Shown here one piece after another: positions 1 through 64,000 of a stretch of 64,000 nucleotides of DNA. Under the pieces are notes generated by a model, which did not search any database, was not told where the DNA came from, and saw only the letters and a program-made list of their open reading frames with translations. A program made the translations under genes and the position numbers. Every line of letters begins with the position of its first letter. Within the stretch, counting starts at the first letter, position 1. Origin of the DNA: Thermoplasmatales archaeon (GTDB lineage Archaea; Thermoplasmatota; Thermoplasmata; Thermoplasmatales; Thermoplasmataceae); contig DAHXNF010000032.1 in NCBI GenBank assembly GCA_027366585.1, positions 1 through 64,000 of the forward strand. The letters run 5' to 3'.

Positions 1-615
1 GCGAGAAGATATCACTGGCTTTACAAGTCAGCTGGCAATATGCTGGATGATGGACGTGCCGGCATTTCAAGCCAAAAACAGGAGAGGCAGGTGCTTGACC
101 TTTCCACTAGACTGAGCCAGGCAAACAGGAAAGACATGATCGGGATCGTGCATGATGATCCTTATAGGTACAGGCACCAGTTTGGTGATCACAGGCAGAC
201 CACGCTTTTCCCGGACAGAGAGAAGCTGCTGGATCTCGATCATCCTGTTGATTGGCGCAAATTAAGAGAAATCTATGAATACTCCCCCTCAGACTTCAAA
301 GAACTATTCATGATGCCAGGAGTGGGCAACTCTACATTAAGAGCTATTTCATATCTGGCTGAAATCATATATGGATCCGAGCCATCTTTCAGGGATCCTC
401 TAAAATTCTCGTTTGCTCTTGGAGGAAAAGATGGTATCCCGAAGCCTGTTAATTACGACGATTATGACAAGTGCATTGCCTTTTACACTGAAGTTCTTTC
501 CGACTTCAAGACAGGCAGGAAAGAATCTGCATACATGGTTCAAAATCTTGCGAAATCCGGATTCTTGATTTCTTCCTCAAGCAAGGAATTCAGCAAATTG
601 AGCCCGCGCAGATGA
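1..615 (+). CDS. DUF763 protein, 5'-truncated by the window edge
   Basis: The reading frame is open from base 1, so the true start lies outside the window; an internal ATG at 40 is not the real start. The visible 204 codons match the C-terminal part of the archaeal/bacterial DUF763 family, recognised by the HDDPYRYRHQFG-type block near the middle and by a helix-hairpin-helix-like stretch (MMPGVGNSTLRAI). DUF763 has no established biochemical role; the HhH-like stretch suggests nucleic-acid contact, which is inference. It ends at TGA 613-615 and is followed by a separate rhodanese gene 65 bases downstream. Confidence 0.8.
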   Translation, partial: ARRYHWLYKSAGNMLDDGRAGISSQKQERQVLDLSTRLSQANRKDMIGIVHDDPYRYRHQFGDHRQTTLFPDREKLLDLDHPVDWRKLREIYEYSPSDFKELFMMPGVGNSTLRAISYLAEIIYGSEPSFRDPLKFSFALGGKDGIPKPVNYDDYDKCIAFYTEVLSDFKTGRKESAYMVQNLAKSGFLISSSSKEFSKLSPRR

Positions 616-679
616 AACTTATTCCGCTAATGATAAAAGGTATGGGATAATCATATATCCCAGTTTAGAATGAAAGGAA

Positions 680-1021
680 GTGTCATTCCTGAATTATTTT
701 GTCAATCCTCCTGGGCTCAAAGAATACGATCCTGAGACATTTTCGCAGAAAATGAATGAGGAAGGTTCTAAGGTTGTTGATGTTAGGACAGATGGTGAAT
801 ATAGCCGATCTCGCATAGAGCCATCTGTGCATTTTCCCCTTAGAACTTTACCGGGTGCAACAGAAAAACTGGACAAGACCGGCAAGATACTATTGGTATG
901 TGCCACCGGGCACAGGAGCCGCGCTGCTGCCTCCATTCTCTTAAAAGAAGGATTTCAGGATGTATCGCACCTGAAGGGTGGCATGCTAGCCTGGAGAAAA
1001 TACAAGAAAAATACACCGTAA
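680..1021 (+). CDS. single-domain rhodanese-like sulfurtransferase
   Basis: A 113-residue protein that starts with GTG and is one rhodanese domain. The usual marks are present: VVDVRTDGEYSRSRIEPSVHFPL at the front (the D-x-R-x-x-x-E-Y block), then the active-site loop CATGHRSR with the catalytic cysteine near residue 75, and a closing LKGGMLAWRK segment. Single-domain rhodaneses pass sulfane sulfur to acceptors such as cyanide or thiols; the physiological acceptor here is unknown. The protein has no signal peptide, so it is probably cytoplasmic. It is not obviously in an operon with the downstream helicase, which has its own TATA box. Confidence 0.85.
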   Translation: MSFLNYFVNPPGLKEYDPETFSQKMNEEGSKVVDVRTDGEYSRSRIEPSVHFPLRTLPGATEKLDKTGKILLVCATGHRSRAAASILLKEGFQDVSHLKGGMLAWRKYKKNTP

Positions 1022-1030
1022 GGAGGACAT

Positions 1031-1117
1031 GTCGAGACCAAAACTCGAGCAATGGGAAAATATGCCCCGTTCAGTCACTAGCCCTGGCATCTACTTTCAC
1101 GTAAGTAGAATGACGGG
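1031..1117 (+). other. intergenic structured element between rhodanese and helicase genes
   Basis: Two foldable pieces are visible. The first, around 1032-1049, is TCGAG / CTCGA with a seven-base loop and could end the rhodanese transcript. The second is larger: CTACTT (1091-1096) pairs with AAGTAG (1103-1108), extended by CAT/ATG across one bulged A, and CCCGT (1066-1070) pairs with ACGGG (1113-1117). It could be a small structured RNA or part of a leader. No H/ACA or C/D consensus could be confirmed by eye. Confidence 0.3.
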
Positions 1118-1144
1118 ACGAAAGATTGCATCTAACGGGCAACA

Positions 1145-1154
1145 CTTTATATAA
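1145..1154 (+). promoter_or_regulatory. TATA box of the Lhr helicase gene
   Basis: TTTATATAAC lies 30-40 bases before the ATG at 1185. Archaeal transcription starts about 25 bases downstream of the TATA centre, so the mRNA would have only a few untranslated bases. This agrees with the lack of a Shine-Dalgarno site before the ATG. Confidence 0.55.
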
Positions 1155-1184
1155 CCTTTTAACCTAATAAAAGGATTCAAACCG

Positions 1185-4100
1185 ATGGAACAGCCAGTAC
1201 AATCAGCCTTTAGAGTAGAGGAAGAGTTACCTTTCCTTGATCCACTCATTTCTGAATGGTTCAATAACAAATATAATGGATTGTCAGATCCTCAAAGGAA
1301 AGCTATCCCGCTGATACATTCTGGGAAAAACGTGCTGGTTTCAAGCCCGACCGGAACGGGCAAAACACTTTCCGCATTCCTTGCAGTTCTTAATGAGCTC
1401 TTCATACAATCCAGGAACGGTGAAATCAGGGACTCTGTTTTCTGCCTATACATCAGCCCGCTCAAGGCACTTGCGAACGACATAGATCGCAACCTGAAGG
1501 AGCCTTTACGTGAAATAGATGAACTTGCCCGCAGCCACGGCCTTGATTTTCCAAGCATAAGAGTGGGTGTCAGGTCTGGAGACACCTCACAGAGCGAACG
1601 CCAGAAAATGCTGAGAAAACCGCCACACATACTGATCACAACACCCGAGTCATTCACTCTTTCACTTACGGCGCCGAAATTCAAGGAACACCTCAAAAGC
1701 ATCAAGTATCTCATAATCGACGAGATACATGAAATTTCTGCTAATAAGCGTGGGACACTCCTTTCCGCAAATCTGGAGAGGCTACAGAACATGACCGGTG
1801 ATATTGTCAGGATTGGACTTTCTGCGACCCAGGCACCGCTCCCACTTATTGCAAACTATCTTTGCGGATACAACGGAGAAGGACCACGCGATGTAACCAT
1901 AATCGAGGCAGATACCAAGAAGTCACTGGATCTGAAAGTATTGACTCCAGTCGATGATCTCACCAAGGTCAGCTACGAGGTTGCCAACGAGCGAATGTAT
2001 TCGATTCTCACAGACCTCATAAAGCAGCATCGTACCACCCTAATCTTTACAAATACCAGAAGCGGGACCGAACACGTTGCAATGCGCCTTAAGGCCAGGG
2101 GGATCGAGAGTATTGAGGCGCATCACTCCTCACTTGGCAAGGAGACCAGGATCGATGTCGAGACAAGGTTGAAAAGCGGGGAGCTACAGTGTGTCATCAC
2201 GTCGACTTCCCTGGAACTCGGTATTGACATAGGATTCATCGATCTTGTGGTTCAGATAGGGAGCCCAAAATCGGTATCCAAGGGACTGCAGCGGATAGGC
2301 AGGTCCGGGCATGGCCTAGACGTCCTGTCTAAAGGACGATTCGTGGTATTTGAGCTGGATGATCTCGTTGAATGCGCAGTCCTGACAAAGGCCGCCTATG
2401 ACAAGGAGATAGATCGTGTTACGATACCCACGAATTCACTCGACGTCCTTTCGCAGGTCATTGTTGGAATGTCTCTCGAAAAGGCTTGGGACGTAGAGGA
2501 AGCATACCAGGTATTGCAGAGATCTTTCAGTTATCACACCCTTGATCATGAGGATTATATCAACACCCTTCGGTACCTTGGTGGCCAGGTTGAAGATCAG
2601 ACCATATATTCAAAGATATGGTTTGATGAGCAGGATGGCAAATTTGGGAAGAAGAGAAGTTCAAGGATGATCTTCTTCATGAATGTCGGTACAATCCCTG
2701 AAGAGGCTGATTACCAGGTTATAAACGAGGCTGGAAAGCACCTCGGGCAGCTGAGTGACAAGTTTGTCGAGAGACTGAAACCAGGGGACGTGTTTGTGCT
2801 GGGCGCAAAGATTCACATGTACCTGAGTACGAGAAGGAACCGGGTAATTGTAAAGGATGCTTCTGGAATGAGACCTACAGTGCCTTCCTGGACCGGAGAG
2901 ATGCTTCCCCGAAGCTATGATCTGGGTGTCCTTGTAGGCAAATTCAGGGAAGAGGTTGCAAAAAAGCTGGAGAAGAAGGAAGATGTAGAGACATGGCTTA
3001 TGGAAAACTACCGCCTTGATGAACATGGGGCCAGAAGCATTATTTCGTACATCAGGTCACAGGGGGCCTTCGGTATCCCCACGCATAACCGGCTGCTTGT
3101 CGAAGGCTACATAGATAATGCAAAGCTGTTCAACTCCGTCTATCATGTACCGCTTGGAAGGAGAGTCAATGATGCACTATCTCGGGGCATTGCGCAGGCA
3201 ATCTCAAACAACTATTCCGTGAACACCAGGATCACGGTTACGGACGATGGCTTCATGCTCACCACAAACCAGAAGATTCCTCTACAGGATCAGATAAAAC
3301 TGATCAAGAATTCCAACTTTTCGGATCTTGTCAGGAGATCGATAGTTAACACGGAAGTATTCAAGCAGAGATTCAGGCACTGTGCAACCAGATCCCTCAT
3401 GGTTCTCAGGAAGTACAAAGGTTACGACATCTCTGTAGTCCGGCAGCAGTTGAGAAGCGACAAAGTCCTCCGCACCCTTGGTTCGATGGAGTCCTTTCCA
3501 GTAATTAAGGAGACTTTCCATGAAATCATGAATGACATGATGGATGTGCCGCATGCTGAGGAGTACCTTGACGAAGTAATAAGGAAAGGCAGGTATGAGG
3601 TCCTTAACTACAGCACCGAGAGCAGTCCTTTCTCCTACGGCCTGATACTCGCCGGAATCTCAGACATCGTGCTAATGGAGGATCGTTCAAAGATGCTCAG
3701 GGAGCTTCAGGGAAAGATACTGGACAAGATATATTCTGGAGGTGACATCACCTTCATATTCAGGGATGCCCACATTGTTGAGAACTACTTCCTGAACAAG
3801 ATACCAAAGATAAACAGTGATGTTGATCTCCCGGCATTCTACAATCACTTTCTAACCGTAGATCCGATCAGAAACAGGTTCAATTCGCCTTTTCCGTACA
3901 CAAAATTGGACATAATACAGGCAATAGAGAAATCTATCCAGAACGATACAATCGTATCAGTGTACATGCGTGGTACCCAGTGGACCAGTCTGCAGTATTA
4001 TAACCTTATCAGGACTGCTTTCGAGAGCAGCATAACACTTGACGATAACGACAGGGCAGTCCTGCAGTCATGCGATTTCAAGACGATGAAAGAGATCAGG

Positions 4101-6326
4101 ACACTGTCGAGTCTTGAGGAGAATGAGGTAAGGAATTCCATGACCAGACTGGAGTCTGCTTACATTGTTAGAAGAAAGCTGAAGGACAGCCAGGTTTACT
4201 TTATCAGGAACAATATGGTATCAATCACCGAGAATCTGGACAGCAGCATCCAGAAGCTTATTGAAATTCTTCTTGGATCAATGGGGCCTCTCACGCTTGA
4301 CGAGATAATGCTGAGGCTGCCAATTTCACAGGAGAAGCTTCAGGAAGTATTGGACAGAATGGTCAAAGGTTCAGTTCTGGATCTTGAATATGTTACTCCT
4401 GTATTTTCGAAGCAGTACATCATGCACCAGGACTTGCAGGCTCTTCTTGCCGGGGGCGATAGTGATATACAGGCCTCCCGGCTGCTTTGGCTCGAAGGCA
4501 CGGCTCGTGATGTTGATGAATATTTTGAGAAGTTCGGATATGCACTGGATTCCTGGTCGCTAAGGACAAGGACTGAATCCTACTCCGCCGACAGATTGAA
4601 CGAACTAATTTCAGACAAATCAATCTATTTTGGCAGAATCATAAGGCATAAGCCTACATATGCAGCTGCATGGATGGTTGAAGCCCTTCATTCGCTGAGG
4701 TACGAAGAGCCGGACAAGAACATGCAGGGACTCATTGCTGCAGTAAGGAATGGTTCCAGCACAGAAGACATGATACAAGAATCACTTGGCATTGACAGGC
4801 CGATTGTAAAGCAGATGCTCAAGAACGCTGAATTCTTCTGTCTAGTTGGTAAGGATGCCCAGGGTAAAATAATACCAATGATGGGGGATGCTGAGCCGAT
4901 CGAAAAGAAGGAGGCTATTAACATGTTGGTGGATAAACTTGGTCCCGTATCTCTCACCGAACTGTCCTATTCATTCTGGTTCTACACAACCGGATTGGAG
5001 CAGGAAATTCGGGCAGATCGGAATTACAGGAACGGTGATGTTCTTTACGGAAAGATCAAATCAACCCAGGCTCCAGGCAATGGGATCATAATATCTTCAA
5101 ACGATCCAATTTCCATTTTCATGCGTAGTGATATGAAGAACAGCGAGTATGACTACCACTTCTTACAAGGCGGGCAATTGTGTGCTTCCTTCAACATTGA
5201 GATCAAGGAGGATTCTCTTATAGTTTCCGAGGGTAATGTGATTGATGATTCTCATGCACTGTCCCTTGTTAAGTACTTAGGAGACTTAGCTTTACAGCAG
5301 AAATTCTCGACCATAATATATGAAAACGCTCCTTCCCAGATCCTGGAGGCGGCAAGGATCTCAGGCATTCGTGTCGCTGGAAGTTCATTTTCACTTGGCG
5401 AAATTACCGTTCTTGACATACCGCTTTCACGACTTATCCAGTTCGCTGCCTATAAAGAGTACAAGAACAGGGGAGGGACGGACTCAATCTATGACAGCAT
5501 GAAAAACGCTATTTTCGGCTTCTCAAACGAAATGGAGGCCTTATATTCAGGAATTTCACCGGTCCAGCTGTACAGTTATATAAAATCGAGAGTGCTGTTC
5601 ACATTCAAAGGGCCATTTGCCCAGAACGTTTCGGGAACATTGGAATCGGCCTCAATTTTCAGGGCTATGAGAGAGAAAAAGCTTACTGACAGTGATCAGC
5701 GCATCCTCCGCCTTGTCATGGAGGCAAATGGAATTTCGGAAAAAGACATAATCCTAAGCCTGAGGACCAACATATTTGGAATCGGTTCTACACTTCGTTC
5801 CCTGTACTCCAGATCAATTATTGCCAAGGACAGTTCCAGGAAGTTCCTATTCGTACCGGAGAAATTCAAGAAAAAGGAAGCAGTAGGCCTTGCTATTCGC
5901 GGTATATTGGACAAATTTGGTTTCGTCGACTGGGAACGTTTCAACCGTTTTTCCCTGTCTGAAGATCAGGAAACCTTCGATACCATCATCAGGGAGATGG
6001 TAAAGTCTGGTAAACTGGTGAAGGCAGCCATGAACGGTGGCTCACGTATCATGTATGCCACAAGGGAACTATTGGATTTCAGCAAGAACATAGGATTCGT
6101 GCGTGTGATTTCACCTAAGGAAATGATGTCACTATATCTTCTGGATTTTATCAAATCTGCTTTTGGATCAGGCCAAATTTATTTAGTCATCTCTAAGAAT
6201 GGCCTTTATGCTTTTAAGGGCAGACCTAGCTCTTCCGGCTCGAAGAAGATTGAACAAATTTCGCCAGAGGAGCTGCCGCAGGATCTAAGGCGGGAACTTG
6301 TTAAACTTGGTTTTTCAATTGAATAA
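1185..6326 (+). CDS. lhr: very long Lhr-family ATP-dependent helicase
   Basis: A 1713-residue superfamily 2 helicase. The ATPase core is at the N-terminus: motif Q region, Walker A SSPTGTGKT (about 53-61), DEIHE box (about 178), SAT motif III, and QRIGRSGH motif VI (about 370). The Lhr-type winged-helix and beta-barrel core follows. Archaeal Lhr proteins are often near 900 residues; bacterial Lhr with its C-terminal extension reaches about 1500. The second half here (roughly residues 850-1713) has no motif I could name; parts look like winged-helix segments. Lhr proteins unwind DNA or RNA-DNA forks in repair. The gene is monocistronic, with its own TATA box. Confidence 0.88.
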   Translation: MEQPVQSAFRVEEELPFLDPLISEWFNNKYNGLSDPQRKAIPLIHSGKNVLVSSPTGTGKTLSAFLAVLNELFIQSRNGEIRDSVFCLYISPLKALANDIDRNLKEPLREIDELARSHGLDFPSIRVGVRSGDTSQSERQKMLRKPPHILITTPESFTLSLTAPKFKEHLKSIKYLIIDEIHEISANKRGTLLSANLERLQNMTGDIVRIGLSATQAPLPLIANYLCGYNGEGPRDVTIIEADTKKSLDLKVLTPVDDLTKVSYEVANERMYSILTDLIKQHRTTLIFTNTRSGTEHVAMRLKARGIESIEAHHSSLGKETRIDVETRLKSGELQCVITSTSLELGIDIGFIDLVVQIGSPKSVSKGLQRIGRSGHGLDVLSKGRFVVFELDDLVECAVLTKAAYDKEIDRVTIPTNSLDVLSQVIVGMSLEKAWDVEEAYQVLQRSFSYHTLDHEDYINTLRYLGGQVEDQTIYSKIWFDEQDGKFGKKRSSRMIFFMNVGTIPEEADYQVINEAGKHLGQLSDKFVERLKPGDVFVLGAKIHMYLSTRRNRVIVKDASGMRPTVPSWTGEMLPRSYDLGVLVGKFREEVAKKLEKKEDVETWLMENYRLDEHGARSIISYIRSQGAFGIPTHNRLLVEGYIDNAKLFNSVYHVPLGRRVNDALSRGIAQAISNNYSVNTRITVTDDGFMLTTNQKIPLQDQIKLIKNSNFSDLVRRSIVNTEVFKQRFRHCATRSLMVLRKYKGYDISVVRQQLRSDKVLRTLGSMESFPVIKETFHEIMNDMMDVPHAEEYLDEVIRKGRYEVLNYSTESSPFSYGLILAGISDIVLMEDRSKMLRELQGKILDKIYSGGDITFIFRDAHIVENYFLNKIPKINSDVDLPAFYNHFLTVDPIRNRFNSPFPYTKLDIIQAIEKSIQNDTIVSVYMRGTQWTSLQYYNLIRTAFESSITLDDNDRAVLQSCDFKTMKEIRTLSSLEENEVRNSMTRLESAYIVRRKLKDSQVYFIRNNMVSITENLDSSIQKLIEILLGSMGPLTLDEIMLRLPISQEKLQEVLDRMVKGSVLDLEYVTPVFSKQYIMHQDLQALLAGGDSDIQASRLLWLEGTARDVDEYFEKFGYALDSWSLRTRTESYSADRLNELISDKSIYFGRIIRHKPTYAAAWMVEALHSLRYEEPDKNMQGLIAAVRNGSSTEDMIQESLGIDRPIVKQMLKNAEFFCLVGKDAQGKIIPMMGDAEPIEKKEAINMLVDKLGPVSLTELSYSFWFYTTGLEQEIRADRNYRNGDVLYGKIKSTQAPGNGIIISSNDPISIFMRSDMKNSEYDYHFLQGGQLCASFNIEIKEDSLIVSEGNVIDDSHALSLVKYLGDLALQQKFSTIIYENAPSQILEAARISGIRVAGSSFSLGEITVLDIPLSRLIQFAAYKEYKNRGGTDSIYDSMKNAIFGFSNEMEALYSGISPVQLYSYIKSRVLFTFKGPFAQNVSGTLESASIFRAMREKKLTDSDQRILRLVMEANGISEKDIILSLRTNIFGIGSTLRSLYSRSIIAKDSSRKFLFVPEKFKKKEAVGLAIRGILDKFGFVDWERFNRFSLSEDQETFDTIIREMVKSGKLVKAAMNGGSRIMYATRELLDFSKNIGFVRVISPKEMMSLYLLDFIKSAFGSGQIYLVISKNGLYAFKGRPSSSGSKKIEQISPEELPQDLRRELVKLGFSIE

Positions 6327-6400
6327 TACTCCAAGAGCGACATCGCTTTATATAATCAAGAAAGAGTCAAAATTAATTAGCCATCTTAATTTCACCATAC

Positions 6401-6670
6401 GTGGTCGATTATTTTGCACTGCTGGCCGGAGTCTCAGTCGTCCTGTCAATATTCATGATGCTGGTTACTATTAGAGCCGTGAGAAAAGGTGGCATGCGTA
6501 TTTTCAAGTATTTGGCGGGATCCTTTGCATTGATACTTGTCACAAACGCAATCGTTATTTTTGACCTTTTTTACCCTGCAATTCTCTCGAGCCTAGTTGT
6601 TCCAGGATTCATAATAGCAGATCTGCTTATTCTCCTTCTGTTCTATTCCGGTATAGTAAGAGGAACCTAG
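6401..6670 (+). CDS. small membrane protein, cassette copy A
   Basis: An 89-residue protein starting with GTG, made of about three hydrophobic segments (residues 5-25, 38-55, 62-85) with a basic loop (VRKGGMRIFK) after the first. It is the first gene of a three-gene cassette that recurs at 33.2-35.0 kb, where the counterpart is the 99-residue protein at 34705-35004. The wHTH gene follows after two bases. A TATA-like CTTTATATAA lies at about 6345-6354. No enzymatic motif is visible. A membrane partner or sensor for the adjacent winged-helix protein is inference from the conserved pairing. Confidence 0.7.
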   Translation: MVDYFALLAGVSVVLSIFMMLVTIRAVRKGGMRIFKYLAGSFALILVTNAIVIFDLFYPAILSSLVVPGFIIADLLILLLFYSGIVRGT

Positions 6671-6672
6671 TA

Positions 6673-7167
6673 TTGCCAGCCAAATCCGATACACGGACAG
6701 ATCTCCTGTCAATCATACAAGAAAACCCGGGTTTGCACTTTCGCGAGCTGCAACGTCGTTCCGGGCTTGCCACAGGACAACTTGAGTACCATCTTTACCA
6801 GCTTGAGAAAGATGTTAAGATATCTAAGCGACGCGATGGAAAGCTATTAAGATATTTTTCAAACATCTCGGGTAACCAGGAGGAAAGGGTCATAGTATAT
6901 TTCCTGAGGAACAGGGTATCGCGAGAGATAATCCTTGATTGTCTTGCTCATGAAGATAGGGCCTCGACAAGATCATTTGAGCGATGGAAGAAACACAAGC
7001 AATACGCTGATATGATGGAAAGCATGGTTGCCGAGAACATCCTTCATGAGGTTTCAGGTTCACCTGCCCTCGTAGATAAAAAGAAGGTACTGTCAGTTAT
7101 GCAGAAATACAGGCAGAGCTTCCTGGATACCATGGTTTCTGCGATCATTGATCTACTTGGACCCTAA
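6673..7167 (+). CDS. winged-helix transcriptional regulator, cassette copy A
   Basis: A 164-residue protein with an N-terminal winged-helix domain (about 10-65) of the ArsR-like/Lrp-like archaeal type: the recognition helix region ENPGLHFRELQRRSG is nearly identical to ENPGLHFRELQRRTG in the copy at 34213-34704. The C-terminal half ends in a KYRQSFLDTMV amphipathic helix also shared with the copy. It starts with TTG two bases after the stop of the membrane gene. Its TAA stop (7165-7167) overlaps the TAG stop of the convergent secreted-protein gene in the string CTAA. No ligand-binding cysteines are visible, so metal sensing is not suggested. Confidence 0.8.
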   Translation: MPAKSDTRTDLLSIIQENPGLHFRELQRRSGLATGQLEYHLYQLEKDVKISKRRDGKLLRYFSNISGNQEERVIVYFLRNRVSREIILDCLAHEDRASTRSFERWKKHKQYADMMESMVAENILHEVSGSPALVDKKKVLSVMQKYRQSFLDTMVSAIIDLLGP

Positions 7168-8201
7168 AATCTTCTGGATCTGTACGAAGTATATGCTACC
7201 CCAACAAGCAATAGGCCAATGACTGATCCTGCTGAGACAAGTTCGAGATTTTCAACAATCAGTTCATAAGCTTCATGGATCTTCTGGTTGATTATCTTGA
7301 TACCACTGATTGTTTCATTGATGACGGAAAGATATGGATCCTGAACAATACCTGTTCCGGAAGTCATTCCATGGTACTGGAATGCAAGGTACATGTCACT
7401 CCCGGTTTTCAGAAAGCTGTACTGCAGTGGATATGTAGCGCCATTCGCAGTATAATTAGGTGGCCACCAGAGAAGTCCCCTTGCGTGATCAAGCATGTTG
7501 GATCCACTCAGCGCAAACCCATTATACTGGCTCATTGGGGCATCGTCCGAGTGGCCAAAGAAGCCGATATAACTGGCCTGTTTTCCGTTTATCACCGCAC
7601 CAAGGCTCTGAAGCAGCACAACATTGTATGGAATGACTGACGTGAGCGGAATTGAGGATATAGTGATATAATTGTCAATCCTAAGTGTTGAAACCGTCAA
7701 ATTAGTAAAATTTGCCTCATTCGAATTGCTAGTGTTATTATGCGCATAGAGAGCGGGAACAATATTTCTTGCAATGCTTATCTGGACGGATAGTTTCGCC
7801 ACAGGCGACAAATTCAAACCCGGCAGAATGCGCGATGTCGAGATATTAGTCAGGTTCATGTCAAATCCAGTTGGGCTCAAGTTTGTGAGTTTAAGAGGAA
7901 AAGATGCGTTGAAGTATGTTACATCGTTCTTTATGGTCACATTCCAATCAACTGCCCTGAGATCTGCTCCAAGGAGAATGTTATGATACGACGCACCTAA
8001 TATCGTATTTGTTTTGATCTCTGCATAAACAAGAAGGTAGGAATAAGAAAAATTGAACTGGTCTCCGTTTTGCAAGTTTACAGAGATCCCGGGATAACTG
8101 CCAGTTGAGATGCCAACGTCCGAAACCGGAGAATATGCCATTGACGCAGGTAAGACGAGGAGCAATGACGCAACCAGGATAATCGAAAGCTTAATCGTAA
8201 T
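7164..8201 (-). CDS. secreted, C-terminally anchored protein, cassette copy A
   Basis: A protein of about 333-346 residues with an extracytoplasmic body rich in Asn, Ser and Thr glycosylation sequons and one C-terminal membrane helix (VSAGSVIGLLLVGVAYTSY) followed by a basic tail. The first conventional start is TTG at 8165, but that cuts into the signal peptide. Upstream in-frame codons encode a complete basic-plus-hydrophobic signal sequence back to ATT codons at 8195 and 8201, just after a stop, so a non-standard ATT start is likely and is used for the coordinates here. The C-terminal block QDPYLSV and the anchor match the protein at 33206-34216. No catalytic motif is recognised. Confidence 0.75.
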   Translation of the reverse strand: MTIKLSIILVASLLLVLPASMAYSPVSDVGISTGSYPGISVNLQNGDQFNFSYSYLLVYAEIKTNTILGASYHNILLGADLRAVDWNVTIKNDVTYFNASFPLKLTNLSPTGFDMNLTNISTSRILPGLNLSPVAKLSVQISIARNIVPALYAHNNTSNSNEANFTNLTVSTLRIDNYITISSIPLTSVIPYNVVLLQSLGAVINGKQASYIGFFGHSDDAPMSQYNGFALSGSNMLDHARGLLWWPPNYTANGATYPLQYSFLKTGSDMYLAFQYHGMTSGTGIVQDPYLSVINETISGIKIINQKIHEAYELIVENLELVSAGSVIGLLLVGVAYTSYRSRRF

Positions 8202-8264
8202 CTTTTATCAAGAGTAATAATAATTTATTTGTGGTACAATGTGAGCCGACACATCATTGGAACA

Positions 8265-8423
8265 TCAGGACAACTCTTCCTCCAGCTCGACCATAACCTG
8301 GTTAAGAATGTCCTCAAAGCTGATCCCGGTAAATTCTCTCAATCCGCCTATCTCAGTCCTCAACCTCGCGTAAAATTTATCGTCATCTTTATGGAATTCA
8401 ATATTACAGATTTGCTCTTCCAT
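8265..8423 (-). CDS. small acidic conserved-looking protein, unknown
   Basis: A 52-residue protein from ATG 8423, beginning MEEQICNIEF and ending in an acidic helix (VMVELEEELS). The frame remains open upstream to 8504, but the N-terminal extension looks unlike protein and the internal ATG has an AT-rich, TATA-like stretch about 30 bases before it. The mix of charged and hydrophobic residues resembles small archaeal regulators or toxin-antitoxin components, but nothing specific is recognised. It lies between two genes on the same strand without overlap. Confidence 0.45.
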   Translation of the reverse strand: MEEQICNIEFHKDDDKFYARLRTEIGGLREFTGISFEDILNQVMVELEEELS

Positions 8424-8575
8424 ACTCTCTATTCCGCAATTTACACCTGTAATTAATTGTTTCGCTGTCTTGAGAATATTGATCTCTTGAATCCAGATAT
8501 GCACGGCCAGTGAAACATAACCAGAAGCAAGCAGGAATTCGTGACTTAGAGAAGAATAGCCTTCAAATAATCAGT

Positions 8576-9592
8576 TCAGGAATCAAGTTTTATCAGGATC
8601 CTGCCCAGGTTACCTTTCTCCTTAATCATCGAATATGCTTCTTCTACGTGATCAAGATCAACCTTCTGAGAGATAACTGGTTTTATCTCACCTTTTGCAG
8701 AGAGCTCCAGAGCTTTCTTCATGTCGCTTCTTGTTGAACTTATGCTCCCTTCTATCCTGTTCCCCTTCAATATAATAAGGCCCAGTGGAAGCTCCACAGG
8801 TACTGGTTGCACGTTTCCTATAGCAACTAGCCTGCCTCCAAACTTCAGTGACCTCAGAGAGCGTGAAAAAGTAGGAAGGCCAACAGTATCTAATGCCAGA
8901 TCAACCCCTCCGCTTGTAAGTCCCTTGATCTCGCGGTCAAATTCTTCACTCGTGAGAACATAGTCAACTCCCATCTGGTGCAGTTTCTCCTCCTTCCATC
9001 TTGAACTTGTGTATGCAAAAACTGTCGCACCCAGAGCCTTGGCGATCTGGACCGCATGTGCTCCTACTCCTCCTCCAGCTCCGGTAACAAGAACGCTTTC
9101 TCCGGGCATTAATTGTCCAGTGACTGAGAGAGCATGGTAGACCATTCCTGTCACACACGCACTTATTGTTGCGAGCTCTTCCGGGACTGCTTGTGGTACT
9201 CGCACAACACAGCGTTCAGGGACTTTGACCATTTCAGCATAAGATCCTTGTATAGTCTCGCCTAGAGTCTGCTTATTCGGGCAAAGGTTTTCCTTTCCAC
9301 TTCTGCAGTATGAGCATTTTCCGCATGGTATGTATATCAGGGATGCCACCCTGTCTCCAACTTTGAACTTTCTCACGGATGGACCTATCTTGGCAACAGT
9401 ACCAGAAACCTCATGCCCAGGTACAAGAGGGAACTTTGCACGAGGGAAAAAGCCTTCATGAGTCAGGACATCACGATAGCAGATCCCGGTAAGGTTCTGC
9501 CTGATGACAATCTCATCGCCTTCTGGTTCCGGATCCTGTGCAGTTGCACTGTGTATCCTGCCATTTACTCCTTCCATTACTGCGACTCTCAT
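8576..9592 (-). CDS. zinc-dependent alcohol dehydrogenase (MDR family)
   Basis: A 338-residue medium-chain dehydrogenase/reductase. The catalytic zinc site shows as the cysteine in TGICYRD and the GHEVSG histidine-glutamate pair. The structural zinc loop is CGKCSYCRSGKENLC (about 92-106). The Rossmann fold carries GAGGGVGAHAVQIAK (about 168-182). The length is normal for archaeal alcohol or polyol dehydrogenases of this type. The substrate is not predictable; NAD(P)-dependent oxidation of alcohols or sugars is the family activity. The start is ATG. The gene stands alone between the small acidic gene and the NAD salvage genes. Confidence 0.88.
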   Translation of the reverse strand: MRVAVMEGVNGRIHSATAQDPEPEGDEIVIRQNLTGICYRDVLTHEGFFPRAKFPLVPGHEVSGTVAKIGPSVRKFKVGDRVASLIYIPCGKCSYCRSGKENLCPNKQTLGETIQGSYAEMVKVPERCVVRVPQAVPEELATISACVTGMVYHALSVTGQLMPGESVLVTGAGGGVGAHAVQIAKALGATVFAYTSSRWKEEKLHQMGVDYVLTSEEFDREIKGLTSGGVDLALDTVGLPTFSRSLRSLKFGGRLVAIGNVQPVPVELPLGLIILKGNRIEGSISSTRSDMKKALELSAKGEIKPVISQKVDLDHVEEAYSMIKEKGNLGRILIKLDS

Positions 9593-9637
9593 GCCTTAAG
9601 GATGCCATCGAAATATAAGACTGATTGCTGTCGATTC

Positions 9638-10813
9638 CTAGAATTCCTGCTTGAGGTAAAACCGTTTCAGGAGATTGATGGTCCTGGCTCTTGCCACGGA
9701 GGGTTTTTCCCTCCTTATTACCTTGCCATTCTTGATGTATGGAACAAGAACATCTTCAAAATGCCCGCCACATTTGCAGGTTTCCCTGCTTCTTTCAAGC
9801 GGCAGTACCTCGACCATGCCGCAATCCGAGCATCTAAGTACATGTTTGGCGCCAGAAAGTTTTCCTCTCTTTGTCTTTGGCTGGTTGTGAACATCCACGA
9901 TGTCCATTGAAAAATCAACAGTCTTTCCAGATGCAATTGAAGTTCCTACGCCGAAAGCATCAGCCCCGGCACCGGAGAGTTCGAGGATATCAGCTTCCTT
10001 AAGGCCGCCAGAGACCATTATCCTGACTTTTTCATGACCCCGGAGATCCAGCTCCCATCTTACCTCTCTGACAATGTTTGCAAAATTTCCCCTCCTCGAT
10101 GCAGGGGTGTCAAGCCTGACGAAGTCAAGCTTCGGAATCAGATCTGCTGCCTTTAGAGAGCCGAATTTTTCATCTTCGAAGGTGTCAATTAGCACAGTTA
10201 CTGGACCCTTCTTTGTGCCTGCAGCAACAGCCTTCCAGGCTTCCTCGTCTCCGAGCAGCAGGGAAATTGCATGTGGCATCGTTCCTACAGGATCAAGGCC
10301 AAGTATCTTTCCGCTCTTAATTCCAGAAACGCCATCAGCTCCTCCAATGTAAGCAGCCCTGTCTATCATTGGCGCTATGAATGGGTTCATCCTCCTGATC
10401 CCGAATGAAAAAACAGGCTTATCCCCGGCTGCAAGCTTCACCCTTGAAGATGACGTAGATATCCCGGAAGACTGGCAGATGAATCCAAGCAATGAAGTTT
10501 CATGCATTCCAAAATCCCTGTAATTTCCACGTATGGAGATGAAGGGAACAGGGATCCCTCTCATGTCCCTGTATGGAATAACAGTTCCCTCAGGAATTGC
10601 GTATAGATCTGTGACTTTTCCCTCCAATAATGATAGGACATCATCAAGGCCAGTGAAGTTGATCCACGGGCTCTCGAATGATGAAACCGTGACCTCTGCT
10701 ATAACATCGTCATTGAATTTCTTGCTTTTCAGGAAGGAAAGTGACCTCCGAAAATACACGTCACTGTTTTCAGCAGATAGTACTTCCGATTCGGAAGCAA
10801 CATTGAATTTCAT
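9638..10813 (-). CDS. pncB: nicotinate phosphoribosyltransferase
   Basis: A 391-residue enzyme that makes nicotinate mononucleotide from nicotinate and PRPP in the Preiss-Handler route to NAD. The type II phosphoribosyltransferase barrel is recognised from the FGIRRMNPFIAP block (the FxxRR substrate site), GLDPVGTMPHA, and VRLDTPASRRGNF. The C-terminus has a zinc-ribbon-like knuckle CSDCG...CKCGG, seen in the archaeal form. It starts at ATG 10813, overlapping the TGA of a 35-codon ORF upstream by ATGA. The nicotinamidase that supplies its substrate lies 152 bases upstream on the same strand. Confidence 0.92.
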   Translation of the reverse strand: MKFNVASESEVLSAENSDVYFRRSLSFLKSKKFNDDVIAEVTVSSFESPWINFTGLDDVLSLLEGKVTDLYAIPEGTVIPYRDMRGIPVPFISIRGNYRDFGMHETSLLGFICQSSGISTSSSRVKLAAGDKPVFSFGIRRMNPFIAPMIDRAAYIGGADGVSGIKSGKILGLDPVGTMPHAISLLLGDEEAWKAVAAGTKKGPVTVLIDTFEDEKFGSLKAADLIPKLDFVRLDTPASRRGNFANIVREVRWELDLRGHEKVRIMVSGGLKEADILELSGAGADAFGVGTSIASGKTVDFSMDIVDVHNQPKTKRGKLSGAKHVLRCSDCGMVEVLPLERSRETCKCGGHFEDVLVPYIKNGKVIRREKPSVARARTINLLKRFYLKQEF

Positions 10814-10917
10814 TCAGTAACCCCCAGGTCTAAATCATCTTCTATATTTGGGTTTCGGGTGATGATCGTATTAAGCTGCTCATCGTCCTTTTCAAGATCA
10901 TCTAGAGTCTGATTCAT
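10810..10917 (-). CDS. candidate 35-residue acidic peptide, coupled to pncB
   Basis: A short ORF starts at ATG 10917 and stops with TGA at 10810-10812, overlapping the pncB start as ATGA. The peptide, beginning MNQTLDDLEKDDEQ, is strongly acidic with no hydrophobic segment. A good ribosome-binding sequence AAGGTGA sits nine bases before its ATG, better than most genes here. The overlap suggests translational coupling, so this could be a leader peptide or a small regulator of NAD salvage. A TATATAA string overlaps the ribosome site; if that is a promoter it would start inside this ORF, which argues against the peptide. Confidence 0.4.
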   Translation of the reverse strand: MNQTLDDLEKDDEQLNTIITRNPNIEDDLDLGVTE

Positions 10918-10965
10918 GTGTTATGTTCACCTTATATACCATTCTTTGTGGAGCCTCGAGTTGCC

Positions 10966-11499
10966 TTACGCAACCTCCGATCTGAACTGGCTGTGGTTAA
11001 TTATTCGGGCACCATAATACTTTTTCATTGAATCCAGCGCCGCAATGTGGTCTTTGGGTTCCAGGCTGGCGCAAAGATCTTCTATCACATTCAGGGTGTA
11101 GTATCTAAAAAAGGCACCAGCAGCGGTATGTGCAACGCAGATATCCGTGCTGACTCCAGAGAGGTACACCTCATTGATATCATTCATTCGAAGATATGGA
11201 TCCAGATCTGTGTCCAGAAAGGCATCATATCTCCTCTTACGCACCCTGTAACCAGTGAATCCCGAAACTTGTCGGCACAGTTCAGAAGACTCCGTGCCAG
11301 CAAGGCAGTGTTCACCCCACACCCTGAATTCCGGGTCATTTGGAACATGCGAATCCAGAGTGAAAACAACAAGAACCTTGTCCTGCAGCATTGAGAGGAG
11401 CTCTGCTGTTTTTTCTGCGACCCTCGCAGCACGGTCAGATCCAAACTTACCTGAGATAAAATCATTTACGAGATCCACAATGATCCATGCTTTTTTCAT
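10966..11499 (-). CDS. pncA: nicotinamidase (isochorismatase-family cysteine hydrolase)
   Basis: A 177-residue amidohydrolase that converts nicotinamide to nicotinate. The catalytic set is visible: Asp9 in VDLVNDF, a lysine near residue 88 before YDAF, and Cys121 in GVSTDICVAHTA. The metal-binding D-S-H (about 49-51) and the EHCLAGT loop are also typical. Its product is the substrate of the downstream phosphoribosyltransferase, so the two genes form an NAD salvage pair. Its ATG overlaps the cysS stop in the string ATGA, so it is probably translated from the cysS mRNA. Confidence 0.9.
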   Translation of the reverse strand: MKKAWIIVDLVNDFISGKFGSDRAARVAEKTAELLSMLQDKVLVVFTLDSHVPNDPEFRVWGEHCLAGTESSELCRQVSGFTGYRVRKRRYDAFLDTDLDPYLRMNDINEVYLSGVSTDICVAHTAAGAFFRYYTLNVIEDLCASLEPKDHIAALDSMKKYYGARIINHSQFRSEVA

Positions 11500-12872
11500 T
11501 TCTTGAACCTCCAGGTGGCATTTCCACCAGAATCCTCAATAATTATTCCAGACTCTGAAAGGGCTTCCCTTATCCTGTCTGAAAGGTCAAACTCCCTGCG
11601 TTTTCTTAGCGCCTCCCGAATTTCAAGGACTGCATCCATAATGCGATCCGTATCCTGCCTGTTTTCTTCCCTGCTGAGAATGCACAGGAATGAATCAACT
11701 TCATTCAGGAATGCAAGGCAGTCGTCCCTGGCATTGCGGGACAAATCCTGGAAAACAGTGTTGGCAGCAGACACAAAATCAAGCAAAACCAAAATACCAG
11801 ATCTGAAGTCGAAATCCCGGTCTATAACTTCAACAATTTTATCCCTGTAGGTGGAGACATCAACGCTGGCGGTTCCGAAAATTTCCTTATCTTTGAGGCG
11901 TTCATAAAGAGCCTGAAACTTCTCCAGGTTCCTAGCGGCAGCATGGACCGATGAATCATCAAATACCTGCTCCGATCTGTAACCGGTTCCAAGAAAGAAA
12001 AGCCTCAGCGAATTGCCTCCATACTGATCCACAGCATCCCTTAGTTTAATCATGTTTCCTGTAGACTTTGCCATCTTCTTTTCTGCGAGATTGAGCATTC
12101 CAGCATGTATCCAGTATCTTGCGAGCTTGCTCTTTCCGGAAAGCGTGCGCATTATGGCGATCTCCCCCTCATGATGAGGGAATACAAGATCTGATCCGCC
12201 GCCATGGATGTCGTAGGTGTCTCCAAGTAATTCCTCGGTTATTGAAGTATCCTCAATATGCCAGCCAGGCCTGCCACGCCCCCATGGATAATCCCACCCT
12301 TCTTCACCATGCTTGGAGAACTTCCAAAGGACAAAGTCTTCAGGGTTGCGCTTTGAGGCACTCATCTCATGCCTGACCATGTGCAGTATCTGGTCAAGTC
12401 TTTGCCCGGAAAGTTTGCCATAATCCTTGAAACCTGACACATCGAAGTATACGCCGTCTGCAGCGACATATGCCGCTCCTCTCCTCAGCAGCCTCCTGAC
12501 CTGGCTGGCGATTTCGCGGATGAAATCGGTTGCAAATGCAAAGTATGAAACAGCGTCAACCCTCACTCTCGCCAGATCTTCAATGTACTCTTTGAAAAAT
12601 TTCTTTGCAATGGTAGACGGGTCCGTTCCCGCTTCCTTTGACCTGTTGATTATCTTGTCATCCAGATCAGTAATGTTCTGCAGGTAGAAAACTGAGTATC
12701 CACGGTATCTGAGATACTTTACGGCTGCATCGAAGAACACGAAGGTCCTGCCGTTTCCAATGTGGACATAATCGTAAACGGTTGGGCCGCATACAAATAT
12801 CTTGAGCCTGTGGCCGTCTCTGGGCCTTAGTTCCTCAAGCTTCCTCGTCAAGGTATTGAAGACAAGCATCAT
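11496..12872 (-). CDS. cysS: cysteinyl-tRNA synthetase
   Basis: A class I synthetase charging tRNA-Cys, about 458 residues from the chosen start. HIGN appears in VHIGNGRTFVFF, the zinc cysteine in FVCGPTVYDYVH, the metal and editing-site residues in GWHIEDTS and HGGGSDLVFPHHEGEIA, and the KMSKS equivalent is KMAKS. The frame stays open to 12914, but MMLVFNTLTRKLE at 12872/12869 is the family's normal N-terminus. The C-terminal DALR-like helical domain is complete. The gene leads a run with nicotinamidase, overlapping it by four bases. Confidence 0.93.
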   Translation of the reverse strand: MMLVFNTLTRKLEELRPRDGHRLKIFVCGPTVYDYVHIGNGRTFVFFDAAVKYLRYRGYSVFYLQNITDLDDKIINRSKEAGTDPSTIAKKFFKEYIEDLARVRVDAVSYFAFATDFIREIASQVRRLLRRGAAYVAADGVYFDVSGFKDYGKLSGQRLDQILHMVRHEMSASKRNPEDFVLWKFSKHGEEGWDYPWGRGRPGWHIEDTSITEELLGDTYDIHGGGSDLVFPHHEGEIAIMRTLSGKSKLARYWIHAGMLNLAEKKMAKSTGNMIKLRDAVDQYGGNSLRLFFLGTGYRSEQVFDDSSVHAAARNLEKFQALYERLKDKEIFGTASVDVSTYRDKIVEVIDRDFDFRSGILVLLDFVSAANTVFQDLSRNARDDCLAFLNEVDSFLCILSREENRQDTDRIMDAVLEIREALRKRREFDLSDRIREALSESGIIIEDSGGNATWRFKK

Positions 12873-13047
12873 GTGCTGTATCCTTCTCCGGATATTATTT
12901 TCATCTTTCTCCAAGAATGAATCTTAATGTTGTTATAGCACCAATGGAAAAAGCAGAAAGGGTGTTTTCACATCCATCATTAAAGAACTGCCAATCATTG
13001 CATTCAACCAGTGATACATGTTTTATCTATCCATTAGATTAACGTAA

Positions 13048-13521
13048 GTGAATCAAGAGCAAGCGCTAGATGAGATAGTTAAGTACATTAACGGCCCTGA
13101 CGGAAAGGATCCTGGCAGCGTGCTCCAATTTGTATGCGACTACCTGAGGAAGGTGGATGCACGATACAGCTGGGTCGGTTTTTACGTAGTTAAGGGAGAT
13201 AACCTCATACTAAAGCAATTCAGCGGAGAAGAGACGGAACATAAGAAGATAAAGATAGGCGAGGGACTTTGCAGTCTCGCAGTACTGAGGAATGAGATTG
13301 TCAATGAGAATGATGTAAAATCAAACAAAACCTATCTGGCTTGCTTCCCAAGCACAAATTCTGAGATCGTGGTTCCAGTGAGATTCCATGGCGAACCGAT
13401 CGGTGAGATCGATGTAGATTCCGACACTAAAGACGCTTTTGGGATGAGGGATGAGAAATTTCTGGAGGATCTGGCCGATCTGCTTTCTCAGCAAGTAAAG
13501 ACAGTTGCCTCGGAAAATTAG
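13048..13521 (+). CDS. GAF-domain protein, free methionine-R-sulfoxide reductase-like
   Basis: A 157-residue single GAF domain starting with GTG. The sequence resembles the free methionine-(R)-sulfoxide reductase family: WVGFYVVKGDNL, then GEGLCSLAV with one conserved cysteine, then YLACFPSTNSEIVVPV with the second, and a GEIDVDSD segment. These two cysteines sit where the resolving and catalytic cysteines lie in that family; the third family cysteine is not evident. Reduction of free methionine sulfoxide is therefore plausible; a ligand-binding GAF role is the alternative. Its TAG stop overlaps the TAA stop of the convergent phosphatase gene in TTAG. Confidence 0.75.
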   Translation: MNQEQALDEIVKYINGPDGKDPGSVLQFVCDYLRKVDARYSWVGFYVVKGDNLILKQFSGEETEHKKIKIGEGLCSLAVLRNEIVNENDVKSNKTYLACFPSTNSEIVVPVRFHGEPIGEIDVDSDTKDAFGMRDEKFLEDLADLLSQQVKTVASEN

Positions 13522-14093
13522 CTGAACCTCTTGGTCACTATATCAGAGATTACATAGGAACCGACGCTCAGCACCTTTCTTTTTGAAACATCCACGCAGG
13601 ACATGGATGCTGTTTCGACCTGGATCCCGAATGCGGATGCCTCATCCCCTATTTCCATATATGAAGAAAGAAGACAGCGAATAGGCAATGCGTGCGAAAC
13701 TACAATGCAGTTTCCATCATGTCTTTCAAGAGCAGTTTTCATCCTGTCAACAATGTCATCCCATTTTTCCTGCCCAGTAAAATTTCTATAAAGTGGCGGG
13801 AGCTGGTCATAACCATCCTGGCTAAATTTTCCCTGCCCAGCCTCCTTCAGGTCAGGGTCGATCTCTATAGATAGACCAAGGTTTTTTGCGAGGATCTCAG
13901 CTGTTTCCCTGGCCCTGAGAATTGGACTTGAAACTACAAGATCCAGGTTTAATTTTTTCAGTTGCGTTAATGCGTATTGAACTTGTCCCTTTCCGGTGTC
14001 GGTTAAGTGATATCTTGCATTTTCATCATCATCAATAATCCGTAGGACGTTCGCTTCACTCTCACCATGGCGTACGAGCACTGCCATTTTCAT
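13518..14093 (-). CDS. histidine phosphatase family protein
   Basis: A 191-residue phosphoglycerate-mutase-like phosphatase. The nucleophilic histidine lies in VRHGESEAN at the N-terminus, the phosphate-binding arginine in SSPILRARETAEIL, the acid/base glutamate probably in LKEAGQGKFS, and the second histidine in VVSHALPIRCLL. The substrate cannot be assigned; members act on phosphosugars, alpha-ribazole phosphate or protein phosphates. Its stop codon shares bases with that of the convergent GAF gene. A second phosphatase of this family is encoded at about 28.7 kb. Confidence 0.85.
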   Translation of the reverse strand: MKMAVLVRHGESEANVLRIIDDDENARYHLTDTGKGQVQYALTQLKKLNLDLVVSSPILRARETAEILAKNLGLSIEIDPDLKEAGQGKFSQDGYDQLPPLYRNFTGQEKWDDIVDRMKTALERHDGNCIVVSHALPIRCLLSSYMEIGDEASAFGIQVETASMSCVDVSKRKVLSVGSYVISDIVTKRFS

Positions 14094-14123
14094 ATTCCCC
14101 GCATAACCGGGAAGATATAAAAG

Positions 14124-15425
14124 TTAGATCATCTGCACGGCCCAGAGAGCAAGTACCGAGAGTATGAGAACCGGTGGCGTAACAACCATCCCAATTTTAA
14201 CAAAATATCTGTAAGTTATACTATTTTCGCCCTTCTTCCTTATGATGTTCATCCAGAGGAGAGTGGCAAGAGACCCGATTGGCGTGAACTTGGTTCCAAC
14301 ATCATTTGCCAGGACATTAAGGAATACGAGCGAATTCTGGTGCAAGTGTATCAGCGTCAGATTCACCGTGATAACGGAAGGCAGGTTGTTCATTATAGAG
14401 GCCAGAAAAGAGAAGAGAAAAGCATAACCGATCATCCTCAGTGGTGGAACAAGGTTACCCAGCGAGAGCATCGCAGTTTCAAGCAGGTTAACAAGTCCAT
14501 GCATCGATAATGCATATACCACAATAAACAGGCCAAGGGCAAAGAATATGATCTCCCATGGCGTGTTATAGAATATTTTCCTTCCGGATATGTTGGCTCT
14601 TGTCCTTGCAAATAGGTAGAAAAGTGCAACACATGGAACTGCGATCAGTGATATAGGGATAAGAAAGAAACCCGCTATTGCATATAATGCGATCATAAGT
14701 CCGATCACGATGAACGAAATTTTGAGGAGCTTCATATCACTTACAACGCTCTGAGGTTTCGGAAGATTCTCCAGAGAGATACCTTCTGGAAAAGATCTTC
14801 CGAAAATCAGGTACAGCATGAACGCACTTGCGGCAATGGAAACTATATCCGGTAGAATCATTATTCTTGCATATTCAAGGAATGGAATAGAGAAAAACCC
14901 CACGCTTATGATATTCACCAGGTTGCTGATGCTGAACGGCAGGCTTGTTGCATCGGCAACAAAACCAACCGAGACCAGGAATGGTACATACAGTTTACGG
15001 GGTGCATTCGTCTCCCTAAGGATTGAATACATTATCGGTGTCATAACAAGAACGCTGCCATCATTTGAAAAGAGGGCAGTTACGATCGCCGTAAGAGCAA
15101 TAACTAAAAAGAAAAGCCTTTTAGTCTCACCATGTGAATAATTTGTTATCCTTATGGCTAAATACCTGAAGAACCCGATGTCATCCAGGATCAGTGACAA
15201 GAAGATTATAGCTACAAGAGTGATGGTGGCATTCCATACTATATCCACGACGTAAATGACGTCTGCCTCTACTATGATTTGAAGCAGGATCAGAATGGCA
15301 GCTCCAATCAGTGGAGGAAAAGCTATACTGAGGTTTCTCGGTCTGATCACAACAAGTATCATGACAGATATGAATACTATCAGCGATACTGCAAATTCAG
15401 GCTGCAATTGGTCGCAGTAGTTCAA
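14124..15425 (-). CDS. ArsB/NhaD-type anion or arsenite permease
   Basis: A 433-residue polytopic membrane protein with about eleven hydrophobic segments. The conserved ion-transporter features are an FSNDGSVLVMTPI segment (about 118-130) in the first half and MNNLPSVITVNL plus NDVGTKFTPIGSLA (about 340-380) in the second, the paired re-entrant regions of the ArsB/NhaD superfamily. Arsenite efflux is the best guess by similarity to ArsB, but no ArsA or ArsR gene lies next to it, so sodium/proton or other anion transport cannot be excluded. Confidence 0.78.
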   Translation of the reverse strand: MNYCDQLQPEFAVSLIVFISVMILVVIRPRNLSIAFPPLIGAAILILLQIIVEADVIYVVDIVWNATITLVAIIFLSLILDDIGFFRYLAIRITNYSHGETKRLFFLVIALTAIVTALFSNDGSVLVMTPIMYSILRETNAPRKLYVPFLVSVGFVADATSLPFSISNLVNIISVGFFSIPFLEYARIMILPDIVSIAASAFMLYLIFGRSFPEGISLENLPKPQSVVSDMKLLKISFIVIGLMIALYAIAGFFLIPISLIAVPCVALFYLFARTRANISGRKIFYNTPWEIIFFALGLFIVVYALSMHGLVNLLETAMLSLGNLVPPLRMIGYAFLFSFLASIMNNLPSVITVNLTLIHLHQNSLVFLNVLANDVGTKFTPIGSLATLLWMNIIRKKGENSITYRYFVKIGMVVTPPVLILSVLALWAVQMI

Positions 15426-15540
15426 GGAAGTCTATATATATATGCGAACCGGTTCCTCCACGACACAATTGCCTGCGTTGGGCACAGATTTCCGAGCTAC
15501 AAAAGGTTATTCAGAATGAAAGAATTTTGCCAGCATTCTC

Positions 15541-17592
15541 ATGACCACGTCAACTAACTTCCTGATAAAAGAGAAAAGCCCGTATCTGCAGCAGCATGCC
15601 CATAATCCGGTGGCCTGGTATCCATGGGGCGACGAACCCTTTAACAGGGCAAAGAAGGAGAATAAGCCAGTTTTTCTCAGCATCGGTTATTCCACCTGCC
15701 ACTGGTGCCACGTGATGGAAAAAGAGAGTTTTGAGGACATGGAAGTAGCTGAAGCTATGAACAACACATTCATTTCAATCAAGGTGGATCGTGAGGAACG
15801 ACCCGATCTAGATAGCCTATACATGAGCGTGTGCCAGATGATGACTGGTAGTGGCGGATGGCCTCTAAACCTTGTTCTTACCCCGGACAGGAAGCCTGTA
15901 TTCGCATTCACATATCTCCCCAAGCATTCAAGGAGGAACATGATGGGAATCATAGAACTCTGCAAGAGTGTCCAGGAACTATGGAATTCTAGGAAAGATG
16001 AGTTAATTGATCAGGGAAAGAAAGTGCTTGATGCAATATCAAACGCAACAGCATCGCGGGAAGAGAATCCTATTTCAACAGATTTGCTGAATGGAGCTTA
16101 TACTGAGCTGCAATCTGCTTTTGATCCGCAGTATGGCGGCTTTGGTTTCAGCCCGAAATTTCCATCGCCTCATTACATGCTCTTCCTGCTGAGGTATTAT
16201 CACAGGTTTGGTGACAGCAACGCCTTAAGTATGGTCGAGAAAACAGTTGACGGGATGCTCGCAGGCGGCATCAATGATCATCTTGGTCATGGATTCCACA
16301 GGTATTCCACGGATCATGAGTGGAAGATACCTCATTTTGAGAAAATGCTCTATGATCAGGCTATGATACTTGCATCCCTCGCCGATCTATATGCAGCGAC
16401 AAGGAAGAAAAAGTATCTCAACGCGATGCAGGACATCCTTTTCTTCCTGCGTGAAGAAATGAAGAAAAGCGGCAGCGCTTACAGAACAGCGATAGATGCT
16501 GACAGCGAAGGGCAGGAAGGGAAATATTATACATGGACTACGGGTGAATTATTAAGCGTGCTTGGTCAGAGGGATGCAGAGATATTTTCCTATGTATATG
16601 GCGCACTCCCTGACGGCAACTTCCATGAGGAAGCATCCGGAAGGGTTACTGCGCGAAATATACTCTACGTTGCAAACAAGCCGGAAAATGCAGCTGAGAA
16701 CTTCGGCATGACATTGGAAGAGGTCAACTCAATTCTCAAGAGGTGCAAGAAAAGACTCATTTCTGCCAGATCACGGAGAATAGCACCCCATAAGGACGAC
16801 AAGATACTATCAGACATGAACGGTCTTCTTCTCTGGGCATTTTCAAAATGTTACCTCGCTTCCGGTAACGATGAATTCTTGACCGAAGCTAAAACGATCG
16901 CTGCATTCCTGCTCGATAAGATGGTTCACTCAGATGGGGGAATTATGCACAGGTTCATTGATGACAGAGCAGATATTCCAGGTTTCCTGGATGACTATGC
17001 CTTCGCAATATCAGGGTTCCTTAAGCTTTATGAAGCATCCGGTGAAGAAATGCATTTCAAGACCGCTAAGTTGATGCAGGACTATCTCGATAAGCATTTC
17101 CTTTTCGAGGGAGGGGGCTATTATACTACTGAAATGAATGATGCTCCGTTGAGAACTAAAGAATTTCATGACGGGGCTATACCGGGTGGTAACTCATTTG
17201 AGTTGCAGAACTTGTTAACTTTTGCTATCATTTTAGGCAGGAACGACCTGTATGAGGCAGCAGTGAAAATAGCAGAAGCAGCGGGCAAATCACTGCAGAC
17301 AAATCCAACATTCCACCTTTTCATGTTATCAGCAATAGATTTTGCCATAGGGCCTTCGTTCGATCTAGTTGTCCCTGATCCTCTAAGCACAAACGAAATA
17401 AAGGTATTTTCATCCGTGTACGAGCCAAGGGTCATAATCTCCCACATGCTCAATTCTAGGAAGGATCTCGAGGAAGCAACACTGAAGAGCGGCAGTAGCA
17501 TACTCGTGTGCTCCATGAAGGAGTGTTTCCTGCCTCAAACTGACATAAAGGCTGCACTCAGTTTAATTGAAAAGGTCCGCGCAGCTTCATGA
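15541..17592 (+). CDS. YyaL/SSP411-type thioredoxin-fold protein (DUF255)
   Basis: A 683-residue protein. The N-terminal thioredoxin-like DUF255 domain has the family start [19 protein letters not shown] and the redox motif CHWC (residues 53-56). The long C-terminal part is an alpha/alpha toroid related to six-hairpin glycosidases and N-acylglucosamine epimerases, with blocks such as [13 protein letters not shown] and the [10 protein letters not shown] and [12 protein letters not shown] signatures. The family is widespread and its reaction is not established. There is no signal peptide. The TGA stop abuts the convergent membrane gene's TGA in the palindrome TCATGA. Confidence 0.88.
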
Positions 17593-18129
17593 ATTAATGC
17601 TTTTGTAGGCCTTTGAATGCCTGTGGTATATAACCAGCGCTTCTCCAATAAGCATGCCTGTCGTTACGGTCAGGAATACAGAGAAAATTGAGACGAGGTA
17701 CAACGTAGGATAGTAAAGCAAGGCAAGAATCTTTAAGGAAAAGAATAACGTAAAGAAGAATGCCACCACTATCGACCTCTTGTAGTACATCCTGTTATTC
17801 TTCTGGAAAATCTTGACATTCCTGCTAAACAATACGCCAAGTATTATGCCAAGAAATGCGATAATAAGACTTGAAAGGATTATGAGCTCGGACTGGTAAA
17901 TGAATGTGACAAGAACCAGGAGGGAGTATATAGCGGGAGAAAGAAAGACCCTTGTATCTGAGAACTTTTCTCCGAGTTTTGCCCTTACCACACGGTATAT
18001 AAAGAGCAGGATTATCAAAAATATTACAGCATAAGCAGGATACTTGAACGGAATGTAAGACAGAAGGGAACTAATGGATATCGGGGAAGACGAAGAGGGT
18101 TGAATAGCAAACATGTTCAGCAAGCTCAT
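17587..18129 (-). CDS. multi-pass membrane protein, possibly CcdC/DUF1453-like
   Basis: A 180-residue protein with about five membrane helices (near residues 28-45, 62-80, 84-102, 120-140, 145-165) and a basic cytoplasmic loop [19 protein letters not shown]. The layout, with an [20 protein letters not shown] stretch after the first helix, recalls the CcdC/DUF1453 family of unknown biochemical function, but this is a weak resemblance. The start is ATG. Its stop abuts that of the convergent YyaL-type gene. Confidence 0.65.
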
Positions 18130-18303
18130 AACGCACCTGATAAAATAATTTCCGCATTCATGCTCATGATTTCAAAGATCATGATCCTATATATGGAAGA
18201 ATTTTACAGCCTGCAAGGGATCGAATGAAAAGTAACATTATTAAAATACCTCATCCCATCTGATGACTAAGGATAATATAGGTTTCAGTTTTACCGAACT
18301 AAT

Positions 18304-18465
18304 ATGCCAGACAAACTTGCTGAGGTGCAAATAACAAAGGATGGCGAAATCTATTACGCAAAGATAATGCTTCCAACAGGTGAAATCGTAACTCTGGAGA
18401 ACGAGGACGTTGAGGAGGTAATTGAGCAGATCGCCAACGACCTTCAGGAAAGATTCGGCTCGTAG
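18304..18465 (+). CDS. 53-residue small protein directly before tRNA-Ser
   Basis: ATG 18304 to TAG 18465. The peptide begins MPDKLAEVQITKDGEIYYAK, continues with LPTGEIVTLENEDVEEVIEQ and ends in NDLQERFGS. The alternating beta-like first half and acidic helical second half, with ordinary codon use, look like a genuine small folded protein. It resembles small archaeal proteins of unknown function; I do not recognise the family. Its stop codon is immediately followed by the first base of tRNA-Ser, so the two may share one transcript or the tRNA promoter lies inside this gene. Confidence 0.6.
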   Translation: MPDKLAEVQITKDGEIYYAKIMLPTGEIVTLENEDVEEVIEQIANDLQERFGS

Positions 18466-18546
18466 GCGGGGATGGCCCAGCGGTACGGCGGCAGCCTGCT
18501 AAGCTGTTTCTCTATGAGAGCGAGGGTTCGAATCCCTCTCCCCGCG
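18466..18546 (+). tRNA. tRNA-Ser (anticodon GCU)
   Basis: The 7-base acceptor stem GCGGGGA pairs with TCCCCGC, with a G discriminator at 18546. The anticodon arm GCAGC-CTGCTAA-GCTGT shows anticodon GCT, reading AGC/AGU serine codons. A long variable arm (TTCTCTATGAGAGC) is typical of serine tRNAs, and the T arm is GAGGG-TTCGAAT-CCCTC. CCA is not encoded. All key positions look canonical. Confidence 0.95.
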
Positions 18547-19151
18547 TTTAATTTCCATAAGCGACTCCTATTTTCTCTACAGTTCCCTAACACCAGTATT
18601 TAGGCCTGAGACCTTGAAGCCGGCTGGACGCACTCCTGCCTTCTTCTGCCCAAAACCAAAATATTGCACCCAAATAACCTAACTGTCTTGTCTGATAGCG
18701 ACTCCAGGAACATGCTCACCGAAGTACCCCTCATGTTCAGTTTTCTCCAGAATATTATTGCGACCCGAGCTCCGAGGTAGGTTCCTACCTGTAAATTGTG
18801 GGTCACATACATCAACGTCACCCACATATTCTTTGAAATCTCCTTTATTTTTCCTATACGTCACATCACATCTCCGGGTAAGAGGAACGAGCTCATATCT
18901 CATCAATCAGGAAGGTACTCTTTCCACAAAGCGCTCTCCACTGCCGATGAAATGCAGGAAAAAACATTTTTTTCATGGTATTCAGGTTAATGCAATCGGA
19001 CTCGAAGGAGAGAACTACAAAATCCGCCTTACCCTGGAAACCACGAGTTCATTCATGGAGCAAGGCAAAGATGAAACAAGGAGAAAAGAACTCACTGAAA
19101 TAAGGGGAGAGGCGGAGACTGATAATAAGTAATCTCCGAGCAGTTTAGGTA
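18547..19151 (+). other. 605-base gene-poor stretch downstream of tRNA-Ser
   Basis: No convincing gene was found. Short open frames on both strands (for example minus 18679-18906) are rich in Arg, Cys and Asn without a fold-like pattern. Two inverted repeats stand out: AGGTAGG-TT-CCTACCT at 18775-18790 and TGTGGGT/ACCCACA at 18797-18826. The 3' part on the plus strand reads as a partial protein-like frame up to 19132 (ending EIRGEAETDNK) but without a credible start, so it may be the remnant of a decayed gene. Its place beside a tRNA would suit an old integration scar. Confidence 0.4.
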
Positions 19152-20093
19152 CTATGCAACCAGGGGCTTCTTCCTTACAGCATAGGCATAGAAAACGATA
19201 AGAATTGTCAGGATGATAAGGCCTGCAGAGCTTATCACAAAATACATGCCCGTGAGAGGTCCGCTGGTTGTAATAGGATCAACCGGGAATTTATTCCCAA
19301 ACGCGTTGGGATATACCATGAAATTCATGGTGAATAAATCTATGGAACCCCAGCCTATGAAGAACAGCTTGTTCACGACTAGCTTTCTTAAAAGCTGAAC
19401 CATGAATAACACCGGTATGAGTATTGTCATCACGATGGGTATAGTGACCATGGAAGAGAATGATCCTGGGCTGAGAAAATAGAGTGATACGGTGGAAACA
19501 ACGATACCAAGTGCAGTGAAAGGAAGAGTAAGTTTCTTCATATCAGCAACGTTGTAAAACACAGGTGCAAGACCCAGTGCTATGATAACTGCACCAATGA
19601 GAAACAGCCATCCTCCAGCACTTACTGCCCATGCTCCGATGCTGAATGAGAGGCTGGAAAGGTTGATCCCGGTTCCACCAATGATACCCGATAAGACTAT
19701 GAGTACAATGACTGCAATGAGCAGCGTAGATATGGCGTATCCGGAATAGAGCTTCCTTTCATCGAGCCAGCCCTTCTTCATAATGAATTCTGCAAAGACA
19801 ATCGTGGAGTTCCGTGCGACAAAGAGTATAAGAAACAGCATAATCATCCCTGGAAATATATTTGCCAGCGGAATCAGTACATTTGGGAATGCAAAATCCG
19901 ATGCTACGACCCAGAAAGCGGCGAAGGTCCCAGTCACCTCCCATACAGGAACGATGTAATCAAGCACTCCGCTCCGGTATTTATTCCAGCCTATTAGTAT
20001 CATCACGCTTCCCATGATTTCGGTTATGAAAAGCATGGCAAATACCGAGAAAACAGCAAAATCAAAGTAAAATATAAAGTTAATGCTGAACAC
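19152..20093 (-). CDS. cytochrome bd-type quinol oxidase, subunit II-like
   Basis: About 313 residues from GTG 20093, with eight or nine hydrophobic segments. It follows subunit I with a short overlap, the usual order for this enzyme. The sequence is divergent from bacterial CydB, having no long conserved motif I can name, so the assignment depends mostly on position, length and membrane layout. The frame stays open to 20126, but the GTG gives a better N-terminus (FSINFIFYFDFAVF) and a smaller overlap. In the complex it would support haem binding by subunit I in the plasma membrane. No separate CydX-like peptide was found. Confidence 0.78.
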   Translation of the reverse strand: MFSINFIFYFDFAVFSVFAMLFITEIMGSVMILIGWNKYRSGVLDYIVPVWEVTGTFAAFWVVASDFAFPNVLIPLANIFPGMIMLFLILFVARNSTIVFAEFIMKKGWLDERKLYSGYAISTLLIAVIVLIVLSGIIGGTGINLSSLSFSIGAWAVSAGGWLFLIGAVIIALGLAPVFYNVADMKKLTLPFTALGIVVSTVSLYFLSPGSFSSMVTIPIVMTILIPVLFMVQLLRKLVVNKLFFIGWGSIDLFTMNFMVYPNAFGNKFPVDPITTSGPLTGMYFVISSAGLIILTILIVFYAYAVRKKPLVA

Positions 20094-21450
20094 CTCTTGG
20101 ATTCGGAGACACTGGTTGCCCGGCATTGCCAGTCGAATTGAAGATCCTCGCGAAGAAGTAGAATGTTACAGGTATTATGATAATGTAGAATGCAATTATT
20201 AGGTAACCTGGTATGAGGAGGCTGGTGGAATAATTCGCAGCCTGGGATACGGTCATCTCGTTATAAATTATCCATGGCTGCCTTCCAACCTCATCTGTCA
20301 CCCAACCGTCCTCGTAGACAAGGAAGGCAAGAAATCCCATTATTATCTGGAAATAGAGCATGACACGGTTTTTTACGTAATCCTTCCTGAGAACAAAAAA
20401 CAGGAAAAGTATGAAGAGAAAAAGTCCGAGTAGAAGTCCTCCAGAAACCATTATATCAAAGGTGTCATGGATCCAGAGCGGAGGCCATATTGAAGGGGGA
20501 TAGCTGCTCAACCCTGGAAGCTGAGTCATCCCGGTCTCAATCTTTGCAAGGAATGCCTGTAACCCTGGGATCTGGATTGCCCCAACTAACCTGCCGTTGG
20601 AGATATATCCGAAGAGCCTCTCGGAAAAACCGCTTCCGGATACGGGGTTGAGATCCATGGCCGCATACTTCAATGGCTGGTACTTGAGAAGCGTCGCCAT
20701 CTCATTAGACCCGGTTATGCCCGCAAGAACAATGCCTATGATAGATATTCCGCTAATTTTCCTAAGAACTGACCCAAACAATCCACGCTCTTTATTGTCC
20801 CTCGACTTGATATATCTGTAGGCAAAGTATGATCCCATAAGCATTGTACCGGCGAATACTGTTGTCACAAGCACATGTGCAATCTCAGAAAATGTGGAGA
20901 CTGTTGCAAGAGGTGCCCATACATTTGTTACAATAATTTTTGCGGTCGAGGAATACAAGCCATTTGACGTGTCGAAATAGAATCCATTCGGCGTGTTCAT
21001 CCATGCGTTTACCATGGTGATCAGCACGCCGGACAGCAATGTGCCGAAGGCCGTTATTGATGCGAGTGTGAATTTTGCATACCTCGATTTGAAGACCCCC
21101 TCAAAGTACACGTAAAGGACCAAAGCTATTGTTTCAAGGAAGAAGGCAAAAATTTCCAAGTAAAATGCACCTATGATCCCCGTTTCCGAGACAACGGTCA
21201 TGAATCCAGGAAACAGGTTGATCAGCTCCACAGCGACAACGATTCCCGAAGCGGTACCCACCCCGAAGGAAATTATGAATACCTTCTTCAGCCTCCTTAT
21301 GAGATCAGTCTGGGCATCGTCTTTCTTCCTTAGATTGAAATATTCGAGAACAGTTATGAGCAGTATCAGGGAAATGCTCATGGCCACGAGGATTATATGG
21401 GATGCGATGGTGAATGCAAAAAGGAAGCGGTCGAAATTAACCATTGACAT
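20080..21450 (-). CDS. cytochrome bd-type quinol oxidase, subunit I
   Basis: A 456-residue membrane protein that oxidises quinol and reduces oxygen. Family residues are visible: a haem-ligand histidine in FAFTIASHIILVAMS near residue 18, the second histidine in EIAHVLVTT (about 190), the KYQPLKYAAMD block (about 260), and the strongly conserved GRQPW in GWVTDEVGRQPWIIY (about 400). The haem-ligand methionine expected before GRQPW is not obvious by eye. The long Q-loop is short, as in many archaeal members. It overlaps the upstream membrane gene by 14 bases and subunit II, so three genes form one operon. Confidence 0.88.
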   Translation of the reverse strand: MSMVNFDRFLFAFTIASHIILVAMSISLILLITVLEYFNLRKKDDAQTDLIRRLKKVFIISFGVGTASGIVVAVELINLFPGFMTVVSETGIIGAFYLEIFAFFLETIALVLYVYFEGVFKSRYAKFTLASITAFGTLLSGVLITMVNAWMNTPNGFYFDTSNGLYSSTAKIIVTNVWAPLATVSTFSEIAHVLVTTVFAGTMLMGSYFAYRYIKSRDNKERGLFGSVLRKISGISIIGIVLAGITGSNEMATLLKYQPLKYAAMDLNPVSGSGFSERLFGYISNGRLVGAIQIPGLQAFLAKIETGMTQLPGLSSYPPSIWPPLWIHDTFDIMVSGGLLLGLFLFILFLFFVLRKDYVKNRVMLYFQIIMGFLAFLVYEDGWVTDEVGRQPWIIYNEMTVSQAANYSTSLLIPGYLIIAFYIIIIPVTFYFFARIFNSTGNAGQPVSPNPRGVQH

Positions 21451-22105
21451 ATTTGTTTACCTCCCTGCTATGGAATATGAATCTGAAATCTACGAAGCCA
21501 AGCCACAGAAGAATGATGCCAATGAATTCAGCAAAATACAGGAATGCAGGATAAGCAGCTATATAGAGCGTACCTGCAATACTTACCACTATCGTACCAG
21601 CGATGATGCTCAGCATTTTCCTATCCTTGCCAGATCTGTAGGAAACAGCGGCTATAACAACGAGAATTACAGCGGCAGGGAAGGTGATGATGGATGATAC
21701 AATTGTAACGTCGAGCGGCAGAAGCCCGAAAACAACACCCCTTGTAAGAATGTTTCCAACAGGATAGAGGGCTAGCGAAAGGATAAGAAGGATATCGGCT
21801 GCAATAGAATAGCCCGCGTAGGACATAAAAATCTTCTTCTTCCTGATCAGTGCCAGGGAACCCAGGGAGAGCAACTGTACCAGAACTGCCACTGCAAATA
21901 AGTAGATGTCTATAAGCAGGTTACCATATATCCCAAGGGAGAACATTACCTCAAGCAAAGAGGCAAACGCAAACAGCCACATCCCTGAAGCCCAGAAGAC
22001 GTAACTTCTTAATGACTTCCGGAAGTGGTTCATAGTCAAGAGGACTGACAGAAACGAGCTAGCCAGGAAAATTAAGGCAGTTGAAAAAAGTACCGAAATA
22101 TACAT
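21437..22105 (-). CDS. seven-helix membrane protein heading the oxidase operon
   Basis: A 222-residue protein with about seven hydrophobic segments and few polar loops (LIRKKKIF and SYRSGKDRK are the basic, likely cytoplasmic ones). I do not recognise the family. It is the first gene of the operon with the bd-type oxidase and overlaps subunit I by 14 bases, so it is probably translated together with it. It could be an additional subunit, an assembly factor or a quinone-handling protein; the sequence alone does not decide. AGGTAATAAA before the ATG may act as a ribosome site. Confidence 0.72.
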   Translation of the reverse strand: MYISVLFSTALIFLASSFLSVLLTMNHFRKSLRSYVFWASGMWLFAFASLLEVMFSLGIYGNLLIDIYLFAVAVLVQLLSLGSLALIRKKKIFMSYAGYSIAADILLILSLALYPVGNILTRGVVFGLLPLDVTIVSSIITFPAAVILVVIAAVSYRSGKDRKMLSIIAGTIVVSIAGTLYIAAYPAFLYFAEFIGIILLWLGFVDFRFIFHSREVNKYVNG

Positions 22106-22488
22106 TTTATTACCTTTTTTCTATGTTATGATCAATCCTAATTCTCCTTATACATGTTATTTCTCATATATAAGGTCAAATCTCGCAACTTTACACGACT
22201 TGAACATAGTTTTTTCATAAAACCCCACCTTTTAGCGGTTTCCCCGGTATATGATTGTGAGATGCTATGTTGTCGATTGAATAAAGGCACAAGCTCAGCG
22301 TTATTTCTGGGAGAAGGGCAGGTCTTTCTATACAAGTTTCTAGCCAAGTGGAATGGATGTGTCTGTAGTGCCTCCTACTTGTATATTTTTTAACCGGGTC
22401 CAATTACTGATCTAGACGGGGTTCGCGATGTTGATTTTTTCTCAATAAAACGTCATTAAGAAAATGTTTTTACGTGGAATCGAGCAAG
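22106..22488 (+). other. intergenic stretch between the oxidase operon and the TnpB element
   Basis: No gene is supported here. The left part (22106-22190) is AT-rich with TATA-like strings and probably holds the minus-strand promoter of the oxidase operon. Short frames on both strands are not protein-like. No tnpA transposase gene is present, so the TnpB element lacks its usual Y1 partner. Confidence 0.5.
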
Positions 22489-22512
22489 AAAGCTCCAACC
22501 TTCAGGGAGGAG
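22489..22512 (+). repeat. IS200/IS605-like end hairpin upstream of tnpB
   Basis: AGCTCCAACCTTCAGGGAGGAG can fold as CTCC, an AA/GA internal mismatch, CC-TTCA-GG, then GGAG. This shape is like the hairpin at the right end of archaeal tnpB elements, including the one at about 23750-23775 in this window. It could be the left end of this element or the right-end remnant of an earlier one. The TATAGA-ATC-TCTATA dyad at 22545-22559 follows, just before the tnpB start. Confidence 0.35.
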
Positions 22513-22561
22513 ATGAATTGCGAACGGAAGAATTTAACAGGAAGTATAGAATCTCTATAGA

Positions 22562-23740
22562 GTGGAGACAAGAGCCCTCAGAGTGAGGTTGTATCCAACC
22601 GGATCGCAGAAAGAATTGCTGGAAAAGCACTTTGGAGCTAACCGGTTCATCTGGAATTATTTTCTGCAGAAGCGGACAGAATACTACGCTGAGAGCAAAG
22701 CCAGGGGGAAGGCACAGGGCATGAATTATTTCAAGACAACGAAACTCCTCACGCTGTTGAAGGAGGAAAAGGAATGGCTCTATGAAATATCCAGCCAGTC
22801 CCTGCAGCAGACACTGAGGAAACTGGATAATGCATTCACGGCATTCTTCAGGAAGAACAGTTCGTATCCTGTATTCCGGTCAAAGAAAGGGAAACAGTAT
22901 TTCGTGACTCCACAGGGTGCGAAATGCAATGAATATCGACTTTTCATCCCAAAGTTCATGGAAGGGATAAGGTTCCGTGATAAGCATCAGATACCGGAAG
23001 AGATCAACCAGGTCATCGTAACAAGGGAAGTCGACAGGTACTATGCTTCTATAATGTATGAAAGCGATGATCATCCTGCAAGGGGAAAGGAACAGATCGG
23101 AATAGACATGGGTCTCAAATCATTTGCAACACTCTCCAATGGAATACAGATCGAGAATCCGCACTTGATGGATAAGTTTGAAAAAAGGATAAGGAGGCAA
23201 CAGAAGAAGTTATCGAGAAAAAAGAAAGGATCGGCGAACAGGAAGAAGGACATTGTAAGGTTGCAGACATTATATCAGCATCTCACCGATACGAGAGAGG
23301 ATTTTCTTCACAAGACATCCACAGCGATAGCCAAGCTCTCGGATGTGATTGTGATGGAAGACCTGAACATACAGGGCATGATGCAGAACCACCACCTTGC
23401 AAAGAGTATCGGTGATGTTTCGTGGTACCGGTTCAAGAGGATGCTCGAATACAAGGCAGAATGGAGAGGCATCGAATTCATCGAAATCGGGATGTTCGAA
23501 GCTTCTTCAAGGATATGTTCCAGATGCGGCTGGTATAAACGTGACCTTAAGTTATCTGATCGTGTATTCCACTGCAATGCCTGTGGTCTCATTATTGACC
23601 GTGATGTGAATGCAGCAATAAACATAAGAAATATGGGATTGATAAAAGTAGGGAGGGGCACTCCCGAATTCACGCCTGTGGAAACCGCAACATCGGCGGA
23701 ACTTCTCAATAGGGGAGGTCTACGAGATGCCGGTCAGTGA
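22562..23740 (+). CDS. tnpB: TnpB RNA-guided nuclease of an IS200/IS605-type element
   Basis: A 392-residue protein starting with GTG. The N-terminal helix-turn-helix OrfB region has the usual LYPTGSQKELLEKHFGANRFIWN. The RuvC-like catalytic set is complete: Asp182 in GIDMGLKSF, Glu266 in VMEDLNIQGM and Asp348 in IIDRDVNAA. The zinc ribbon is CSRCG (319-322) with CNACG (338-341). TnpB proteins are omega-RNA-guided DNA endonucleases that help keep their elements in place. All residues needed for activity are present, so this copy is likely functional. Its stop codon lies within the conserved right-end sequence that would form the RNA. Confidence 0.95.
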   Translation: METRALRVRLYPTGSQKELLEKHFGANRFIWNYFLQKRTEYYAESKARGKAQGMNYFKTTKLLTLLKEEKEWLYEISSQSLQQTLRKLDNAFTAFFRKNSSYPVFRSKKGKQYFVTPQGAKCNEYRLFIPKFMEGIRFRDKHQIPEEINQVIVTREVDRYYASIMYESDDHPARGKEQIGIDMGLKSFATLSNGIQIENPHLMDKFEKRIRRQQKKLSRKKKGSANRKKDIVRLQTLYQHLTDTREDFLHKTSTAIAKLSDVIVMEDLNIQGMMQNHHLAKSIGDVSWYRFKRMLEYKAEWRGIEFIEIGMFEASSRICSRCGWYKRDLKLSDRVFHCNACGLIIDRDVNAAINIRNMGLIKVGRGTPEFTPVETATSAELLNRGGLRDAGQ

Positions 23741-23780
23741 AGCAGGAACCTCCGATGCTTTAGCAAGGAGAGGATGTCAG
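23640..23780 (+). ncRNA. probable omega RNA (reRNA) of TnpB
   Basis: TnpB guide RNAs come from the 3' end of tnpB plus the right end of the element. Here the 49 bases 23732-23780 are conserved in a dead copy (35457-35505) with no insertion or deletion, including the exact run GAAGCAGGAACCTCC, although the coding part of that copy is frameshifted. The sequence folds as CTCC-GA-TGC-TTTA-GCA-A-GGAG. The guide would begin right after 23780. The 5' limit given is a guess. Confidence 0.5.
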
Positions 23781-24017
23781 AGGCTTTCTAAATCCCTCAT
23801 GGGAATTGCAACTATCTATCAGGTAGATAAGGCCGATTTCAGCTTTCAGAAGCCATCTCTTCCTGAAGTTGTGTTTGCCGGAAAAGATGTTTCCAAGGTA
23901 AGGATACCTCTTTCTTCTGCAATCGGGAGGAAAAATTCGATGCAAAGTATCAGAATAAGCAGGTGCAAGTGCGACAAAAAATAGGTAATGATGACCTATC
24001 GTAAGCAGTTAAAATAA

Positions 24018-25367
24018 GGTGATTCTCTGGAAAATTCTAAGGTACACGAACTCAAACATAGAAGGACTTTTGGCGTACACCTAACATCGATAAGCATCTT
24101 CAACGATTATATTCTTCCTAAATTGAGAGAAAAGCTTTACAATCATTTCTGGGTGGATCTCTTCTGTGGGGAAGGAAACCTGGTTTTGCCAATATTAAAC
24201 AGTATACCAGTTGACCAAAGAGAGCATTTTTTTGAACACAGAATCTTTCTTTTCGATATTCAGGAGAAGATGATTGAACGGTCTATCGAGAACGCAATCA
24301 GCTATGGAGTATCTAGAAAAATAGCAGAGAGAAATATACGAATGACAGATACTTTAGACAAATTCCCCATTTCCTTAATGGAAAACCGCGATAAGATCTA
24401 TCACATAACAAACCCGCCATATCTATACATTGGATATATTGCAAAACACACGGAGAACCAAGATCAATTAGCGTATTTTCGCGGACCAAATTCTGGTTTA
24501 CAGGACTTATACCAAATCGCACTGATGAACGATTTGAGAAATGCAATAGGTCAGATGGTATACATCATACCGTCGAATTTTCTTTTCGGGCACTCTGTTT
24601 CTAACTTGATTAGGAAATCATTTCTTAAAAATTACACAATAACAGATGCAATCATCTTTGAAAGGAAAATCTTTGAAAATACCGGAACCAATGTAGTGAT
24701 CTGCTTCTTTCAGAAAAGTAGGTTTCATAACAAGGTGATAGAGTTTGAATCGTTAAAGATAAATACAGAATCCAAAATCCGTAGTTATAGACTTTCCGAA
24801 AAACATGGCTTCAGGGCAGGAGAAGAATTTGAAGAGTATGTGCAGGTAAACAAAAAGGGGCAGCTAAGGGTAAGCTTCTATCTCACTATTGAGGAAATCA
24901 ATGAGAATAAAGGCAATAACCCGGTCGTGCTTCTAGATTCTAAGGACTACGACGGAGGAATGTACAAATCGAGGAAATTCTTCGTGAATGACAGGTTGTA
25001 CTCCAAGATAAAGTCAAACCCTCTTTTTATCAGGACTGTTGACACTGGTGGATTGGATGGCAAAGCTGGTCTTTATCTTATCAGGGATATTTACAATGCG
25101 GATGGGATATATGTAAGCGGAAGCACATATAGAACCAATCCAATACAAATATTTCTCGAGCCTACGTTAACGAAAGAGCAATCTGACGAAATCAAAACCC
25201 TTTTTAATGCTGCATTGACTAAGTTAAGGGAAATGACCGATAGTGAATTTATGACGACATACAAATATAGCGAAAATGGAAAATATACCAGAAAATATCT
25301 CGGCCTAAGTCAGGCAAAGGAACTTCTGGAAACCTTTCCACTAACGACCGTCAAGAAGACACAATGA
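24018..25367 (+). CDS. orphan Eco57I/TaqI-like adenine-N6 DNA methyltransferase
   Basis: A gamma-type amino-methyltransferase. Motif I is VDLFCGEGNLVLPIL and the catalytic motif IV is NPPY (about residues 133-136 from the upstream limit). The C-terminal 200 residues likely hold the target-recognition domain. The first TTG is at 24123, but the frame is open and protein-like back to the stop at 24015-24017, encoding a family-like KHRRTFGVHLTS segment. No ATG, GTG or TTG occurs there, so the start may be CTG 24027 or the gene may be truncated. No endonuclease gene is adjacent. The region is AT-richer than its neighbours and follows a TnpB element, which suggests transfer. Confidence 0.82.
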   Translation, partial: GDSLENSKVHELKHRRTFGVHLTSISIFNDYILPKLREKLYNHFWVDLFCGEGNLVLPILNSIPVDQREHFFEHRIFLFDIQEKMIERSIENAISYGVSRKIAERNIRMTDTLDKFPISLMENRDKIYHITNPPYLYIGYIAKHTENQDQLAYFRGPNSGLQDLYQIALMNDLRNAIGQMVYIIPSNFLFGHSVSNLIRKSFLKNYTITDAIIFERKIFENTGTNVVICFFQKSRFHNKVIEFESLKINTESKIRSYRLSEKHGFRAGEEFEEYVQVNKKGQLRVSFYLTIEEINENKGNNPVVLLDSKDYDGGMYKSRKFFVNDRLYSKIKSNPLFIRTVDTGGLDGKAGLYLIRDIYNADGIYVSGSTYRTNPIQIFLEPTLTKEQSDEIKTLFNAALTKLREMTDSEFMTTYKYSENGKYTRKYLGLSQAKELLETFPLTTVKKTQ

Positions 25368-25583
25368 ACTATTGAAATTGAAGGCTGGCTAAGCATATCC
25401 TGATAATTATACAGTCAAGATCTCATCCATTCTATGATCCGCGTTGGGAGTACGAAACACTTGATTATTTCTTCGCAATACTGTTTTAGCTGGAGGATTA
25501 GACTAATATACATAAATGCGGCATTATTATAGAAGCTTCATTCAAATGGGATGTCTTTCCAGTTTTATTCGATTAGAATTGAA

Positions 25584-25943
25584 TCAGTGAATATCCTTGT
25601 TTCGGTGGGTCTCTATGTATTCTTTCAACGCTACTGCATTGTTGTATTGCTTGTCCTTGGCTGAGTAAACAAAAACAACATCTTTTTCGTTACATATACT
25701 AATCAAGGATGCAGAAAGTGGATTCTCATTCAATTCAGAAAAATACCTTCTCTTGAATTCCTGCCATTTAGACTGCTCATGTGAGAACCATTTCCTCAAA
25801 TCAGTTGAGGGCGCGATTTCCTTCATCCACAGACTTATCTTTATTTCTTCTTTTTTAATGCCTCTTGGCCACAGTCTATCCACCAGGATTCTCTCGCCAT
25901 GTCCTTCCACGCTTTTCTCATAAACCCATGATAAGGCTATCAT
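25584..25943 (-). CDS. DUF488 (YeaO-like) protein
   Basis: A 119-residue protein with the family signatures VDRLWPRGIKKEE near residue 22 and WMKEIAPSTDLRKWFSHE further on, and a C-terminal VVFVYSAKDKQYNNAVAL segment. The family is common in bacteria and archaea and has no firmly assigned function. The start is ATG at 25943, with no clear ribosome site. It is the only gene on this strand between the methyltransferase and the metal regulator and is not in an evident operon. Confidence 0.85.
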   Translation of the reverse strand: MIALSWVYEKSVEGHGERILVDRLWPRGIKKEEIKISLWMKEIAPSTDLRKWFSHEQSKWQEFKRRYFSELNENPLSASLISICNEKDVVFVYSAKDKQYNNAVALKEYIETHRNKDIH

Positions 25944-26097
25944 GCTCAGATCTATCTATGACAAGAACCAATAAATACATTATGTACACGAAGGCATGAC
26001 CATCTGCCCGTCGGAAACAATTTAGCTGAATCTTTTTCAGGGGTCTCCACGCATTTAGCTCGAGCGTGAAAAAACTAATTAGTTACTGTTAAATACC

Positions 26098-26112
26098 TTA
26101 GTGCAATACTAA
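26098..26112 (+). promoter_or_regulatory. candidate DtxR-type operator at the transcription start of the regulator gene
   Basis: TTAGT-GCAAT-ACTAA is a perfect dyad that resembles the TTAG...CTAA core of DtxR/IdeR boxes. It lies between the TATA-like TTAAATA (26088-26094) and the ATG at 26117, so a bound repressor would block the start site. A second string with the same half-sites in reversed order, AACTAATTAGTT, occurs at 26073-26084 just upstream of the TATA box. Autoregulation is inferred from this layout. Confidence 0.5.
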
Positions 26113-26116
26113 CAAC

Positions 26117-26527
26117 ATGCTTAAACAACTAACATTAACTAAGCGCGAACGGGACTGCATTCTTGCTATAAATGAGGATTCATCAATAGATTTTCCAATT
26201 CGTTTGTCACAGCTTTCAAAAAAAATGAAGCTAAAACCTCCAACTGTAATAGAGATACTCAAAAGGCTTGAATTAAAAGGCCTCCTAAAGAGGGAAAGTG
26301 GCATGATAAAACTCACCGACCTGGGAATGACTTTTTACAACAATCTGGTCAATTGCCACAGGATCCTTGAGACAATCTTCGTGGACAGTGGCATTGATCT
26401 CGATAAGGCATGCAAGGAGGTCAGTTCCTTTGACTTTATGCTTGATGATGAGTCACTTTCAAAACTTTCCAGCTTTGTAGGAAGGCCAAAAGCATGCCCC
26501 CATGGAAAACCTATCACATACAGGTGA
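26117..26527 (+). CDS. DtxR/MntR-family metal-dependent transcriptional regulator
   Basis: A 136-residue regulator. The N-terminal winged helix runs to about residue 65 (RLSQLSKKMKLKPPTVIEILKRLELKGLLKRE), followed by the metal-binding and dimerisation domain with YNNLVNCHRILETIF and the closing CPHGKPI, a family hallmark. Members repress metal uptake or export genes when Fe2+ or Mn2+ is bound. The mRNA is probably leaderless, as the TATA-like box is about 26 bases before the ATG. The downstream transporter gene starts four bases after its stop and is likely co-transcribed. Confidence 0.88.
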   Translation: MLKQLTLTKRERDCILAINEDSSIDFPIRLSQLSKKMKLKPPTVIEILKRLELKGLLKRESGMIKLTDLGMTFYNNLVNCHRILETIFVDSGIDLDKACKEVSSFDFMLDDESLSKLSSFVGRPKACPHGKPITYR

Positions 26528-26531
26528 AAAA

Positions 26532-27503
26532 ATGGTATCATTAGATCTCTGGAATCCGCAAAATGTGGATCTTCTTTCAGCTCTTCTCATTTCATATCTC
26601 CTGGGTATAGTACACGGAATTACGCCAGATGAGCATACCTGGCCAATTACTTTTTCCTACTCTGTTGGCAGCTACAGCACCCGCAAAGGTATGAAAGCAG
26701 GCCTGATATTTTCTTCAGGTTTTACCTTGCAGCGTGCTCTTCTTTCAGAAATAGCGTTCTTTGCGCTTGCAGGTATTTTCATGACCGCCCTAGCGTTTGG
26801 ATTGACTTACATTATTGTAGGTATAGCAATGGCTGCAGCTGGGATCTACATTGCATCAAGGGGGAAGTACCTTCACTGGCACTTCATAGAACATAATCTT
26901 GGGCGACTAGTAGGCTTGCATAAGCACAACCCTGAGAAAGAAGATCTTGAACTAAGGCATGAAGCAAACCCGGTCTTTATCGGAGATGATATGAAACCCA
27001 TACCGCTTCGCCTTGCCTTCGTGCATGGGCTTATTGCTGGTTTTGGATTCGGTGCTTTTGCGCTAATAATTTACACTGTTCTGGCACCGTCAATGCCTAA
27101 CCTATATTGGGGTTTTGCACCCGGGCTGCTCTTTGGACTCGGAACAATGACAATGCAAATTGCATTCGGGGCGGGCTTTGGTGCGTGGCTTTCCAAGAGC
27201 AAGAAGCTTACTAAGAATGGAATAGCATTCGTTGCAAAGAGCATTAGCAGGTATGTATTGACTTACGGAGGATTTGCATTTATAATTGCCGGGGCCGGTA
27301 TCCTCGCTTTCCCACAAATTCTTGACTATGGATTCTCCACTGGGATACATGTACACAATCTTGATAACCTTGGACTTGGCTTCTTCCTGGTAATATTTGC
27401 GGTAGTAATTATCGGGTTACTTGGGTATCTGAATGCAATGCGTAAAGCTGTTGAATTAGGTTACACTGGTGAAAGTAAGGAAACATCGCCAGCTTCTGAG
27501 TGA
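26532..27503 (+). CDS. NicO/HupE-like metal transporter in operon with the DtxR regulator
   Basis: A membrane protein of 323 residues from ATG 26532, with about eight hydrophobic segments. Helix 1 carries HGITPDEHTWPI, similar to the H-x4-D-H signature of nickel/cobalt and related divalent-metal permeases, and a second histidine motif HGLIAGFGFGAF occurs near residue 160. A histidine-rich cytoplasmic loop (HWHFIEHNLGRLVGLHKHN) lies between them. AGGTGA stands just before the chosen ATG; the frame is open to 26502, inside the regulator. Metal identity is unknown; pairing with a DtxR protein points to Fe, Mn or Ni. Confidence 0.75.
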   Translation: MVSLDLWNPQNVDLLSALLISYLLGIVHGITPDEHTWPITFSYSVGSYSTRKGMKAGLIFSSGFTLQRALLSEIAFFALAGIFMTALAFGLTYIIVGIAMAAAGIYIASRGKYLHWHFIEHNLGRLVGLHKHNPEKEDLELRHEANPVFIGDDMKPIPLRLAFVHGLIAGFGFGAFALIIYTVLAPSMPNLYWGFAPGLLFGLGTMTMQIAFGAGFGAWLSKSKKLTKNGIAFVAKSISRYVLTYGGFAFIIAGAGILAFPQILDYGFSTGIHVHNLDNLGLGFFLVIFAVVIIGLLGYLNAMRKAVELGYTGESKETSPASE

Positions 27504-27695
27504 ATTTTCAATGAAAATTGATCTCCTCTCTTAACTATCAGCGATTTGATTTATTTAGACCCACGGACCAAAGTTGTTCCAAAGCACATTTTATAACAGT
27601 TTATAAATATTAATAATTTATTTTCATTCAACTTTGAGTTCTGGGACGGGAGCAGCCACCCGATAGTTTGATAGCTTATGTGAAATTTCGGGAAT

Positions 27696-28685
27696 ATGAA
27701 TTACAGGGCATTTGGAAAGACAGGAATAAAGGTCTCAGATCTTATACTCGGAACGTGGTATCTCCCTAATTCGGGGACTAATGTAAAGCCTCAGGTGGAT
27801 CGTGAAAGGTCTATAAAATTGATCAAAAAAGCCTACGATCTTGGAATCAATTTTTTTGATACCGCAGACGTCTACAGAGGGGTCTATGACCGGGACAATA
27901 TGCCAGGAAATTTTGAAACAGTGGGTCTTGCTGAAAGGATATTGGGCGAAGCCCTTAATGGATACGAAAGAGAAAGCTTTGTCATTTCAACTAAGGTGAT
28001 GGGAAGGACCGGTCCGTTACAGAACGATCTTGGTTTAAATAGGAAACATATAAGGTCAGCGATCCAAAAGAGCCTGGAGAGACTGAAACTAGATTATGTG
28101 GATTTATACCTGATGCATGCACCTGATGGTGTTACAGGTGTCCATGAATCTGCAAGAACTATGAACTTCCTGATAAACGACGGAAGCATACTTCATTACG
28201 GTCTTTCCAACTTTGAATCACATGATCTCACTGAGTATTTGTCTTTAAGATATCTGGAGAAGCCATCATTTATCCAGGATAAGTTCAACCTCCTTGAACG
28301 TTACCAAGAGAAAAGAAACATAGAGGTTGCTGAACGGAATTCCATGGCCTCAATGATATACAGCCCGCTTGCTCAGGGTGTACTTGCAGGTAGATACCTT
28401 GCACATGATAAGGATAAGTCAAGAACTATCTACGAAAAGAACTTCTCGACCAACAACCTGACCCAGCAGAATTTGGAAAAGCTGCAGAAACTTGGCGAGA
28501 TTGCTAAAGAACTTGGCGTTTCCATGTCTGTCGTATCGCTTGCATGGCTGATCGCGAAGGGGAAGGCTATATTTCCAATCATTGGCAGCACCCGAATGGA
28601 ACAGCTGGAGGAAAACGTTAAGGCATCGGATCTTCATCTTAAAAAGGATGTGGTAGACGAACTTGATATGGTATTTACTTTCTAA
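27696..28685 (+). CDS. aldo/keto reductase
   Basis: A 329-residue (beta/alpha)8 oxidoreductase. The N-terminus YRAFGKTGIKVSDLILGTW is typical, the catalytic Asp and Tyr lie in FFDTADVYRG, the lysine in VISTKVMG, and the histidine in DLYLMHAPDG. The cofactor end has IIGSTRMEQLEEN, which indicates NADP(H) binding. It is closest to the potassium-channel beta-subunit-like group of AKRs that reduce aldehydes. It has a TATA-like TTATAAATATT at about 27599-27609 with a leader near 70-80 bases. Confidence 0.88.
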   Translation: MNYRAFGKTGIKVSDLILGTWYLPNSGTNVKPQVDRERSIKLIKKAYDLGINFFDTADVYRGVYDRDNMPGNFETVGLAERILGEALNGYERESFVISTKVMGRTGPLQNDLGLNRKHIRSAIQKSLERLKLDYVDLYLMHAPDGVTGVHESARTMNFLINDGSILHYGLSNFESHDLTEYLSLRYLEKPSFIQDKFNLLERYQEKRNIEVAERNSMASMIYSPLAQGVLAGRYLAHDKDKSRTIYEKNFSTNNLTQQNLEKLQKLGEIAKELGVSMSVVSLAWLIAKGKAIFPIIGSTRMEQLEENVKASDLHLKKDVVDELDMVFTF

Positions 28686-28703
28686 GGTTCATTCATATTA
28701 GGG

Positions 28704-29372
28704 ATGTATCAGAAGACAAAAAGAAAAAAAAATGGAAACGCGATTAATCGAATTACAGTGGAAGTGGGCGATAACATGGATGATGGCCTCCTCTTAACAC
28801 TTATCAGGCATGGTGAAACCGATGGAAACCTGAACAGGAGATGGCAGGGCGATACCGATCCGAGCCTGAACTACCGAGGAACGAAACAAGTGCTTGAAGC
28901 TGCAGAAAGATTGAGGAACCAGGGCTTTGATATCGTAATGCACAGTGGAATGCGAAGATCATTTGAGTCAGCAACAATTCTAATGGATCACCTTAAAATC
29001 AGGGAAATGAAAATGCTTACGGCTCTACGGGATAGGTCAATGGGAGCAGCAGAGAATCTTACTTCTGAAGAGGTTGAGCAGAAATTTGGTTTTTACTTTA
29101 ACAACATTCTCTCTGAAGAGGTTGATGTCCTGCCAGGGGCAGAAACCATTGCTCATCTTAGGTCAAGAGTTGATTATACAAGAGAATACCTGGCAAGGAG
29201 ATACCATGGAAAGAAAATCCTTGCAGTCAGTCATGGTGGTTTCATAAGAATGTTCTACAGGGAATTCATTGATGATCCGCATCACACCAGGTTTGCAAAT
29301 TGTTCACATTTTACGGTTCGGATCAGCATGGATGGGACAGAACTGATTGAGGCATTTGTAGAACATGTCTAA
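28704..29372 (+). CDS. histidine phosphatase family protein
   Basis: A phosphoglycerate-mutase-like phosphatase of 198-222 residues. The catalytic block is LIRHGETDGNLNRRWQGDTD, followed by the arginine in MHSGMRRSFESA and the second histidine in AVSHGGFIRMF. The start is uncertain: ATG 28704 adds a basic 24-residue extension, while ATG 28776 begins directly before the conserved core and is the shorter alternative. The substrate is unknown. It follows the aldo/keto reductase closely and may share its mRNA. Its TAA stop overlaps the TAG of the convergent ABC ATPase in CTAA. Confidence 0.83.
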   Translation: MYQKTKRKKNGNAINRITVEVGDNMDDGLLLTLIRHGETDGNLNRRWQGDTDPSLNYRGTKQVLEAAERLRNQGFDIVMHSGMRRSFESATILMDHLKIREMKMLTALRDRSMGAAENLTSEEVEQKFGFYFNNILSEEVDVLPGAETIAHLRSRVDYTREYLARRYHGKKILAVSHGGFIRMFYREFIDDPHHTRFANCSHFTVRISMDGTELIEAFVEHV

Positions 29373-30118
29373 TCCTTAATTCTTGGAAAAGCCTCAATTC
29401 TACTCATTCCTGCAATCTGCTCAACCTTGAATGAAGCAGAATACATTTTTTCCAGCACATCTGGCACTAGCACACTTTTCGTGGATCCGAAAGCCATTAC
29501 CTTTCCGGACTTAAGCATCAGCACATTGTCACATAATGAAGCCAGCTTGTTGAGGTCATGAAGGATTATGACAACAATTCTGCCAGAATCACGGAGAGCA
29601 GTGATTTCATGCATTACCTGCATCTCCTTGTCAACGTCAAGGAAAGTATCCGGTTCGTCCATGAGGATTGCACCTGATCCCTGGTTGATAGCGCCTATAA
29701 GCATTACAAGCCTCTTCTCTCCTCCACTGAGTGTGTTAAAATCACGGTGCCGAAGATTTCCTAAATCATACCTGTCAATGAGTTCATCTAGTTTTGAACT
29801 TCTTCTATCCATGCTATATTCAGAAGCCAACAGGACATCCTGAACAGAAAGATTCAACGGAGAGAACAGGTTCTGCGGCAGGTATGCCAGCTTTCTTGAA
29901 AGATCTCGCGGCATCATGTCCGCTATGTCAACTCCATCAATGCTGATGCTGCCTCCAGTGGGGCGAAGTAGGCGAAGCATAATTCTTAAAAGCGTTGATT
30001 TGCCCGATCCGTTTGGCCCGCCAATGCCAAGTATTTCCCCATCCTGGATTGAATACGTTACAGGACCAAGCCTGAAATTGCCTATAGAATACTCTACCGA
30101 ATTCAGATCAATCCGCAT
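29369..30118 (-). CDS. FecE/BtuD-type ABC transporter ATPase
   Basis: About 249 residues from ATG 30118. Walker A is GGPNGSGKSTLL, the Q-loop is in LAYLPQNLF, the signature is LSGGEKRLVML, Walker B is AILMDEPDTFLD, and the switch histidine is in VIILHDLNKLA. It powers the permease encoded just upstream, which it overlaps by 11 bases. The frame is open to 30169, but MRIDLNSVEYSIG is the natural N-terminus. The transporter belongs to the iron-siderophore/haem/cobalamin group. Confidence 0.92.
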   Translation of the reverse strand: MRIDLNSVEYSIGNFRLGPVTYSIQDGEILGIGGPNGSGKSTLLRIMLRLLRPTGGSISIDGVDIADMMPRDLSRKLAYLPQNLFSPLNLSVQDVLLASEYSMDRRSSKLDELIDRYDLGNLRHRDFNTLSGGEKRLVMLIGAINQGSGAILMDEPDTFLDVDKEMQVMHEITALRDSGRIVVIILHDLNKLASLCDNVLMLKSGKVMAFGSTKSVLVPDVLEKMYSASFKVEQIAGMSRIEAFPRIKD

Positions 30119-31187
30119 AATAACCACCTGCGAGTCTCCTAAGTAAGTAGACAAAGAAAGGAACGCCAATCATTCCAGTTATAATCCCTATAGGGACAAC
30201 CTTTGGTTCAATGACTAGCCTGGAAATGTCATAAGCGAGAACGAGGAAAATAGCTCCAAAAAGCGCTGATGAAGGTATTACCTTGCGGTTACTACCACCA
30301 TGTATGAGTCTTGAAATATGTGGGACTACCAGCCCCACAAATCCGATAAGGCCTGAAATTGAGACCACAGCCGATACGCTAATAGTGACCAGGACAAGGC
30401 CTACGATTTTGAGCATTTCCACTCTTACCCCAACAGTCCTTGCGTAATCTTCTCCAAGCTGAATGGTATCCAGCTCTCTTGAATATAAGGAAAGGATAAC
30501 CATTGACGCAACTGAGATAACAGCAACTGGAGCCAATTCTACCCATGTAATAGTTTCAACCGATCCCATCAACCAGAAGAATACTTCACTGGTGCTTGCC
30601 AGGCTTGGGCTGTTATAAAGCATGAAAGCTACGAGGGAGGATACGAACACGCTGACCGCAATACCTGTGAGGAGCATATAGACTATAGGTACCCGTCCAC
30701 TTCTAAGGGAGAAGAAGTATATGATTCCAACAATCAGGGCTGAAAATATGAATGCAAGAAACTGGAGCGTATAAATTCCAAGGATCGTCAGGCCCAGTGC
30801 AATTGATAATACAGCTCCAAGGGCAGCTCCGCTTGATATTCCAACCATATAAGGCTCCGTGATCGGATTCTTGAAAATGCTCTGGATAACGGCGCCACCG
30901 ACTCCCAATACCGCGCCGATTATCACTGCACCAAGTATGTGCGGCTCACGAAGATATACGATAATTTCCTGATAATGTTCCGCGCCGATGCCTGAAGAAA
31001 AAAAATGGCCTATTAACGGAATCTGAGACAGGAATATTTTTGTTACCTGTATTGGGGGAATGTACACTACGCCGATGAAGGCCGAAGAAACTGCTACCAG
31101 GAGCAGTACGATTATCGACACAAAAAAGACCAACCAGGAGGAACCTGAGACTCTTTCCTTCCTGAAATTTATTATGGATCTGAACAC
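30108..31187 (-). CDS. FecCD-family permease of a metal-chelate importer
   Basis: A 359-residue permease with about ten membrane helices. Family blocks are visible: ILGAVIIGAVLGVGGAVIQ, NPITEPYMVGISSGAALGA, and GLIGFVGLVVPHISRLI, the last forming the coupling helix to the ATPase. As is usual for this class, the protein would work as a homodimer in the membrane. It starts one base after the binding-protein gene ends. Substrates of the family are ferric siderophores, haem or cobalamin; no neighbouring gene decides among them. Confidence 0.92.
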   Translation of the reverse strand: MFRSIINFRKERVSGSSWLVFFVSIIVLLLVAVSSAFIGVVYIPPIQVTKIFLSQIPLIGHFFSSGIGAEHYQEIIVYLREPHILGAVIIGAVLGVGGAVIQSIFKNPITEPYMVGISSGAALGAVLSIALGLTILGIYTLQFLAFIFSALIVGIIYFFSLRSGRVPIVYMLLTGIAVSVFVSSLVAFMLYNSPSLASTSEVFFWLMGSVETITWVELAPVAVISVASMVILSLYSRELDTIQLGEDYARTVGVRVEMLKIVGLVLVTISVSAVVSISGLIGFVGLVVPHISRLIHGGSNRKVIPSSALFGAIFLVLAYDISRLVIEPKVVPIGIITGMIGVPFFVYLLRRLAGGYYAD

Positions 31188-31188
31188 G

Positions 31189-32148
31189 CTATAGACCCGT
31201 CGTAGGTGAATATTTCAAGTTGATTGGAAATGCTGGCAGCGACACGAATGCAGGATACACATTGTCAATAATCCATGTAATTCCGTAAATTACCCTGAAA
31301 TCAGGATCATCAATAAACGAATCATTTACGACTGATATTATCCTGCTGTTGTGGAATGCGGATGTTTCATTGTACGGCGGTGTGTCAACGGATGAATAAT
31401 TAACATTCTGATCTAATATAATGACCTGGGGATTATCTACTGCAATCAGTCCGCTTGACATCTCGTAATACCCTGAAGCGTTTGCAATGTTCTTAAGGTG
31501 CGCATACTGCAAGATCTGGTTGATAAAAGTATCATTTCCAGCCGTCCAGCCCCCTGAATACAGGTAGTAGAAAGCCGTATACTCTTGAGGCAGCGAGGCA
31601 GAGCTAATGCTCTCGCTAATAGAAGCCAGAGACTCATTCATCCACTGGTTAATAAGTGAAGCATTATGCTCCGTGCCCGTCAAAATGCCAAACATGGTTG
31701 TTTCATTCTCTATCTGGCTGAGTGAGTTCGGGTTGTCTACGAGCACTGGAATTCCAAGGTTGATAAGCTGTTGTCCATAAGAGGGCATGGTAGCGCTATA
31801 AAGAAGAACAACCTGCGGGGAAAGGTTGACAATTGCCTCAACGTCTATCCCATAGCTGCTTCCCAGATTTGGAAGAGACTCGTTCGGCGGGTAACAATCA
31901 AACTCGTTTCCACCAACAAGGTCTTTGTAGGCTCCAAGTGCATAGAGGGTTGCGGTTGCAGATGGATCAATAGAAACTATTCTTGTAACTGTGCCATTAA
32001 ATGTGACATTTCTGCCCAGTGAGTCCCGAACAGAAATTTTACCATTGACAGGTGAGGGTGCTTTCTGAACACCCTCATAAACAAAAAAACCAGCAACAAG
32101 TATGATTACTACTGCAGCAGTGAGTGCAATTTTTAATTTCCTTTCCAT
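31189..32148 (-). CDS. periplasmic-binding-like lipo/anchored substrate-binding protein (BtuF/FepB type)
   Basis: A 319-residue protein with a basic N-terminus and one hydrophobic helix (IALTAAVVIILVAGFFVYEG) that serves as signal or membrane anchor; no lipobox cysteine is seen. The mature part has the helical-backbone class III binding fold: VTFNGTVTRIVSIDPSATATLYALGA, then GIDVEAIVNLSPQVVLL. There are several glycosylation sequons. It captures the metal chelate outside the cell and docks on the permease encoded next. A dyad that may be an operator precedes the gene. Confidence 0.88.
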   Translation of the reverse strand: MERKLKIALTAAVVIILVAGFFVYEGVQKAPSPVNGKISVRDSLGRNVTFNGTVTRIVSIDPSATATLYALGAYKDLVGGNEFDCYPPNESLPNLGSSYGIDVEAIVNLSPQVVLLYSATMPSYGQQLINLGIPVLVDNPNSLSQIENETTMFGILTGTEHNASLINQWMNESLASISESISSASLPQEYTAFYYLYSGGWTAGNDTFINQILQYAHLKNIANASGYYEMSSGLIAVDNPQVIILDQNVNYSSVDTPPYNETSAFHNSRIISVVNDSFIDDPDFRVIYGITWIIDNVYPAFVSLPAFPINLKYSPTTGL

Positions 32149-32180
32149 TTATTCACCAGGTTAAGTTTTCTTTACGTTGC

Positions 32181-32194
32181 GAAAGTAAACTTTC
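32181..32194 (-). promoter_or_regulatory. dyad in the promoter of the FecBCD-type operon
   Basis: GAAAGT-AA-ACTTTC is a perfect six-base inverted repeat. On the minus strand it follows a TATA-like TAATAAATAG (about 32195-32205) and lies just before the likely start site near 32172, a typical repressor position. The half-sites differ from the TTAGT/ACTAA dyad at the DtxR gene, so another regulator is implied. Confidence 0.4.
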
Positions 32195-32205
32195 TATTTA
32201 TTACT

Positions 32206-32604
32206 TTCTTCTCCGGCCCTGTTTAAACCGCGCAAGTCAAAATAGGATATGTACGGGCATATTTCGCTCTTTCAGGTACGGCTGTCTTTTCTCTCTTTTC
32301 CCCGGGTCTGCTAATCGGAGCTTTTGGTTCTGGATACGCTACTTCTACCAGTTAACTTCCATAAAAATTCTTGGTTACATTACCTAAAAATACCCGTTGA
32401 ATGTTCTCCTTTTCGACTTCCTGAAATATCAAGCAACCTGAATTGTCATGGGGGTGGCTAATGATTAGTAAGAACCTTGAAATAATATGCAGATAGTTGT
32501 GGAAGAGACAAATCAATATTGCGGACCTTATTGTAAAAGATATGTTGAATATGCATCCTGATTTAATACATTTTAAATAAAATATAAAAAAAGATAATTA
32601 ATTT
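32206..32604 (-). other. intergenic stretch without a supported gene
   Basis: The 400 bases between the importer promoter and the end of the PepSY-like gene hold no convincing reading frame on either strand. The right end (32560-32610) is very AT-rich, with long A-runs, and probably contains the terminator of the minus-strand gene ending at 32615. I see no repeat or foldable RNA of note. Confidence 0.5.
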
Positions 32605-32614
32605 AAAAGGAAGT

Positions 32615-33103
32615 TCAATTGTCGGTTCCGGTACTGCTGCTCTTGGTCGAGTTGTCTGAGTTACTGGTCTGGTCGTTACTTTGATTGTCGTTGCTTTGAC
32701 CGTCCCCGCTCTGCTGGTCGTCGGTTTGATTATTGTCTCCGCTGTCTTCCGATGTGCTGCTTGAGTTGTCGCCATGTGAAACAAGCTCTACCGAAAGCAC
32801 TGCATTTGTGGACAGGCTGACTTCAACAGAGTATGTATTGTTATTTGGTGCTAGTACGGTTACGTCAACAACTGCAGTTCCATTTTCAGTATCGTTCTCA
32901 ATTTTCAGGATTTTTGTGGTTCCGTTTCCTGCGTAGTGTTGGTCGATGTACGCCACAGCCGCTTGCTCGGCAGAGGTCATGTTTGATGACAACGTGCTTG
33001 CCTGTGCCAAGTGTCCCGCCGCACCTGATGCCACGGTACCGACCGCAGCTCCTGATGCAATTATGACTAGAGCCATTATAACCTTCGTTAGTATTGATAG
33101 CAT
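32615..33103 (-). CDS. exported PepSY-like protein with Ser/Asn/Asp/Gln-rich tail
   Basis: A 162-residue protein from ATG 33103, preceded by one of the best ribosome sites in the window (AGGAGGTGA). The N-terminus has a signal-like hydrophobic helix (VIMALVIIASGAAVGTVASG). Residues about 45-105 look like a PepSY-type alpha/beta domain: AEQAAVAYIDQHY, then a beta pattern ending LSTNAVLSVEL. The last 55 residues are low complexity (repeated DNQSND, TSNSD and SSST strings), likely a disordered, glycosylated surface stretch. PepSY domains often inhibit proteases, but no protease gene is adjacent. The function is unassigned. Confidence 0.75.
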   Translation of the reverse strand: MLSILTKVIMALVIIASGAAVGTVASGAAGHLAQASTLSSNMTSAEQAAVAYIDQHYAGNGTTKILKIENDTENGTAVVDVTVLAPNNNTYSVEVSLSTNAVLSVELVSHGDNSSSTSEDSGDNNQTDDQQSGDGQSNDNQSNDQTSNSDNSTKSSSTGTDN

Positions 33104-33205
33104 TTTATTTTCACCTCCTGAGATAGAGAACAAGGGTACTGGCTAAAGTATTCCGGAACACGTATGTTCCAAAAAGTTAATAACTGTATTGAGAGATAAA
33201 TCCGC

Positions 33206-34216
33206 ATGAGAAGATTCATGATACTTGCGATCCTTGGCGTTTCATTATTCATGCTATTCGCTGCCGGAATCGCGCATGCAGATGATGGCGGAGACAAAGT
33301 TACTCTTTCAACATCACCCACGGTTACCGTCAGCCTTTCAAACAATACCTCAGTTAATGTCACTTATTCAGACATCTTTGTGGGCATGTCGACTGGAGTG
33401 GTCGGAGCCAGTTTTGCTGATCAATCCTGGAACATAACTAACACATCATCAGGATACGCTTACAAAGCCAGCTTCGATTTGACCCCTATCGGGGGATCGG
33501 ATCTATCAGATCAGTATAGAAGCATAATGAACTTAAGCGACAACACAACAGTTGGAGGAGATTCCACGCTTTCTCTACCCGTGACTGTCATCGTAAAGGT
33601 AAGTCACTATAACGGGTCAGTTTCTGAATTAAGTGTGAAGAACCTCACTAGCATGTTGAATGGGACAATATCTAACGTTAGTCTATCCACTTTAAAGCTC
33701 TCATTCGGGATTAGCTTTGACCTAACCCAGCAAATGATTGGAAACGGATCTGTCAATGTTGTCCTCGTCCAGACACTGAAGGGAGGAGACCAATCAAGCT
33801 CATTTAGCTCGAAAGAGGTTGATACGTATGAGAAAACCTCAGACTTAGGGCAGGGTATTGCACTTCTTAACAACAGCATTACTAATCTCTCGGCAGTATA
33901 CTGGTGGAACAACGATTTTTCGTATAATGGAATAAATGGAACAGATTACACAGTACTTGTTCCTGGAGACGGATCAACAAGTATTGCATTTGTATTCAAA
34001 ACACAGGCAGCATCCGGACAATATTCGCTCAGCCAGGACCCATATCTTTCGGTGAACGGCGCAAATCTGATAAATGGTAAAATCCAGGTAGTAACCCAGG
34101 CATTGGCTAGCTTCTTTCTTCAGCATGTTGAATTCTTTGGCGCAGGAGTTGCAGTCGGCTCTGTGACCCTTATAGTGCTTTACAGTATTTACAAAAGGGA
34201 CAGGATTAAAATTTAG
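33206..34216 (+). CDS. secreted, C-terminally anchored protein, cassette copy B
   Basis: A 336-residue protein with a complete signal peptide (MRRFMILAILGVSLFMLFAA, cleavage near AHA) and a body rich in Asn-x-Ser/Thr sequons. It has one C-terminal membrane helix (AGVAVGSVTLIVLYSIY) followed by KRDRIK. The segment VVLVQTLKG, an aromatic WW motif (YWWNNDF) and the block QDPYLSV before the anchor are shared with the protein at 7164-8201, making the two paralogues. The TAG stop overlaps the TAA of the convergent winged-helix gene in TTAG, exactly as in copy A. No enzymatic motif is recognised. Confidence 0.85.
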   Translation: MRRFMILAILGVSLFMLFAAGIAHADDGGDKVTLSTSPTVTVSLSNNTSVNVTYSDIFVGMSTGVVGASFADQSWNITNTSSGYAYKASFDLTPIGGSDLSDQYRSIMNLSDNTTVGGDSTLSLPVTVIVKVSHYNGSVSELSVKNLTSMLNGTISNVSLSTLKLSFGISFDLTQQMIGNGSVNVVLVQTLKGGDQSSSFSSKEVDTYEKTSDLGQGIALLNNSITNLSAVYWWNNDFSYNGINGTDYTVLVPGDGSTSIAFVFKTQAASGQYSLSQDPYLSVNGANLINGKIQVVTQALASFFLQHVEFFGAGVAVGSVTLIVLYSIYKRDRIKI

Positions 34217-34704
34217 AGTTCATCGAGCATCCTGAAAATTGAATATGCAACAGAATCGATGAAGCTCCTGCTGTACTTTTTGAGAAAATTTATTATGACT
34301 TCCTTATTGTTCAACGAAACACGGGCAGAATCAGCCTTTATTTCATAAGAAAGGATCCCATCGTGTACCATTTTATCCAGTGCTTTGATTGTATCGCTGC
34401 TGGGTTTTGGGATTTCACTTTCTCCAGCTATTGCCGTTCTTATTAAAACTTCTTTTGAAATTTGGTTTCGCATATGCATTGCAATTCTGCGTTCCATCAT
34501 TGTATCCTCTGTACTGGAGAAGAATCTTACTAGTCGATTATCCTTAATAGAATATATTTCCCCCTTCCTTTCCATCTGGTATAAATGATAGTCCAGCTTT
34601 CCAACTGCTGCTCCTGTTCGTCGCTGCAGCTCCCTGAAATGTAGACCAGGATTTTCAGTTATAATCTGAATAAGTTTGGATCTGAAGGACTCGTTTTCGT
34701 TCAA
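34213..34704 (-). CDS. winged-helix transcriptional regulator, cassette copy B
   Basis: A 163-residue paralogue of the regulator at 6673-7167. The N-terminal winged-helix region shares ENPGLHFRELQRR and the following GKLDYHLYQMERKGEIY segment. The C-terminal half is more divergent but ends in the same KYSRSFIDSV amphipathic helix. It begins with TTG immediately after the TAG stop of the membrane gene. Its TAA stop overlaps the stop of the convergent secreted-protein gene. Regulation of that convergent gene, or of the cassette itself, is plausible but not shown by the sequence. Confidence 0.8.
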   Translation of the reverse strand: MNENESFRSKLIQIITENPGLHFRELQRRTGAAVGKLDYHLYQMERKGEIYSIKDNRLVRFFSSTEDTMMERRIAMHMRNQISKEVLIRTAIAGESEIPKPSSDTIKALDKMVHDGILSYEIKADSARVSLNNKEVIINFLKKYSRSFIDSVAYSIFRMLDEL

Positions 34705-35004
34705 CTATCGCATACCCTTGAGGATCATTGTGTACATTACAATCAAAATTGCAAAGGCTAGAATAATTCCCGGGTAGATACTTGGGACGCTGATATATCC
34801 CAGCAATTCAAGCGAAGCAAAGACAAGGTAGACCATTAGGAATGCAGATATGAGAACCAGTGCGAAGAGAATTCTAACACTTCTTATTCTTAAAGTGCGT
34901 AACGTTCCTAAAAGGACTATTACGTTTATAACGAGGGACACTCCAAGAACTAGCAGGAAAATATCAATCGTGAAGGAACCGCCGACAGTCATATATTCAG
35001 GCAT
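34705..35004 (-). CDS. small membrane protein, cassette copy B
   Basis: A 99-residue protein with three hydrophobic segments (about 14-35, 45-65, 72-95) and a basic loop TLRTLRIRSVRIL between the first two. The layout and the loop match the 89-residue protein at 6401-6670. It starts at ATG 35004 and heads the minus-strand pair with the wHTH gene. A GATTTATCTT string about 25 bases before the start may be the TATA region. The function is unknown; it probably acts with the wHTH partner. Confidence 0.7.
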   Translation of the reverse strand: MPEYMTVGGSFTIDIFLLVLGVSLVINVIVLLGTLRTLRIRSVRILFALVLISAFLMVYLVFASLELLGYISVPSIYPGIILAFAILIVMYTMILKGMR

Positions 35005-35118
35005 GTCAATCGGTAAGATAAATCATTAAGGTGTTCCATTTTTTGTCAGGGCAATGTCAAAGAGAACTGGCCCCTCTCTATTGTTCATCCGATTATCTGA
35101 CATGCAATTCCAGTATCC

Positions 35119-35505
35119 TTGCGATATCATTCCTGGATACGGAGTGAATGTAAAATCAATATGTGCCCACGCAGTAATCCGCTAGGTTTGCGTAGGATTG
35201 CGTTCATCGAAATCCGGAGGTTAGTTCCCTCCTCCAGGATCTGTTCGAAATGCGGTTGGTACAAATATGTTCAAAGATTTCAAACAGGGTATTCCGCTGC
35301 AGTCTCTGCGGTTTCGAAGTCGAGCGATTTCCAAATGCGGCGATAAACATTCTAAACATTGGTTTGTCAAATATAGTTAAGGGCATATCCGAATTCGCGC
35401 AAGTGGAGATCGCAGCACCGGCATAACTCTTCAGTTGGGGAGGAATACGGGAAGTCGGTCACTGAAGCAGGAACCTCCAGTCCCTTAAGATGGAAAGGAT
35501 GTTAG
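35119..35505 (+). pseudogene. decayed tnpB copy with preserved right end
   Basis: A 5'-truncated and frameshifted tnpB. The frame from about 35190 reads IAFIEIR, then PSSRICSKCGWYK, matching the zinc-ribbon region of the intact TnpB. After a frameshift near 35278 the match resumes with CSLCGFEVERFPNAAINI and goes on to the end. The catalytic aspartates are lost (DRD has become ERF). The last 49 bases (35457-35505) match the right end of the intact element without gaps. The 5' two thirds are absent; similarity before 35190 is not evident. Confidence 0.85.
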
Positions 35506-35717
35506 TGGAGAAGAGATATTCATCAGTGAGTGATAACTTCCCCGGATGAGACATGAATTATGAGGATTGAAAGCTTTGACATTTTAAGTCTCTTTTAGCA
35601 ACCTTATGCCAGGAATCGACAGGAGCAGGTAGACAAGCCATGGAGTGCATATTAAAAATAGAATTAATGTAAACAGGTGTCTGGGTAAGATTATTAACAA
35701 AGATTCATATCTGGATT
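35506..35717 (+). other. spacer between tnpB relic and SRP RNA
   Basis: No gene is firmly supported. On the minus strand a hydrophobic 38-codon frame runs from TTG 35700 to 35584 (it contains LFLICTPWLVYLLLS). It resembles the end of a membrane protein, but it lacks a promoter or ribosome site and overlaps the presumed promoter of SRP RNA. The AT-rich string TTATTAACAAAG at about 35691-35702 is the likely TATA region of the SRP RNA gene. Confidence 0.4.
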
Positions 35718-36022
35718 AGCCGGACTAGGCCGGGAGGCTAGGCGCCTTCTGTCACCCGAAGTCTATATGCGGGGGCGACGGCTTCGGAAGGTCAACCTGA
35801 CTTCTGCCAGGCCCTGTGGAACTGATGACACTCTGTTCCTCTGGACTTCAGGTCTATGATCATGATTTCAAAGGAATTCATGGTTATAGTCTGTCTTGAA
35901 AATCCGCCAGGACCGGAAGGGAGCAACGGTATCCAGAACTGTGGGTGCTGGAGGGGTGCGGATTGGAAGAGAAGCAGGGGGAACCTGTCAGGACATCCGG
36001 CCCGACTGAAGCCTGTCCGGCT
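35718..36022 (+). ncRNA. ffs: signal recognition particle (7S) RNA
   Basis: About 305 nucleotides, the usual archaeal size. The ends pair: AGCCGGAC at 35718-35725 with GTCCGGCT at 36015-36022. The 5' part has the Alu-domain-like GGCCGGGAGGCTAGGCGCC. The SRP54-binding domain is unmistakable: CCGGAAGGGAGCAACGG near 35913-35929 with the GGAAG and AGCA internal-loop bases. A run of T (TTAATTTTATT) follows as terminator. The RNA scaffolds SRP54 and SRP19 to target nascent membrane and secreted proteins. No protein should be annotated within it. Confidence 0.95.
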
Positions 36023-36211
36023 TAATTTTATTCATTCTCAGTTTCATCTGAAAGCCTGTTTAGCCAAGGTCAATATTATTACAATAGTTGTGGGATTTTC
36101 TCAAATACAAACTATTCGTGCACTGGTGATTTGTGACATTATAGATCTGCATAAAAAAAACTTGAACACGAAGTGCGATGCTTTATTATGCTAGGTTGCC
36201 TTTAGATATCA

Positions 36212-36784
36212 ATGGACGAAGACGCTGCAAAATTTCACCTGTTGTCGGAAACCAGATACAAATATCAGGACGCAGACAAGGTAGTATCTGGTATTGGAAA
36301 TCTTGAAGGACACATTCTCGAAGTTGGTTGCGGCCCAGGTTTCTTTACTATTCCCCTTGCTAAAGCAATAGTTGGCAAGGGAACTTTAGATGCAATTGAT
36401 ACAAGCCCTGAAATGATAAAAATACTAAAGGAGAGGCTTTCGACAGTTGATCTGCCAGTTTCAAGGGTTGTAAGAACAATAGTTGGTGATGCTGAGAGGA
36501 TATATTACCCGGAGAGATCCTTCGATCTGATCTTTCTTGCCAACACCTTTCATGATCTGAAGGATCCAAAAGGATTCCTGGTACGCATGAACCGAATCAT
36601 GAGACCTGGCGGATTTGCTGTTAATATCGACTGGTCAGCTGCCGAGTCGGAATTTGGGCCTCCTGCGCAGATAAGGATTTCAGAGGAAAAGAGCAAGAAG
36701 ATGTTTGAGGATGCCCACTTTGTTTTTGTTGAGAACCTTTATGGCGGGGACTTTCACTATGGGCAAAAATTCACTCGCCCATAA
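36212..36784 (+). CDS. class I SAM-dependent methyltransferase (UbiE/Methyltransf_11 type)
   Basis: A 190-residue methyltransferase. Motif I is ILEVGCGPGFFTIPLAK (about 34-50), motif II has DAIDTSPEMIKILKERL, and the post-motif segment FDLIFLANTFHDLKDPKGFL resembles UbiE-like small-molecule methyltransferases. The substrate is unknown. The start is ATG at 36212. It ends exactly where the convergent acetyltransferase gene ends (TAATTA, two abutting stops). Confidence 0.87.
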   Translation: MDEDAAKFHLLSETRYKYQDADKVVSGIGNLEGHILEVGCGPGFFTIPLAKAIVGKGTLDAIDTSPEMIKILKERLSTVDLPVSRVVRTIVGDAERIYYPERSFDLIFLANTFHDLKDPKGFLVRMNRIMRPGGFAVNIDWSAAESEFGPPAQIRISEEKSKKMFEDAHFVFVENLYGGDFHYGQKFTRP

Positions 36785-37237
36785 TTAATCCAGGAATTTC
36801 TTCATCCTGTAAGCATTCCTTGTCCCATCGATCGGTATCTTGTAATAATTCTGCAGGAATTCCGTGGCCTTGAAGCCATGCTTCTTGTAAAAGTTAATCG
36901 CCTGGGTATTATTTTCCCTGACTTCAAGGACTATGACCTGGTAGCCCTTTCTTAGGAGCTCACTCTCCATCCGGTTAAAAAGTATTGTACCAATTCCAGA
37001 TCTGTGTATCCTGGGATCAATAGCTATGCTCTCGATATCTGCCATTCTATTATCAAGTGGAAGTGCACAGACGTAGCCTAATATTTTATCCTCCTCGATT
37101 GCTAAATAATTAATAGTACCAGGTGCATTGAACATTTTCTTTAACATGCTCACGCTGTATGCACCAATTCCAAACGACCTCTTTTCAAGTTCACAAATTT
37201 GTTCAAGATCTGATGGAAGATACGTTCTTATATTCAC
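36785..37237 (-). CDS. RimI/Ard1-like GNAT N-terminal acetyltransferase
   Basis: A 150-residue GNAT protein. Its layout is typical of archaeal protein N-alpha-acetyltransferases: an N-terminal IRTYLPSDLEQICELEKRSF, the beta4 strand ADIESIAIDPRIHRSGIGTIL with the acetyl-CoA binding R-x-x-G-I/A pattern, then LEVRENNTQAINFYKKHGF. It probably acetylates N-termini of proteins, although small-molecule substrates are possible. The gene abuts the convergent methyltransferase gene and diverges from the riboflavin operon, from which it is 90 bases away. Confidence 0.88.
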   Translation of the reverse strand: MNIRTYLPSDLEQICELEKRSFGIGAYSVSMLKKMFNAPGTINYLAIEEDKILGYVCALPLDNRMADIESIAIDPRIHRSGIGTILFNRMESELLRKGYQVIVLEVRENNTQAINFYKKHGFKATEFLQNYYKIPIDGTRNAYRMKKFLD

Positions 37238-37271
37238 TTCCTTGAATCCTGAATGCTTTAATTAAGATAAT

Positions 37272-37287
37272 TACTAAAAAAGTAGTA
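37272..37287 (+). promoter_or_regulatory. inverted repeat upstream of the riboflavin operon
   Basis: TACTA-6 bases-TAGTA lies about 40 bases before the ribB start and just upstream of a TATA-like TTATACTTAA (about 37301-37310). This is a possible operator or activator site. In some archaea riboflavin genes are controlled by RbkR; its motif for this lineage is not known to me, so the link is speculative. Confidence 0.3.
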
Positions 37288-37994
37288 GGTACCAAAACCA
37301 TTATACTTAATCTAACTATTCGGTATTATGTTAATAAAAGGGCTTGAAGAGCTTCGTTCTGGTAAACCTATCATGGTCTTCGACGATGAAAAGCGTGAAG
37401 GAGAAACTGACCTGATGGTAGCTTCCCAGTTCGTTACTCCAGAATACATAAGGCAGATGCGTCAGGATGGGGGTGGACTGATATGCGTCACAATTCGACA
37501 GAAGGAGGCGGAGAGGATTTCACTTCCTTACATGGACGACTTTCTATCGAGACATGGCGGCATTTCCGGACTATTTACGAACACCGACCTTGGATATGAT
37601 GTTAGCAGTGCCTTTTCTTTCAGTGTTAATCTTCGCAAGAACTACACAGGCATCAGTGACATAGAAAGAGCTGCAACCATAAATGGCATTGCGGAGTATC
37701 TTTCAGAACTTGGAAACCTGAACGGGTCAGCGCAACGCATCTTCGCTGAAAGATTCAGGTCGCCTGGGCATGTCTTCCTCCTCATAGCAAGATCTGGATA
37801 TTTCTCCCAAAGACGTGGTCACACCGAGTTAGGGACTTTCCTCGTTGAGAAGGCAGGGTTGATCCCTTCCATTGCAATGGTTGAGATGCTGTCCAACACA
37901 GGCCGGTCAATGACAAAGGAAGAAGCTATTGAGTATGCGACTGTGCATTCGCTAACATTTATAGAGGGCAGAACAATAATCGACGAGTGGTCGC

Positions 37995-38908
<914 letters not shown>

Positions 38909-38916
38909 GTGATTGA

Positions 38917-39330
38917 ATGAGGATAGGTATTGTAGTATCAGAATACAATTATGACATAACAATGAACATGCTCTTGAGGGCCGAAGAAGAGGCGAAATTT
39001 CTTGGTGCCGAAGTGCACAGGGTAATAAAAGTGCCTGGCACATTTGACATACCGCTTGGTGTCAAGAAGCTGCTGGAAATGAAGGAAATAGACGGAGTTG
39101 TGACATTGGGCGCCGTGATTAAGGGTGAAACCGATCATGACGAGGTCATAATGAATAACGCATCAAGGAAGATAGAAGATCTGTCCATTGAATTCTCCAA
39201 GCCCGTTTCCCTGGGAATATCTGGACCAGGAGAGACCAGATTGCAGGCACAGGCAAGGATCGAGTCGGCGAAGGATGCTGTCCAGTCAGTAGTAAAGATG
39301 ATTAAGAGACTGTCAGAACTGAAAAAATAG
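38917..39330 (+). CDS. ribH: 6,7-dimethyl-8-ribityllumazine synthase
   Basis: A 137-residue subunit of lumazine synthase. The catalytic block [17 protein letters not shown] with its histidine is visible, along with [20 protein letters not shown] for ribityl and phosphate binding. It joins the ribB product with a ribitylaminouracil to feed ribC. AGGTGA just before the ATG is a fair ribosome site. A TATATATC string inside the end of ribC might also give an internal promoter. The upstream pathway genes for the pyrimidine branch are not in this window. Confidence 0.93.
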
Positions 39331-39339
39331 ATCCAACTT

Positions 39340-40206
39340 CTATATTTCCTTGAATTTGCCAGAGAACTCGGCAAATGCGTTGTGGGCATGAACGCTCTCT
39401 TCGCTTTCTGATCTCACTAGAATCATGGTTTCCGGATCCAGGAAGGAGAGCGCAGACTTTAGCTTCCGGGCAACTTCACGTACAACATCCTCAACAAACA
39501 TTGGATTTTGGTGCTGCCTCAATATTAGATCGGCGTCATTCTCACCGTCGGTTCCAATAGATGCTGGTTTGCCTACAACTTCTTCTGCAACCTTCAATAG
39601 AGAATCAGCATCCACAAACTTATCCGGAAATTTCTGGACCATGATCAATACATGGTTTCTCTGGTTATGCGTTATCACCGGAAGAGCCTCTATTGCCGCA
39701 GAATATTCCGGGTACTTTTCCCTGAGGATAGCTCTTTCCTTTTCCATGGTGCAGGGACATGCATTTATCCCCTGCACAGAAACTCCAATAAAATCCAGTT
39801 CTTCCTTATTCCTGGACAGCTTGGTTTCACCTATGATTGCAGAATTGCTGAGGGTAATGCCGCCAGCCACTTTTGACTTCACAAAGTAATCTGCCTGCAT
39901 CCTGCACTCGCATTTCATGACATATGGCAACCTGCCAATAACGTCCCTGCAAATCTCGGCAGTGATGTTTTCTATTCCCTCAAATTCACTACCCTTCAGG
40001 ACCACGCTGGAAACTGCCTTGTTTATCTCAGAGAGATCAGCACCTTTTCTGTCCCGCGGAACATCGACAAATACTTCAGCGGATGCAGAAAGAAAGATCT
40101 CCCTGTTTCCTCTTCTTATAGTGACGGGGAATTTCAGGCCTTTCACGCCAACACGGGAAAGGGATAGAAAGGTCTCTGGTTTTCTAGCCTGAACGCTTTG
40201 ACTCAC
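39340..40206 (-). CDS. mptA: GTP cyclohydrolase MptA (type IV, FolE2-like)
   Basis: A 288-residue metal-dependent enzyme that opens GTP to a 7,8-dihydroneopterin cyclic phosphate for archaeal pterin synthesis. The family is recognised by VGVKGLKFPVTI near the N-terminus, the zinc/iron motif GINACPCTMEKERA with its cysteines, and ITHNQRNHVLIMVQ. It starts with GTG overlapping the prefoldin stop by one base and is the last gene of pcc1-pfdB-mptA. It converges on the riboflavin operon, and both pathways depend on GTP-derived heterocycles. Confidence 0.93.
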   Translation of the reverse strand: MSQSVQARKPETFLSLSRVGVKGLKFPVTIRRGNREIFLSASAEVFVDVPRDRKGADLSEINKAVSSVVLKGSEFEGIENITAEICRDVIGRLPYVMKCECRMQADYFVKSKVAGGITLSNSAIIGETKLSRNKEELDFIGVSVQGINACPCTMEKERAILREKYPEYSAAIEALPVITHNQRNHVLIMVQKFPDKFVDADSLLKVAEEVVGKPASIGTDGENDADLILRQHQNPMFVEDVVREVARKLKSALSFLDPETMILVRSESEESVHAHNAFAEFSGKFKEI

Positions 40207-40565
40207 TAGTTACTACCCTTCGATTCCTGGTAGGTTTTCTTAAGTGAAGCTTCCAGTTCCTTGTACTTGTCCTCAAGAGTTTTCTGGTTTTTCTCCAGTG
40301 TCTTTATCCTGACGGAACTGAGTTCCTTCTGTTCCTCCAGTTCATCAACAAGCTTCTTCCTGTCGGAAACCTCGTAAAGTATCGGCCCGATAGCTTTGTA
40401 AACAGGGTTTTCCGCCTTGACTCCTTCAAGCTCCTTTAGTGTCCTTTCAAGCTCCTTTACCCTTACATCAAGCTGGTACTTCTGGTTCATCAGTTGCTCA
40501 ATCTGCAATTCCAGCTGCTGTGCCTGCTTTATTTTGTTCTGAATCATGTTGCTTGGGTTTTCCAT
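40206..40565 (-). CDS. pfdB: prefoldin subunit beta
   Basis: A 119-residue protein predicted as two long coiled-coil helices (about 5-45 and 75-115) flanking the beta hairpin region KAENPVYKAIGPILYEVSDRKKL, which is diagnostic for beta-class prefoldin. With the alpha subunit it forms the jellyfish-shaped hexamer that hands unfolded proteins to the thermosome. It starts directly after the pcc1 stop, so the two are translated together; this order is common in archaea. Confidence 0.94.
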   Translation of the reverse strand: MENPSNMIQNKIKQAQQLELQIEQLMNQKYQLDVRVKELERTLKELEGVKAENPVYKAIGPILYEVSDRKKLVDELEEQKELSSVRIKTLEKNQKTLEDKYKELEASLKKTYQESKGSN

Positions 40566-40805
40566 TTATTCTACCTCCTTCGTTATTCTCTCGACTAGTA
40601 ATAGAAGCCTTGCAAACGAGCTCAGGCTAGCCTTGAGTGGCACTGTATCAGGGGATTGTATATAAAAGTACAAATTTTCAGAATCTTCTTCCAGCCGCTC
40701 ACTTGATCTTCCTGATACATTACCAATTTCTGGCTTGATTGCAGAAATTGAATCTCCATAGGTATCCTTGGGAAGTCGTATCTTTAACGAGAACTTCTGG
40801 GACAT
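40566..40805 (-). CDS. pcc1: KEOPS complex subunit Pcc1
   Basis: A 79-residue protein of the Pcc1 family, recognised from its small alpha/beta layout, the LYFYIQSPDTVPLKASLSSFARLLLLVERI C-terminal half, and the position directly before prefoldin beta, which is conserved in archaea. Pcc1 dimerises the KEOPS complex that makes the t6A37 modification of tRNAs reading ANN codons. It starts with ATG and leads the three-gene operon with pfdB and mptA. Confidence 0.85.
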   Translation of the reverse strand: MSQKFSLKIRLPKDTYGDSISAIKPEIGNVSGRSSERLEEDSENLYFYIQSPDTVPLKASLSSFARLLLLVERITKEVE

Positions 40806-41061
40806 ACTCAGCTATGCATAGTGCGGATAAAACCTTATTCATATATTCAAATCTGGAGATTACAAACTTTCTGTGATGTTTGTACCATCCAGGTTTGAAG
40901 AAGCTTTTTTTCATCGCTGTTCTATTGATGGATGGATAAGATAAGGTGGAAATATTAATAGCAAATTTCCAATCGAAGATGTAGTTAAGCTACTTTAACC
41001 CGCAATGGACTTGTCAACATGCTTCGGGAAAACTTAAATTGATTTCATCTTATACTGTGCC

Positions 41062-41136
41062 GGGCTCGTGGCCTAGTTTGGATAAGGCACCGTCCTTCTA
41101 AGTCGGTGATCGAGGGTCCAAATCCCTCCGAGCCCG
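41062..41136 (+). tRNA. tRNA-Arg (anticodon UCU) with two unusual positions
   Basis: The acceptor stem GGGCTCG pairs with CGAGCCC and has a G discriminator; the D stem is GCCT/AGGC. The anticodon arm CCGTC-CTTCTAA-GTCGG gives anticodon TCT, reading AGA/AGG. Two departures are visible: a T-T mismatch inside the anticodon stem (positions 30-40) and TCCAAAT instead of TTCAAAT in the T loop, so the normally invariant T55 is C. It has no encoded CCA. It may be functional, degenerate, or contain sequence errors. Confidence 0.88.
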
Positions 41137-41472
41137 TTCTATTTATGGTAATTGAAGCATATTCACATATCCCTTTTTCCGCGTTTGTTTATATACTACA
41201 TAGCTTCACGATTTTTGTGAATTTATAAAGGGTACTTCACTTGGAACATTTCCTTCATGATCATAATATAGGATTCCAGAGTTATACAAAGTTCAGGATA
41301 CTATCCGTAATCTCTATTCCAGTGCACGTTCTGCACAATCCCGCCAGTTATTTCTCTGATCCTATTGCTGTTACATATTGGACATTTCCAGGAGTCCGCT
41401 TTATTTCTCACGAAGGCATCACTGTCGTATTATCAAAACTACCTGACCCGAATCTGGAATGCACATCTGTGT
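41137..41472 (+). other. intergenic stretch downstream of tRNA-Arg
   Basis: No gene is supported. A plus-strand frame at 41241-41507 begins with TTG, has no ribosome site and would overlap the small minus-strand gene. TTTATATACT (41189-41198) and AATTTATAAAGG (41219-41230) are TATA-like but have no clear target on the plus strand. Confidence 0.4.
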
Positions 41473-41634
41473 TTAGTACATATTCAGATTCTCAGGGATA
41501 CCATTAACTGACTTCAGAAAATTGGATGCACCTTGTCCTATCATGTATAAGAATAAGAAAACTACACCATCAAGAATGACCACATAGGTCAGAAACAATG
41601 TACTGGACGCTCCTTTCTGAAGGTTCACAAACAC
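41473..41634 (-). CDS. candidate 53-residue single-helix membrane protein, third gene of the ABC-2 operon
   Basis: GTG 41634 (or GTG 41628) to TAA 41473-41475. The peptide has a short polar start (VNLQKGASS), one strong membrane helix (LFLTYVVILDGVVFLFLYMI) and a polar end (FLKSVNGIPENLNMY). The composition and codon use look like a real gene rather than a chance frame. It follows the ABC permease by 60 bases on the same strand and may be a small accessory subunit of that exporter. No homologue is known to me. Confidence 0.4.
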   Translation of the reverse strand: MFVNLQKGASSTLFLTYVVILDGVVFLFLYMIGQGASNFLKSVNGIPENLNMY

Positions 41635-41694
41635 TTCTTAAGTGTTGCGTCACATGACATAAGCTCAAAACCACGGTCATAAGAAAATGCTATT

Positions 41695-43236
41695 TCAGGC
41701 ATCTATTCGTCTCCATCTTATCCCTGCCAGGATTAACGGGATCACACACCATAACAGCATGAATAACATAAGAAAGGGAACTTTATTGAATGGGAACCCA
41801 ATGTAAAAGCCAAGCGCTCCTGGTTCGCGATTGTGGAGACTTACAATTACGGACGCTAACTGAAATGGTGCTATATTCTCAATTGCTGACTGCACGTAGT
41901 TGGTAGGATAGACACCCAGGGTTCCAAGAACGTATACAATTCCCTGGACAAGTGGTAAATAGGCGTAATAGAGGAAAAACAACCATCCGGCAGGTGCGAC
42001 AATAACAGATATCATCCCTTTCCAGAGAGAACTGAATAGGAAAGTGAATGATGCAAAAATTCCACCTATAAGCAAAGTGCTGGCGAATATAACCGCTGAA
42101 GCATAAATGCTGAGATAGATACCCAAGAAATAACCGATGAGCAAATCAAACACCAGGATGTCAATCGCTGATGAAATTGCCAGAATCGAAATGACGCTGA
42201 GGTACCTTGCAGCTATTGTGTCAAGTCTCGTAAGAGGTTTTGACAGAAGGAGCTCCAAAGAGCGGCTGGATCGGGGATATCCAAATACCGTGATGGAAAG
42301 AAGAACACCGAAAAGTGCAACGAAAAGAGCATCAATTCCAAGAAACAGGGAATATGCCTTTGGCTCAATGTAACTCTGTGTTATTTTCAACAGCAGGACG
42401 GAAGTTCCATCGGATCCAGATCGGCTTGAGACATAACTCCATTTGCCTCCGTTGTCGTATTGCAAACCACCTGAAATATAAATCAGATTCGCAGGAATAC
42501 TTGCATAGTTTACGTATATGATCTTGAACTCAAATCCACCAAGACTTCCCAAGTTGATGGACCCATTGTAATCGCTTGGAGTCGCATCTGATTCAATCGA
42601 CGTACTGCTATTCGGGTCTCCTGTTACAACGGAATATTGAATCGAGGAAACTGGGCTATAATTTACCCTGTAATCCATGTAGGGGGCAGACCCACCCTGC
42701 GGACTTACGTAGAAAATGACGAAACCCGCCTCGTTTAAATGGCCACGGTCAAATATTGTAAGATCGCTCACAAAAGGTGTCCGCACACTATGTGGAGTCA
42801 CGGTATACCCACCGCTCGGTTGATAACCTTGTTGACCGAATACATAAAGGCCTGCTAACCAACTCTGGTTACTTGTAAGGTTCAAAACTGCGAGGCCATC
42901 ACTGGCAATTGTGCCGGTTACCGACAGTGTTTTCTCTGTAGTTGTGTTTGTAAGAACCATCTTCACATTTTCTGCGGCCCGGGGAGTTCCATTGGAATCG
43001 TATGAATACACGACAAAAGAGTACGTACCATTACTGTAAAAGTCGTAGAAGCCAACATTCGGACCCACTGGAATAGTTGGGCCTGCAGTGCTCGCATGAC
43101 CCAGGATAAATGAGCCCGTGAGTACTGTGAATACGATGAAAACTGCAAGTACTCCTTTATTAGTACATGTGTAGAACAGTGCTCTTAAGATGTTATTTCT
43201 TGTGTATTTGCCAGAAGAAGTTCCCTTCGAAACCAT
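41695..43236 (-). CDS. ABC-2-type permease with a large extracytoplasmic domain
   Basis: A 513-residue membrane protein. One N-terminal helix (VLAVFIVFTVLTGSFIL, about 32-48) leads into an exported domain of some 235 residues with a Gly/Ser/Tyr-rich beta pattern, followed by about six helices (290-505). The block RSLELLLSKPLTRLDTIAARYL between helices is typical of NosY/ABC-2 permeases. The start lies 44 bases inside the ATPase gene, so the two are coupled. The substrate is unknown; the external domain suggests a role in handling a surface polymer, peptide or protein. Confidence 0.82.
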   Translation of the reverse strand: MVSKGTSSGKYTRNNILRALFYTCTNKGVLAVFIVFTVLTGSFILGHASTAGPTIPVGPNVGFYDFYSNGTYSFVVYSYDSNGTPRAAENVKMVLTNTTTEKTLSVTGTIASDGLAVLNLTSNQSWLAGLYVFGQQGYQPSGGYTVTPHSVRTPFVSDLTIFDRGHLNEAGFVIFYVSPQGGSAPYMDYRVNYSPVSSIQYSVVTGDPNSSTSIESDATPSDYNGSINLGSLGGFEFKIIYVNYASIPANLIYISGGLQYDNGGKWSYVSSRSGSDGTSVLLLKITQSYIEPKAYSLFLGIDALFVALFGVLLSITVFGYPRSSRSLELLLSKPLTRLDTIAARYLSVISILAISSAIDILVFDLLIGYFLGIYLSIYASAVIFASTLLIGGIFASFTFLFSSLWKGMISVIVAPAGWLFFLYYAYLPLVQGIVYVLGTLGVYPTNYVQSAIENIAPFQLASVIVSLHNREPGALGFYIGFPFNKVPFLMLFMLLWCVIPLILAGIRWRRIDA

Positions 43237-44101
43237 TTTTATACTCCCTGATGTTCAATACTTCCAGTCCCTTGCTTGACAGTCTCCCGGAAATCTCAGG
43301 TAGAATGTTACCCTTGCCTGAATCTATCCTAAGGAGAGTTATACTTTCATCTTCAACAACCGATCCGAACTCCTGCAGCGTTTGGACAAGCAGGACCCGA
43401 TCTCCTCTGCACTCAACCTCTATGTAAGTCGATCTCAGAAGATCTTCAACGGGACTGACGTCTAAAATATGTCCATGATGGATAACTGCGATTCGGTCCA
43501 CAATGCCCTCAAACTCGCTGAGAACATGAGAGGAAAGGAGAATTGATTTCCCTTCGCTTTTAAGTCTTAATATAGACTTCTCGAGAAATCTGATCCCTTC
43601 TGGATCTAGTCCGTCAAAGGTTTCATCGAGCAGAAAATTCTTTGGATCCTGGAAGAGAGCAAACGCAAGCATGAGTCTTTTTCTCATTCCATTGGAGAAG
43701 GTCTGTATCCGTTGATCCAATTGTTTCTCGAGTCCCACTTCAGACATCACTGCATTCATTTTGTCCTTCCTGCTTTCCCTGCTAAAGCCAAAATATGAAC
43801 CAAACTCACGAAAGAGGTTACGGGGTTTTTGCATCAGGTCAAAAATTGGCGATTCTGGAACCCATGCAATCTCCATCGCAGCGGCTCTCTTCTTTTTCAC
43901 AATGTCCAGGCCGTCTACCAGAACTGTCCCAGATGTGGGAAACATTACGCCAGAGCATATCTTGATTGCAGTGGTTTTCCCCGCGCCGTTCAGTCCTGCC
44001 AACCCTAATACTTCCCCGTTTTTGATCTTTAAGGATACATCCTCTATTGCCATTACTGAATTATGCTCGTAACTCTTTGAAAGATTCAACAGTTCTATCA
44101 T
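43193..44101 (-). CDS. ABC transporter ATPase (ABC-2 exporter type)
   Basis: A 302-residue ATPase. Walker A is GLNGAGKTTAI, the signature is FSNGMRKRLML, Walker B is NFLLDETFDGLD and the switch histidine is in LLSSHVLSEFEG. It belongs to the CcmA/NatA-like class with a C-terminal domain of about 80 residues. The Walker B aspartate is followed by the catalytic glutamate as expected, so the enzyme should be active. It is the first gene of an operon with the permease and possibly the small membrane gene. Confidence 0.9.
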   Translation of the reverse strand: MIELLNLSKSYEHNSVMAIEDVSLKIKNGEVLGLAGLNGAGKTTAIKICSGVMFPTSGTVLVDGLDIVKKKRAAAMEIAWVPESPIFDLMQKPRNLFREFGSYFGFSRESRKDKMNAVMSEVGLEKQLDQRIQTFSNGMRKRLMLAFALFQDPKNFLLDETFDGLDPEGIRFLEKSILRLKSEGKSILLSSHVLSEFEGIVDRIAVIHHGHILDVSPVEDLLRSTYIEVECRGDRVLLVQTLQEFGSVVEDESITLLRIDSGKGNILPEISGRLSSKGLEVLNIREYKNGFEGNFFWQIHKK

Positions 44102-44389
44102 TGATAACCATTCTTGAGGTTACGATACCACAGCATAACATTGCGGTCCGCTTTCAACTCTGTGTATTTTCCCTTGAATATCATACATGAACAACGATTG
44201 GAAGTTTATATGTGTATCCTCTTCCTTGCCATTATAGATATTACCCTCCGAGCCCGCCACTTTCAACACTTTGCGGGGCGTTCACAGATATAGAACAGAA
44301 TGCATCTTGTCCACTCATTTCAAAGTTAAATCAGATTAAAGATCAAAGTATTGTTTTTATGCGAGCATTTTCTATTGGAGGGAGAACGA

Positions 44390-45307
44390 ATGAAAGTACT
44401 GGTTATGGGTGGAACCGGATTCATCAGCAGAAGGCTTGTAGATCTTCTTATAAAAGATGGTGCGGATGTCACAATCGCAACTTCCGGCAGGACTGCTAAT
44501 CCATATGGTGAAGCGGTGGAGGAAATAAAGGTCAATAGATTTGACCGCATCAGCCTCGATGAAAACCTGAATTCTCCTCCCTTCTTTGATATTATCTATG
44601 ATATGCTCGGCTTTAGATCCAGGGATGTGTACGACATGATAGATCTCTTCAGGAACAGAGTAGGGCTGTATGTTTTCACTTCGACCGCCTCAGTATATTC
44701 TGGTCTGTCTGGAACTATCTCGGAGAATGAGTTCAATCCATCTGCAATGAAAGTGGATAAGCCCGGCATGGAAACCAATTATGCAGATGGCAAGAGAAAC
44801 AGTGAGTCAGTCCTATTTAACAGTGCGGCATTTCCGGCTGCAGTTGCCCGTTTTCCCAATGTCCTTGGTCATGACGATAGTACGCTCAGGTTCCAGGATC
44901 ATCTTTCAAGGATCAGGAAGGGTGAAAAGTTTATAGTACCTGAAACAAGTGGAAAAAGAAACTACGTCTGGGTAGAGGATGCAGGGCGCCTGCTTTACTG
45001 GCTAGGAAAGAATGGGAAAAGAGGCGCATACAACGGCGCATCCAAGGAAAACCTCGAGGTATCCGAGCTAATCAGGAAATTGGGAGAAATATTAGGCGTA
45101 GAGGCAAAAATAGAACGCACCGATAGAAATGAGTCAAACTCAGCCTATTATTCAAGGAATGATTATATTCTCTCTACCGAGAAAGCAGAAAGAGAGGGAT
45201 TCCATTTTTCGCCTTTCATGACATGGCTTAAGGATGAGGTAAAAGACTTTCTTGAAAAAGACGGGAAGTCATATAACTCTGCAGAGTATCGAACTCATCT
45301 CTATTAG
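44390..45307 (+). CDS. NAD-dependent epimerase/dehydratase family protein
   Basis: A 305-residue extended short-chain dehydrogenase from ATG 44390, which has GGAGGGAG upstream; the frame is open back to 44351. The Rossmann motif is VMGGTGFISRRLVDLL. The region YADGKRNSESVL holds a possible YxxxK-like pair (Y at the start, K four residues later), and FTSTASVYSG is the usual serine/threonine strand. Closest in style to nucleotide-sugar epimerases and archaeal/chloroplast RNA-binding CSP41-like SDRs. The substrate is not known. Confidence 0.8.
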   Translation: MKVLVMGGTGFISRRLVDLLIKDGADVTIATSGRTANPYGEAVEEIKVNRFDRISLDENLNSPPFFDIIYDMLGFRSRDVYDMIDLFRNRVGLYVFTSTASVYSGLSGTISENEFNPSAMKVDKPGMETNYADGKRNSESVLFNSAAFPAAVARFPNVLGHDDSTLRFQDHLSRIRKGEKFIVPETSGKRNYVWVEDAGRLLYWLGKNGKRGAYNGASKENLEVSELIRKLGEILGVEAKIERTDRNESNSAYYSRNDYILSTEKAEREGFHFSPFMTWLKDEVKDFLEKDGKSYNSAEYRTHLY

Positions 45308-45378
45308 TGAATTCTCTCTTGTGAAAGATATCAGGGATACTCTCTAATTCACAAGAATCCGGTCCTATCTCATCACTG

Positions 45379-48300
45379 TTATCCGCGCCTCCTGTAAAAC
45401 AAGGCATAACCTATAGCAGCACCCGCCGCGAATGAGGCAGCAATTATGATACTGGAAAATATAAGTTCATCTGGATAGGCGTTCACCGCTTTTCCGCTGC
45501 TGACATGTATGACAACCAGATTGCAAACATGAAGTTCGCTCACAAAGATAGTGGCTCCTCCGTTGGCCTGTTGGATGGAATCTGGGTTATAGCCAACCAG
45601 GATTTGACCCATCTTGGTCAAGTTTGTAGGATCCAGAATCGTGACGGTTCCAGAACTGCATTTTATGCGGCTGCTGGGACTTAATGATATGTTCCTTTCT
45701 GACACGTAAAGCATTCTGTCCTGCTGGTCGTAGAGTAAATCTGTTGGCTGGTTCTGCAGTGTTGAATTTTTTATGAAATGAAGATTGCTTGCATCAAGCA
45801 GGGAAATATTGTATATCTGATGGGCGAACGATACCCCGTAGCAACCAACAACTGCAATTTCGTTCAAGTCCGGGATAAAAGTTGCAGCCGTCGGAAAGTA
45901 GCTTACATTGAATGTTCCTCCCAGAACATCATAATGGGTGTCAAGGCACACAAATTGCCTGTAGTTATAATTAACATAAAGATTTCCATTATTCGGATCA
46001 CACACAATAAAATCAGAAAAGGCAGGATGAAATCCAGTCAAGTTTGCAAGGGAGATATACGCGATGTCTGATCCATTCATTCCCACCACTTCCATTCCAC
46101 CTTTCTGTGCGTCAACCGCGTACATTTTCCCGGTTTGGAAATCAATAATCATTGATGAGATAGTGAATCCGTTTGATCCAATCACATAACATCCAACCGG
46201 CATCAGCGATTGAGCATCAATAAAGAATAGGTGGTTTGTGCTTGAAAGGTATATGCAACTACCATTTGTACTAACACCAACAAATTGTATTGCGGTAGGT
46301 CTGAGATGATAGTATGTCGTTGGATTTACGAATGAAACAACTGATCCAGTTGATCCCGAATAGCTTAGCAGAGTCTGGCGATCATTGCAACGAGGCAAAG
46401 AGTTGAATGCATCCATGTATACGTGAGAACCGTCGCCTGAAACCGCTAACTGATTTCTAAATTCTTCATTATATGCGAGAAAGTAAATGCATGGTGCATT
46501 GTTGGGGTAAGAAACAAATAGGCCACTGTAAGTGTTGAAATTATCAAGGTTCAATGTGCTTGTCACTTTGCCAAGAGAAATATTGCCTAATGACATGAAT
46601 GTGATGTTAATCATCTGTGCCCTGGAGGAAATGCTAATAATTCCGGTCGCAGGTGAAGGATAAAAACTACCGGCAAATGCAACGGAAAAAAGCACACTTC
46701 TGTTAACAAAGGTGAAAAATATCCTGCTGCTGTTTGAACTGTGTGTCTCGCCACCTGCTGTAATATTCCACGCAGTTCCTATTGGAAGACCAGTCTCCCG
46801 GAAAACTACGGTGCTGTATTGCATCCATGTAAAGTTCAAAATAACAGTGATATTCGAACCATTCACTGATGGAAATGTATAGTTCTGATATCCATTGGCA
46901 TAACAACAAACCTGCAGAGTTCCATTGTGGACAATTACCACTCTTGACTGGTTCGACTGAGATGGTGCGAAGCATATATAATTGCAGCCTCCGGAATAAC
47001 GATAACTGACACGAATGTCGAGGTTTCCTGGGCCATTAAATTGAGCTATAAATTTTGCATAATAATAGCCAGGCTTCAAGAAGAAGTGAATATTAACTGT
47101 CTGGTTCGAGCCGGACACGTTCGCGCATTTCACTGAAGAAGTATCTTCAAAATAAGATGATGAATAAGAAGATGGATAACCATAATAGTATACAAATAGG
47201 TTGAAACTGTAGGATCCATTGATCACATAGAAGGAAATATCAGTGGTCTTGCCTAGATAATTAGTAGATACACTATTTGACTGACCTAAATGGAAAAGCT
47301 GTATACCCCAAATAGCGCTAAATGAGGCGAGCCCAGTCTGGTTAAAACGAAGATTATAAAATGAAACATAGACATAGCTATGAGAACCGTTGAGAAGATA
47401 GTAACTACCGTTAAGCATAGATGTACTGCCTGCACTGAAGTTGAATAGGTAAGATCCGTTTGTAACATATGCATAGAAGGTTTTGTTCATCCCAGACAAT
47501 GTAAATGAGATTTTCTGGCCTGTAACCTGTGAGCTCCACACCGTCTTAGGACCTAGCCCTATAGCTTCAACTGTAACTAAAACTACTTTTGGGAAATTTG
47601 CTATAATGGGACTACTTACACATGGAACCGATAGATTGTACAGTACTGGTGTCACATAGGTAGGTTTACCGCCAGAATAATTGGAAAACAGGCAGTACCT
47701 GTACTGATATGATCCGATCAACAGATAAAGAGAACCCGATGAATTTGTAGATCTGAAGGCAAAATCCTGAACCGTACCATTGCCGCTCGTTACGTCGATT
47801 CCCCATTGCGCACCATCCGGCAGGTTCTCAGCGGTTACGGTCAGATTGCTAAATGTAAAATTCTCGCAATCAGAGGTATCTGATAAATTAATGCCTCCAA
47901 ATGCAGGTTCAAACGTTGATCCTTGATTCTGTATTTTAACATAGTAATCTGCAAAGTATGTTGAGTAAGGCAGATAAACGGTAAAAGTCGAGTTGTTTGA
48001 GGGTGCCTCTATGCGACTCATATACGTCTCCGCTCTTGAAAGGTACTGCAAGCATGCGCTCCAGGAAAGGTTATTGACTCCAACTGGCATGCCTTGTTCT
48101 CTAAAAGCGACAGAGTGCATTGGTTGTATTATTTCCAAATTATTTGATATTGTAGTGTAATTATCACATAAAAGCACGTATCTGCCAAATTCCTCTATGT
48201 ATACGGAGTAGCAGTAACTTCCTGCGGGCACATAATAATTTGATACACTATTGTTGCCTTGCTCGGTGCATGAGTAACCAGTGAAGTCCCTTAAGCAAGA

Positions 48301-48735
48301 TTCCCAATGTCTTTGCAGAGTGTTATTTTCCAAAACTATTGATACACGATATACATTGAGAGAAACAGCCACATTGCCATCCACGGAAACAGTACCCTCA
48401 ATAATGTATGAAGTCTGATTTCCATAGTACATGAAATAGTTGTAGGTTCCAGGTGCGGAAACGAAGGTTACAGTATTGCCCTGTGTGCTGGTATACTGGG
48501 ATCCAAACTGAAGCGCCCACGTAAATCCATCAGGAAGGCCATTTTCCACAAAGGTAACAGTATACTGTATCACGGTTGTGGCCGGCACATTTTCAACTGT
48601 GTTCCCCGGGTACAACTCACTGGCATTATGATAAACCGGCACTGGAATATACCCGAGAATAGAGGTAAAAATCATGACCGCTACCATCAGAATGGGAAAA
48701 ATCCTCTTCAAAAGATTTCCAGGCATTATTAACAA
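45379..48735 (-). CDS. 1118-residue cysteine-rich surface protein with GLP-type repeats and a beta-propeller
   Basis: A giant exported protein. It has an N-terminal signal (KRIFPILMVAVMIFTSILGYI), then several repeats of a beta-sandwich module whose first strand reads like VTFVENGLPDGFTW, VAFREQGMPVG, VTAENLPDGAQWGI and VVFRETGLPIGTAW (the module also found in thermopsin-type and other archaeal surface proteins). A YncE-like propeller follows over about residues 740-1080. One C-terminal helix (IIIAASFAAGAAIGYALFY) precedes a basic RRRG tail. Roughly twenty cysteines are spread through the body, uncommon for archaeal surface proteins; glycosylation sequons are dense. The role is presumably adhesion or surface scaffold. 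Confidence 0.85.
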   Translation of the reverse strand: MLIMPGNLLKRIFPILMVAVMIFTSILGYIPVPVYHNASELYPGNTVENVPATTVIQYTVTFVENGLPDGFTWALQFGSQYTSTQGNTVTFVSAPGTYNYFMYYGNQTSYIIEGTVSVDGNVAVSLNVYRVSIVLENNTLQRHWESCLRDFTGYSCTEQGNNSVSNYYVPAGSYCYSVYIEEFGRYVLLCDNYTTISNNLEIIQPMHSVAFREQGMPVGVNNLSWSACLQYLSRAETYMSRIEAPSNNSTFTVYLPYSTYFADYYVKIQNQGSTFEPAFGGINLSDTSDCENFTFSNLTVTAENLPDGAQWGIDVTSGNGTVQDFAFRSTNSSGSLYLLIGSYQYRYCLFSNYSGGKPTYVTPVLYNLSVPCVSSPIIANFPKVVLVTVEAIGLGPKTVWSSQVTGQKISFTLSGMNKTFYAYVTNGSYLFNFSAGSTSMLNGSYYLLNGSHSYVYVSFYNLRFNQTGLASFSAIWGIQLFHLGQSNSVSTNYLGKTTDISFYVINGSYSFNLFVYYYGYPSSYSSSYFEDTSSVKCANVSGSNQTVNIHFFLKPGYYYAKFIAQFNGPGNLDIRVSYRYSGGCNYICFAPSQSNQSRVVIVHNGTLQVCCYANGYQNYTFPSVNGSNITVILNFTWMQYSTVVFRETGLPIGTAWNITAGGETHSSNSSRIFFTFVNRSVLFSVAFAGSFYPSPATGIISISSRAQMINITFMSLGNISLGKVTSTLNLDNFNTYSGLFVSYPNNAPCIYFLAYNEEFRNQLAVSGDGSHVYMDAFNSLPRCNDRQTLLSYSGSTGSVVSFVNPTTYYHLRPTAIQFVGVSTNGSCIYLSSTNHLFFIDAQSLMPVGCYVIGSNGFTISSMIIDFQTGKMYAVDAQKGGMEVVGMNGSDIAYISLANLTGFHPAFSDFIVCDPNNGNLYVNYNYRQFVCLDTHYDVLGGTFNVSYFPTAATFIPDLNEIAVVGCYGVSFAHQIYNISLLDASNLHFIKNSTLQNQPTDLLYDQQDRMLYVSERNISLSPSSRIKCSSGTVTILDPTNLTKMGQILVGYNPDSIQQANGGATIFVSELHVCNLVVIHVSSGKAVNAYPDELIFSSIIIAASFAAGAAIGYALFYRRRG

Positions 48736-48839
48736 TGTGTTAATTTCAGATATTTAATAACTTTTTCTACCATCTTAGCATTCACTTTTTGGCATCTTTG
48801 CAACTATCAGTCAACGACTTGACAGCAAAGTCAGTATCA

Positions 48840-48847
48840 ATCTATAA
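48840..48847 (+). promoter_or_regulatory. TATA box of the thiolase gene
   Basis: TCTATAAATC lies about 30 bases before the ATG at 48875. With initiation 25 bases downstream, the thiolase mRNA would be nearly leaderless, matching the missing ribosome site. Confidence 0.5.
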
Positions 48848-48874
48848 ATCTATGCTGATAATCCTGCAAGCATA

Positions 48875-50038
48875 ATGAACGACGTATTCATAGTGGGCTC
48901 AGTAAGGACTCCGATTGGCAAGTTTGGCGGGACTCTAAAGTCATACAGAGCGGTGGATCTTGGAGGCATAGCAGTAAAGGAAGCAATAACCCGGTCAAAG
49001 GTACCTGCGAGTGAAGTTGAGGAGGTCATAATGGGAAATGTATTGCAGGCCGGAAATGGACAGAACCCGGCCGGTCAGGCATCCACGCTTGCTGGTCTTA
49101 GCGACTCAACACTGAAGTATACTGTGAACGTTGTTTGTGCATCTGGAATGCTGGCAATAGAATCTGCCTACAGAGAAATCAAGCTCGGTGAGAGAAAGGT
49201 GGTGGTTGCTGGAGGAATGGAAAGCATGAGCAACTCTCCCCTGATGCTCCCGGCAGACTTTAGATGGGGAGTAAAACAGCTTTTGACACAGAACCCAGGC
49301 ATGAAAGATGCAATGCTCTCTGATGGCCTATTGGATGCATTTTATTCTGAGCATATGGGTGTATCCGCGGACAGGACTGCCAAAAAATACGGGGTGACAA
49401 GGAAGGAAGCGGACGAATTCTCATATGAAAGCAACGTTCGCGCAGACAGGGCATGGAAGAGCGGTGTTTTTGTCAAGGAGAGCATTCCAGTAGGTACCCT
49501 TACTCAGGACGAAGGGATCAGGGTCTCAGATCCTTCGGTTCTTGGCAGGTTGAAGCCTGCATTTGGCCCGAACGGTGTCCTGACTGCAGGTAACTCCTCA
49601 CAGCTTTCAGACGGAGCTTCGGCACTCGTTCTCGCATCGGAAGAAGCTATTGATGAAATGAGCCTAAAGCCATTGGCCAGAATAACTGGTTATAATCAAT
49701 CCTCACTCCCACCGAGGGATTTCGTTGAAACGCCAATCCCCTGTACTAGACAGTTTCTGGAAAAACAGGGCAAGAAAATAGGCTATTACGACCTTGTTGA
49801 ACACAATGAAGCTTTTTCAATTGCCTCAATCATCGTAAGGGACAAACTGGGCGTAGAGGGAGATCGTTTCAACATTAACGGCGGGGCAGTAGCAATCGGG
49901 CACCCTCTTGGTAACAGCGGTTCCAGGATTGTTGTGACCCTTCTCAACGCACTCACTGAATCAAAAATGAAGACTGGGCTCGCAACCATCTGCCATGGAG
50001 GCGGCGGGGCTCACACAATGTCTGTCGAGATTGTCTAG
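48875..50038 (+). CDS. acetyl-CoA acetyltransferase (thiolase)
   Basis: A 387-residue thiolase. The nucleophilic cysteine is in NVVCASGMLAIESA (about residue 88), the second catalytic pair in EHNEAFSIA and GGAVAIGHPLGNSGSR, and the C-terminal cysteine in CHGGGGAHTMSVE. The length is normal. It condenses two acetyl-CoA or cleaves acetoacetyl-CoA. An enoyl-CoA hydratase gene follows after 36 bases, consistent with acyl-CoA metabolism, but no dehydrogenase or HMG-CoA synthase gene is adjacent. It could serve either beta-oxidation or the entry to the mevalonate pathway. Confidence 0.92.
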   Translation: MNDVFIVGSVRTPIGKFGGTLKSYRAVDLGGIAVKEAITRSKVPASEVEEVIMGNVLQAGNGQNPAGQASTLAGLSDSTLKYTVNVVCASGMLAIESAYREIKLGERKVVVAGGMESMSNSPLMLPADFRWGVKQLLTQNPGMKDAMLSDGLLDAFYSEHMGVSADRTAKKYGVTRKEADEFSYESNVRADRAWKSGVFVKESIPVGTLTQDEGIRVSDPSVLGRLKPAFGPNGVLTAGNSSQLSDGASALVLASEEAIDEMSLKPLARITGYNQSSLPPRDFVETPIPCTRQFLEKQGKKIGYYDLVEHNEAFSIASIIVRDKLGVEGDRFNINGGAVAIGHPLGNSGSRIVVTLLNALTESKMKTGLATICHGGGGAHTMSVEIV

Positions 50039-50074
50039 CCTCAACACTTATAATTCCTCTCATAATAACATAGC

Positions 50075-50824
50075 ATGAAATACGAAAATCTAGTTGTCAA
50101 CGAAGAGAAAGGAATTCGCAACATCCGTATTCAGAGACAGTCAGATCTGAACCCTCTTGACCTCCAGACACTCCAGGAAATCAAGGCATGCATGAATGAG
50201 AAACCAATGATAACAGTAATCACTGGTAGTGACAGAGCCTTTTCTGCCGGTGCCGATATCAAAAACTTCAGTGACCTTAAGCCATCTGTTGCGTATTCGT
50301 TTGCACGAGAAGGTCACTTCGTGATGAATTTCATCGCATCCTACGAAGCACCCGTTATAGCAAGCGTAAAAGGATACGCCCTAGGCGGCGGTTTCGAGCT
50401 CGCGCTCGCCTGCGACTTCAGGATTGGATCCAGAAATGCAAAACTTGGGCTTACCGAACTTAACATCGGTCTTATTCCAGGGTGGGGTGGTACACAAAGA
50501 CTTAAAGATCTTGTTGGAGAACAGATTGCATTTTACCTTATAGGAACATCGAAAGTAATAAATGCAGATGAAGCCGTATCTTATGGGGTATTGCTTGAAG
50601 TCTCTGACAATCCAGACAAGAGTGCGATGGATCTTGCCATGACCCTGAGGGATAAATCACTGTTTACGTTGAAGGCTGTAAAGTCCCTTGTCAGATCACA
50701 GCCCGGCGGAAGATATGAGGATGAGAAGCAGTTGTTTGGCATGGCATTTGAGACACCTGACAGCAAGGAAGGCGTCCAGGCATTTATGGAAAAGAGAAAG
50801 CCCGTATTTAATCAGCATAAGTAA
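50075..50824 (+). CDS. enoyl-CoA hydratase/isomerase family protein
   Basis: A 249-residue crotonase-fold enzyme. The oxyanion-hole strands are AFSAGADIKNF and GGGFELALACDFRI, with the catalytic region ELNIGLIPGWGGTQRL, where a glutamate precedes and the second expected catalytic glutamate seems replaced by glycine/tryptophan, so the exact reaction is open. The gene is close behind the thiolase and probably co-transcribed. Both enzymes act on acyl-CoA. It ends four bases before the convergent cysteine synthase gene. Confidence 0.88.
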   Translation: MKYENLVVNEEKGIRNIRIQRQSDLNPLDLQTLQEIKACMNEKPMITVITGSDRAFSAGADIKNFSDLKPSVAYSFAREGHFVMNFIASYEAPVIASVKGYALGGGFELALACDFRIGSRNAKLGLTELNIGLIPGWGGTQRLKDLVGEQIAFYLIGTSKVINADEAVSYGVLLEVSDNPDKSAMDLAMTLRDKSLFTLKAVKSLVRSQPGGRYEDEKQLFGMAFETPDSKEGVQAFMEKRKPVFNQHK

Positions 50825-50828
50825 TTCA

Positions 50829-51833
50829 TCAAAGATACACACAACCGGCCGGGTCATGTTCCAGGAGCCGAACATATTCATCGTACTCAGGCTGCGTGAA
50901 CAGTCCCCTGGAAATGTATGTCTCCCGGTATTTCTCAGCACTATCAGGAAAAACCGTTAGTATCCTGGACCCGGGATTTTCCCCTCCGATTTTCAGAGCT
51001 GAAAAAAAGTTCGCCGCTGAAGACAGGCCTACAAATAGTCCTAGATGCACCATCTCTCTTAGCTGTGTTTCAGCATCCGTGTCTTCAACCGATCTCCATT
51101 CATCTATCAGTTGCATGTTTTTACTCAGGATCTCCGGTGTTCTCGATACCTTAAGATTTTTCAGGCCCTGAATCTTATGGTAGGGCTGAGGCATCACGCC
51201 AATTACCCTGGTGTTAGGACTGAACTTCTTAAAATACTTCGCAAGTCCAGTCAATGTGCCGCCTGTTCCAATGGAAACCACAACGTGAGTAAATCCTTCT
51301 GGTACAGCCTTTACAGCTTCTGGTCCGGTAGTGTAAAAATGGGCATTCGTGTTAGAATCGTTTGAATACTGATCAAAGTTAATGTATTTTTCAGGATACC
51401 TGGAAATCTCCTCCTTGAGGAGTGCAACTGCTGAGTCTATATTTATTGAGCTCTTTTTGCTTGCTTCATCGAACACCTCAACAACATCCTGCTCTGTTGC
51501 ACGCAATACACTCTTAGTGGCTGCACTTGACGCGTTCGGCACATATATTTTCGCTCGATACCCGAGGTCTCGTGCTATGCTTGCAATTGCTATACCTGTA
51601 TTTCCAGAACTTGCTTCTATTATGGTCCTGCTTTTATTCAGGACACCCTGGCGTAAAGCAGACGCAATCATGAAAAAAGCGGCTCTGTCCTTAATTGAAT
51701 GGAACTTATTACGATACTCAAGCTTTGCATATATCGAGAAATTAGTTCCTCTATAAGAATAAAGTGGCGTCCTGCCAATACCATATTTATATGCCTCTCC
51801 CCTTATTTCCAGGTAGTCTGAATCTTCAAGCAT
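50829..51833 (-). CDS. cysteine synthase-family PLP enzyme
   Basis: A 334-residue fold-type II PLP enzyme. The PLP lysine is in NKFHSIKDRAA (the S-x-K-D-R block), the substrate loop is ASSGNTGIA and the phosphate loop is GTGGTLTG. Family activities include O-acetylserine or O-phosphoserine sulfhydrylation to cysteine, and cystathionine beta-synthesis. The C-terminus has no CBS domain. Which sulfur donor and substrate is used is not deducible, although the O-phosphoserine route is common in archaea. The start is ATG. Confidence 0.88.
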   Translation of the reverse strand: MLEDSDYLEIRGEAYKYGIGRTPLYSYRGTNFSIYAKLEYRNKFHSIKDRAAFFMIASALRQGVLNKSRTIIEASSGNTGIAIASIARDLGYRAKIYVPNASSAATKSVLRATEQDVVEVFDEASKKSSINIDSAVALLKEEISRYPEKYINFDQYSNDSNTNAHFYTTGPEAVKAVPEGFTHVVVSIGTGGTLTGLAKYFKKFSPNTRVIGVMPQPYHKIQGLKNLKVSRTPEILSKNMQLIDEWRSVEDTDAETQLREMVHLGLFVGLSSAANFFSALKIGGENPGSRILTVFPDSAEKYRETYISRGLFTQPEYDEYVRLLEHDPAGCVYL

Positions 51834-51903
51834 GTGTTGTCTCTCATATTTCTTGCTGTCTTATTATCCTTCTTTGAAGAGTCTACCTTTAAATGAAGTG
51901 GAT

Positions 51904-52365
51904 TCATTTTCTATCATACTTTTTCGTTACGGCACATTGCCAGTTCCTTGGCACCCTTTTGTACTTTACCTGTTCAACCAGGCCATCGATAGCATTCCGA
52001 TCTTTCAGGACGGAATATATTTCATTTTCTTCTCTAATGCAGTGAAGGGTAAACAATCGACTAAGACCTTCAATTCTATCCATGGCTCTTTCATGATCGT
52101 TACTTTCCATGTAACTGAGGATTTTATCTAACAGCCTGATCAAACCGGCATGCTCCGTCTCAAGGCCAAGTATAAAAGCATGTTGTACGAGTGTTGAAGC
52201 CATTTGGAAAACATAAGTTTCTTCGCGATAGAAGTGCAGTATCATCCTTTTTTGCAAGTTGTACAAAATGCTCCTTAACTCATGTTCATTCTTATGCGAA
52301 TCAGATAACTCGACTATCAATTTCCGAATCTTTCCATGATCGGAGGAAAAGGCAGAATATTCCAC
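51904..52365 (-). CDS. hemerythrin (HHE) domain protein
   Basis: A 153-residue four-helix-bundle protein of the HHE cation-binding family. Candidate di-iron ligands are H10 (SSDHGKI), H44 with E48 (HFYREETYVF), H72/E76-H77 (ETEHAGL), and H107 with E111 (LHCIREENEI). Such proteins bind oxygen, NO or iron. The gene starts at ATG 52365 and diverges from smc. It lies 70 bases upstream of the cysteine synthase gene on the same strand. Confidence 0.82.
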   Translation of the reverse strand: MEYSAFSSDHGKIRKLIVELSDSHKNEHELRSILYNLQKRMILHFYREETYVFQMASTLVQHAFILGLETEHAGLIRLLDKILSYMESNDHERAMDRIEGLSRLFTLHCIREENEIYSVLKDRNAIDGLVEQVKYKRVPRNWQCAVTKKYDRK

Positions 52366-52588
52366 TCAGGTTAATGCTATTCCTAAATTTATGTTGTTCC
52401 AGATATTTCTCTTCAACATTTTTCACATCTAAGATGTTAAACTGCATTTGTCAGACAATATATAATTGTTATACCAAGGTTACAAAATCAATAAAGGTTG
52501 GTCTCTGCTCGCCACATAATAGAAATATTTAAATATTGATATACATTATGATTTATGCGTTAACAGGCATTTGTCAGACGGGTGTAAA

Positions 52589-55500
52589 ATGATCATTGAA
52601 TCAGTGGAACTGGACAATTTCAAATCGTTCGGCAATAAGAAGAGGATACTTTTCCGTGACGGCTTCACCGTGATCACTGGACCCAATGGAAGCGGAAAGA
52701 GCAACATAGGTGACGCAATGCTCTTTGTTCTGGGCATAAGATCCTCGAAGGCAATACGTGCGGATCGTCTCCCAGATCTTATACATAAAGTTGCACCAGG
52801 AAAGAAGCAGGGGACAAGTTGTTCTGTGACGATTGTCATGGATTCCCAGGACAAGTCGCAGCCGGAGGAGGAACGCAAGACCCGGATAACAAGGGAGATT
52901 TCTGTAGACGATAACCAGGAATGCAAGAGCACCTATTACATAAACGGGAGCAAGGCGAAGAGGGGGGACGTTGAAACAATCCTGGATAATGCACAGATCT
53001 ACCTGGATGCATACAGTTTTGTTCTCCAGGGCGATATCAACAACCTTGTCAAGATGACGGGTACAGAGAGAAGAAAGCTTCTTGAGTCAATAGCCGGAAT
53101 CGAGAATTATAATATTCAGATAGAAAAAGCCCAGTCTGATATAGATGGAATTGAGGATAATCTTTCCAAGATACAGATACTCATTGACGAAACGCAGAGG
53201 CGTTCAGATCAGCTTGCTGAGGAGAAGAAGAACGCAGAGCGATACAATGAGATTACAGCAAGCATTGGATCGCATGAAGCAACCCTGCTGCGCATAGATC
53301 ATATATCCGCTGAGAGAGAGCTGGCAGCTTACACAAAAAGCATGCAGGAGATAGACGGACAAATCACTGCATCAAGACAGAAGATCAGCGACCTGCAAAA
53401 CAGGATCTCGGAGACTGAAAGCACGATCGTGAGAGTGGAAGAAGAGAAGAACAGGTTTGGCGGGGATGAACTGAAGAGAGTTGTGGATTCAATTCGTGAC
53501 TTGACGCTTCAGAAGGCCAAGGAAGAGATCAACCTCGACAATCTTCGTGACGATATTGTGTCCTTCGAGGGGAAGATAAAAGACCTGAATGCCAACAATG
53601 AGTTCCTCTCTAAGGATATTGAAAAGTTAAAAAAAGAGGCAGACAGGCTGAAGAGTTCTGTTAAGGAAGATGAGAAGAGGATTGCAGAATTTACAGCGAG
53701 CCTCGATGCTTTGAGGTCAAACGCGAAGGTAAGTTCAAAGGCCTTTACAAAGTACAGACTGGAAATGGAGGCAATTGATGCAAAGATTCTCAAGGCAAAT
53801 TCACAGATCATTGCAACTTCTGATAAGGAATCAAATGTAAAGTCCCAGAGGGAGAAGATCCTTTCGGATCTCAGGCATATGGAGAGCAGGGAGTCAGACA
53901 CGCTTCTGGAACTTAACGATGCAAAGTACAAGATTGACAGCGTAGAGAAGGATGCTTCTGGAAGCAAGAAGGCATACGATGATCTGAACCAGAAGTACAT
54001 TGCTCTTAGGAAAGCGGTTTCAGACGGAGACCGGAAGAAGGATGAACTGAACAGGCAGCTGGTTGAACTCACAAAGGAATATGAAAAGCTTTCAAGTATG
54101 CTCTCCCGCTCGTCACAATCTTCGAGAACATTTTCGGCTATCCTCGAAGCGAGGGCCTCAGGCGAACTCACCGGGGTGCACGGCCTGGTAAAGGATCTTG
54201 TAAGCTATGACCCTAAGTTCCAGATGGCTGTGCTTTCGTCAGGCGGTTCCAGGCTGAATTCTGTTGTTGTCGAAGATGATTCGGTGGCCGAGCAATGTCT
54301 TAACATACTGAAACGCAAGAAGGCGGGTAAGTTGACATTCCTGCCGATGAACAAGATGCTGAACGGAAGACCAAGGGCGAAGGCGATAATGGTCCGCAAT
54401 TCAGGAGAAAGCCTTGGATATGTCTTCGAAAACGTGAGTTACGACAAGAAATATGAAAACATAATCTGGTATGCATTCCAGGACTGCCTGATTCTTCCGG
54501 ATGTTGCTACCGCAAGGAGGCACATGAGCGGAGTTCGTCTCGTTACACTAGATGGAGATATCTTCGAGGCAAGCGGCGCCATTACCGGCGGCTTCTCAGA
54601 GAGGAAGGAGGAAACATCGGAAAGGCGCATAATGGAAGTCTCGGAGCAAATGACCCAGACTTCTGAGGATCTGGAGAAGGTAAAAACCAGGCTCGAATCT
54701 GACAGGATCGAGCTTGATGCTGTTACCACCCAGCTGTCAACAAGCTCTAAGAAAATAGGATCAGGATCGTCGCAGGTCGACATGTACATAGAGATCCGGG
54801 ACAGGGCTTCGGCTGATCTGGAAAAAATCAAACAGGAATTAACGAAGCTTAAAACAGATCTGAAAAAAGAGGAAGACCAGATTACAGAGATCCAGGAGGA
54901 AAGGTCTCAATTCGAATCTGATATTGCGGATCTCAACAAGGAGAGAGATACAATCGCCGCAAAACTGTCTGAAATATCGCCTGAATCAATGGAAAAGGAA
55001 GGAGAACTTGAAACCAAACTTGCTGAACTGAGGCAGGAAAGGGAAAGCCTGGTATCCGCACTTTCAACAACAATGTCGGACCTCAGGATCCAGGAAAAAA
55101 TATTCTCAGACCAAGGGATCGCGATCACTGACTACGAGACCCAGATTGGTTCGAAGAAGCAACTATCGCTAGAAATTGAGAAAAAGCTCAGGCAGATCCA
55201 GTCGGATCTCGAAAAGAGCAAGCTGATTGAAGAGCAGCTCAACTCTAAGGCAAAGGAATATAATGACAGGATCAACTCGCTCAACATTGAGCTGCAGTCT
55301 CTTCGCGGAAACGTGGAAACTGCAAACGCAATGATACGAAGTTACGAGGATAACCGGCTTAACACATCACTTAGAATCCAGTCAATCAACGAAAAAATTC
55401 AGCAGATAGACGCACAGATTGCTGACTGCAGGTTCTCTCCGGTCGACACAGGTATGTCTGTTGTTGAGATAAAGAGGACAATCACATCGCTTCGCAAGGA

Positions 55501-56122
55501 GATAGAATCTCTTGGAGCGGTAAACCAGCTTGCGATCAAGGAGTACGAGGAAGAGACTGCTAGACTCAGAGAGCTCACGGAAAAAACGGCAAGACTCAGG
55601 GAAGAAAAGGCAACACTTGAAAGCATGATGGAAGAGCTTAACAGCAAGAAAAGAACAGTGTTCCTGGATCTTTATTATAAGATAAATGAATCGATGCAGA
55701 ACATCTACTCGGTATTATCGGAGGGTGGGGAGGCAAGGCTGGATCTTTCGGACATGAATGATCCACTCAACTCAGACCTCTACATACGGGCGAGACCAAA
55801 AGGCAGCACGTTCAGCAAGATAGAAGCACTGAGCGGCGGAGAAAAGAGCCTTACTGCAATTTCGTTCATCCTGGCTGTGCAGAGGATCAAGCCATCTCCT
55901 GTATACTACCTGGATGAGATTGATATGTTCCTTGATGGAGCAAATGCTGAGAGGATTGGAAAAATGTTTAGCGAGAACGCAAAGTATTCGCAGGTTTTGA
56001 TGGTATCCCTTAAGAAGGCAATGCTCAAGTATGCTGACAACTTGATTGGTGTCACAACGCTTGATGAGGAAAACAGTGAGGTCTACTCCAAGGATTTCGA
56101 CTCAGGAGGGGTGCAGCCATGA
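52589..56122 (+). CDS. smc: chromosome segregation ATPase SMC
   Basis: A 1177-residue protein from ATG 52589; the frame is open to a TTG at 52571. Walker A is GPNGSGKSNIGDAM near the N-terminus. Two long coiled coils flank the hinge (about residues 505-640, beginning TGVHGLVKDL and including LTFLPMNKM). The C-terminal head has the signature LSGGEKSLTAISFIL and Walker B with YYLDEIDMFLD. It forms the dimer that organises and segregates the chromosome with the kleisin ScpA encoded next. The stop overlaps the scpA start in ATGA. Confidence 0.96.
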   Translation: MIIESVELDNFKSFGNKKRILFRDGFTVITGPNGSGKSNIGDAMLFVLGIRSSKAIRADRLPDLIHKVAPGKKQGTSCSVTIVMDSQDKSQPEEERKTRITREISVDDNQECKSTYYINGSKAKRGDVETILDNAQIYLDAYSFVLQGDINNLVKMTGTERRKLLESIAGIENYNIQIEKAQSDIDGIEDNLSKIQILIDETQRRSDQLAEEKKNAERYNEITASIGSHEATLLRIDHISAERELAAYTKSMQEIDGQITASRQKISDLQNRISETESTIVRVEEEKNRFGGDELKRVVDSIRDLTLQKAKEEINLDNLRDDIVSFEGKIKDLNANNEFLSKDIEKLKKEADRLKSSVKEDEKRIAEFTASLDALRSNAKVSSKAFTKYRLEMEAIDAKILKANSQIIATSDKESNVKSQREKILSDLRHMESRESDTLLELNDAKYKIDSVEKDASGSKKAYDDLNQKYIALRKAVSDGDRKKDELNRQLVELTKEYEKLSSMLSRSSQSSRTFSAILEARASGELTGVHGLVKDLVSYDPKFQMAVLSSGGSRLNSVVVEDDSVAEQCLNILKRKKAGKLTFLPMNKMLNGRPRAKAIMVRNSGESLGYVFENVSYDKKYENIIWYAFQDCLILPDVATARRHMSGVRLVTLDGDIFEASGAITGGFSERKEETSERRIMEVSEQMTQTSEDLEKVKTRLESDRIELDAVTTQLSTSSKKIGSGSSQVDMYIEIRDRASADLEKIKQELTKLKTDLKKEEDQITEIQEERSQFESDIADLNKERDTIAAKLSEISPESMEKEGELETKLAELRQERESLVSALSTTMSDLRIQEKIFSDQGIAITDYETQIGSKKQLSLEIEKKLRQIQSDLEKSKLIEEQLNSKAKEYNDRINSLNIELQSLRGNVETANAMIRSYEDNRLNTSLRIQSINEKIQQIDAQIADCRFSPVDTGMSVVEIKRTITSLRKEIESLGAVNQLAIKEYEEETARLRELTEKTARLREEKATLESMMEELNSKKRTVFLDLYYKINESMQNIYSVLSEGGEARLDLSDMNDPLNSDLYIRARPKGSTFSKIEALSGGEKSLTAISFILAVQRIKPSPVYYLDEIDMFLDGANAERIGKMFSENAKYSQVLMVSLKKAMLKYADNLIGVTTLDEENSEVYSKDFDSGGVQP

Positions 56123-56883
56123 GGATCGATGAGGTGCTTCAGAGTATTACTGTACAGGGTACACTTCTTGACCTTGACACCGGGCTTTACAGGCGCATTC
56201 TTGCAAAGGAGGAGAAGCACAAGGCGCCAAATGAATTTGTCTGGGTCGTGACCGAGGTTGTGAACAAGTGCGAACTGGGGCAGATGGACCCATGGGATAT
56301 TGATCTTATTGCCCTCACAAGGCTGTTCGCAAATTCAATGAATGAAACCAGTCCCAATTTCTCTCTTGCAGGAAGATTCATAGCGGAATCCTGGAAGTTT
56401 CTGTTCGAGAAATCCAGGGATCTGCTCACTTCCAAGGAACTGGTGTCTGATGATCCTGAAGCCGAGACTGCCGAGGAAATTATCGCAGGGATTGAAAGTA
56501 TCATACAGGTAAAGCCGCGCATCTATCACCAGGAGAAAAGGAAGATCATGCTTCTGGAAGTGCTGGAAAGCATGCGTTCACTTTACCAGAGACCGTCCTA
56601 CACCAGGCAGGTCCCCGGAATGAAGGAGGAGTTCCCGCAAAGCTCCATAGAGGAGATCATTGTTGAGTTGAACGCAGAGGAACCAGAGGTGGAGAAGATG
56701 AAAATCCTGCAGTTTATAGCTGATTACGGATCCTCGATGCTGATGGAGGAGGTCTGGGGCTTCTCCAAGGGAGAAATGAGCTCTTTCTTCCAGTATTCAC
56801 TCTTCCTTGCAAAAGAAAGGAGGATTGCCCTCCACCAGAATGAACCTTACGGGCAAATCCGGATAGAAGTGCTTGATGGTTAA
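56119..56883 (+). CDS. scpA: segregation and condensation protein A (kleisin)
   Basis: A 254-residue kleisin. The N-terminal helical part includes NKCELGQMDPWDIDLIALTRLF, which binds the SMC neck. The middle is acidic and flexible, and the C-terminal winged helix (FIADYGSSMLMEEVWGFSKGEMSSFFQYSLFLAKERRIAL) caps the other SMC head. It is coupled to smc by a four-base overlap. A ScpB gene does not follow; instead the next genes encode a membrane-anchored Cas4-like nuclease pair. ScpA closes the SMC ring. Confidence 0.92.
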   Translation: MRIDEVLQSITVQGTLLDLDTGLYRRILAKEEKHKAPNEFVWVVTEVVNKCELGQMDPWDIDLIALTRLFANSMNETSPNFSLAGRFIAESWKFLFEKSRDLLTSKELVSDDPEAETAEEIIAGIESIIQVKPRIYHQEKRKIMLLEVLESMRSLYQRPSYTRQVPGMKEEFPQSSIEEIIVELNAEEPEVEKMKILQFIADYGSSMLMEEVWGFSKGEMSSFFQYSLFLAKERRIALHQNEPYGQIRIEVLDG

Positions 56884-57128
56884 TGCCGGAAAAAGATGTT
56901 AGTGCATCGGAAGTTGCAGAATATGCCTTTTGCAGCGTTTCCTGGTACATGGACAAGGAAGGATATCGCAGGTCAGGTTACGCAAATACAAGGATGACTA
57001 CCGGAAAGATAATGCATCGCCGCCTTGAGACCAGGGTCAGGAGGTCCAGGGTATCCGCGAGAGCATATGTGATCCTGGCAGCTGTCATGGGAATCCTAAT
57101 CATTGCATACATAATGGGTGCATTCTGA
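56883..57128 (+). CDS. N-terminal half of a split, membrane-anchored Cas4/RecB-like nuclease
   Basis: An 81-residue protein whose start overlaps the scpA stop by one base (TAATG). Residues 7-17 (SASEVAEYAFC) match the opening of Cas4 and Dna2-like nucleases, with Cys17 in the place of the first Fe-S cysteine, and G41...H45 in TTGKIMHRRLE matches the RecB motif I (GxxxH). The basic segment RVRRSR then leads into one membrane helix (about 61-78), and the protein ends. The other nuclease motifs lie in the next gene, so the two products probably assemble. I do not know of a described family with this split; a single ancestral gene broken at the helix hairpin is the likely origin. Confidence 0.72.
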   Translation: MPEKDVSASEVAEYAFCSVSWYMDKEGYRRSGYANTRMTTGKIMHRRLETRVRRSRVSARAYVILAAVMGILIIAYIMGAF

Positions 57129-57640
57129 TGAATATCCTTATCCTCCTGCTTCTGATCCTCGCATTCGCAGTCGTGATCTTTCTTGTTTTCCGATCCTTCA
57201 GGACTTCTGTGAGATATTCTATCCCGAAGGGAACTCAGATCTATGGAGACCTGATATCAGAAGGCAAGCTCCTAAGGTCGAACAGGTTTGCACTGACTGG
57301 TAAGCCGGACAAAGTGGTTATGTCAGGAAAGCAGGTCATTCCCTATGAATACAAGAGCACAAACGCCGATCGCCCAAGGGAAGGGCATATGCTGCAGATG
57401 GGAGTCTACTTCATCATACTCGAGGAAATGTACCCTGACAAGAAAATCCCGTATGGAGTACTCAGATACAGGGAACAGGCCTTCAGGATCGACAACACTC
57501 CACGGATCAAGAGCGCAGTTCTCGAGATCACCCGGCAGATCAGGGGCACTTATGGCGTACCTGTGAGGAACCACTCCAATTCAGGCAAGTGCTTCCATTG
57601 CTCTTTCAAGGAAGGCTGTGTGCAAAGCTTAATTAGGTGA
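57128..57640 (+). CDS. C-terminal half of a split, membrane-anchored Cas4/RecB-like nuclease
   Basis: A 170-residue protein starting in TGATG, overlapping the previous stop by one base. A membrane helix (about 2-20) comes first, then a PD-(D/E)xK core: D61 in LTGKPDKV, E74-Y75-K76 in IPYEYKST and Q90...Y94 in LQMGVYF. Three cysteines C155, C158 and C164 near the end complete a Cas4-type Fe-S set with Cys17 of the partner. Both proteins would face the cytoplasm at the membrane. Cas4-like proteins are exonucleases; placement after smc and scpA suggests DNA processing or segregation, not CRISPR, and no cas genes are present. Confidence 0.75.
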   Translation: MNILILLLLILAFAVVIFLVFRSFRTSVRYSIPKGTQIYGDLISEGKLLRSNRFALTGKPDKVVMSGKQVIPYEYKSTNADRPREGHMLQMGVYFIILEEMYPDKKIPYGVLRYREQAFRIDNTPRIKSAVLEITRQIRGTYGVPVRNHSNSGKCFHCSFKEGCVQSLIR

Positions 57641-57659
57641 ATCCTTAATCCCGACAAAT

Positions 57660-58703
57660 ATGCAGCAGATTGACCTATTGAAGCGGAACATGGTTGAGGT
57701 CGTTACAGAGGAGGAGCTTTCTTCAATGAAGCTCTCATCTGCAAGAGGCTACATCGGCTTTGAGCCTTCCGGAATACCACATCTTGGAACCGGCCTATTA
57801 TGGCCAAAGAAGATTAATGAACTGGTCTCGCTCGGAGTGGATTTCCAGGTCCTGCTTGCCGACTGGCACGCATTTGTCAACAACAAACTATCGGGAAACA
57901 TTGACAGGATCAGGGAGAGCGGAAAGATCTTCAAGGAAGGTATGCGCGCCATGGGCCTGAGCGACAAGGTCCGGTTCATCTGGGCATCGGATTTGGTGGA
58001 TTCCGGCGAATATTTTACAACGCTGATTAAGCTGGCGAAGCATACTTCCCTTTCAAGGCTGAAGAGGGCGCTGCCGATCATGGGCAGGGTTGAGGGCGAC
58101 GCCGAGAAGGATTTCAGCATGTACATCTACCCCATCATGCAGGTTACCGACATTTCGGTAATGAACGTTGACATAGCGCTTGGCGGGATGGATCAGAGAC
58201 ATGCCCACATGCTCCAGAGGGATATTGCCGACAAGTCCGGGATAAAGAAGGTCTCGGCAATACATGGACCGTTGCTTGGAAGCCTTAAGGGCCCTGGCAG
58301 GATGGATGCATCCCCGGATGGAGAGATTGTAAAGATGTCCAAGAGCGACCCGGACTCTGCGATTTTCATATTCGACTCGGAAGCCTCGATAAGAAGGAAG
58401 CTGTCGGCAGCATTTTGCCCTATTGGAGAAGTTAAGGGAAACCCCGTGATGGACATTGCAAGGCACATCATCTACCCGTATTACCAGAAGGAGTTAATGA
58501 TACACAGACCGGTCAGCAAGGGAGGCGATTTCGTTTACCATGACTACGACGATCTTGAGGCAGAGTACATTGCCAAGAGGGTACATCCCATGGATCTCAA
58601 GGCAGCCGTAGGAGAAGTCCTGGTTGAAATGCTCGGGCCAGCCCGTTCAATATACGAACAGTACGAGGAGGAAATGCGGGATCTTGGATATACATCGCAG
58701 TGA
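57660..58703 (+). CDS. tyrS: tyrosyl-tRNA synthetase
   Basis: A 347-residue class I synthetase, archaeal type. The N-terminus has GYIGFEPSGIPHLGTG, with the tyrosine-binding tyrosine and the HxGH equivalent. DVNVDIALGGMDQRHAHML provides the D-x-x-Q residues that read the substrate tyrosine; these and the short overall length distinguish it from tryptophanyl enzymes. The KMSKS loop is KMSKSDPDS (about 225-233). It follows the nuclease pair by 19 bases and may share the long smc operon. Confidence 0.93.
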   Translation: MQQIDLLKRNMVEVVTEEELSSMKLSSARGYIGFEPSGIPHLGTGLLWPKKINELVSLGVDFQVLLADWHAFVNNKLSGNIDRIRESGKIFKEGMRAMGLSDKVRFIWASDLVDSGEYFTTLIKLAKHTSLSRLKRALPIMGRVEGDAEKDFSMYIYPIMQVTDISVMNVDIALGGMDQRHAHMLQRDIADKSGIKKVSAIHGPLLGSLKGPGRMDASPDGEIVKMSKSDPDSAIFIFDSEASIRRKLSAAFCPIGEVKGNPVMDIARHIIYPYYQKELMIHRPVSKGGDFVYHDYDDLEAEYIAKRVHPMDLKAAVGEVLVEMLGPARSIYEQYEEEMRDLGYTSQ

Positions 58704-58719
58704 TCCATCAATTATCTAT

Positions 58720-59739
58720 TCAGAAGAAACTCTCTAACCTTGACTGGGTGGCTGAACCCGCGAAGTCCCTTATCTTTTCCACATATGGGATGACCCTCTC
58801 CTCCGAAAAGGAGCGCTCCTCACAGAGATATCTTACAAGGGACTTCTCATCGGGTTTCTCAAACTTGATTTCTGGACTCCTGACAGATGGGGGATTCCTG
58901 AAAAGTTCCATGATCTCATCCAGTTTTTCTATTTCTACGCCCCTGGACGCAAGCGCAGCCTTTATGTTTCCATGCTTCTTTATGAGATTGAGGGCAGTTT
59001 TTGCGCCAACACGATCTACCCCCTTGTTAAAATCGGTACCAACCATTATGCCGATCGAAATGAGTTGCTCCTGACTTATGCCGTTGATGCGAAGAGTTTC
59101 CTCAAGATCAAGGTATTCCGGCGTTATATTTACATAAAAATTCTTCCCTGGGATTTTTCTCCTTCCGTTGGAAACGAAATTCCTGAATACAATCTTTGCA
59201 CCGAAGAGGAGGCAGTCATAATCCTGTGACACCACTGCATTAACGAGGCCAAGGCGACTGAGCATTGAAGCCTGAGCCTCCCCCTCTGAAGGCGCCATTA
59301 TTACCGGGATGCCCATGAGTTTCAGGAGGTGAACTGACTCATGGATAATCTCACTTGTAATGTAGTTGATTCTTGATGACAGGGATCGAACGCGCTCTTC
59401 TTCACCCAATTCCCTTGCCTGCTCCAGCTCTGCAATATGCTTTTCCCTCATCAGCTTCCTTTCCGCAATGGTCTGATCCTTTAGGCTGCTAGGCTCGCCG
59501 TCAAAGACGTAAACGGGTCTTATGGCATTATCCATGAATGTAATAGTTCTATAGAATAGGCCTGAAATGTGGGAGGTAATTTTTCCGCTTGAATCCTTCA
59601 GCGGTGTTCCGTCGGGCTGCCTTATGTTACTCAGGAATTGGTATATTATGTTGTAGGCGTCGACTGCGACAACGCTCCCCTTTTGTTCCTTGAGGGTTGT
59701 CGGGTGCCTGGCAACAATATCTGATATGTCAACACCCAT
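58720..59739 (-). CDS. fen: flap endonuclease FEN-1
   Basis: A 339-residue structure-specific nuclease. The N-domain starts MGVDISDIVARH and has active-site acids in VAVDAYNIIYQFL and VFDGEPSSLK; the internal domain has the acid cluster APSEGEAQAS and VSQDYDCLLFG; the helix-hairpin-helix region is GTDFNKGVDRVGAKTAL. The C-terminal TQSRLESFF is the PCNA-binding box. It removes 5' flaps during replication and repair. The radB gene lies six bases upstream on the same strand, giving a small DNA-repair operon. Confidence 0.95.
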   Translation of the reverse strand: MGVDISDIVARHPTTLKEQKGSVVAVDAYNIIYQFLSNIRQPDGTPLKDSSGKITSHISGLFYRTITFMDNAIRPVYVFDGEPSSLKDQTIAERKLMREKHIAELEQARELGEEERVRSLSSRINYITSEIIHESVHLLKLMGIPVIMAPSEGEAQASMLSRLGLVNAVVSQDYDCLLFGAKIVFRNFVSNGRRKIPGKNFYVNITPEYLDLEETLRINGISQEQLISIGIMVGTDFNKGVDRVGAKTALNLIKKHGNIKAALASRGVEIEKLDEIMELFRNPPSVRSPEIKFEKPDEKSLVRYLCEERSFSEERVIPYVEKIRDFAGSATQSRLESFF

Positions 59740-59745
59740 CAGGAC

Positions 59746-60441
59746 TCACCTGCACTCAAGACCTTCACCGGTTATTGCGAAATTCAACGACCTTCCCTCC
59801 TCGATGGAGCGATGCTTCATAATCGTGGCCTTTCTCAATCCACCTTCAAGCTTTTCAAGCTTTATTATTGCCTTCACCGAATGATCAATGACGAAGCCCC
59901 CGAATGGCTGGATCTGCCCCCGATCAATATCCTGGTAGATCTGGTTCGTTATCAGCGTTGGAATATTGTATATAGAAATCAGGGAAAGAATAGTTCCCAG
60001 TTGTTTCTGGAATCCGGCAACACGGGACTGATAGTCATTTCCGGTTTCCAGGCGAAAATATTCTGTGAAGGAATCAATTATTAGGGCACCCGGTGACTTT
60101 ACCTTCTCCATGAGTTTATGAACCCTGAGCAGCGACAGCTCCTGATCTTCAAGGCTATTAAGGCGGAACAGGGCGATGTTGTCATATATATCTGAACGCG
60201 CCACTGACATCTGCCTGAATCGCTCTATTGAAAAACCCTCGGAATCCAGGTAGAAGACCCTTCTCCCCTGTGACGCAGTGTTGATAGCAAACTGCATGCA
60301 TATATTTGTCTTGCCTGAACCTCCTTCGCCAAAAAGCTCGGTGATCACACCATGCTCAATACCGCCGTTCAGGAAAGAGTCAAGGCAGCCGAGGCCGACA
60401 GGTGATCTTCCAGGACTCTCGTTGAGTTCTATTTTCTGCAT
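59746..60441 (-). CDS. radB: DNA repair and recombination protein RadB
   Basis: A 231-residue RecA/Rad51-fold ATPase without the N-terminal HhH domain of RadA, which defines RadB. Walker A is GEGGSGKTNICMQFA (about 38-52), Walker B is GALIIDSFTEYFRLE, and TLITNQIYQDI matches the DNA-binding loop region. RadB is an archaeal recombination mediator that assists RadA. It is followed closely by fen. Confidence 0.94.
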   Translation of the reverse strand: MQKIELNESPGRSPVGLGCLDSFLNGGIEHGVITELFGEGGSGKTNICMQFAINTASQGRRVFYLDSEGFSIERFRQMSVARSDIYDNIALFRLNSLEDQELSLLRVHKLMEKVKSPGALIIDSFTEYFRLETGNDYQSRVAGFQKQLGTILSLISIYNIPTLITNQIYQDIDRGQIQPFGGFVIDHSVKAIIKLEKLEGGLRKATIMKHRSIEEGRSLNFAITGEGLECR

Positions 60442-60470
60442 CCTATTTTACATAATGGCTACTTATTTAA

Positions 60471-61124
60471 TTAATGTGTTTTCATTATTCGCTTCACAAG
60501 ATCAAGGAAGTCCTGTGAATATATGGTGAGATCCGCAGCCGAAATGAGCCGCTGGCTCGAAGGATTGAATGCAATCCTGAAGCCTGCAGTCTCGTACATC
60601 GAGGAGTCGAAATCCGAATCTCCTACGGCGCTTGTATTCTCCAGGGTTATGTTAAGCGTTTCCTGCAACTCACGGATAGCGATATTCTTCTTCTGAGGTA
60701 TTACTCCAACGGTTCCGCTTGAAATGATGTTTCCTTCAGGATCCATGTCAATACTGTTACTGTAAACCTTATCAAACGTGAATTTTTCTGATATGCGGTC
60801 GGCCAACCATGATATCCCTCCAGAGACAATTGCAACATGGTAACCTCTTTTGCGCAGCTCATTCAACCCAGGATAAAGATTATCCATCAACGGGATCTGC
60901 CGCATGAGTTCCATGATCTCTACACCCTTAATTGGGTTCTTCTTTGTGAGCCAGAGCTTTACGTCCTCCGTTATAAAAGCAGGATATGAAAGTTTTCCAG
61001 ACCTGTAAGCGGCATAGTTCAATGAATTATCTACTCCAAAATGCCTGTGGACATATGACCAGCTGCTGGGATGCTTGGTAAGTACTCCGTCCATGTCAAG
61101 TGCAACTAACTTCTCCTGCTCCAT
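60471..61124 (-). CDS. HAD-family phosphatase, phosphoserine phosphatase-like
   Basis: A 217-residue haloacid dehalogenase superfamily enzyme from ATG 61124. Motif I is ALDMDGVLTK with the nucleophilic and acid/base aspartates, motif II is AIVSGGISWLA, the lysine of motif III is in IPQKKNIAI, and motif IV is AVGDSDFDSSMYE. The helical cap after motif I is like that of SerB. Phosphoserine phosphatase is plausible; other phosphomonoesters are possible. The frame is open to 61244 inside proS, but the chosen ATG gives the family N-terminus five bases after the proS stop. Confidence 0.82.
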   Translation of the reverse strand: MEQEKLVALDMDGVLTKHPSSWSYVHRHFGVDNSLNYAAYRSGKLSYPAFITEDVKLWLTKKNPIKGVEIMELMRQIPLMDNLYPGLNELRKRGYHVAIVSGGISWLADRISEKFTFDKVYSNSIDMDPEGNIISSGTVGVIPQKKNIAIRELQETLNITLENTSAVGDSDFDSSMYETAGFRIAFNPSSQRLISAADLTIYSQDFLDLVKRIMKTH

Positions 61125-61128
61125 GAAA

Positions 61129-62550
61129 TCAATACGTCCTGGAGAAATATGCGGGCTTGGCAGGAAGTGAACATATAACGCACTTGCCTTCCCCGCTATC
61201 ATCCTGCGGATAGCCAAGGCATGATAACTCAGTTTCCTGCTCAATCTTGTCGGCGCATTCTTTCCTGCCGCACCACATGAGCCGTATCATACCGGTTGAT
61301 GTCTTTGCATTCTTGATATCATTTACCTGCACTGTCATCTCCCTCATCTTTTCTTCAGCTGCCTTCATAAGGTCATCCTGCAGTGTTGTAACAGCGCTTG
61401 CGAGTGAGTTCTGCAGTTCGGAAATCTGGATTTTACTCCTCTTCCCTGTATTTCTTGGAACAATAGTGATGAAGTTACCTTCCGTTTCCTTTGATCCAAT
61501 CTCGATCCTGAATGGTACTCCCCTCATTTCCCAATCGTTATACTTAAACCCCGGTGTGTAAGATCCCCTGTTATCCAGGCGAACTCTATATCCAAGCGAA
61601 GCGATCTGCTCCAAAACACGGGTCGAGTACTTGGCGAGATTCCTGTTCTCACCGGGAATTGGTACAATGATGAACTGGATCGGGGCCACGTATGGTGGAA
61701 GAACCAATCCCTTATCATCTCCATGCATGAAAACTATAGCAGCAATCAACCTTCCGCTCATGCCATAGGTGGTCTGGCTGACCAATTTCCTCTCGCCTGC
61801 AGGATCGGAATAGCGTATATCATAATTTTTAGCGAAGTTTTCCCCGTACTGGTGTATCGTGCCTATCTGCAGGCTTCTTCCGCTTGGCAGGATCAGGTCA
61901 AAAGCAAGCGAATATTGTGAGCCTGGAAACTTGTCCCATTCAGGCCTCTTGTTTATTACGTAGGGCAGGCAGAGCTTCTGTGAAATGTTTTTCATGATCT
62001 GCTTGTATTCCTGCATCTGCCGCTCTGAGTCGTCGAAGTCCGCATGCGCAGTGTGAGCCTCAAAAAAGTGGATTTCCCTGTCCCGGATAAATGCCCTCGT
62101 GTGCTTGGTTTCATACCTGTAGGTATTTACGATCTGATACAGCTTCAGTGGGAGATCAGAATGTGTCCGGATCCAGAGCGAAAACATAGGATACATTGCA
62201 GCTTCACTGGTTGGCCTAAGTGCAAGGTCAACTTCAAGTGGTTCATTCCCGCCTCGGGTGACCCAGAAAACCTGTCCCTCAAATCCCTTTACATGCTCAA
62301 ACTCAACAGAAAGCTGATCCCTGGATATCAGCATCGGGAACATGGATTCCTCGAAGCCGTTTGAATTGACTGCCTCTCTTATAATCGAGTCGACAATGCT
62401 GACCAGCTTGAAGCCATAAGGTGGAAGAACGTTCATTCCCTTGACAGGGTATCGTTTATCCACAAGCGATGCGGTCTCTATTATTTCATTATACCATTCG
62501 CTTCCACTGCTTTTCTTGTTAATCATCTTCGGTTGGGTATTTTCTTTCAA
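61129..62550 (-). CDS. proS: prolyl-tRNA synthetase, archaeal/eukaryotic type
   Basis: A 473-residue class II synthetase. Motif 2 is TYRYETKHTRAFIRDREIHFFEAHTAH, the proline and ATP-binding strand is LRPTSEAAMYPMFSLWI, and motif 3 includes QTTYGMSGRLIAAIVFMHGD. The C-terminal zinc-like domain (WCGRKECAD...CVICSLPAKPAYFSRTY) ends in the tyrosine typical of the archaeal class. The start is ATG 62550, with an alternative ATG at 62526. The HAD phosphatase gene follows at once. Confidence 0.94.
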   Translation of the reverse strand: MKENTQPKMINKKSSGSEWYNEIIETASLVDKRYPVKGMNVLPPYGFKLVSIVDSIIREAVNSNGFEESMFPMLISRDQLSVEFEHVKGFEGQVFWVTRGGNEPLEVDLALRPTSEAAMYPMFSLWIRTHSDLPLKLYQIVNTYRYETKHTRAFIRDREIHFFEAHTAHADFDDSERQMQEYKQIMKNISQKLCLPYVINKRPEWDKFPGSQYSLAFDLILPSGRSLQIGTIHQYGENFAKNYDIRYSDPAGERKLVSQTTYGMSGRLIAAIVFMHGDDKGLVLPPYVAPIQFIIVPIPGENRNLAKYSTRVLEQIASLGYRVRLDNRGSYTPGFKYNDWEMRGVPFRIEIGSKETEGNFITIVPRNTGKRSKIQISELQNSLASAVTTLQDDLMKAAEEKMREMTVQVNDIKNAKTSTGMIRLMWCGRKECADKIEQETELSCLGYPQDDSGEGKCVICSLPAKPAYFSRTY

Positions 62551-62845
62551 TATATAATTGTAAAAACAGTTATTTATTGAAAGCAGGTAATAACCCTCCT
62601 AATTTAAATGTCATATCTCAAGCTCACAATTTAGGGCAAACCGAGACATTGTGCTCTTATTGCATAAGATCTGTTCGCTTGAAAAGGTCAAATAAAAATC
62701 ATTCGTCAAGCGGCTGATAATACTATAAATGAATTTATTAAATACTTCTCGTGATATGTCTCCCTAATAAAGGTAACCTGAAGCCAAGAAAAATTGTATG
62801 AGTATGACAAGCAATGAAAAGCATGAGCAGGATTAGAGAGGTGCC
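62551..62845 (-). other. divergent intergenic region between proS and the FkbM gene
   Basis: An AT-rich spacer that should hold both promoters. The minus-strand frame 62738-62959 overlaps the FkbM start, has no codon-like pattern and is ignored. I see no repeat or RNA-like fold. Confidence 0.4.
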
Positions 62846-63535
62846 ATGATGCCGGATATCCACCTTGGGAATACCGTAGGGCATCACTATGACATTGTTA
62901 GATGGGCAGTAAAGAAAGTTAAGTATAAAATAAGAAACAATCTTCTTTTTGATAATCATTCAGAGATGTTTTACAATATCTATGAAATATATCCAGAATT
63001 CTTACCTTCTCCCGGCCAATGTGTAGTAGACGTCGGATGCCAATACGCAGACTATGCAATTCTTTGTAACAAGATCTATGGAGCGGAGGTTATAGCATTT
63101 GAACCTCTGATTGTGAACTTCCATAAGGCCATGAAAAGTATAAAAGTGAATAAGGCAAACGTTTTACTCTACAATGTAGGTTTGTCAAATAGGGAATTTA
63201 CAACGACAATGAGACACGATGAAAGTATGCTGAATGTCATAGAGAATGGATCAAACGAAGAGCGCATTTCATTCCAAACATTAGATCACTACGAGTTGAA
63301 GCCAGACATCTTAAAGATAGATGTCGAGGGCTTTGAAATGGATGTGCTTGAAGGAGCTTTAAATACAATCACTAAACATATGCCTCGAATTATAATTGAA
63401 ACCCACTCCAATCAGCTCGAATTAAGGGTAAGAGATTTTCTTGGAAAGATAGGCTACGGCTCTCCAAGGGAGGGGAGACGAATCGAGGGCACTGGCTGGA
63501 TGGATTCGATTGTGAATTTATTTTTTAAATATTGA
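62846..63535 (+). CDS. FkbM-family methyltransferase
   Basis: A 229-residue methyltransferase with the FkbM layout: CVVDVGCQYADYAILCNKIYGAEVIAFEPL for SAM binding, NVGLSNREF, SFQTLDHYELKPDILKIDVEGFEMDVLEGA, and IIIETHS. Family members methylate sugar hydroxyls or related groups, often in surface polysaccharide synthesis. The start is ATG 62846 (or 62849). The gene is AT-rich compared with the proS-smc block and stands alone, which suggests an accessory gene. Confidence 0.82.
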   Translation: MMPDIHLGNTVGHHYDIVRWAVKKVKYKIRNNLLFDNHSEMFYNIYEIYPEFLPSPGQCVVDVGCQYADYAILCNKIYGAEVIAFEPLIVNFHKAMKSIKVNKANVLLYNVGLSNREFTTTMRHDESMLNVIENGSNEERISFQTLDHYELKPDILKIDVEGFEMDVLEGALNTITKHMPRIIIETHSNQLELRVRDFLGKIGYGSPREGRRIEGTGWMDSIVNLFFKY

Positions 63536-63837
63536 AAAATGAAAGTGGATATAATAATCTATAAATGAAAATATTATCTTCTAATGCACATATATTAACA
63601 TAAAGTGGCTCTTGCATAACGAATGATAGCTAGTATTCTTATATAGAAGAATCCTGGTAGATCCATAGATACGTATTCGAATCTTTTTTTCTATTCATAA
63701 TGTGCTTTCCGAGGCGCCAGGTAGCAGAATGTTATATTCAGCCGATATTTGAATGTGTGGAAAACACCTTCCTCATTCTATAGTGCAATTCAAGCTGCTA
63801 ATAATCGAAGATTGTGAATTCATTAAGAATTATATGA
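63536..63837 (+). other. AT-rich spacer at the right edge
   Basis: This stretch separates the FkbM gene from the convergent membrane gene. It holds no reading frame of note and no clear hairpin. Several A/T runs near 63540-63600 could end the FkbM transcript. Confidence 0.4.
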
Positions 63838-64000
63838 TCATGGATAGTAGAACGGTAGCGTGAATGCTATGACTACAATGACAACCATGAGGCCAAGTGT
63901 TATGAATGAAGCCATATGGGTAATCCGTCTGATTCTTTTCATTTCATCGAACCTCCCCTCCTTTGCCAGGCGTACAAGCAGCTTACCGTGATAGATATTG
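63838..64000 (-). CDS. C-terminal end of a membrane protein, cut by the window edge
   Basis: The minus-strand frame is open to the window end and stops with TGA at 63838-63840. The visible 53 residues have a basic amphipathic part (KLLVRLAKEGRFDEMKRIRR), then one membrane helix (FITLGLMVVIVVIAFTLPFYYP). The start is beyond the window. The family cannot be recognised from this piece; a tail-anchored protein is one possibility. Confidence 0.6.
   Translation of the reverse strand, partial: NIYHGKLLVRLAKEGRFDEMKRIRRITHMASFITLGLMVVIVVIAFTLPFYYP

Follow-up and report, generated by a model that had tools for sequence, protein, structure and literature searches.

The window analysed here, a stretch of 64,000 nucleotides from a Thermoplasmatales archaeon, carries the same arrangement of three genes twice, encoding a small membrane protein (M), a winged-helix regulator (W) and a convergently transcribed surface protein (S). 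Do these three products work together and, if so, as what? By computation we found that the genes are linked, homologous between the two copies and co-inherited as a block, and that a conserved promoter element stands preferentially before S. Judging from these sequence patterns, we consider it probable, at roughly two chances in three, that the cassette is a self-contained switch in which M and W serve S as its dedicated, membrane-linked regulator. The steps that such a switch presupposes (binding of W to DNA, contact between M and W, a direction of control and a signal) we infer. The two cassettes and their neighbours comprise the following features:

M_A, 6401-6670, + strand: 89-aa protein with a GTG start and three hydrophobic helices; first gene of the M-W pair
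W_A, 6673-7167, + strand: 164-aa winged-helix regulator with a TTG start and recognition helix ATGQLEYHLYQLEK; PF24266 match
S_A, 7164-8201, - strand: C-anchored surface protein with a signal peptide, convergent to W_A; start codon uncertain
Promoter element of S_A, TTGTACCACAA, 8229-8239, - strand: abuts the downstream AT-rich, TATA-like stretch
X, 8268-8504, - strand: gene for a small conserved protein upstream of S_A; locus marker
P, 32615-33103, - strand: 162-aa secreted protein, acidic at its tail and encoded divergently from S_B
Palindrome GGAACACGTATGTTCC, 33155-33170, no strand: candidate operator between P and S_B
S_B, 33206-34216, + strand: 336-aa C-anchored protein with a signal peptide and a predicted beta-supersandwich ectodomain
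W_B, 34213-34704, - strand: 163-aa winged-helix regulator with a TTG start and recognition helix AVGKLDYHLYQMER; PF24266 match
M_B, 34705-35004, - strand: 99-aa three-helix membrane protein

The open reading frames are as an earlier note on this DNA described them: copy A (6401-8201) and copy B (33206-35004) hold the same M-W-S block, inverted as a unit. As the note also stated, the TTG start of W directly follows the M stop, with a gap of 2 nt in copy A and 0 nt in copy B, and the stops of W and S overlap in CTAA, by 4 nt in both copies (7164-7167 and 34213-34216). Its view that the divergence is too high for a recent duplication is borne out by pairwise BLASTP, which gave A versus B identities of 31% for M (E 2e-7), 37% over 160 aa for W (E 3e-34) and 26% over 352 aa for S (E 3e-13). 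By these alignments, the A and B copies of all three proteins are homologous but old. W_A and W_B are the two W genes found in the window's genome, which is 85% complete.

The first in-frame ATG, GTG or TTG of S_A is the TTG at 8165, and a start at 8201 needs an in-frame extension with ATT/ACG codons; this leaves as candidates the TTG at 8165 and a non-canonical codon around 8196-8201. The copy-A-clade S genes (8160-8201 on the - strand in the window, and loci L020, L022, L066 and L067) contain no ATG, GTG or TTG near the expected leaderless start. At that position they share a conserved ACG codon followed by a conserved peptide, so a non-canonical start codon is possible.

We found W in 91 of the 117 genomes of the order. 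In a separate M profile search of these 117 genomes, 98/99 M matches adjoined a W match; a family search placed 49 of 50 S segments beside W, the remaining one being a further segment of an S gene already counted; and no genome of the 117 had M or S without W. Among the 91 extracted loci, an M-like ORF lay directly upstream of W in 89, and in 78 a convergent ORF, 255 aa or longer, was found at -30 to +70 nt from W. The product of the convergent ORF in locus L098 is soluble and unrelated, which brings the S genes to 77, and the remaining missing members fall at contig ends or in particular subgroups (families f2 and f3). These linkage counts reject chance co-location of M, W and S. The families do not occur mostly apart, nor are the secreted proteins unrelated, the two outcomes that the earlier note regarded as fatal to its grouping: the S proteins show direct homology and can be aligned as a single family, in which a DP motif is invariant.

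The three genes are also inherited together. In trees of 63 loci, the copy-B clades were recovered for W, M and S, as was the copy-A clade, except that the M tree places one member, L065, outside it; with each of 16 paralogues, whichever of the three proteins was compared, the nearest neighbour was of matching cassette type. Copy A sits at the locus marked by X, and core copy B lies elsewhere with divergent P instead. Although X is upstream of S in 48 loci (core copy B being without it), we rejected it as a fourth cassette gene because it occurs in 74/77 family genomes, those lacking W included. P, which matches no Pfam family above cut-off, is present in 9/9 core copy-B loci and in no other locus; its tail is acidic and rich in Asn and Ser. 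A Shine-Dalgarno-like GGAGGTG precedes the ATG of P (32615-33133, - strand), and the facing S_B looks leaderless.

Upstream of S, we found the consensus TTGTACCA(A/T)AA immediately preceding a TATA-like, AT-rich stretch and lying about 40 nt before many S ATG starts, as expected for leaderless transcripts. Among the 76 S upstream regions with enough sequence, 64 contained TGTACC and 9 more had the palindrome GGAACA-N4-TGTTCC at the same place. The M-W pair lacks both: TGTACC was found in 0/88 M upstream regions (and in 12/189 other long ORFs of the same loci), and the palindrome in none of the 88. The longer form TGTWCCAWAA preceded 57/76 S genes, 0/88 M genes and 8/189 other long ORFs. In DHVE2/Aciduliprofundum the locus reads M> W> <S3 S1>, where S1 is the S family of the window and S3 a second family, and all eight of these other ORFs are S1 homologues divergent from S3; setting them aside leaves 0/181. 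The S genes without an exact TGTACC or palindrome are those of L077 (where the upstream sequence is cut short), L091 (with the near-form TGAACC), L112 and L120 (with CGTACC). Genome-wide pattern searches gave 0-6 TTGTACCAWAA sites per genome, about as many as for a reversed control pattern; the site is therefore not enough by itself to delimit a regulon. Since the M-W pair is without the element, no autoregulation is visible, and we dropped the idea that M-W controls itself through it. That an element is conserved before S and absent before M favours the earlier note's reading of the cassette as control of a surface protein; the "membrane-sensed" part of that reading may hold as well, the one observation that points to it being the near-universal pairing of M with W.

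In other classes, S3 promoters carry related sites, often TTCGA-N4-(T/C)GTACCA. At the divergent S3-S1 promoter of DHVE2/Aciduliprofundum (L107, L092, L110), tandem and inverted GTAC(C) motifs alternate with TTCGAA palindromes at a spacing of about 22 nt, a pattern suggesting that several regulator dimers could sit on one face of the DNA.

The earlier note went astray in calling the recognition helices of the two regulators almost identical: they read ATGQLEYHLYQLEK in copy A and AVGKLDYHLYQMER in copy B, and the changes accompany a different operator. The palindrome GGAACA-N4-TGTTCC occurs as a single perfect copy in the window's genome, between S_B and divergent P. At 9/9 palindromic S promoters, the W helix is GKLDY instead of GQLEY, and wherever our script found the helix of a cassette with a TGTACCA promoter, it was G(Q/H/M/V/L)(L/V)xY. 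The same nine palindrome cassettes are those with divergent P, so the palindrome may simply give each divergent promoter one half-site. Furthermore, the covariation is confined to one clade and thus probably arose once, and in lineages outside the order a D at that position of the helix accompanies TGTACCA sites as well. The covariation of operator and helix is therefore suggestive, but not proof, of direct recognition of DNA by W.

W belongs to a known family. Tested by whole-protein score against the Pfam gathering cut-off of 31 bits, W_A (56.8 bits, E 2.4e-15) and W_B (42.5 bits, E 6.9e-11) both matched PF24266 (HTH_HVO_0163_N). W is of the tandem-wHTH type, the second wHTH being clear in relatives and degenerate in the window's family. 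Haloarchaeal HTH_HVO_0163_N proteins, often annotated as ArsR/SmtB "metalloregulators", resemble W in their tandem wHTH and similar length, and two of three loci have an M-like gene directly upstream; unlike the window, the three loci that we read have no convergent S. M fell below all Pfam cut-offs. Three families, DUF7521, DUF7471 and DUF5985, resemble it in having three hydrophobic helices, a similar length and weak profile matches to some M proteins, but all these matches are below the curated cut-offs. For DUF7521 (PF24365, cut-off 27 bits), 2/37 M members matched weakly (best E 0.011), and the profile found no match in the window's genome. A basic loop between TM1 and TM2 and a basic C-terminus suggest an N-out/C-in topology for M.

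Locus L162 (448-2649, - strand) encodes a 734-aa protein in which an ectodomain and a TM helix are fused to a W-family tandem wHTH, beside an ordinary M-W pair. This fusion indicates that the wHTH group of W can be membrane-tethered. We rejected it as a Rosetta stone for S and W, as its ectodomain matches neither S1 nor S3. Other candidate connections were dropped too: CsmR of Haloferax is an Lrp/AsnC-like regulator without the cassette context; and for a defence or mobile origin, PADLOC gave weak wHTH cross-matches of W_A to Csa3 (best 1.4e-4) and none for M, S or P, and PHROGs gave weak HTH cross-matches and nothing more.

The S of the window matches no Pfam, NCBIfam or PHROGs family, and we turned to its predicted structure. 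An AlphaFold2 model of S1 built on 43 sequences (pLDDT 89.9) has a signal helix, a mostly beta ectodomain and a C-terminal TM helix. When this model was compared with solved structures by VIA-align, the lysosomal protein GLMP ranked first (6nyq, Z 14.1, 3.4 A over 195 residues), and the next unrelated fold reached Z 10.8; Foldseek returned one match below 1e-3, GLMP in the 8r8q complex. GLMP's domain has been likened to cellodextrin phosphorylase 5NZ7 (PMC11252000), which is likewise high among the S1 fold matches. We thus predict that the S ectodomain is a beta-supersandwich closest to GLMP, among match lists that leave room for other relatives. GLMP/NCU-G1 (PF15065) also resembles S in having many N-glycosylation sequons (13 N-x-S/T in S_A, 15 in S_B) and in its type I topology, with a signal peptide, a luminal beta domain and a single C-terminal TM helix, a layout that the AlphaFold2 model and hydropathy both give for S. 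The sequence tests were negative: none of the 117 genomes had a match to PF15065 over cut-off, no S1 member matched it, and a profile search of PDB sequences did not find GLMP. The likeness is therefore one of fold and topology, not of membership. GLMP also differs from S in being a transporter's accessory subunit; no MFS transporter was seen in the cassette loci. For S3, the model (pLDDT 80.9) resembles supersandwich folds of the amine-oxidase/mutarotase kind. In sequence, hhalign gave no sign of homology between S1 and S3 (probability 5%), though supersandwich folds turn up as matches of both models. S3 of DHVE2/Aciduliprofundum matches part of the MAST_ArtA_sort model (TIGR04204; best E 3e-10), but at 39.9 of 150 bits it lies far under the cut-off, and the window's S1 gives no match.

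How would such a switch operate? As a tandem-wHTH-type regulator dedicated to the neighbouring surface gene, W would bind TTGTACCA(A/T)AA, immediately before the S promoter's presumed BRE/TATA; in copy B, its site would be GGAACA-N4-TGTTCC, serving S and divergent P together. The position of the site on the upstream side of the BRE slightly favours activation over repression. M would be W's membrane partner, anchoring or releasing it according to the state of the envelope; their contact is suggested by tight gene coupling and by linkage across phyla. S, an anchored, sequon-rich ectodomain with a GLMP-like fold, would be the output, and it may also feed back on M. A more ambitious version, which we regard as doubtful, would make this a phylum-wide transmembrane circuit, in which S, its ectodomain being GLMP's archaeal relative, would report on the cell surface through M, W would answer on one dedicated promoter, and the operator form (single site or palindrome) would have changed together with the regulator, insulating two cassettes in one cell.

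The same observations could be read differently. S might be the sensor instead, its ectodomain forming with M a membrane receptor that controls W, which would then act mainly on unlinked genes. An ectodomain, a TM helix, a three-TM protein and a wHTH do resemble a one-component receptor that has been split, the L162 protein has an ectodomain, a TM helix and a tandem wHTH in one chain, and GLMP, to which S is closest in fold, serves a polytopic membrane protein as accessory subunit (PMC11252000). We nevertheless think this arrangement unlikely: the conserved element clusters at S promoters and is seldom met elsewhere, and M-W pairs without S are common outside the Thermoplasmatota.

Less likely again is that the element is bound by an unrelated factor, such as another regulator or a TFB paralogue, with M and W regulating something else and the linkage reflecting a shared pathway. 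That the operator/helix covariation is a single-clade event and that M-W has no element upstream would fit such a factor; against it, the element follows S solely where W is adjacent, in several orders of the phylum, and its form changes in exactly the nine cassettes with a changed W helix. That gene order is conserved without any functional coupling is barely credible. Copy A does share the fixed neighbour X, so local synteny there is old, but copy B keeps the block elsewhere with no X beside it, some genomes retain X having lost M, W and S as a set, and other classes keep S-type genes next to M-W in different orientations. Our preferred reading remains that of an M-W switch dedicated to S.

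Beyond the order, the M-W pair is found in other Thermoplasmatota classes, in Diapherotrites, Micrarchaeota and Aenigmatarchaeota (DPANN), in Methanoperedens and on haloarchaeal plasmids, where the M profile matches at E about 1e-8. In several lineages of the Thermoplasmatota, a C-anchored protein with a signal peptide often adjoins M-W, either convergent or upstream; in DPANN, haloarchaea and some families, M-W stands without a recognised S. As read from these gene neighbourhoods, the cassette family is kept side by side across much of the phylum.

We found no description of the cassette, the three-gene system or the promoter element in the open-licence literature. The pairing of a small membrane protein with a wHTH is known; new here are a putatively dedicated surface target and the conserved promoter element. 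Carrying its tag at S, the M-W-S set seems to be a dedicated and so far undescribed gene switch. For the largely open question of how archaea's numerous small wHTH proteins sense envelope state, M and W provide a candidate that is compact and widely conserved, with a target promoter that is defined and a site of about 11 to 16 bp. Having these features and two versions in one genome, the system lends itself to simple assays of binding and reporter activity. Should the likeness of S to the GLMP fold go back to a common ancestor, S would also provide a prokaryotic comparison for a eukaryotic lysosomal protein.

Some Thermoplasmatota lineages (families f14, f17, f20, f23 and others) have 9 to 15 W-profile matches per genome, hinting at many parallel M-W systems. 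The plasmid-borne haloarchaeal relatives of W (L253, L254, L255) lie near genes for halocyanin, NosL, a NosD/ABC transporter or FAD:protein FMN transferase, a neighbourhood in which a redox or copper context is possible.

Follow-up and report, generated by a model that had tools for sequence, protein, structure and literature searches.

The chromosome segregation gene smc of an acid-loving archaeon is followed by its partner scpA and then by two short reading frames that, taken together, read like a Cas4 nuclease. The question raised is whether these frames encode the two chains of one enzyme or are the broken copy of a single gene, and what such an enzyme would be doing next to SMC. The window analysed here is positions 1 to 64,000 of the forward strand of contig DAHXNF010000032.1, from the Thermoplasmatales archaeon (Thermoplasmataceae) assembly GCA_027366585.1. 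An initial annotation had placed the two frames, here called ORF1 and ORF2, at 56883–57640, with one-base overlaps between scpA and ORF1 and between ORF1 and ORF2. The coordinates hold, and both overlaps can be read directly in the sequence. The features of the locus are as follows.

52571–56122, plus strand: smc, encoding the chromosome segregation ATPase, at the head of the run (TIGR02169, 870.9 bits against a cut-off of 729.4); its TTG start, from the ORF list, is unsure
56119–56883, plus strand: scpA, kleisin-type SMC partner, overlapping smc by 4 bases and named mainly from position and length
56881–56885, plus strand: TAATG, one-base overlap of the scpA stop and the ORF1 start
56883–57128, plus strand: ORF1, 81 residues, predicted N-terminal half of a Cas4-type nuclease with a C-terminal membrane helix
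56931–56933, plus strand: C17 of ORF1, first predicted Fe-S cysteine, invariant in 29 homologues
57003–57017, plus strand: motif I of ORF1, G41xxxH45, with G at least 90% and H invariant as aligned in 29 homologues
57069–57125, plus strand: membrane helix 1, ORF1 residues 63–81, predicted N-in/C-out (19-residue Kyte–Doolittle mean 2.64)
57126–57130, plus strand: TGATG, one-base overlap of the ORF1 stop and the ORF2 start
57128–57640, plus strand: ORF2, 170 residues, predicted C-terminal half of a Cas4-type nuclease with an N-terminal membrane helix
57134–57190, plus strand: membrane helix 2, ORF2 residues 3–21, predicted N-out/C-in (19-residue Kyte–Doolittle mean 3.64)
57308–57310, plus strand: D61 of ORF2, motif II aspartate, invariant in 29 homologues
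57347–57355, plus strand: E74-x-K76 of ORF2, catalytic pair, at least 90% in 29 homologues and lost only along with the motif I histidine
57395–57409, plus strand: Q90-xxx-Y94 of ORF2, RecB-family motif, invariant in 29 homologues
57590–57619, plus strand: C155-xx-C158-x5-C164 of ORF2, predicted Fe-S cysteines 2–4, invariant, catalytically degenerate members included
57660–58703, plus strand: tyrS, tyrosine--tRNA ligase (PRK08560, 396 bits against a cut-off of 220)

In the profile search, the scpA product has two Pfam matches, both under cut-off (Rad21_Rec8, E 0.00066; SMC_ScpA, E 0.026). Past tyrS, on the minus strand at 58720–60441 of the window, two genes look by eye like FEN-1 and RadB, so that the smc operon would have DNA repair genes beside it.

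Motifs and membrane helices of the two frames

Cas4-type nucleases have been studied as soluble CRISPR or repair enzymes. The traits of the Cas4/Dna2 type are a D/E-x-K core, a Q-xxx-Y motif, a motif I histidine and cysteines in a 1 + 3 pattern, and all are present here, divided between the two frames. The initial annotation assigned C17, G41 and H45 to ORF1, ahead of its helix, and D61, E74–K76, Q90–Y94 and C155/C158/C164 to ORF2. Across 29 homologues, each of these residues is either invariant or reaches at least 90% conservation. The motif I histidine, though invariant as aligned in the 29 ORF1 homologues, is truly lost in 5 of 47 pairs, which are taken up below.

The profile matches of the two halves are complementary. 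Against the curated cas4 model TIGR00372, ORF1 covers positions 2–62 of 180 (E 5.9e-05, score 23) and ORF2 positions 56–179 (E 2.7e-14, score 53.4), neither half alone reaching the cut-off of 65. ORF1 also matches positions 2–52 of 247 in Pfam PDDEXK_1 (E 5.3e-04), and ORF2 matches Pfam Cas_Cas4 (PF01930) at 33.2 bits, exceeding the cut-off of 22.7. These spans agree with the earlier count of exactly one complete Cas4-type set, and by motif and profile the match of the joint set to Cas4 is well beyond chance.

The gene break lies in the loop between the two membrane helices, as had been proposed. Five K/R occur in the 15 residues preceding helix 1 and none after it; there are none ahead of helix 2 and four in the 15 residues after it. 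This pattern is repeated among the relatives, where the outer helix ends have zero K/R in 37 of 37 pairs and the inner flanks average 3.9 and 4.5 K/R. From these counts, both soluble catalytic parts should be cytoplasmic.

Conservation of the split

The initial annotation allowed that the split might be a sequencing artefact, and proposed a genome survey for one-gene and two-gene versions. Both versions exist, and the artefact fails. In what follows, f1 is the window's own family, and L and G numbers are individual loci and genomes. Of 117 genomes searched in the order, 67 have an ORF2 relative. The split pair occurs in 48 species-level genomes of f1, spread over 12 of its 19 genera, and scpA, ORF1, ORF2 and tyrS follow one another on one strand in all 47 readable loci, the 48th being at a contig end; tyrS is downstream of the pair in 48 of 48. 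This gene order is kept across the 12 genera at about 45–55% protein identity. The frame of ORF2 relative to ORF1 is 0, 1 or 2, varying by genus, and in relatives with an ATG start, the ORF1 stop and ORF2 start are at most 4 bases apart. Recurrence in 48 genomes with three different frame offsets means that the split is not a sequencing error. Rough dN/dS values within the window's genus are about 0.01–0.06 for ORF1 and 0.02–0.09 for ORF2, with several dS near saturation, and by this measure the pair is under purifying selection.

The varying frame also bears on how the two chains are made. Programmed frameshifting or readthrough was considered as a general mechanism and rejected, since the frames are 0, 1 and 2 among the genera and no common slippery site was seen. 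Coupled reinitiation suits the pair, given the stop/start overlaps and the varying relative frame.

Two adjacent frames might also be left by a frameshift, by faulty assembly or by the decay of a nuclease once encoded in a single gene. This explanation would agree with the existence of unsplit relatives and with the five pairs that lack catalytic residues. It would also fit the locus L085, where a 79-residue one-helix ORF stands alone between scpA and tyrS without ORF2 (L085:1398-1637 in reverse-complement locus coordinates); this ORF is a probable remnant of the pair. We give this explanation next to no weight for the family at large, since 48 independent genomes are split in three frame offsets with the stop and start within a few bases, dN/dS is low, and all 11 motif positions are intact in both genes of 42 of the 47 pairs. 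For the window's copy it is refuted; L085, and perhaps the degenerate lineages, are the only cases in which decay is plausible.

The unsplit relatives are found phylum-wide. A profile of the unsplit form detects relatives, split and unsplit counted together, in 286 of 400 genomes of the class and in 127 of 194 genomes of a sample of the phylum. The deep survey is of this one phylum, and a pattern scan across the whole genome collection returned close relatives only. The unsplit proteins differ in the number of their membrane helices: L148–L151 have two, most of those in the class have four (a structure model of this form has pLDDT 84.5), and the 511-residue open frame of L152 (G450, family f43) has about eight predicted helices inside the nuclease domain. 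Whatever the number, from two to eight, the insertion always follows the motif I helix and precedes the core. In two of the unsplit genes, L039 and L040, the motif I histidine is replaced by Q, and the D and E-x-K are kept.

Split pairs are also found beyond f1, in families f2, f5, f15 and f48, and three genomes (G005, G038 and G039) hold a split pair plus an unsplit gene. In trees of the core, the split pairs of f1, f2, f5 and f48 fall together (support 84) and those of f15 are placed separately; a single clade of all split forms was not rejected by the AU test (p 0.52). The unsplit ancestor would already have had the membrane segment after motif I and before the core, and fission of the gene within the outer loop would have yielded the overlapping, translationally coupled pair.

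Evidence for a proposed shared active site

In one relative, L008, the two ORFs are in frame with one TGA between them, and reading through gives a protein of 254 residues. This read-through aligns residues 6–248 to positions 1–246 of 247 in PDDEXK_1 (49.7 bits, cut-off 22) and scores 85.5 against TIGR00372, above the cut-off of 65. An AlphaFold2 model of it, from an alignment in which the ORF1 rows were cut ahead of the membrane helix, has a mean pLDDT of 91.5 and a pTM of 0.87. It consists of a 48-residue helix (33–80) running from motif I into the membrane, a return helix (87–114) and then a mixed beta core. The best Foldseek match in the PDB is Cas4 8d3l, with a TM-score of 0.66 by target over 277 columns, a length that must cover both halves; further Cas4 and Dna2 structures come next. 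Since a single joined chain was modelled, the halves are necessarily in one molecule, and the model shows compatibility, not association. The proposal that the halves could dock as a hairpin is supported by this confident fold and by the opposite topology of the two helices.

The five pairs that depart from the full motif set give a second line of evidence. In L050, L051, L113, L114 and L109, ORF1 has lost its histidine and, together with it, ORF2 has lost both E and K, and all four cysteines have been kept. One-sided loss of catalytic residues was seen in 0 of 47 pairs. The degenerate pairs belong to two tree lineages, L109 in one and the others in the second, with L114, which is not in the tree, grouped by a motif sequence nearly that of L051. 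Concerted loss of His, E and K with the cysteines kept is what is expected from one active site and one cluster that are both shared, and on the residue patterns, a single active site appears to be common to both halves.

Putting together the complementary profiles, the L008 fold, the concerted losses and the helix topology, we place a probability of roughly 0.8 on the reading that ORF1 and ORF2 are two polypeptides of one membrane-anchored, probably [4Fe-4S] PD-(D/E)XK DNA nuclease of the Cas4/Dna2 (RecB) kind. The earlier description of a split Cas4/RecB-like nuclease with one active site is upheld to that extent. Sequence and modelling bear out the composite domain, the conserved split and the topology pattern; the Fe-S cluster, the heterodimer, nuclease activity and a substrate are what these features predict. 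In the proposed arrangement, ORF1 would give the first cysteine and the motif I histidine and end in a membrane helix; ORF2 would open with a membrane helix and give the D/E-K core, the Q-Y motif and the other three cysteines. Pairing of the helices as a hairpin would then bring both parts together on the cytoplasmic face. In its split form, the enzyme would thus occur naturally as two chains, and its active site would be assembled only on pairing of the two membrane helices.

Degenerate pairs retain both helices and the position next to smc-scpA. That five pairs persist without catalytic residues means either that cutting is not the sole thing selected or that these pairs are in decay. The pair may do more than cut, perhaps also binding DNA at the membrane, with decay as the alternative. 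If they do bind DNA, the catalytically dead, cysteine-keeping members would be a natural separation of cutting from DNA binding.

Relatives and possible roles

Cas4 (PF01930/TIGR00372; 8d3l, 4ic1, 4r5q) is the best profile and fold match to the pair, sharing the PD-(D/E)XK core, the motif I histidine, the Q-Y motif and the 1 + 3 cysteines. It differs in that the pair has membrane helices between motif I and the core, is encoded by two genes and lies outside any CRISPR locus. Dna2 and the MGME1/RecB-type enzymes (5ean, 5zyv) have the same nuclease fold, with weaker matches than Cas4; Dna2 too carries an Fe-S cluster. The pair lacks a helicase domain, and the Dna2 and MGME1/RecB-type enzymes lack the membrane segment. 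No description of a membrane or split Cas4 was found in the open-access literature searched, a set outside which most subscription papers fall. A phylum-wide Cas4 family with helices inside the nuclease domain would put DNA-end processing at the membrane. The enzyme's probable role would be to shorten or degrade DNA ends on the cytoplasmic side of the membrane, whether those of entering, damaged or lagging chromosomal DNA.

That the pair is simply the Cas4 of a CRISPR adaptation system is highly improbable, even with Cas4 as its best profile name. Its neighbours are smc, scpA and tyrS, and cas1 was not found in the window's genome, which is 85% complete. Among well-sampled genomes, G089 and G086 have the pair without cas1, and G060, G043 and G095 have cas1 without the pair. 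The tree separates the CRISPR Cas4 of the window's order from the pair, with a weak support of 79 and with an outgroup row, L141, on a very long branch that may not be a true Cas4. We rejected CRISPR Cas4 on the missing link to cas1 and on this separate, weakly supported placement.

The initial annotation had proposed a nuclease linked to SMC, with putative stoichiometric expression alongside SMC-ScpA read from the overlaps. The part of this that stands is the adjacency, with the order smc-scpA-ORF1-ORF2-tyrS in 47 of 47 readable f1 loci from 12 genera; the part that does not is any general link. Adjacency of the pair to smc-scpA is seen in f1 only. The pairs of f2, f5, f15 and f48 adjoin PAC2-like, DUF2240-like, L24e-like and other genes (names read from the sequence), and the unsplit relatives in other families have unrelated neighbours too. 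The pair is dispensable, having been lost in several genera, and several genera keep smc-scpA without it, with other genes following; absences in the moderately complete draft MAGs are soft, and those keeping smc-scpA alone include complete genomes (1,564,906 and 1,584,804 bp). A subunit of SMC-ScpA would be found wherever smc-scpA is, and adjacent to it, which is not the distribution seen. The Smc complexes of archaea have been described as binary, with Smc and ScpA (PMC7055376), and in SMC-ScpA(-ScpB), the genes of which adjoin the pair in one run, a nuclease pair is no known subunit.

It is therefore unlikely that the pair acts within the SMC-ScpA machinery, as a membrane nuclease or DNA tether where SMC-ScpA loads or segregates the chromosome. 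The constant gene order and the one-base overlaps in the window speak for such a role, and the degenerate pairs, which still have the four cysteines, both helices and their position in the operon, could be read as membrane tethers that bind DNA; yet tyrS is an equally constant neighbour. A fuller version is less likely again, namely that the pair would be a membrane anchor and DNA-end processor for an SMC-ScpA loop extruder, with the non-catalytic lineages serving as a pure Fe-S tether of DNA to the membrane. The conserved operon in f1 may all the same offer a starting point for asking what the SMC complexes of archaea encounter at the membrane.

A role in defence or DNA clearance, as a membrane solo-Cas4 destroying foreign DNA on entry, is possible, and we regard it as doubtful. 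Solo-Cas4 genes of archaea are Cas4 relatives outside CRISPR loci, mostly inherited vertically, for which uncharacterised roles in defence or repair have been suspected (PMC5704561, Hudaiberdiev et al. 2017). They are single soluble polypeptides, whereas the pair has two genes with a membrane helix in each. In the main text of that paper, Thermoplasma, SMC and a split gene go unmentioned and the word "membrane" is used once; so far as that text goes, neither anchoring in the membrane nor fission of the gene appears to have been described. The nearest profiles being Cas4, the suspected roles of solo-Cas4 and a place at the inner membrane face, which would suit incoming DNA, all favour defence. 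However, the pair is inherited vertically, keeps its site in the chromosome and is under purifying selection, which sets it apart from most defence genes, and its presence does not track cas1. No virus relatives were found in IMG/VR, by pattern scan, or in phage records, and a virus origin was rejected on the same searches.

An equivalent pair on Bacillus subtilis plasmids also favours defence. Three such plasmids have an annotated Dna2/Cas4 gene, of 162 residues in the two examined. In NZ_OX419581.1, the 162-residue protein opens with a membrane helix, and the hypothetical gene of 81 residues immediately upstream of it carries the motifs SASEI..YC and GTKYH, with a membrane helix at the C terminus (the pair is L164:1185-1923). 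In single pairwise comparisons with the window, the 162-residue protein is 28% identical to ORF2 (E 1e-15) and the 81-residue protein is 36% identical to ORF1 over 44 residues (E 3e-07). By sequence comparison, the plasmid pair would be the product of either transfer or a parallel split. It lies between a helicase gene region and hfq; CP120602.1 is annotated with the same order, and NZ_OX419568.1 has an ORF2-like gene.
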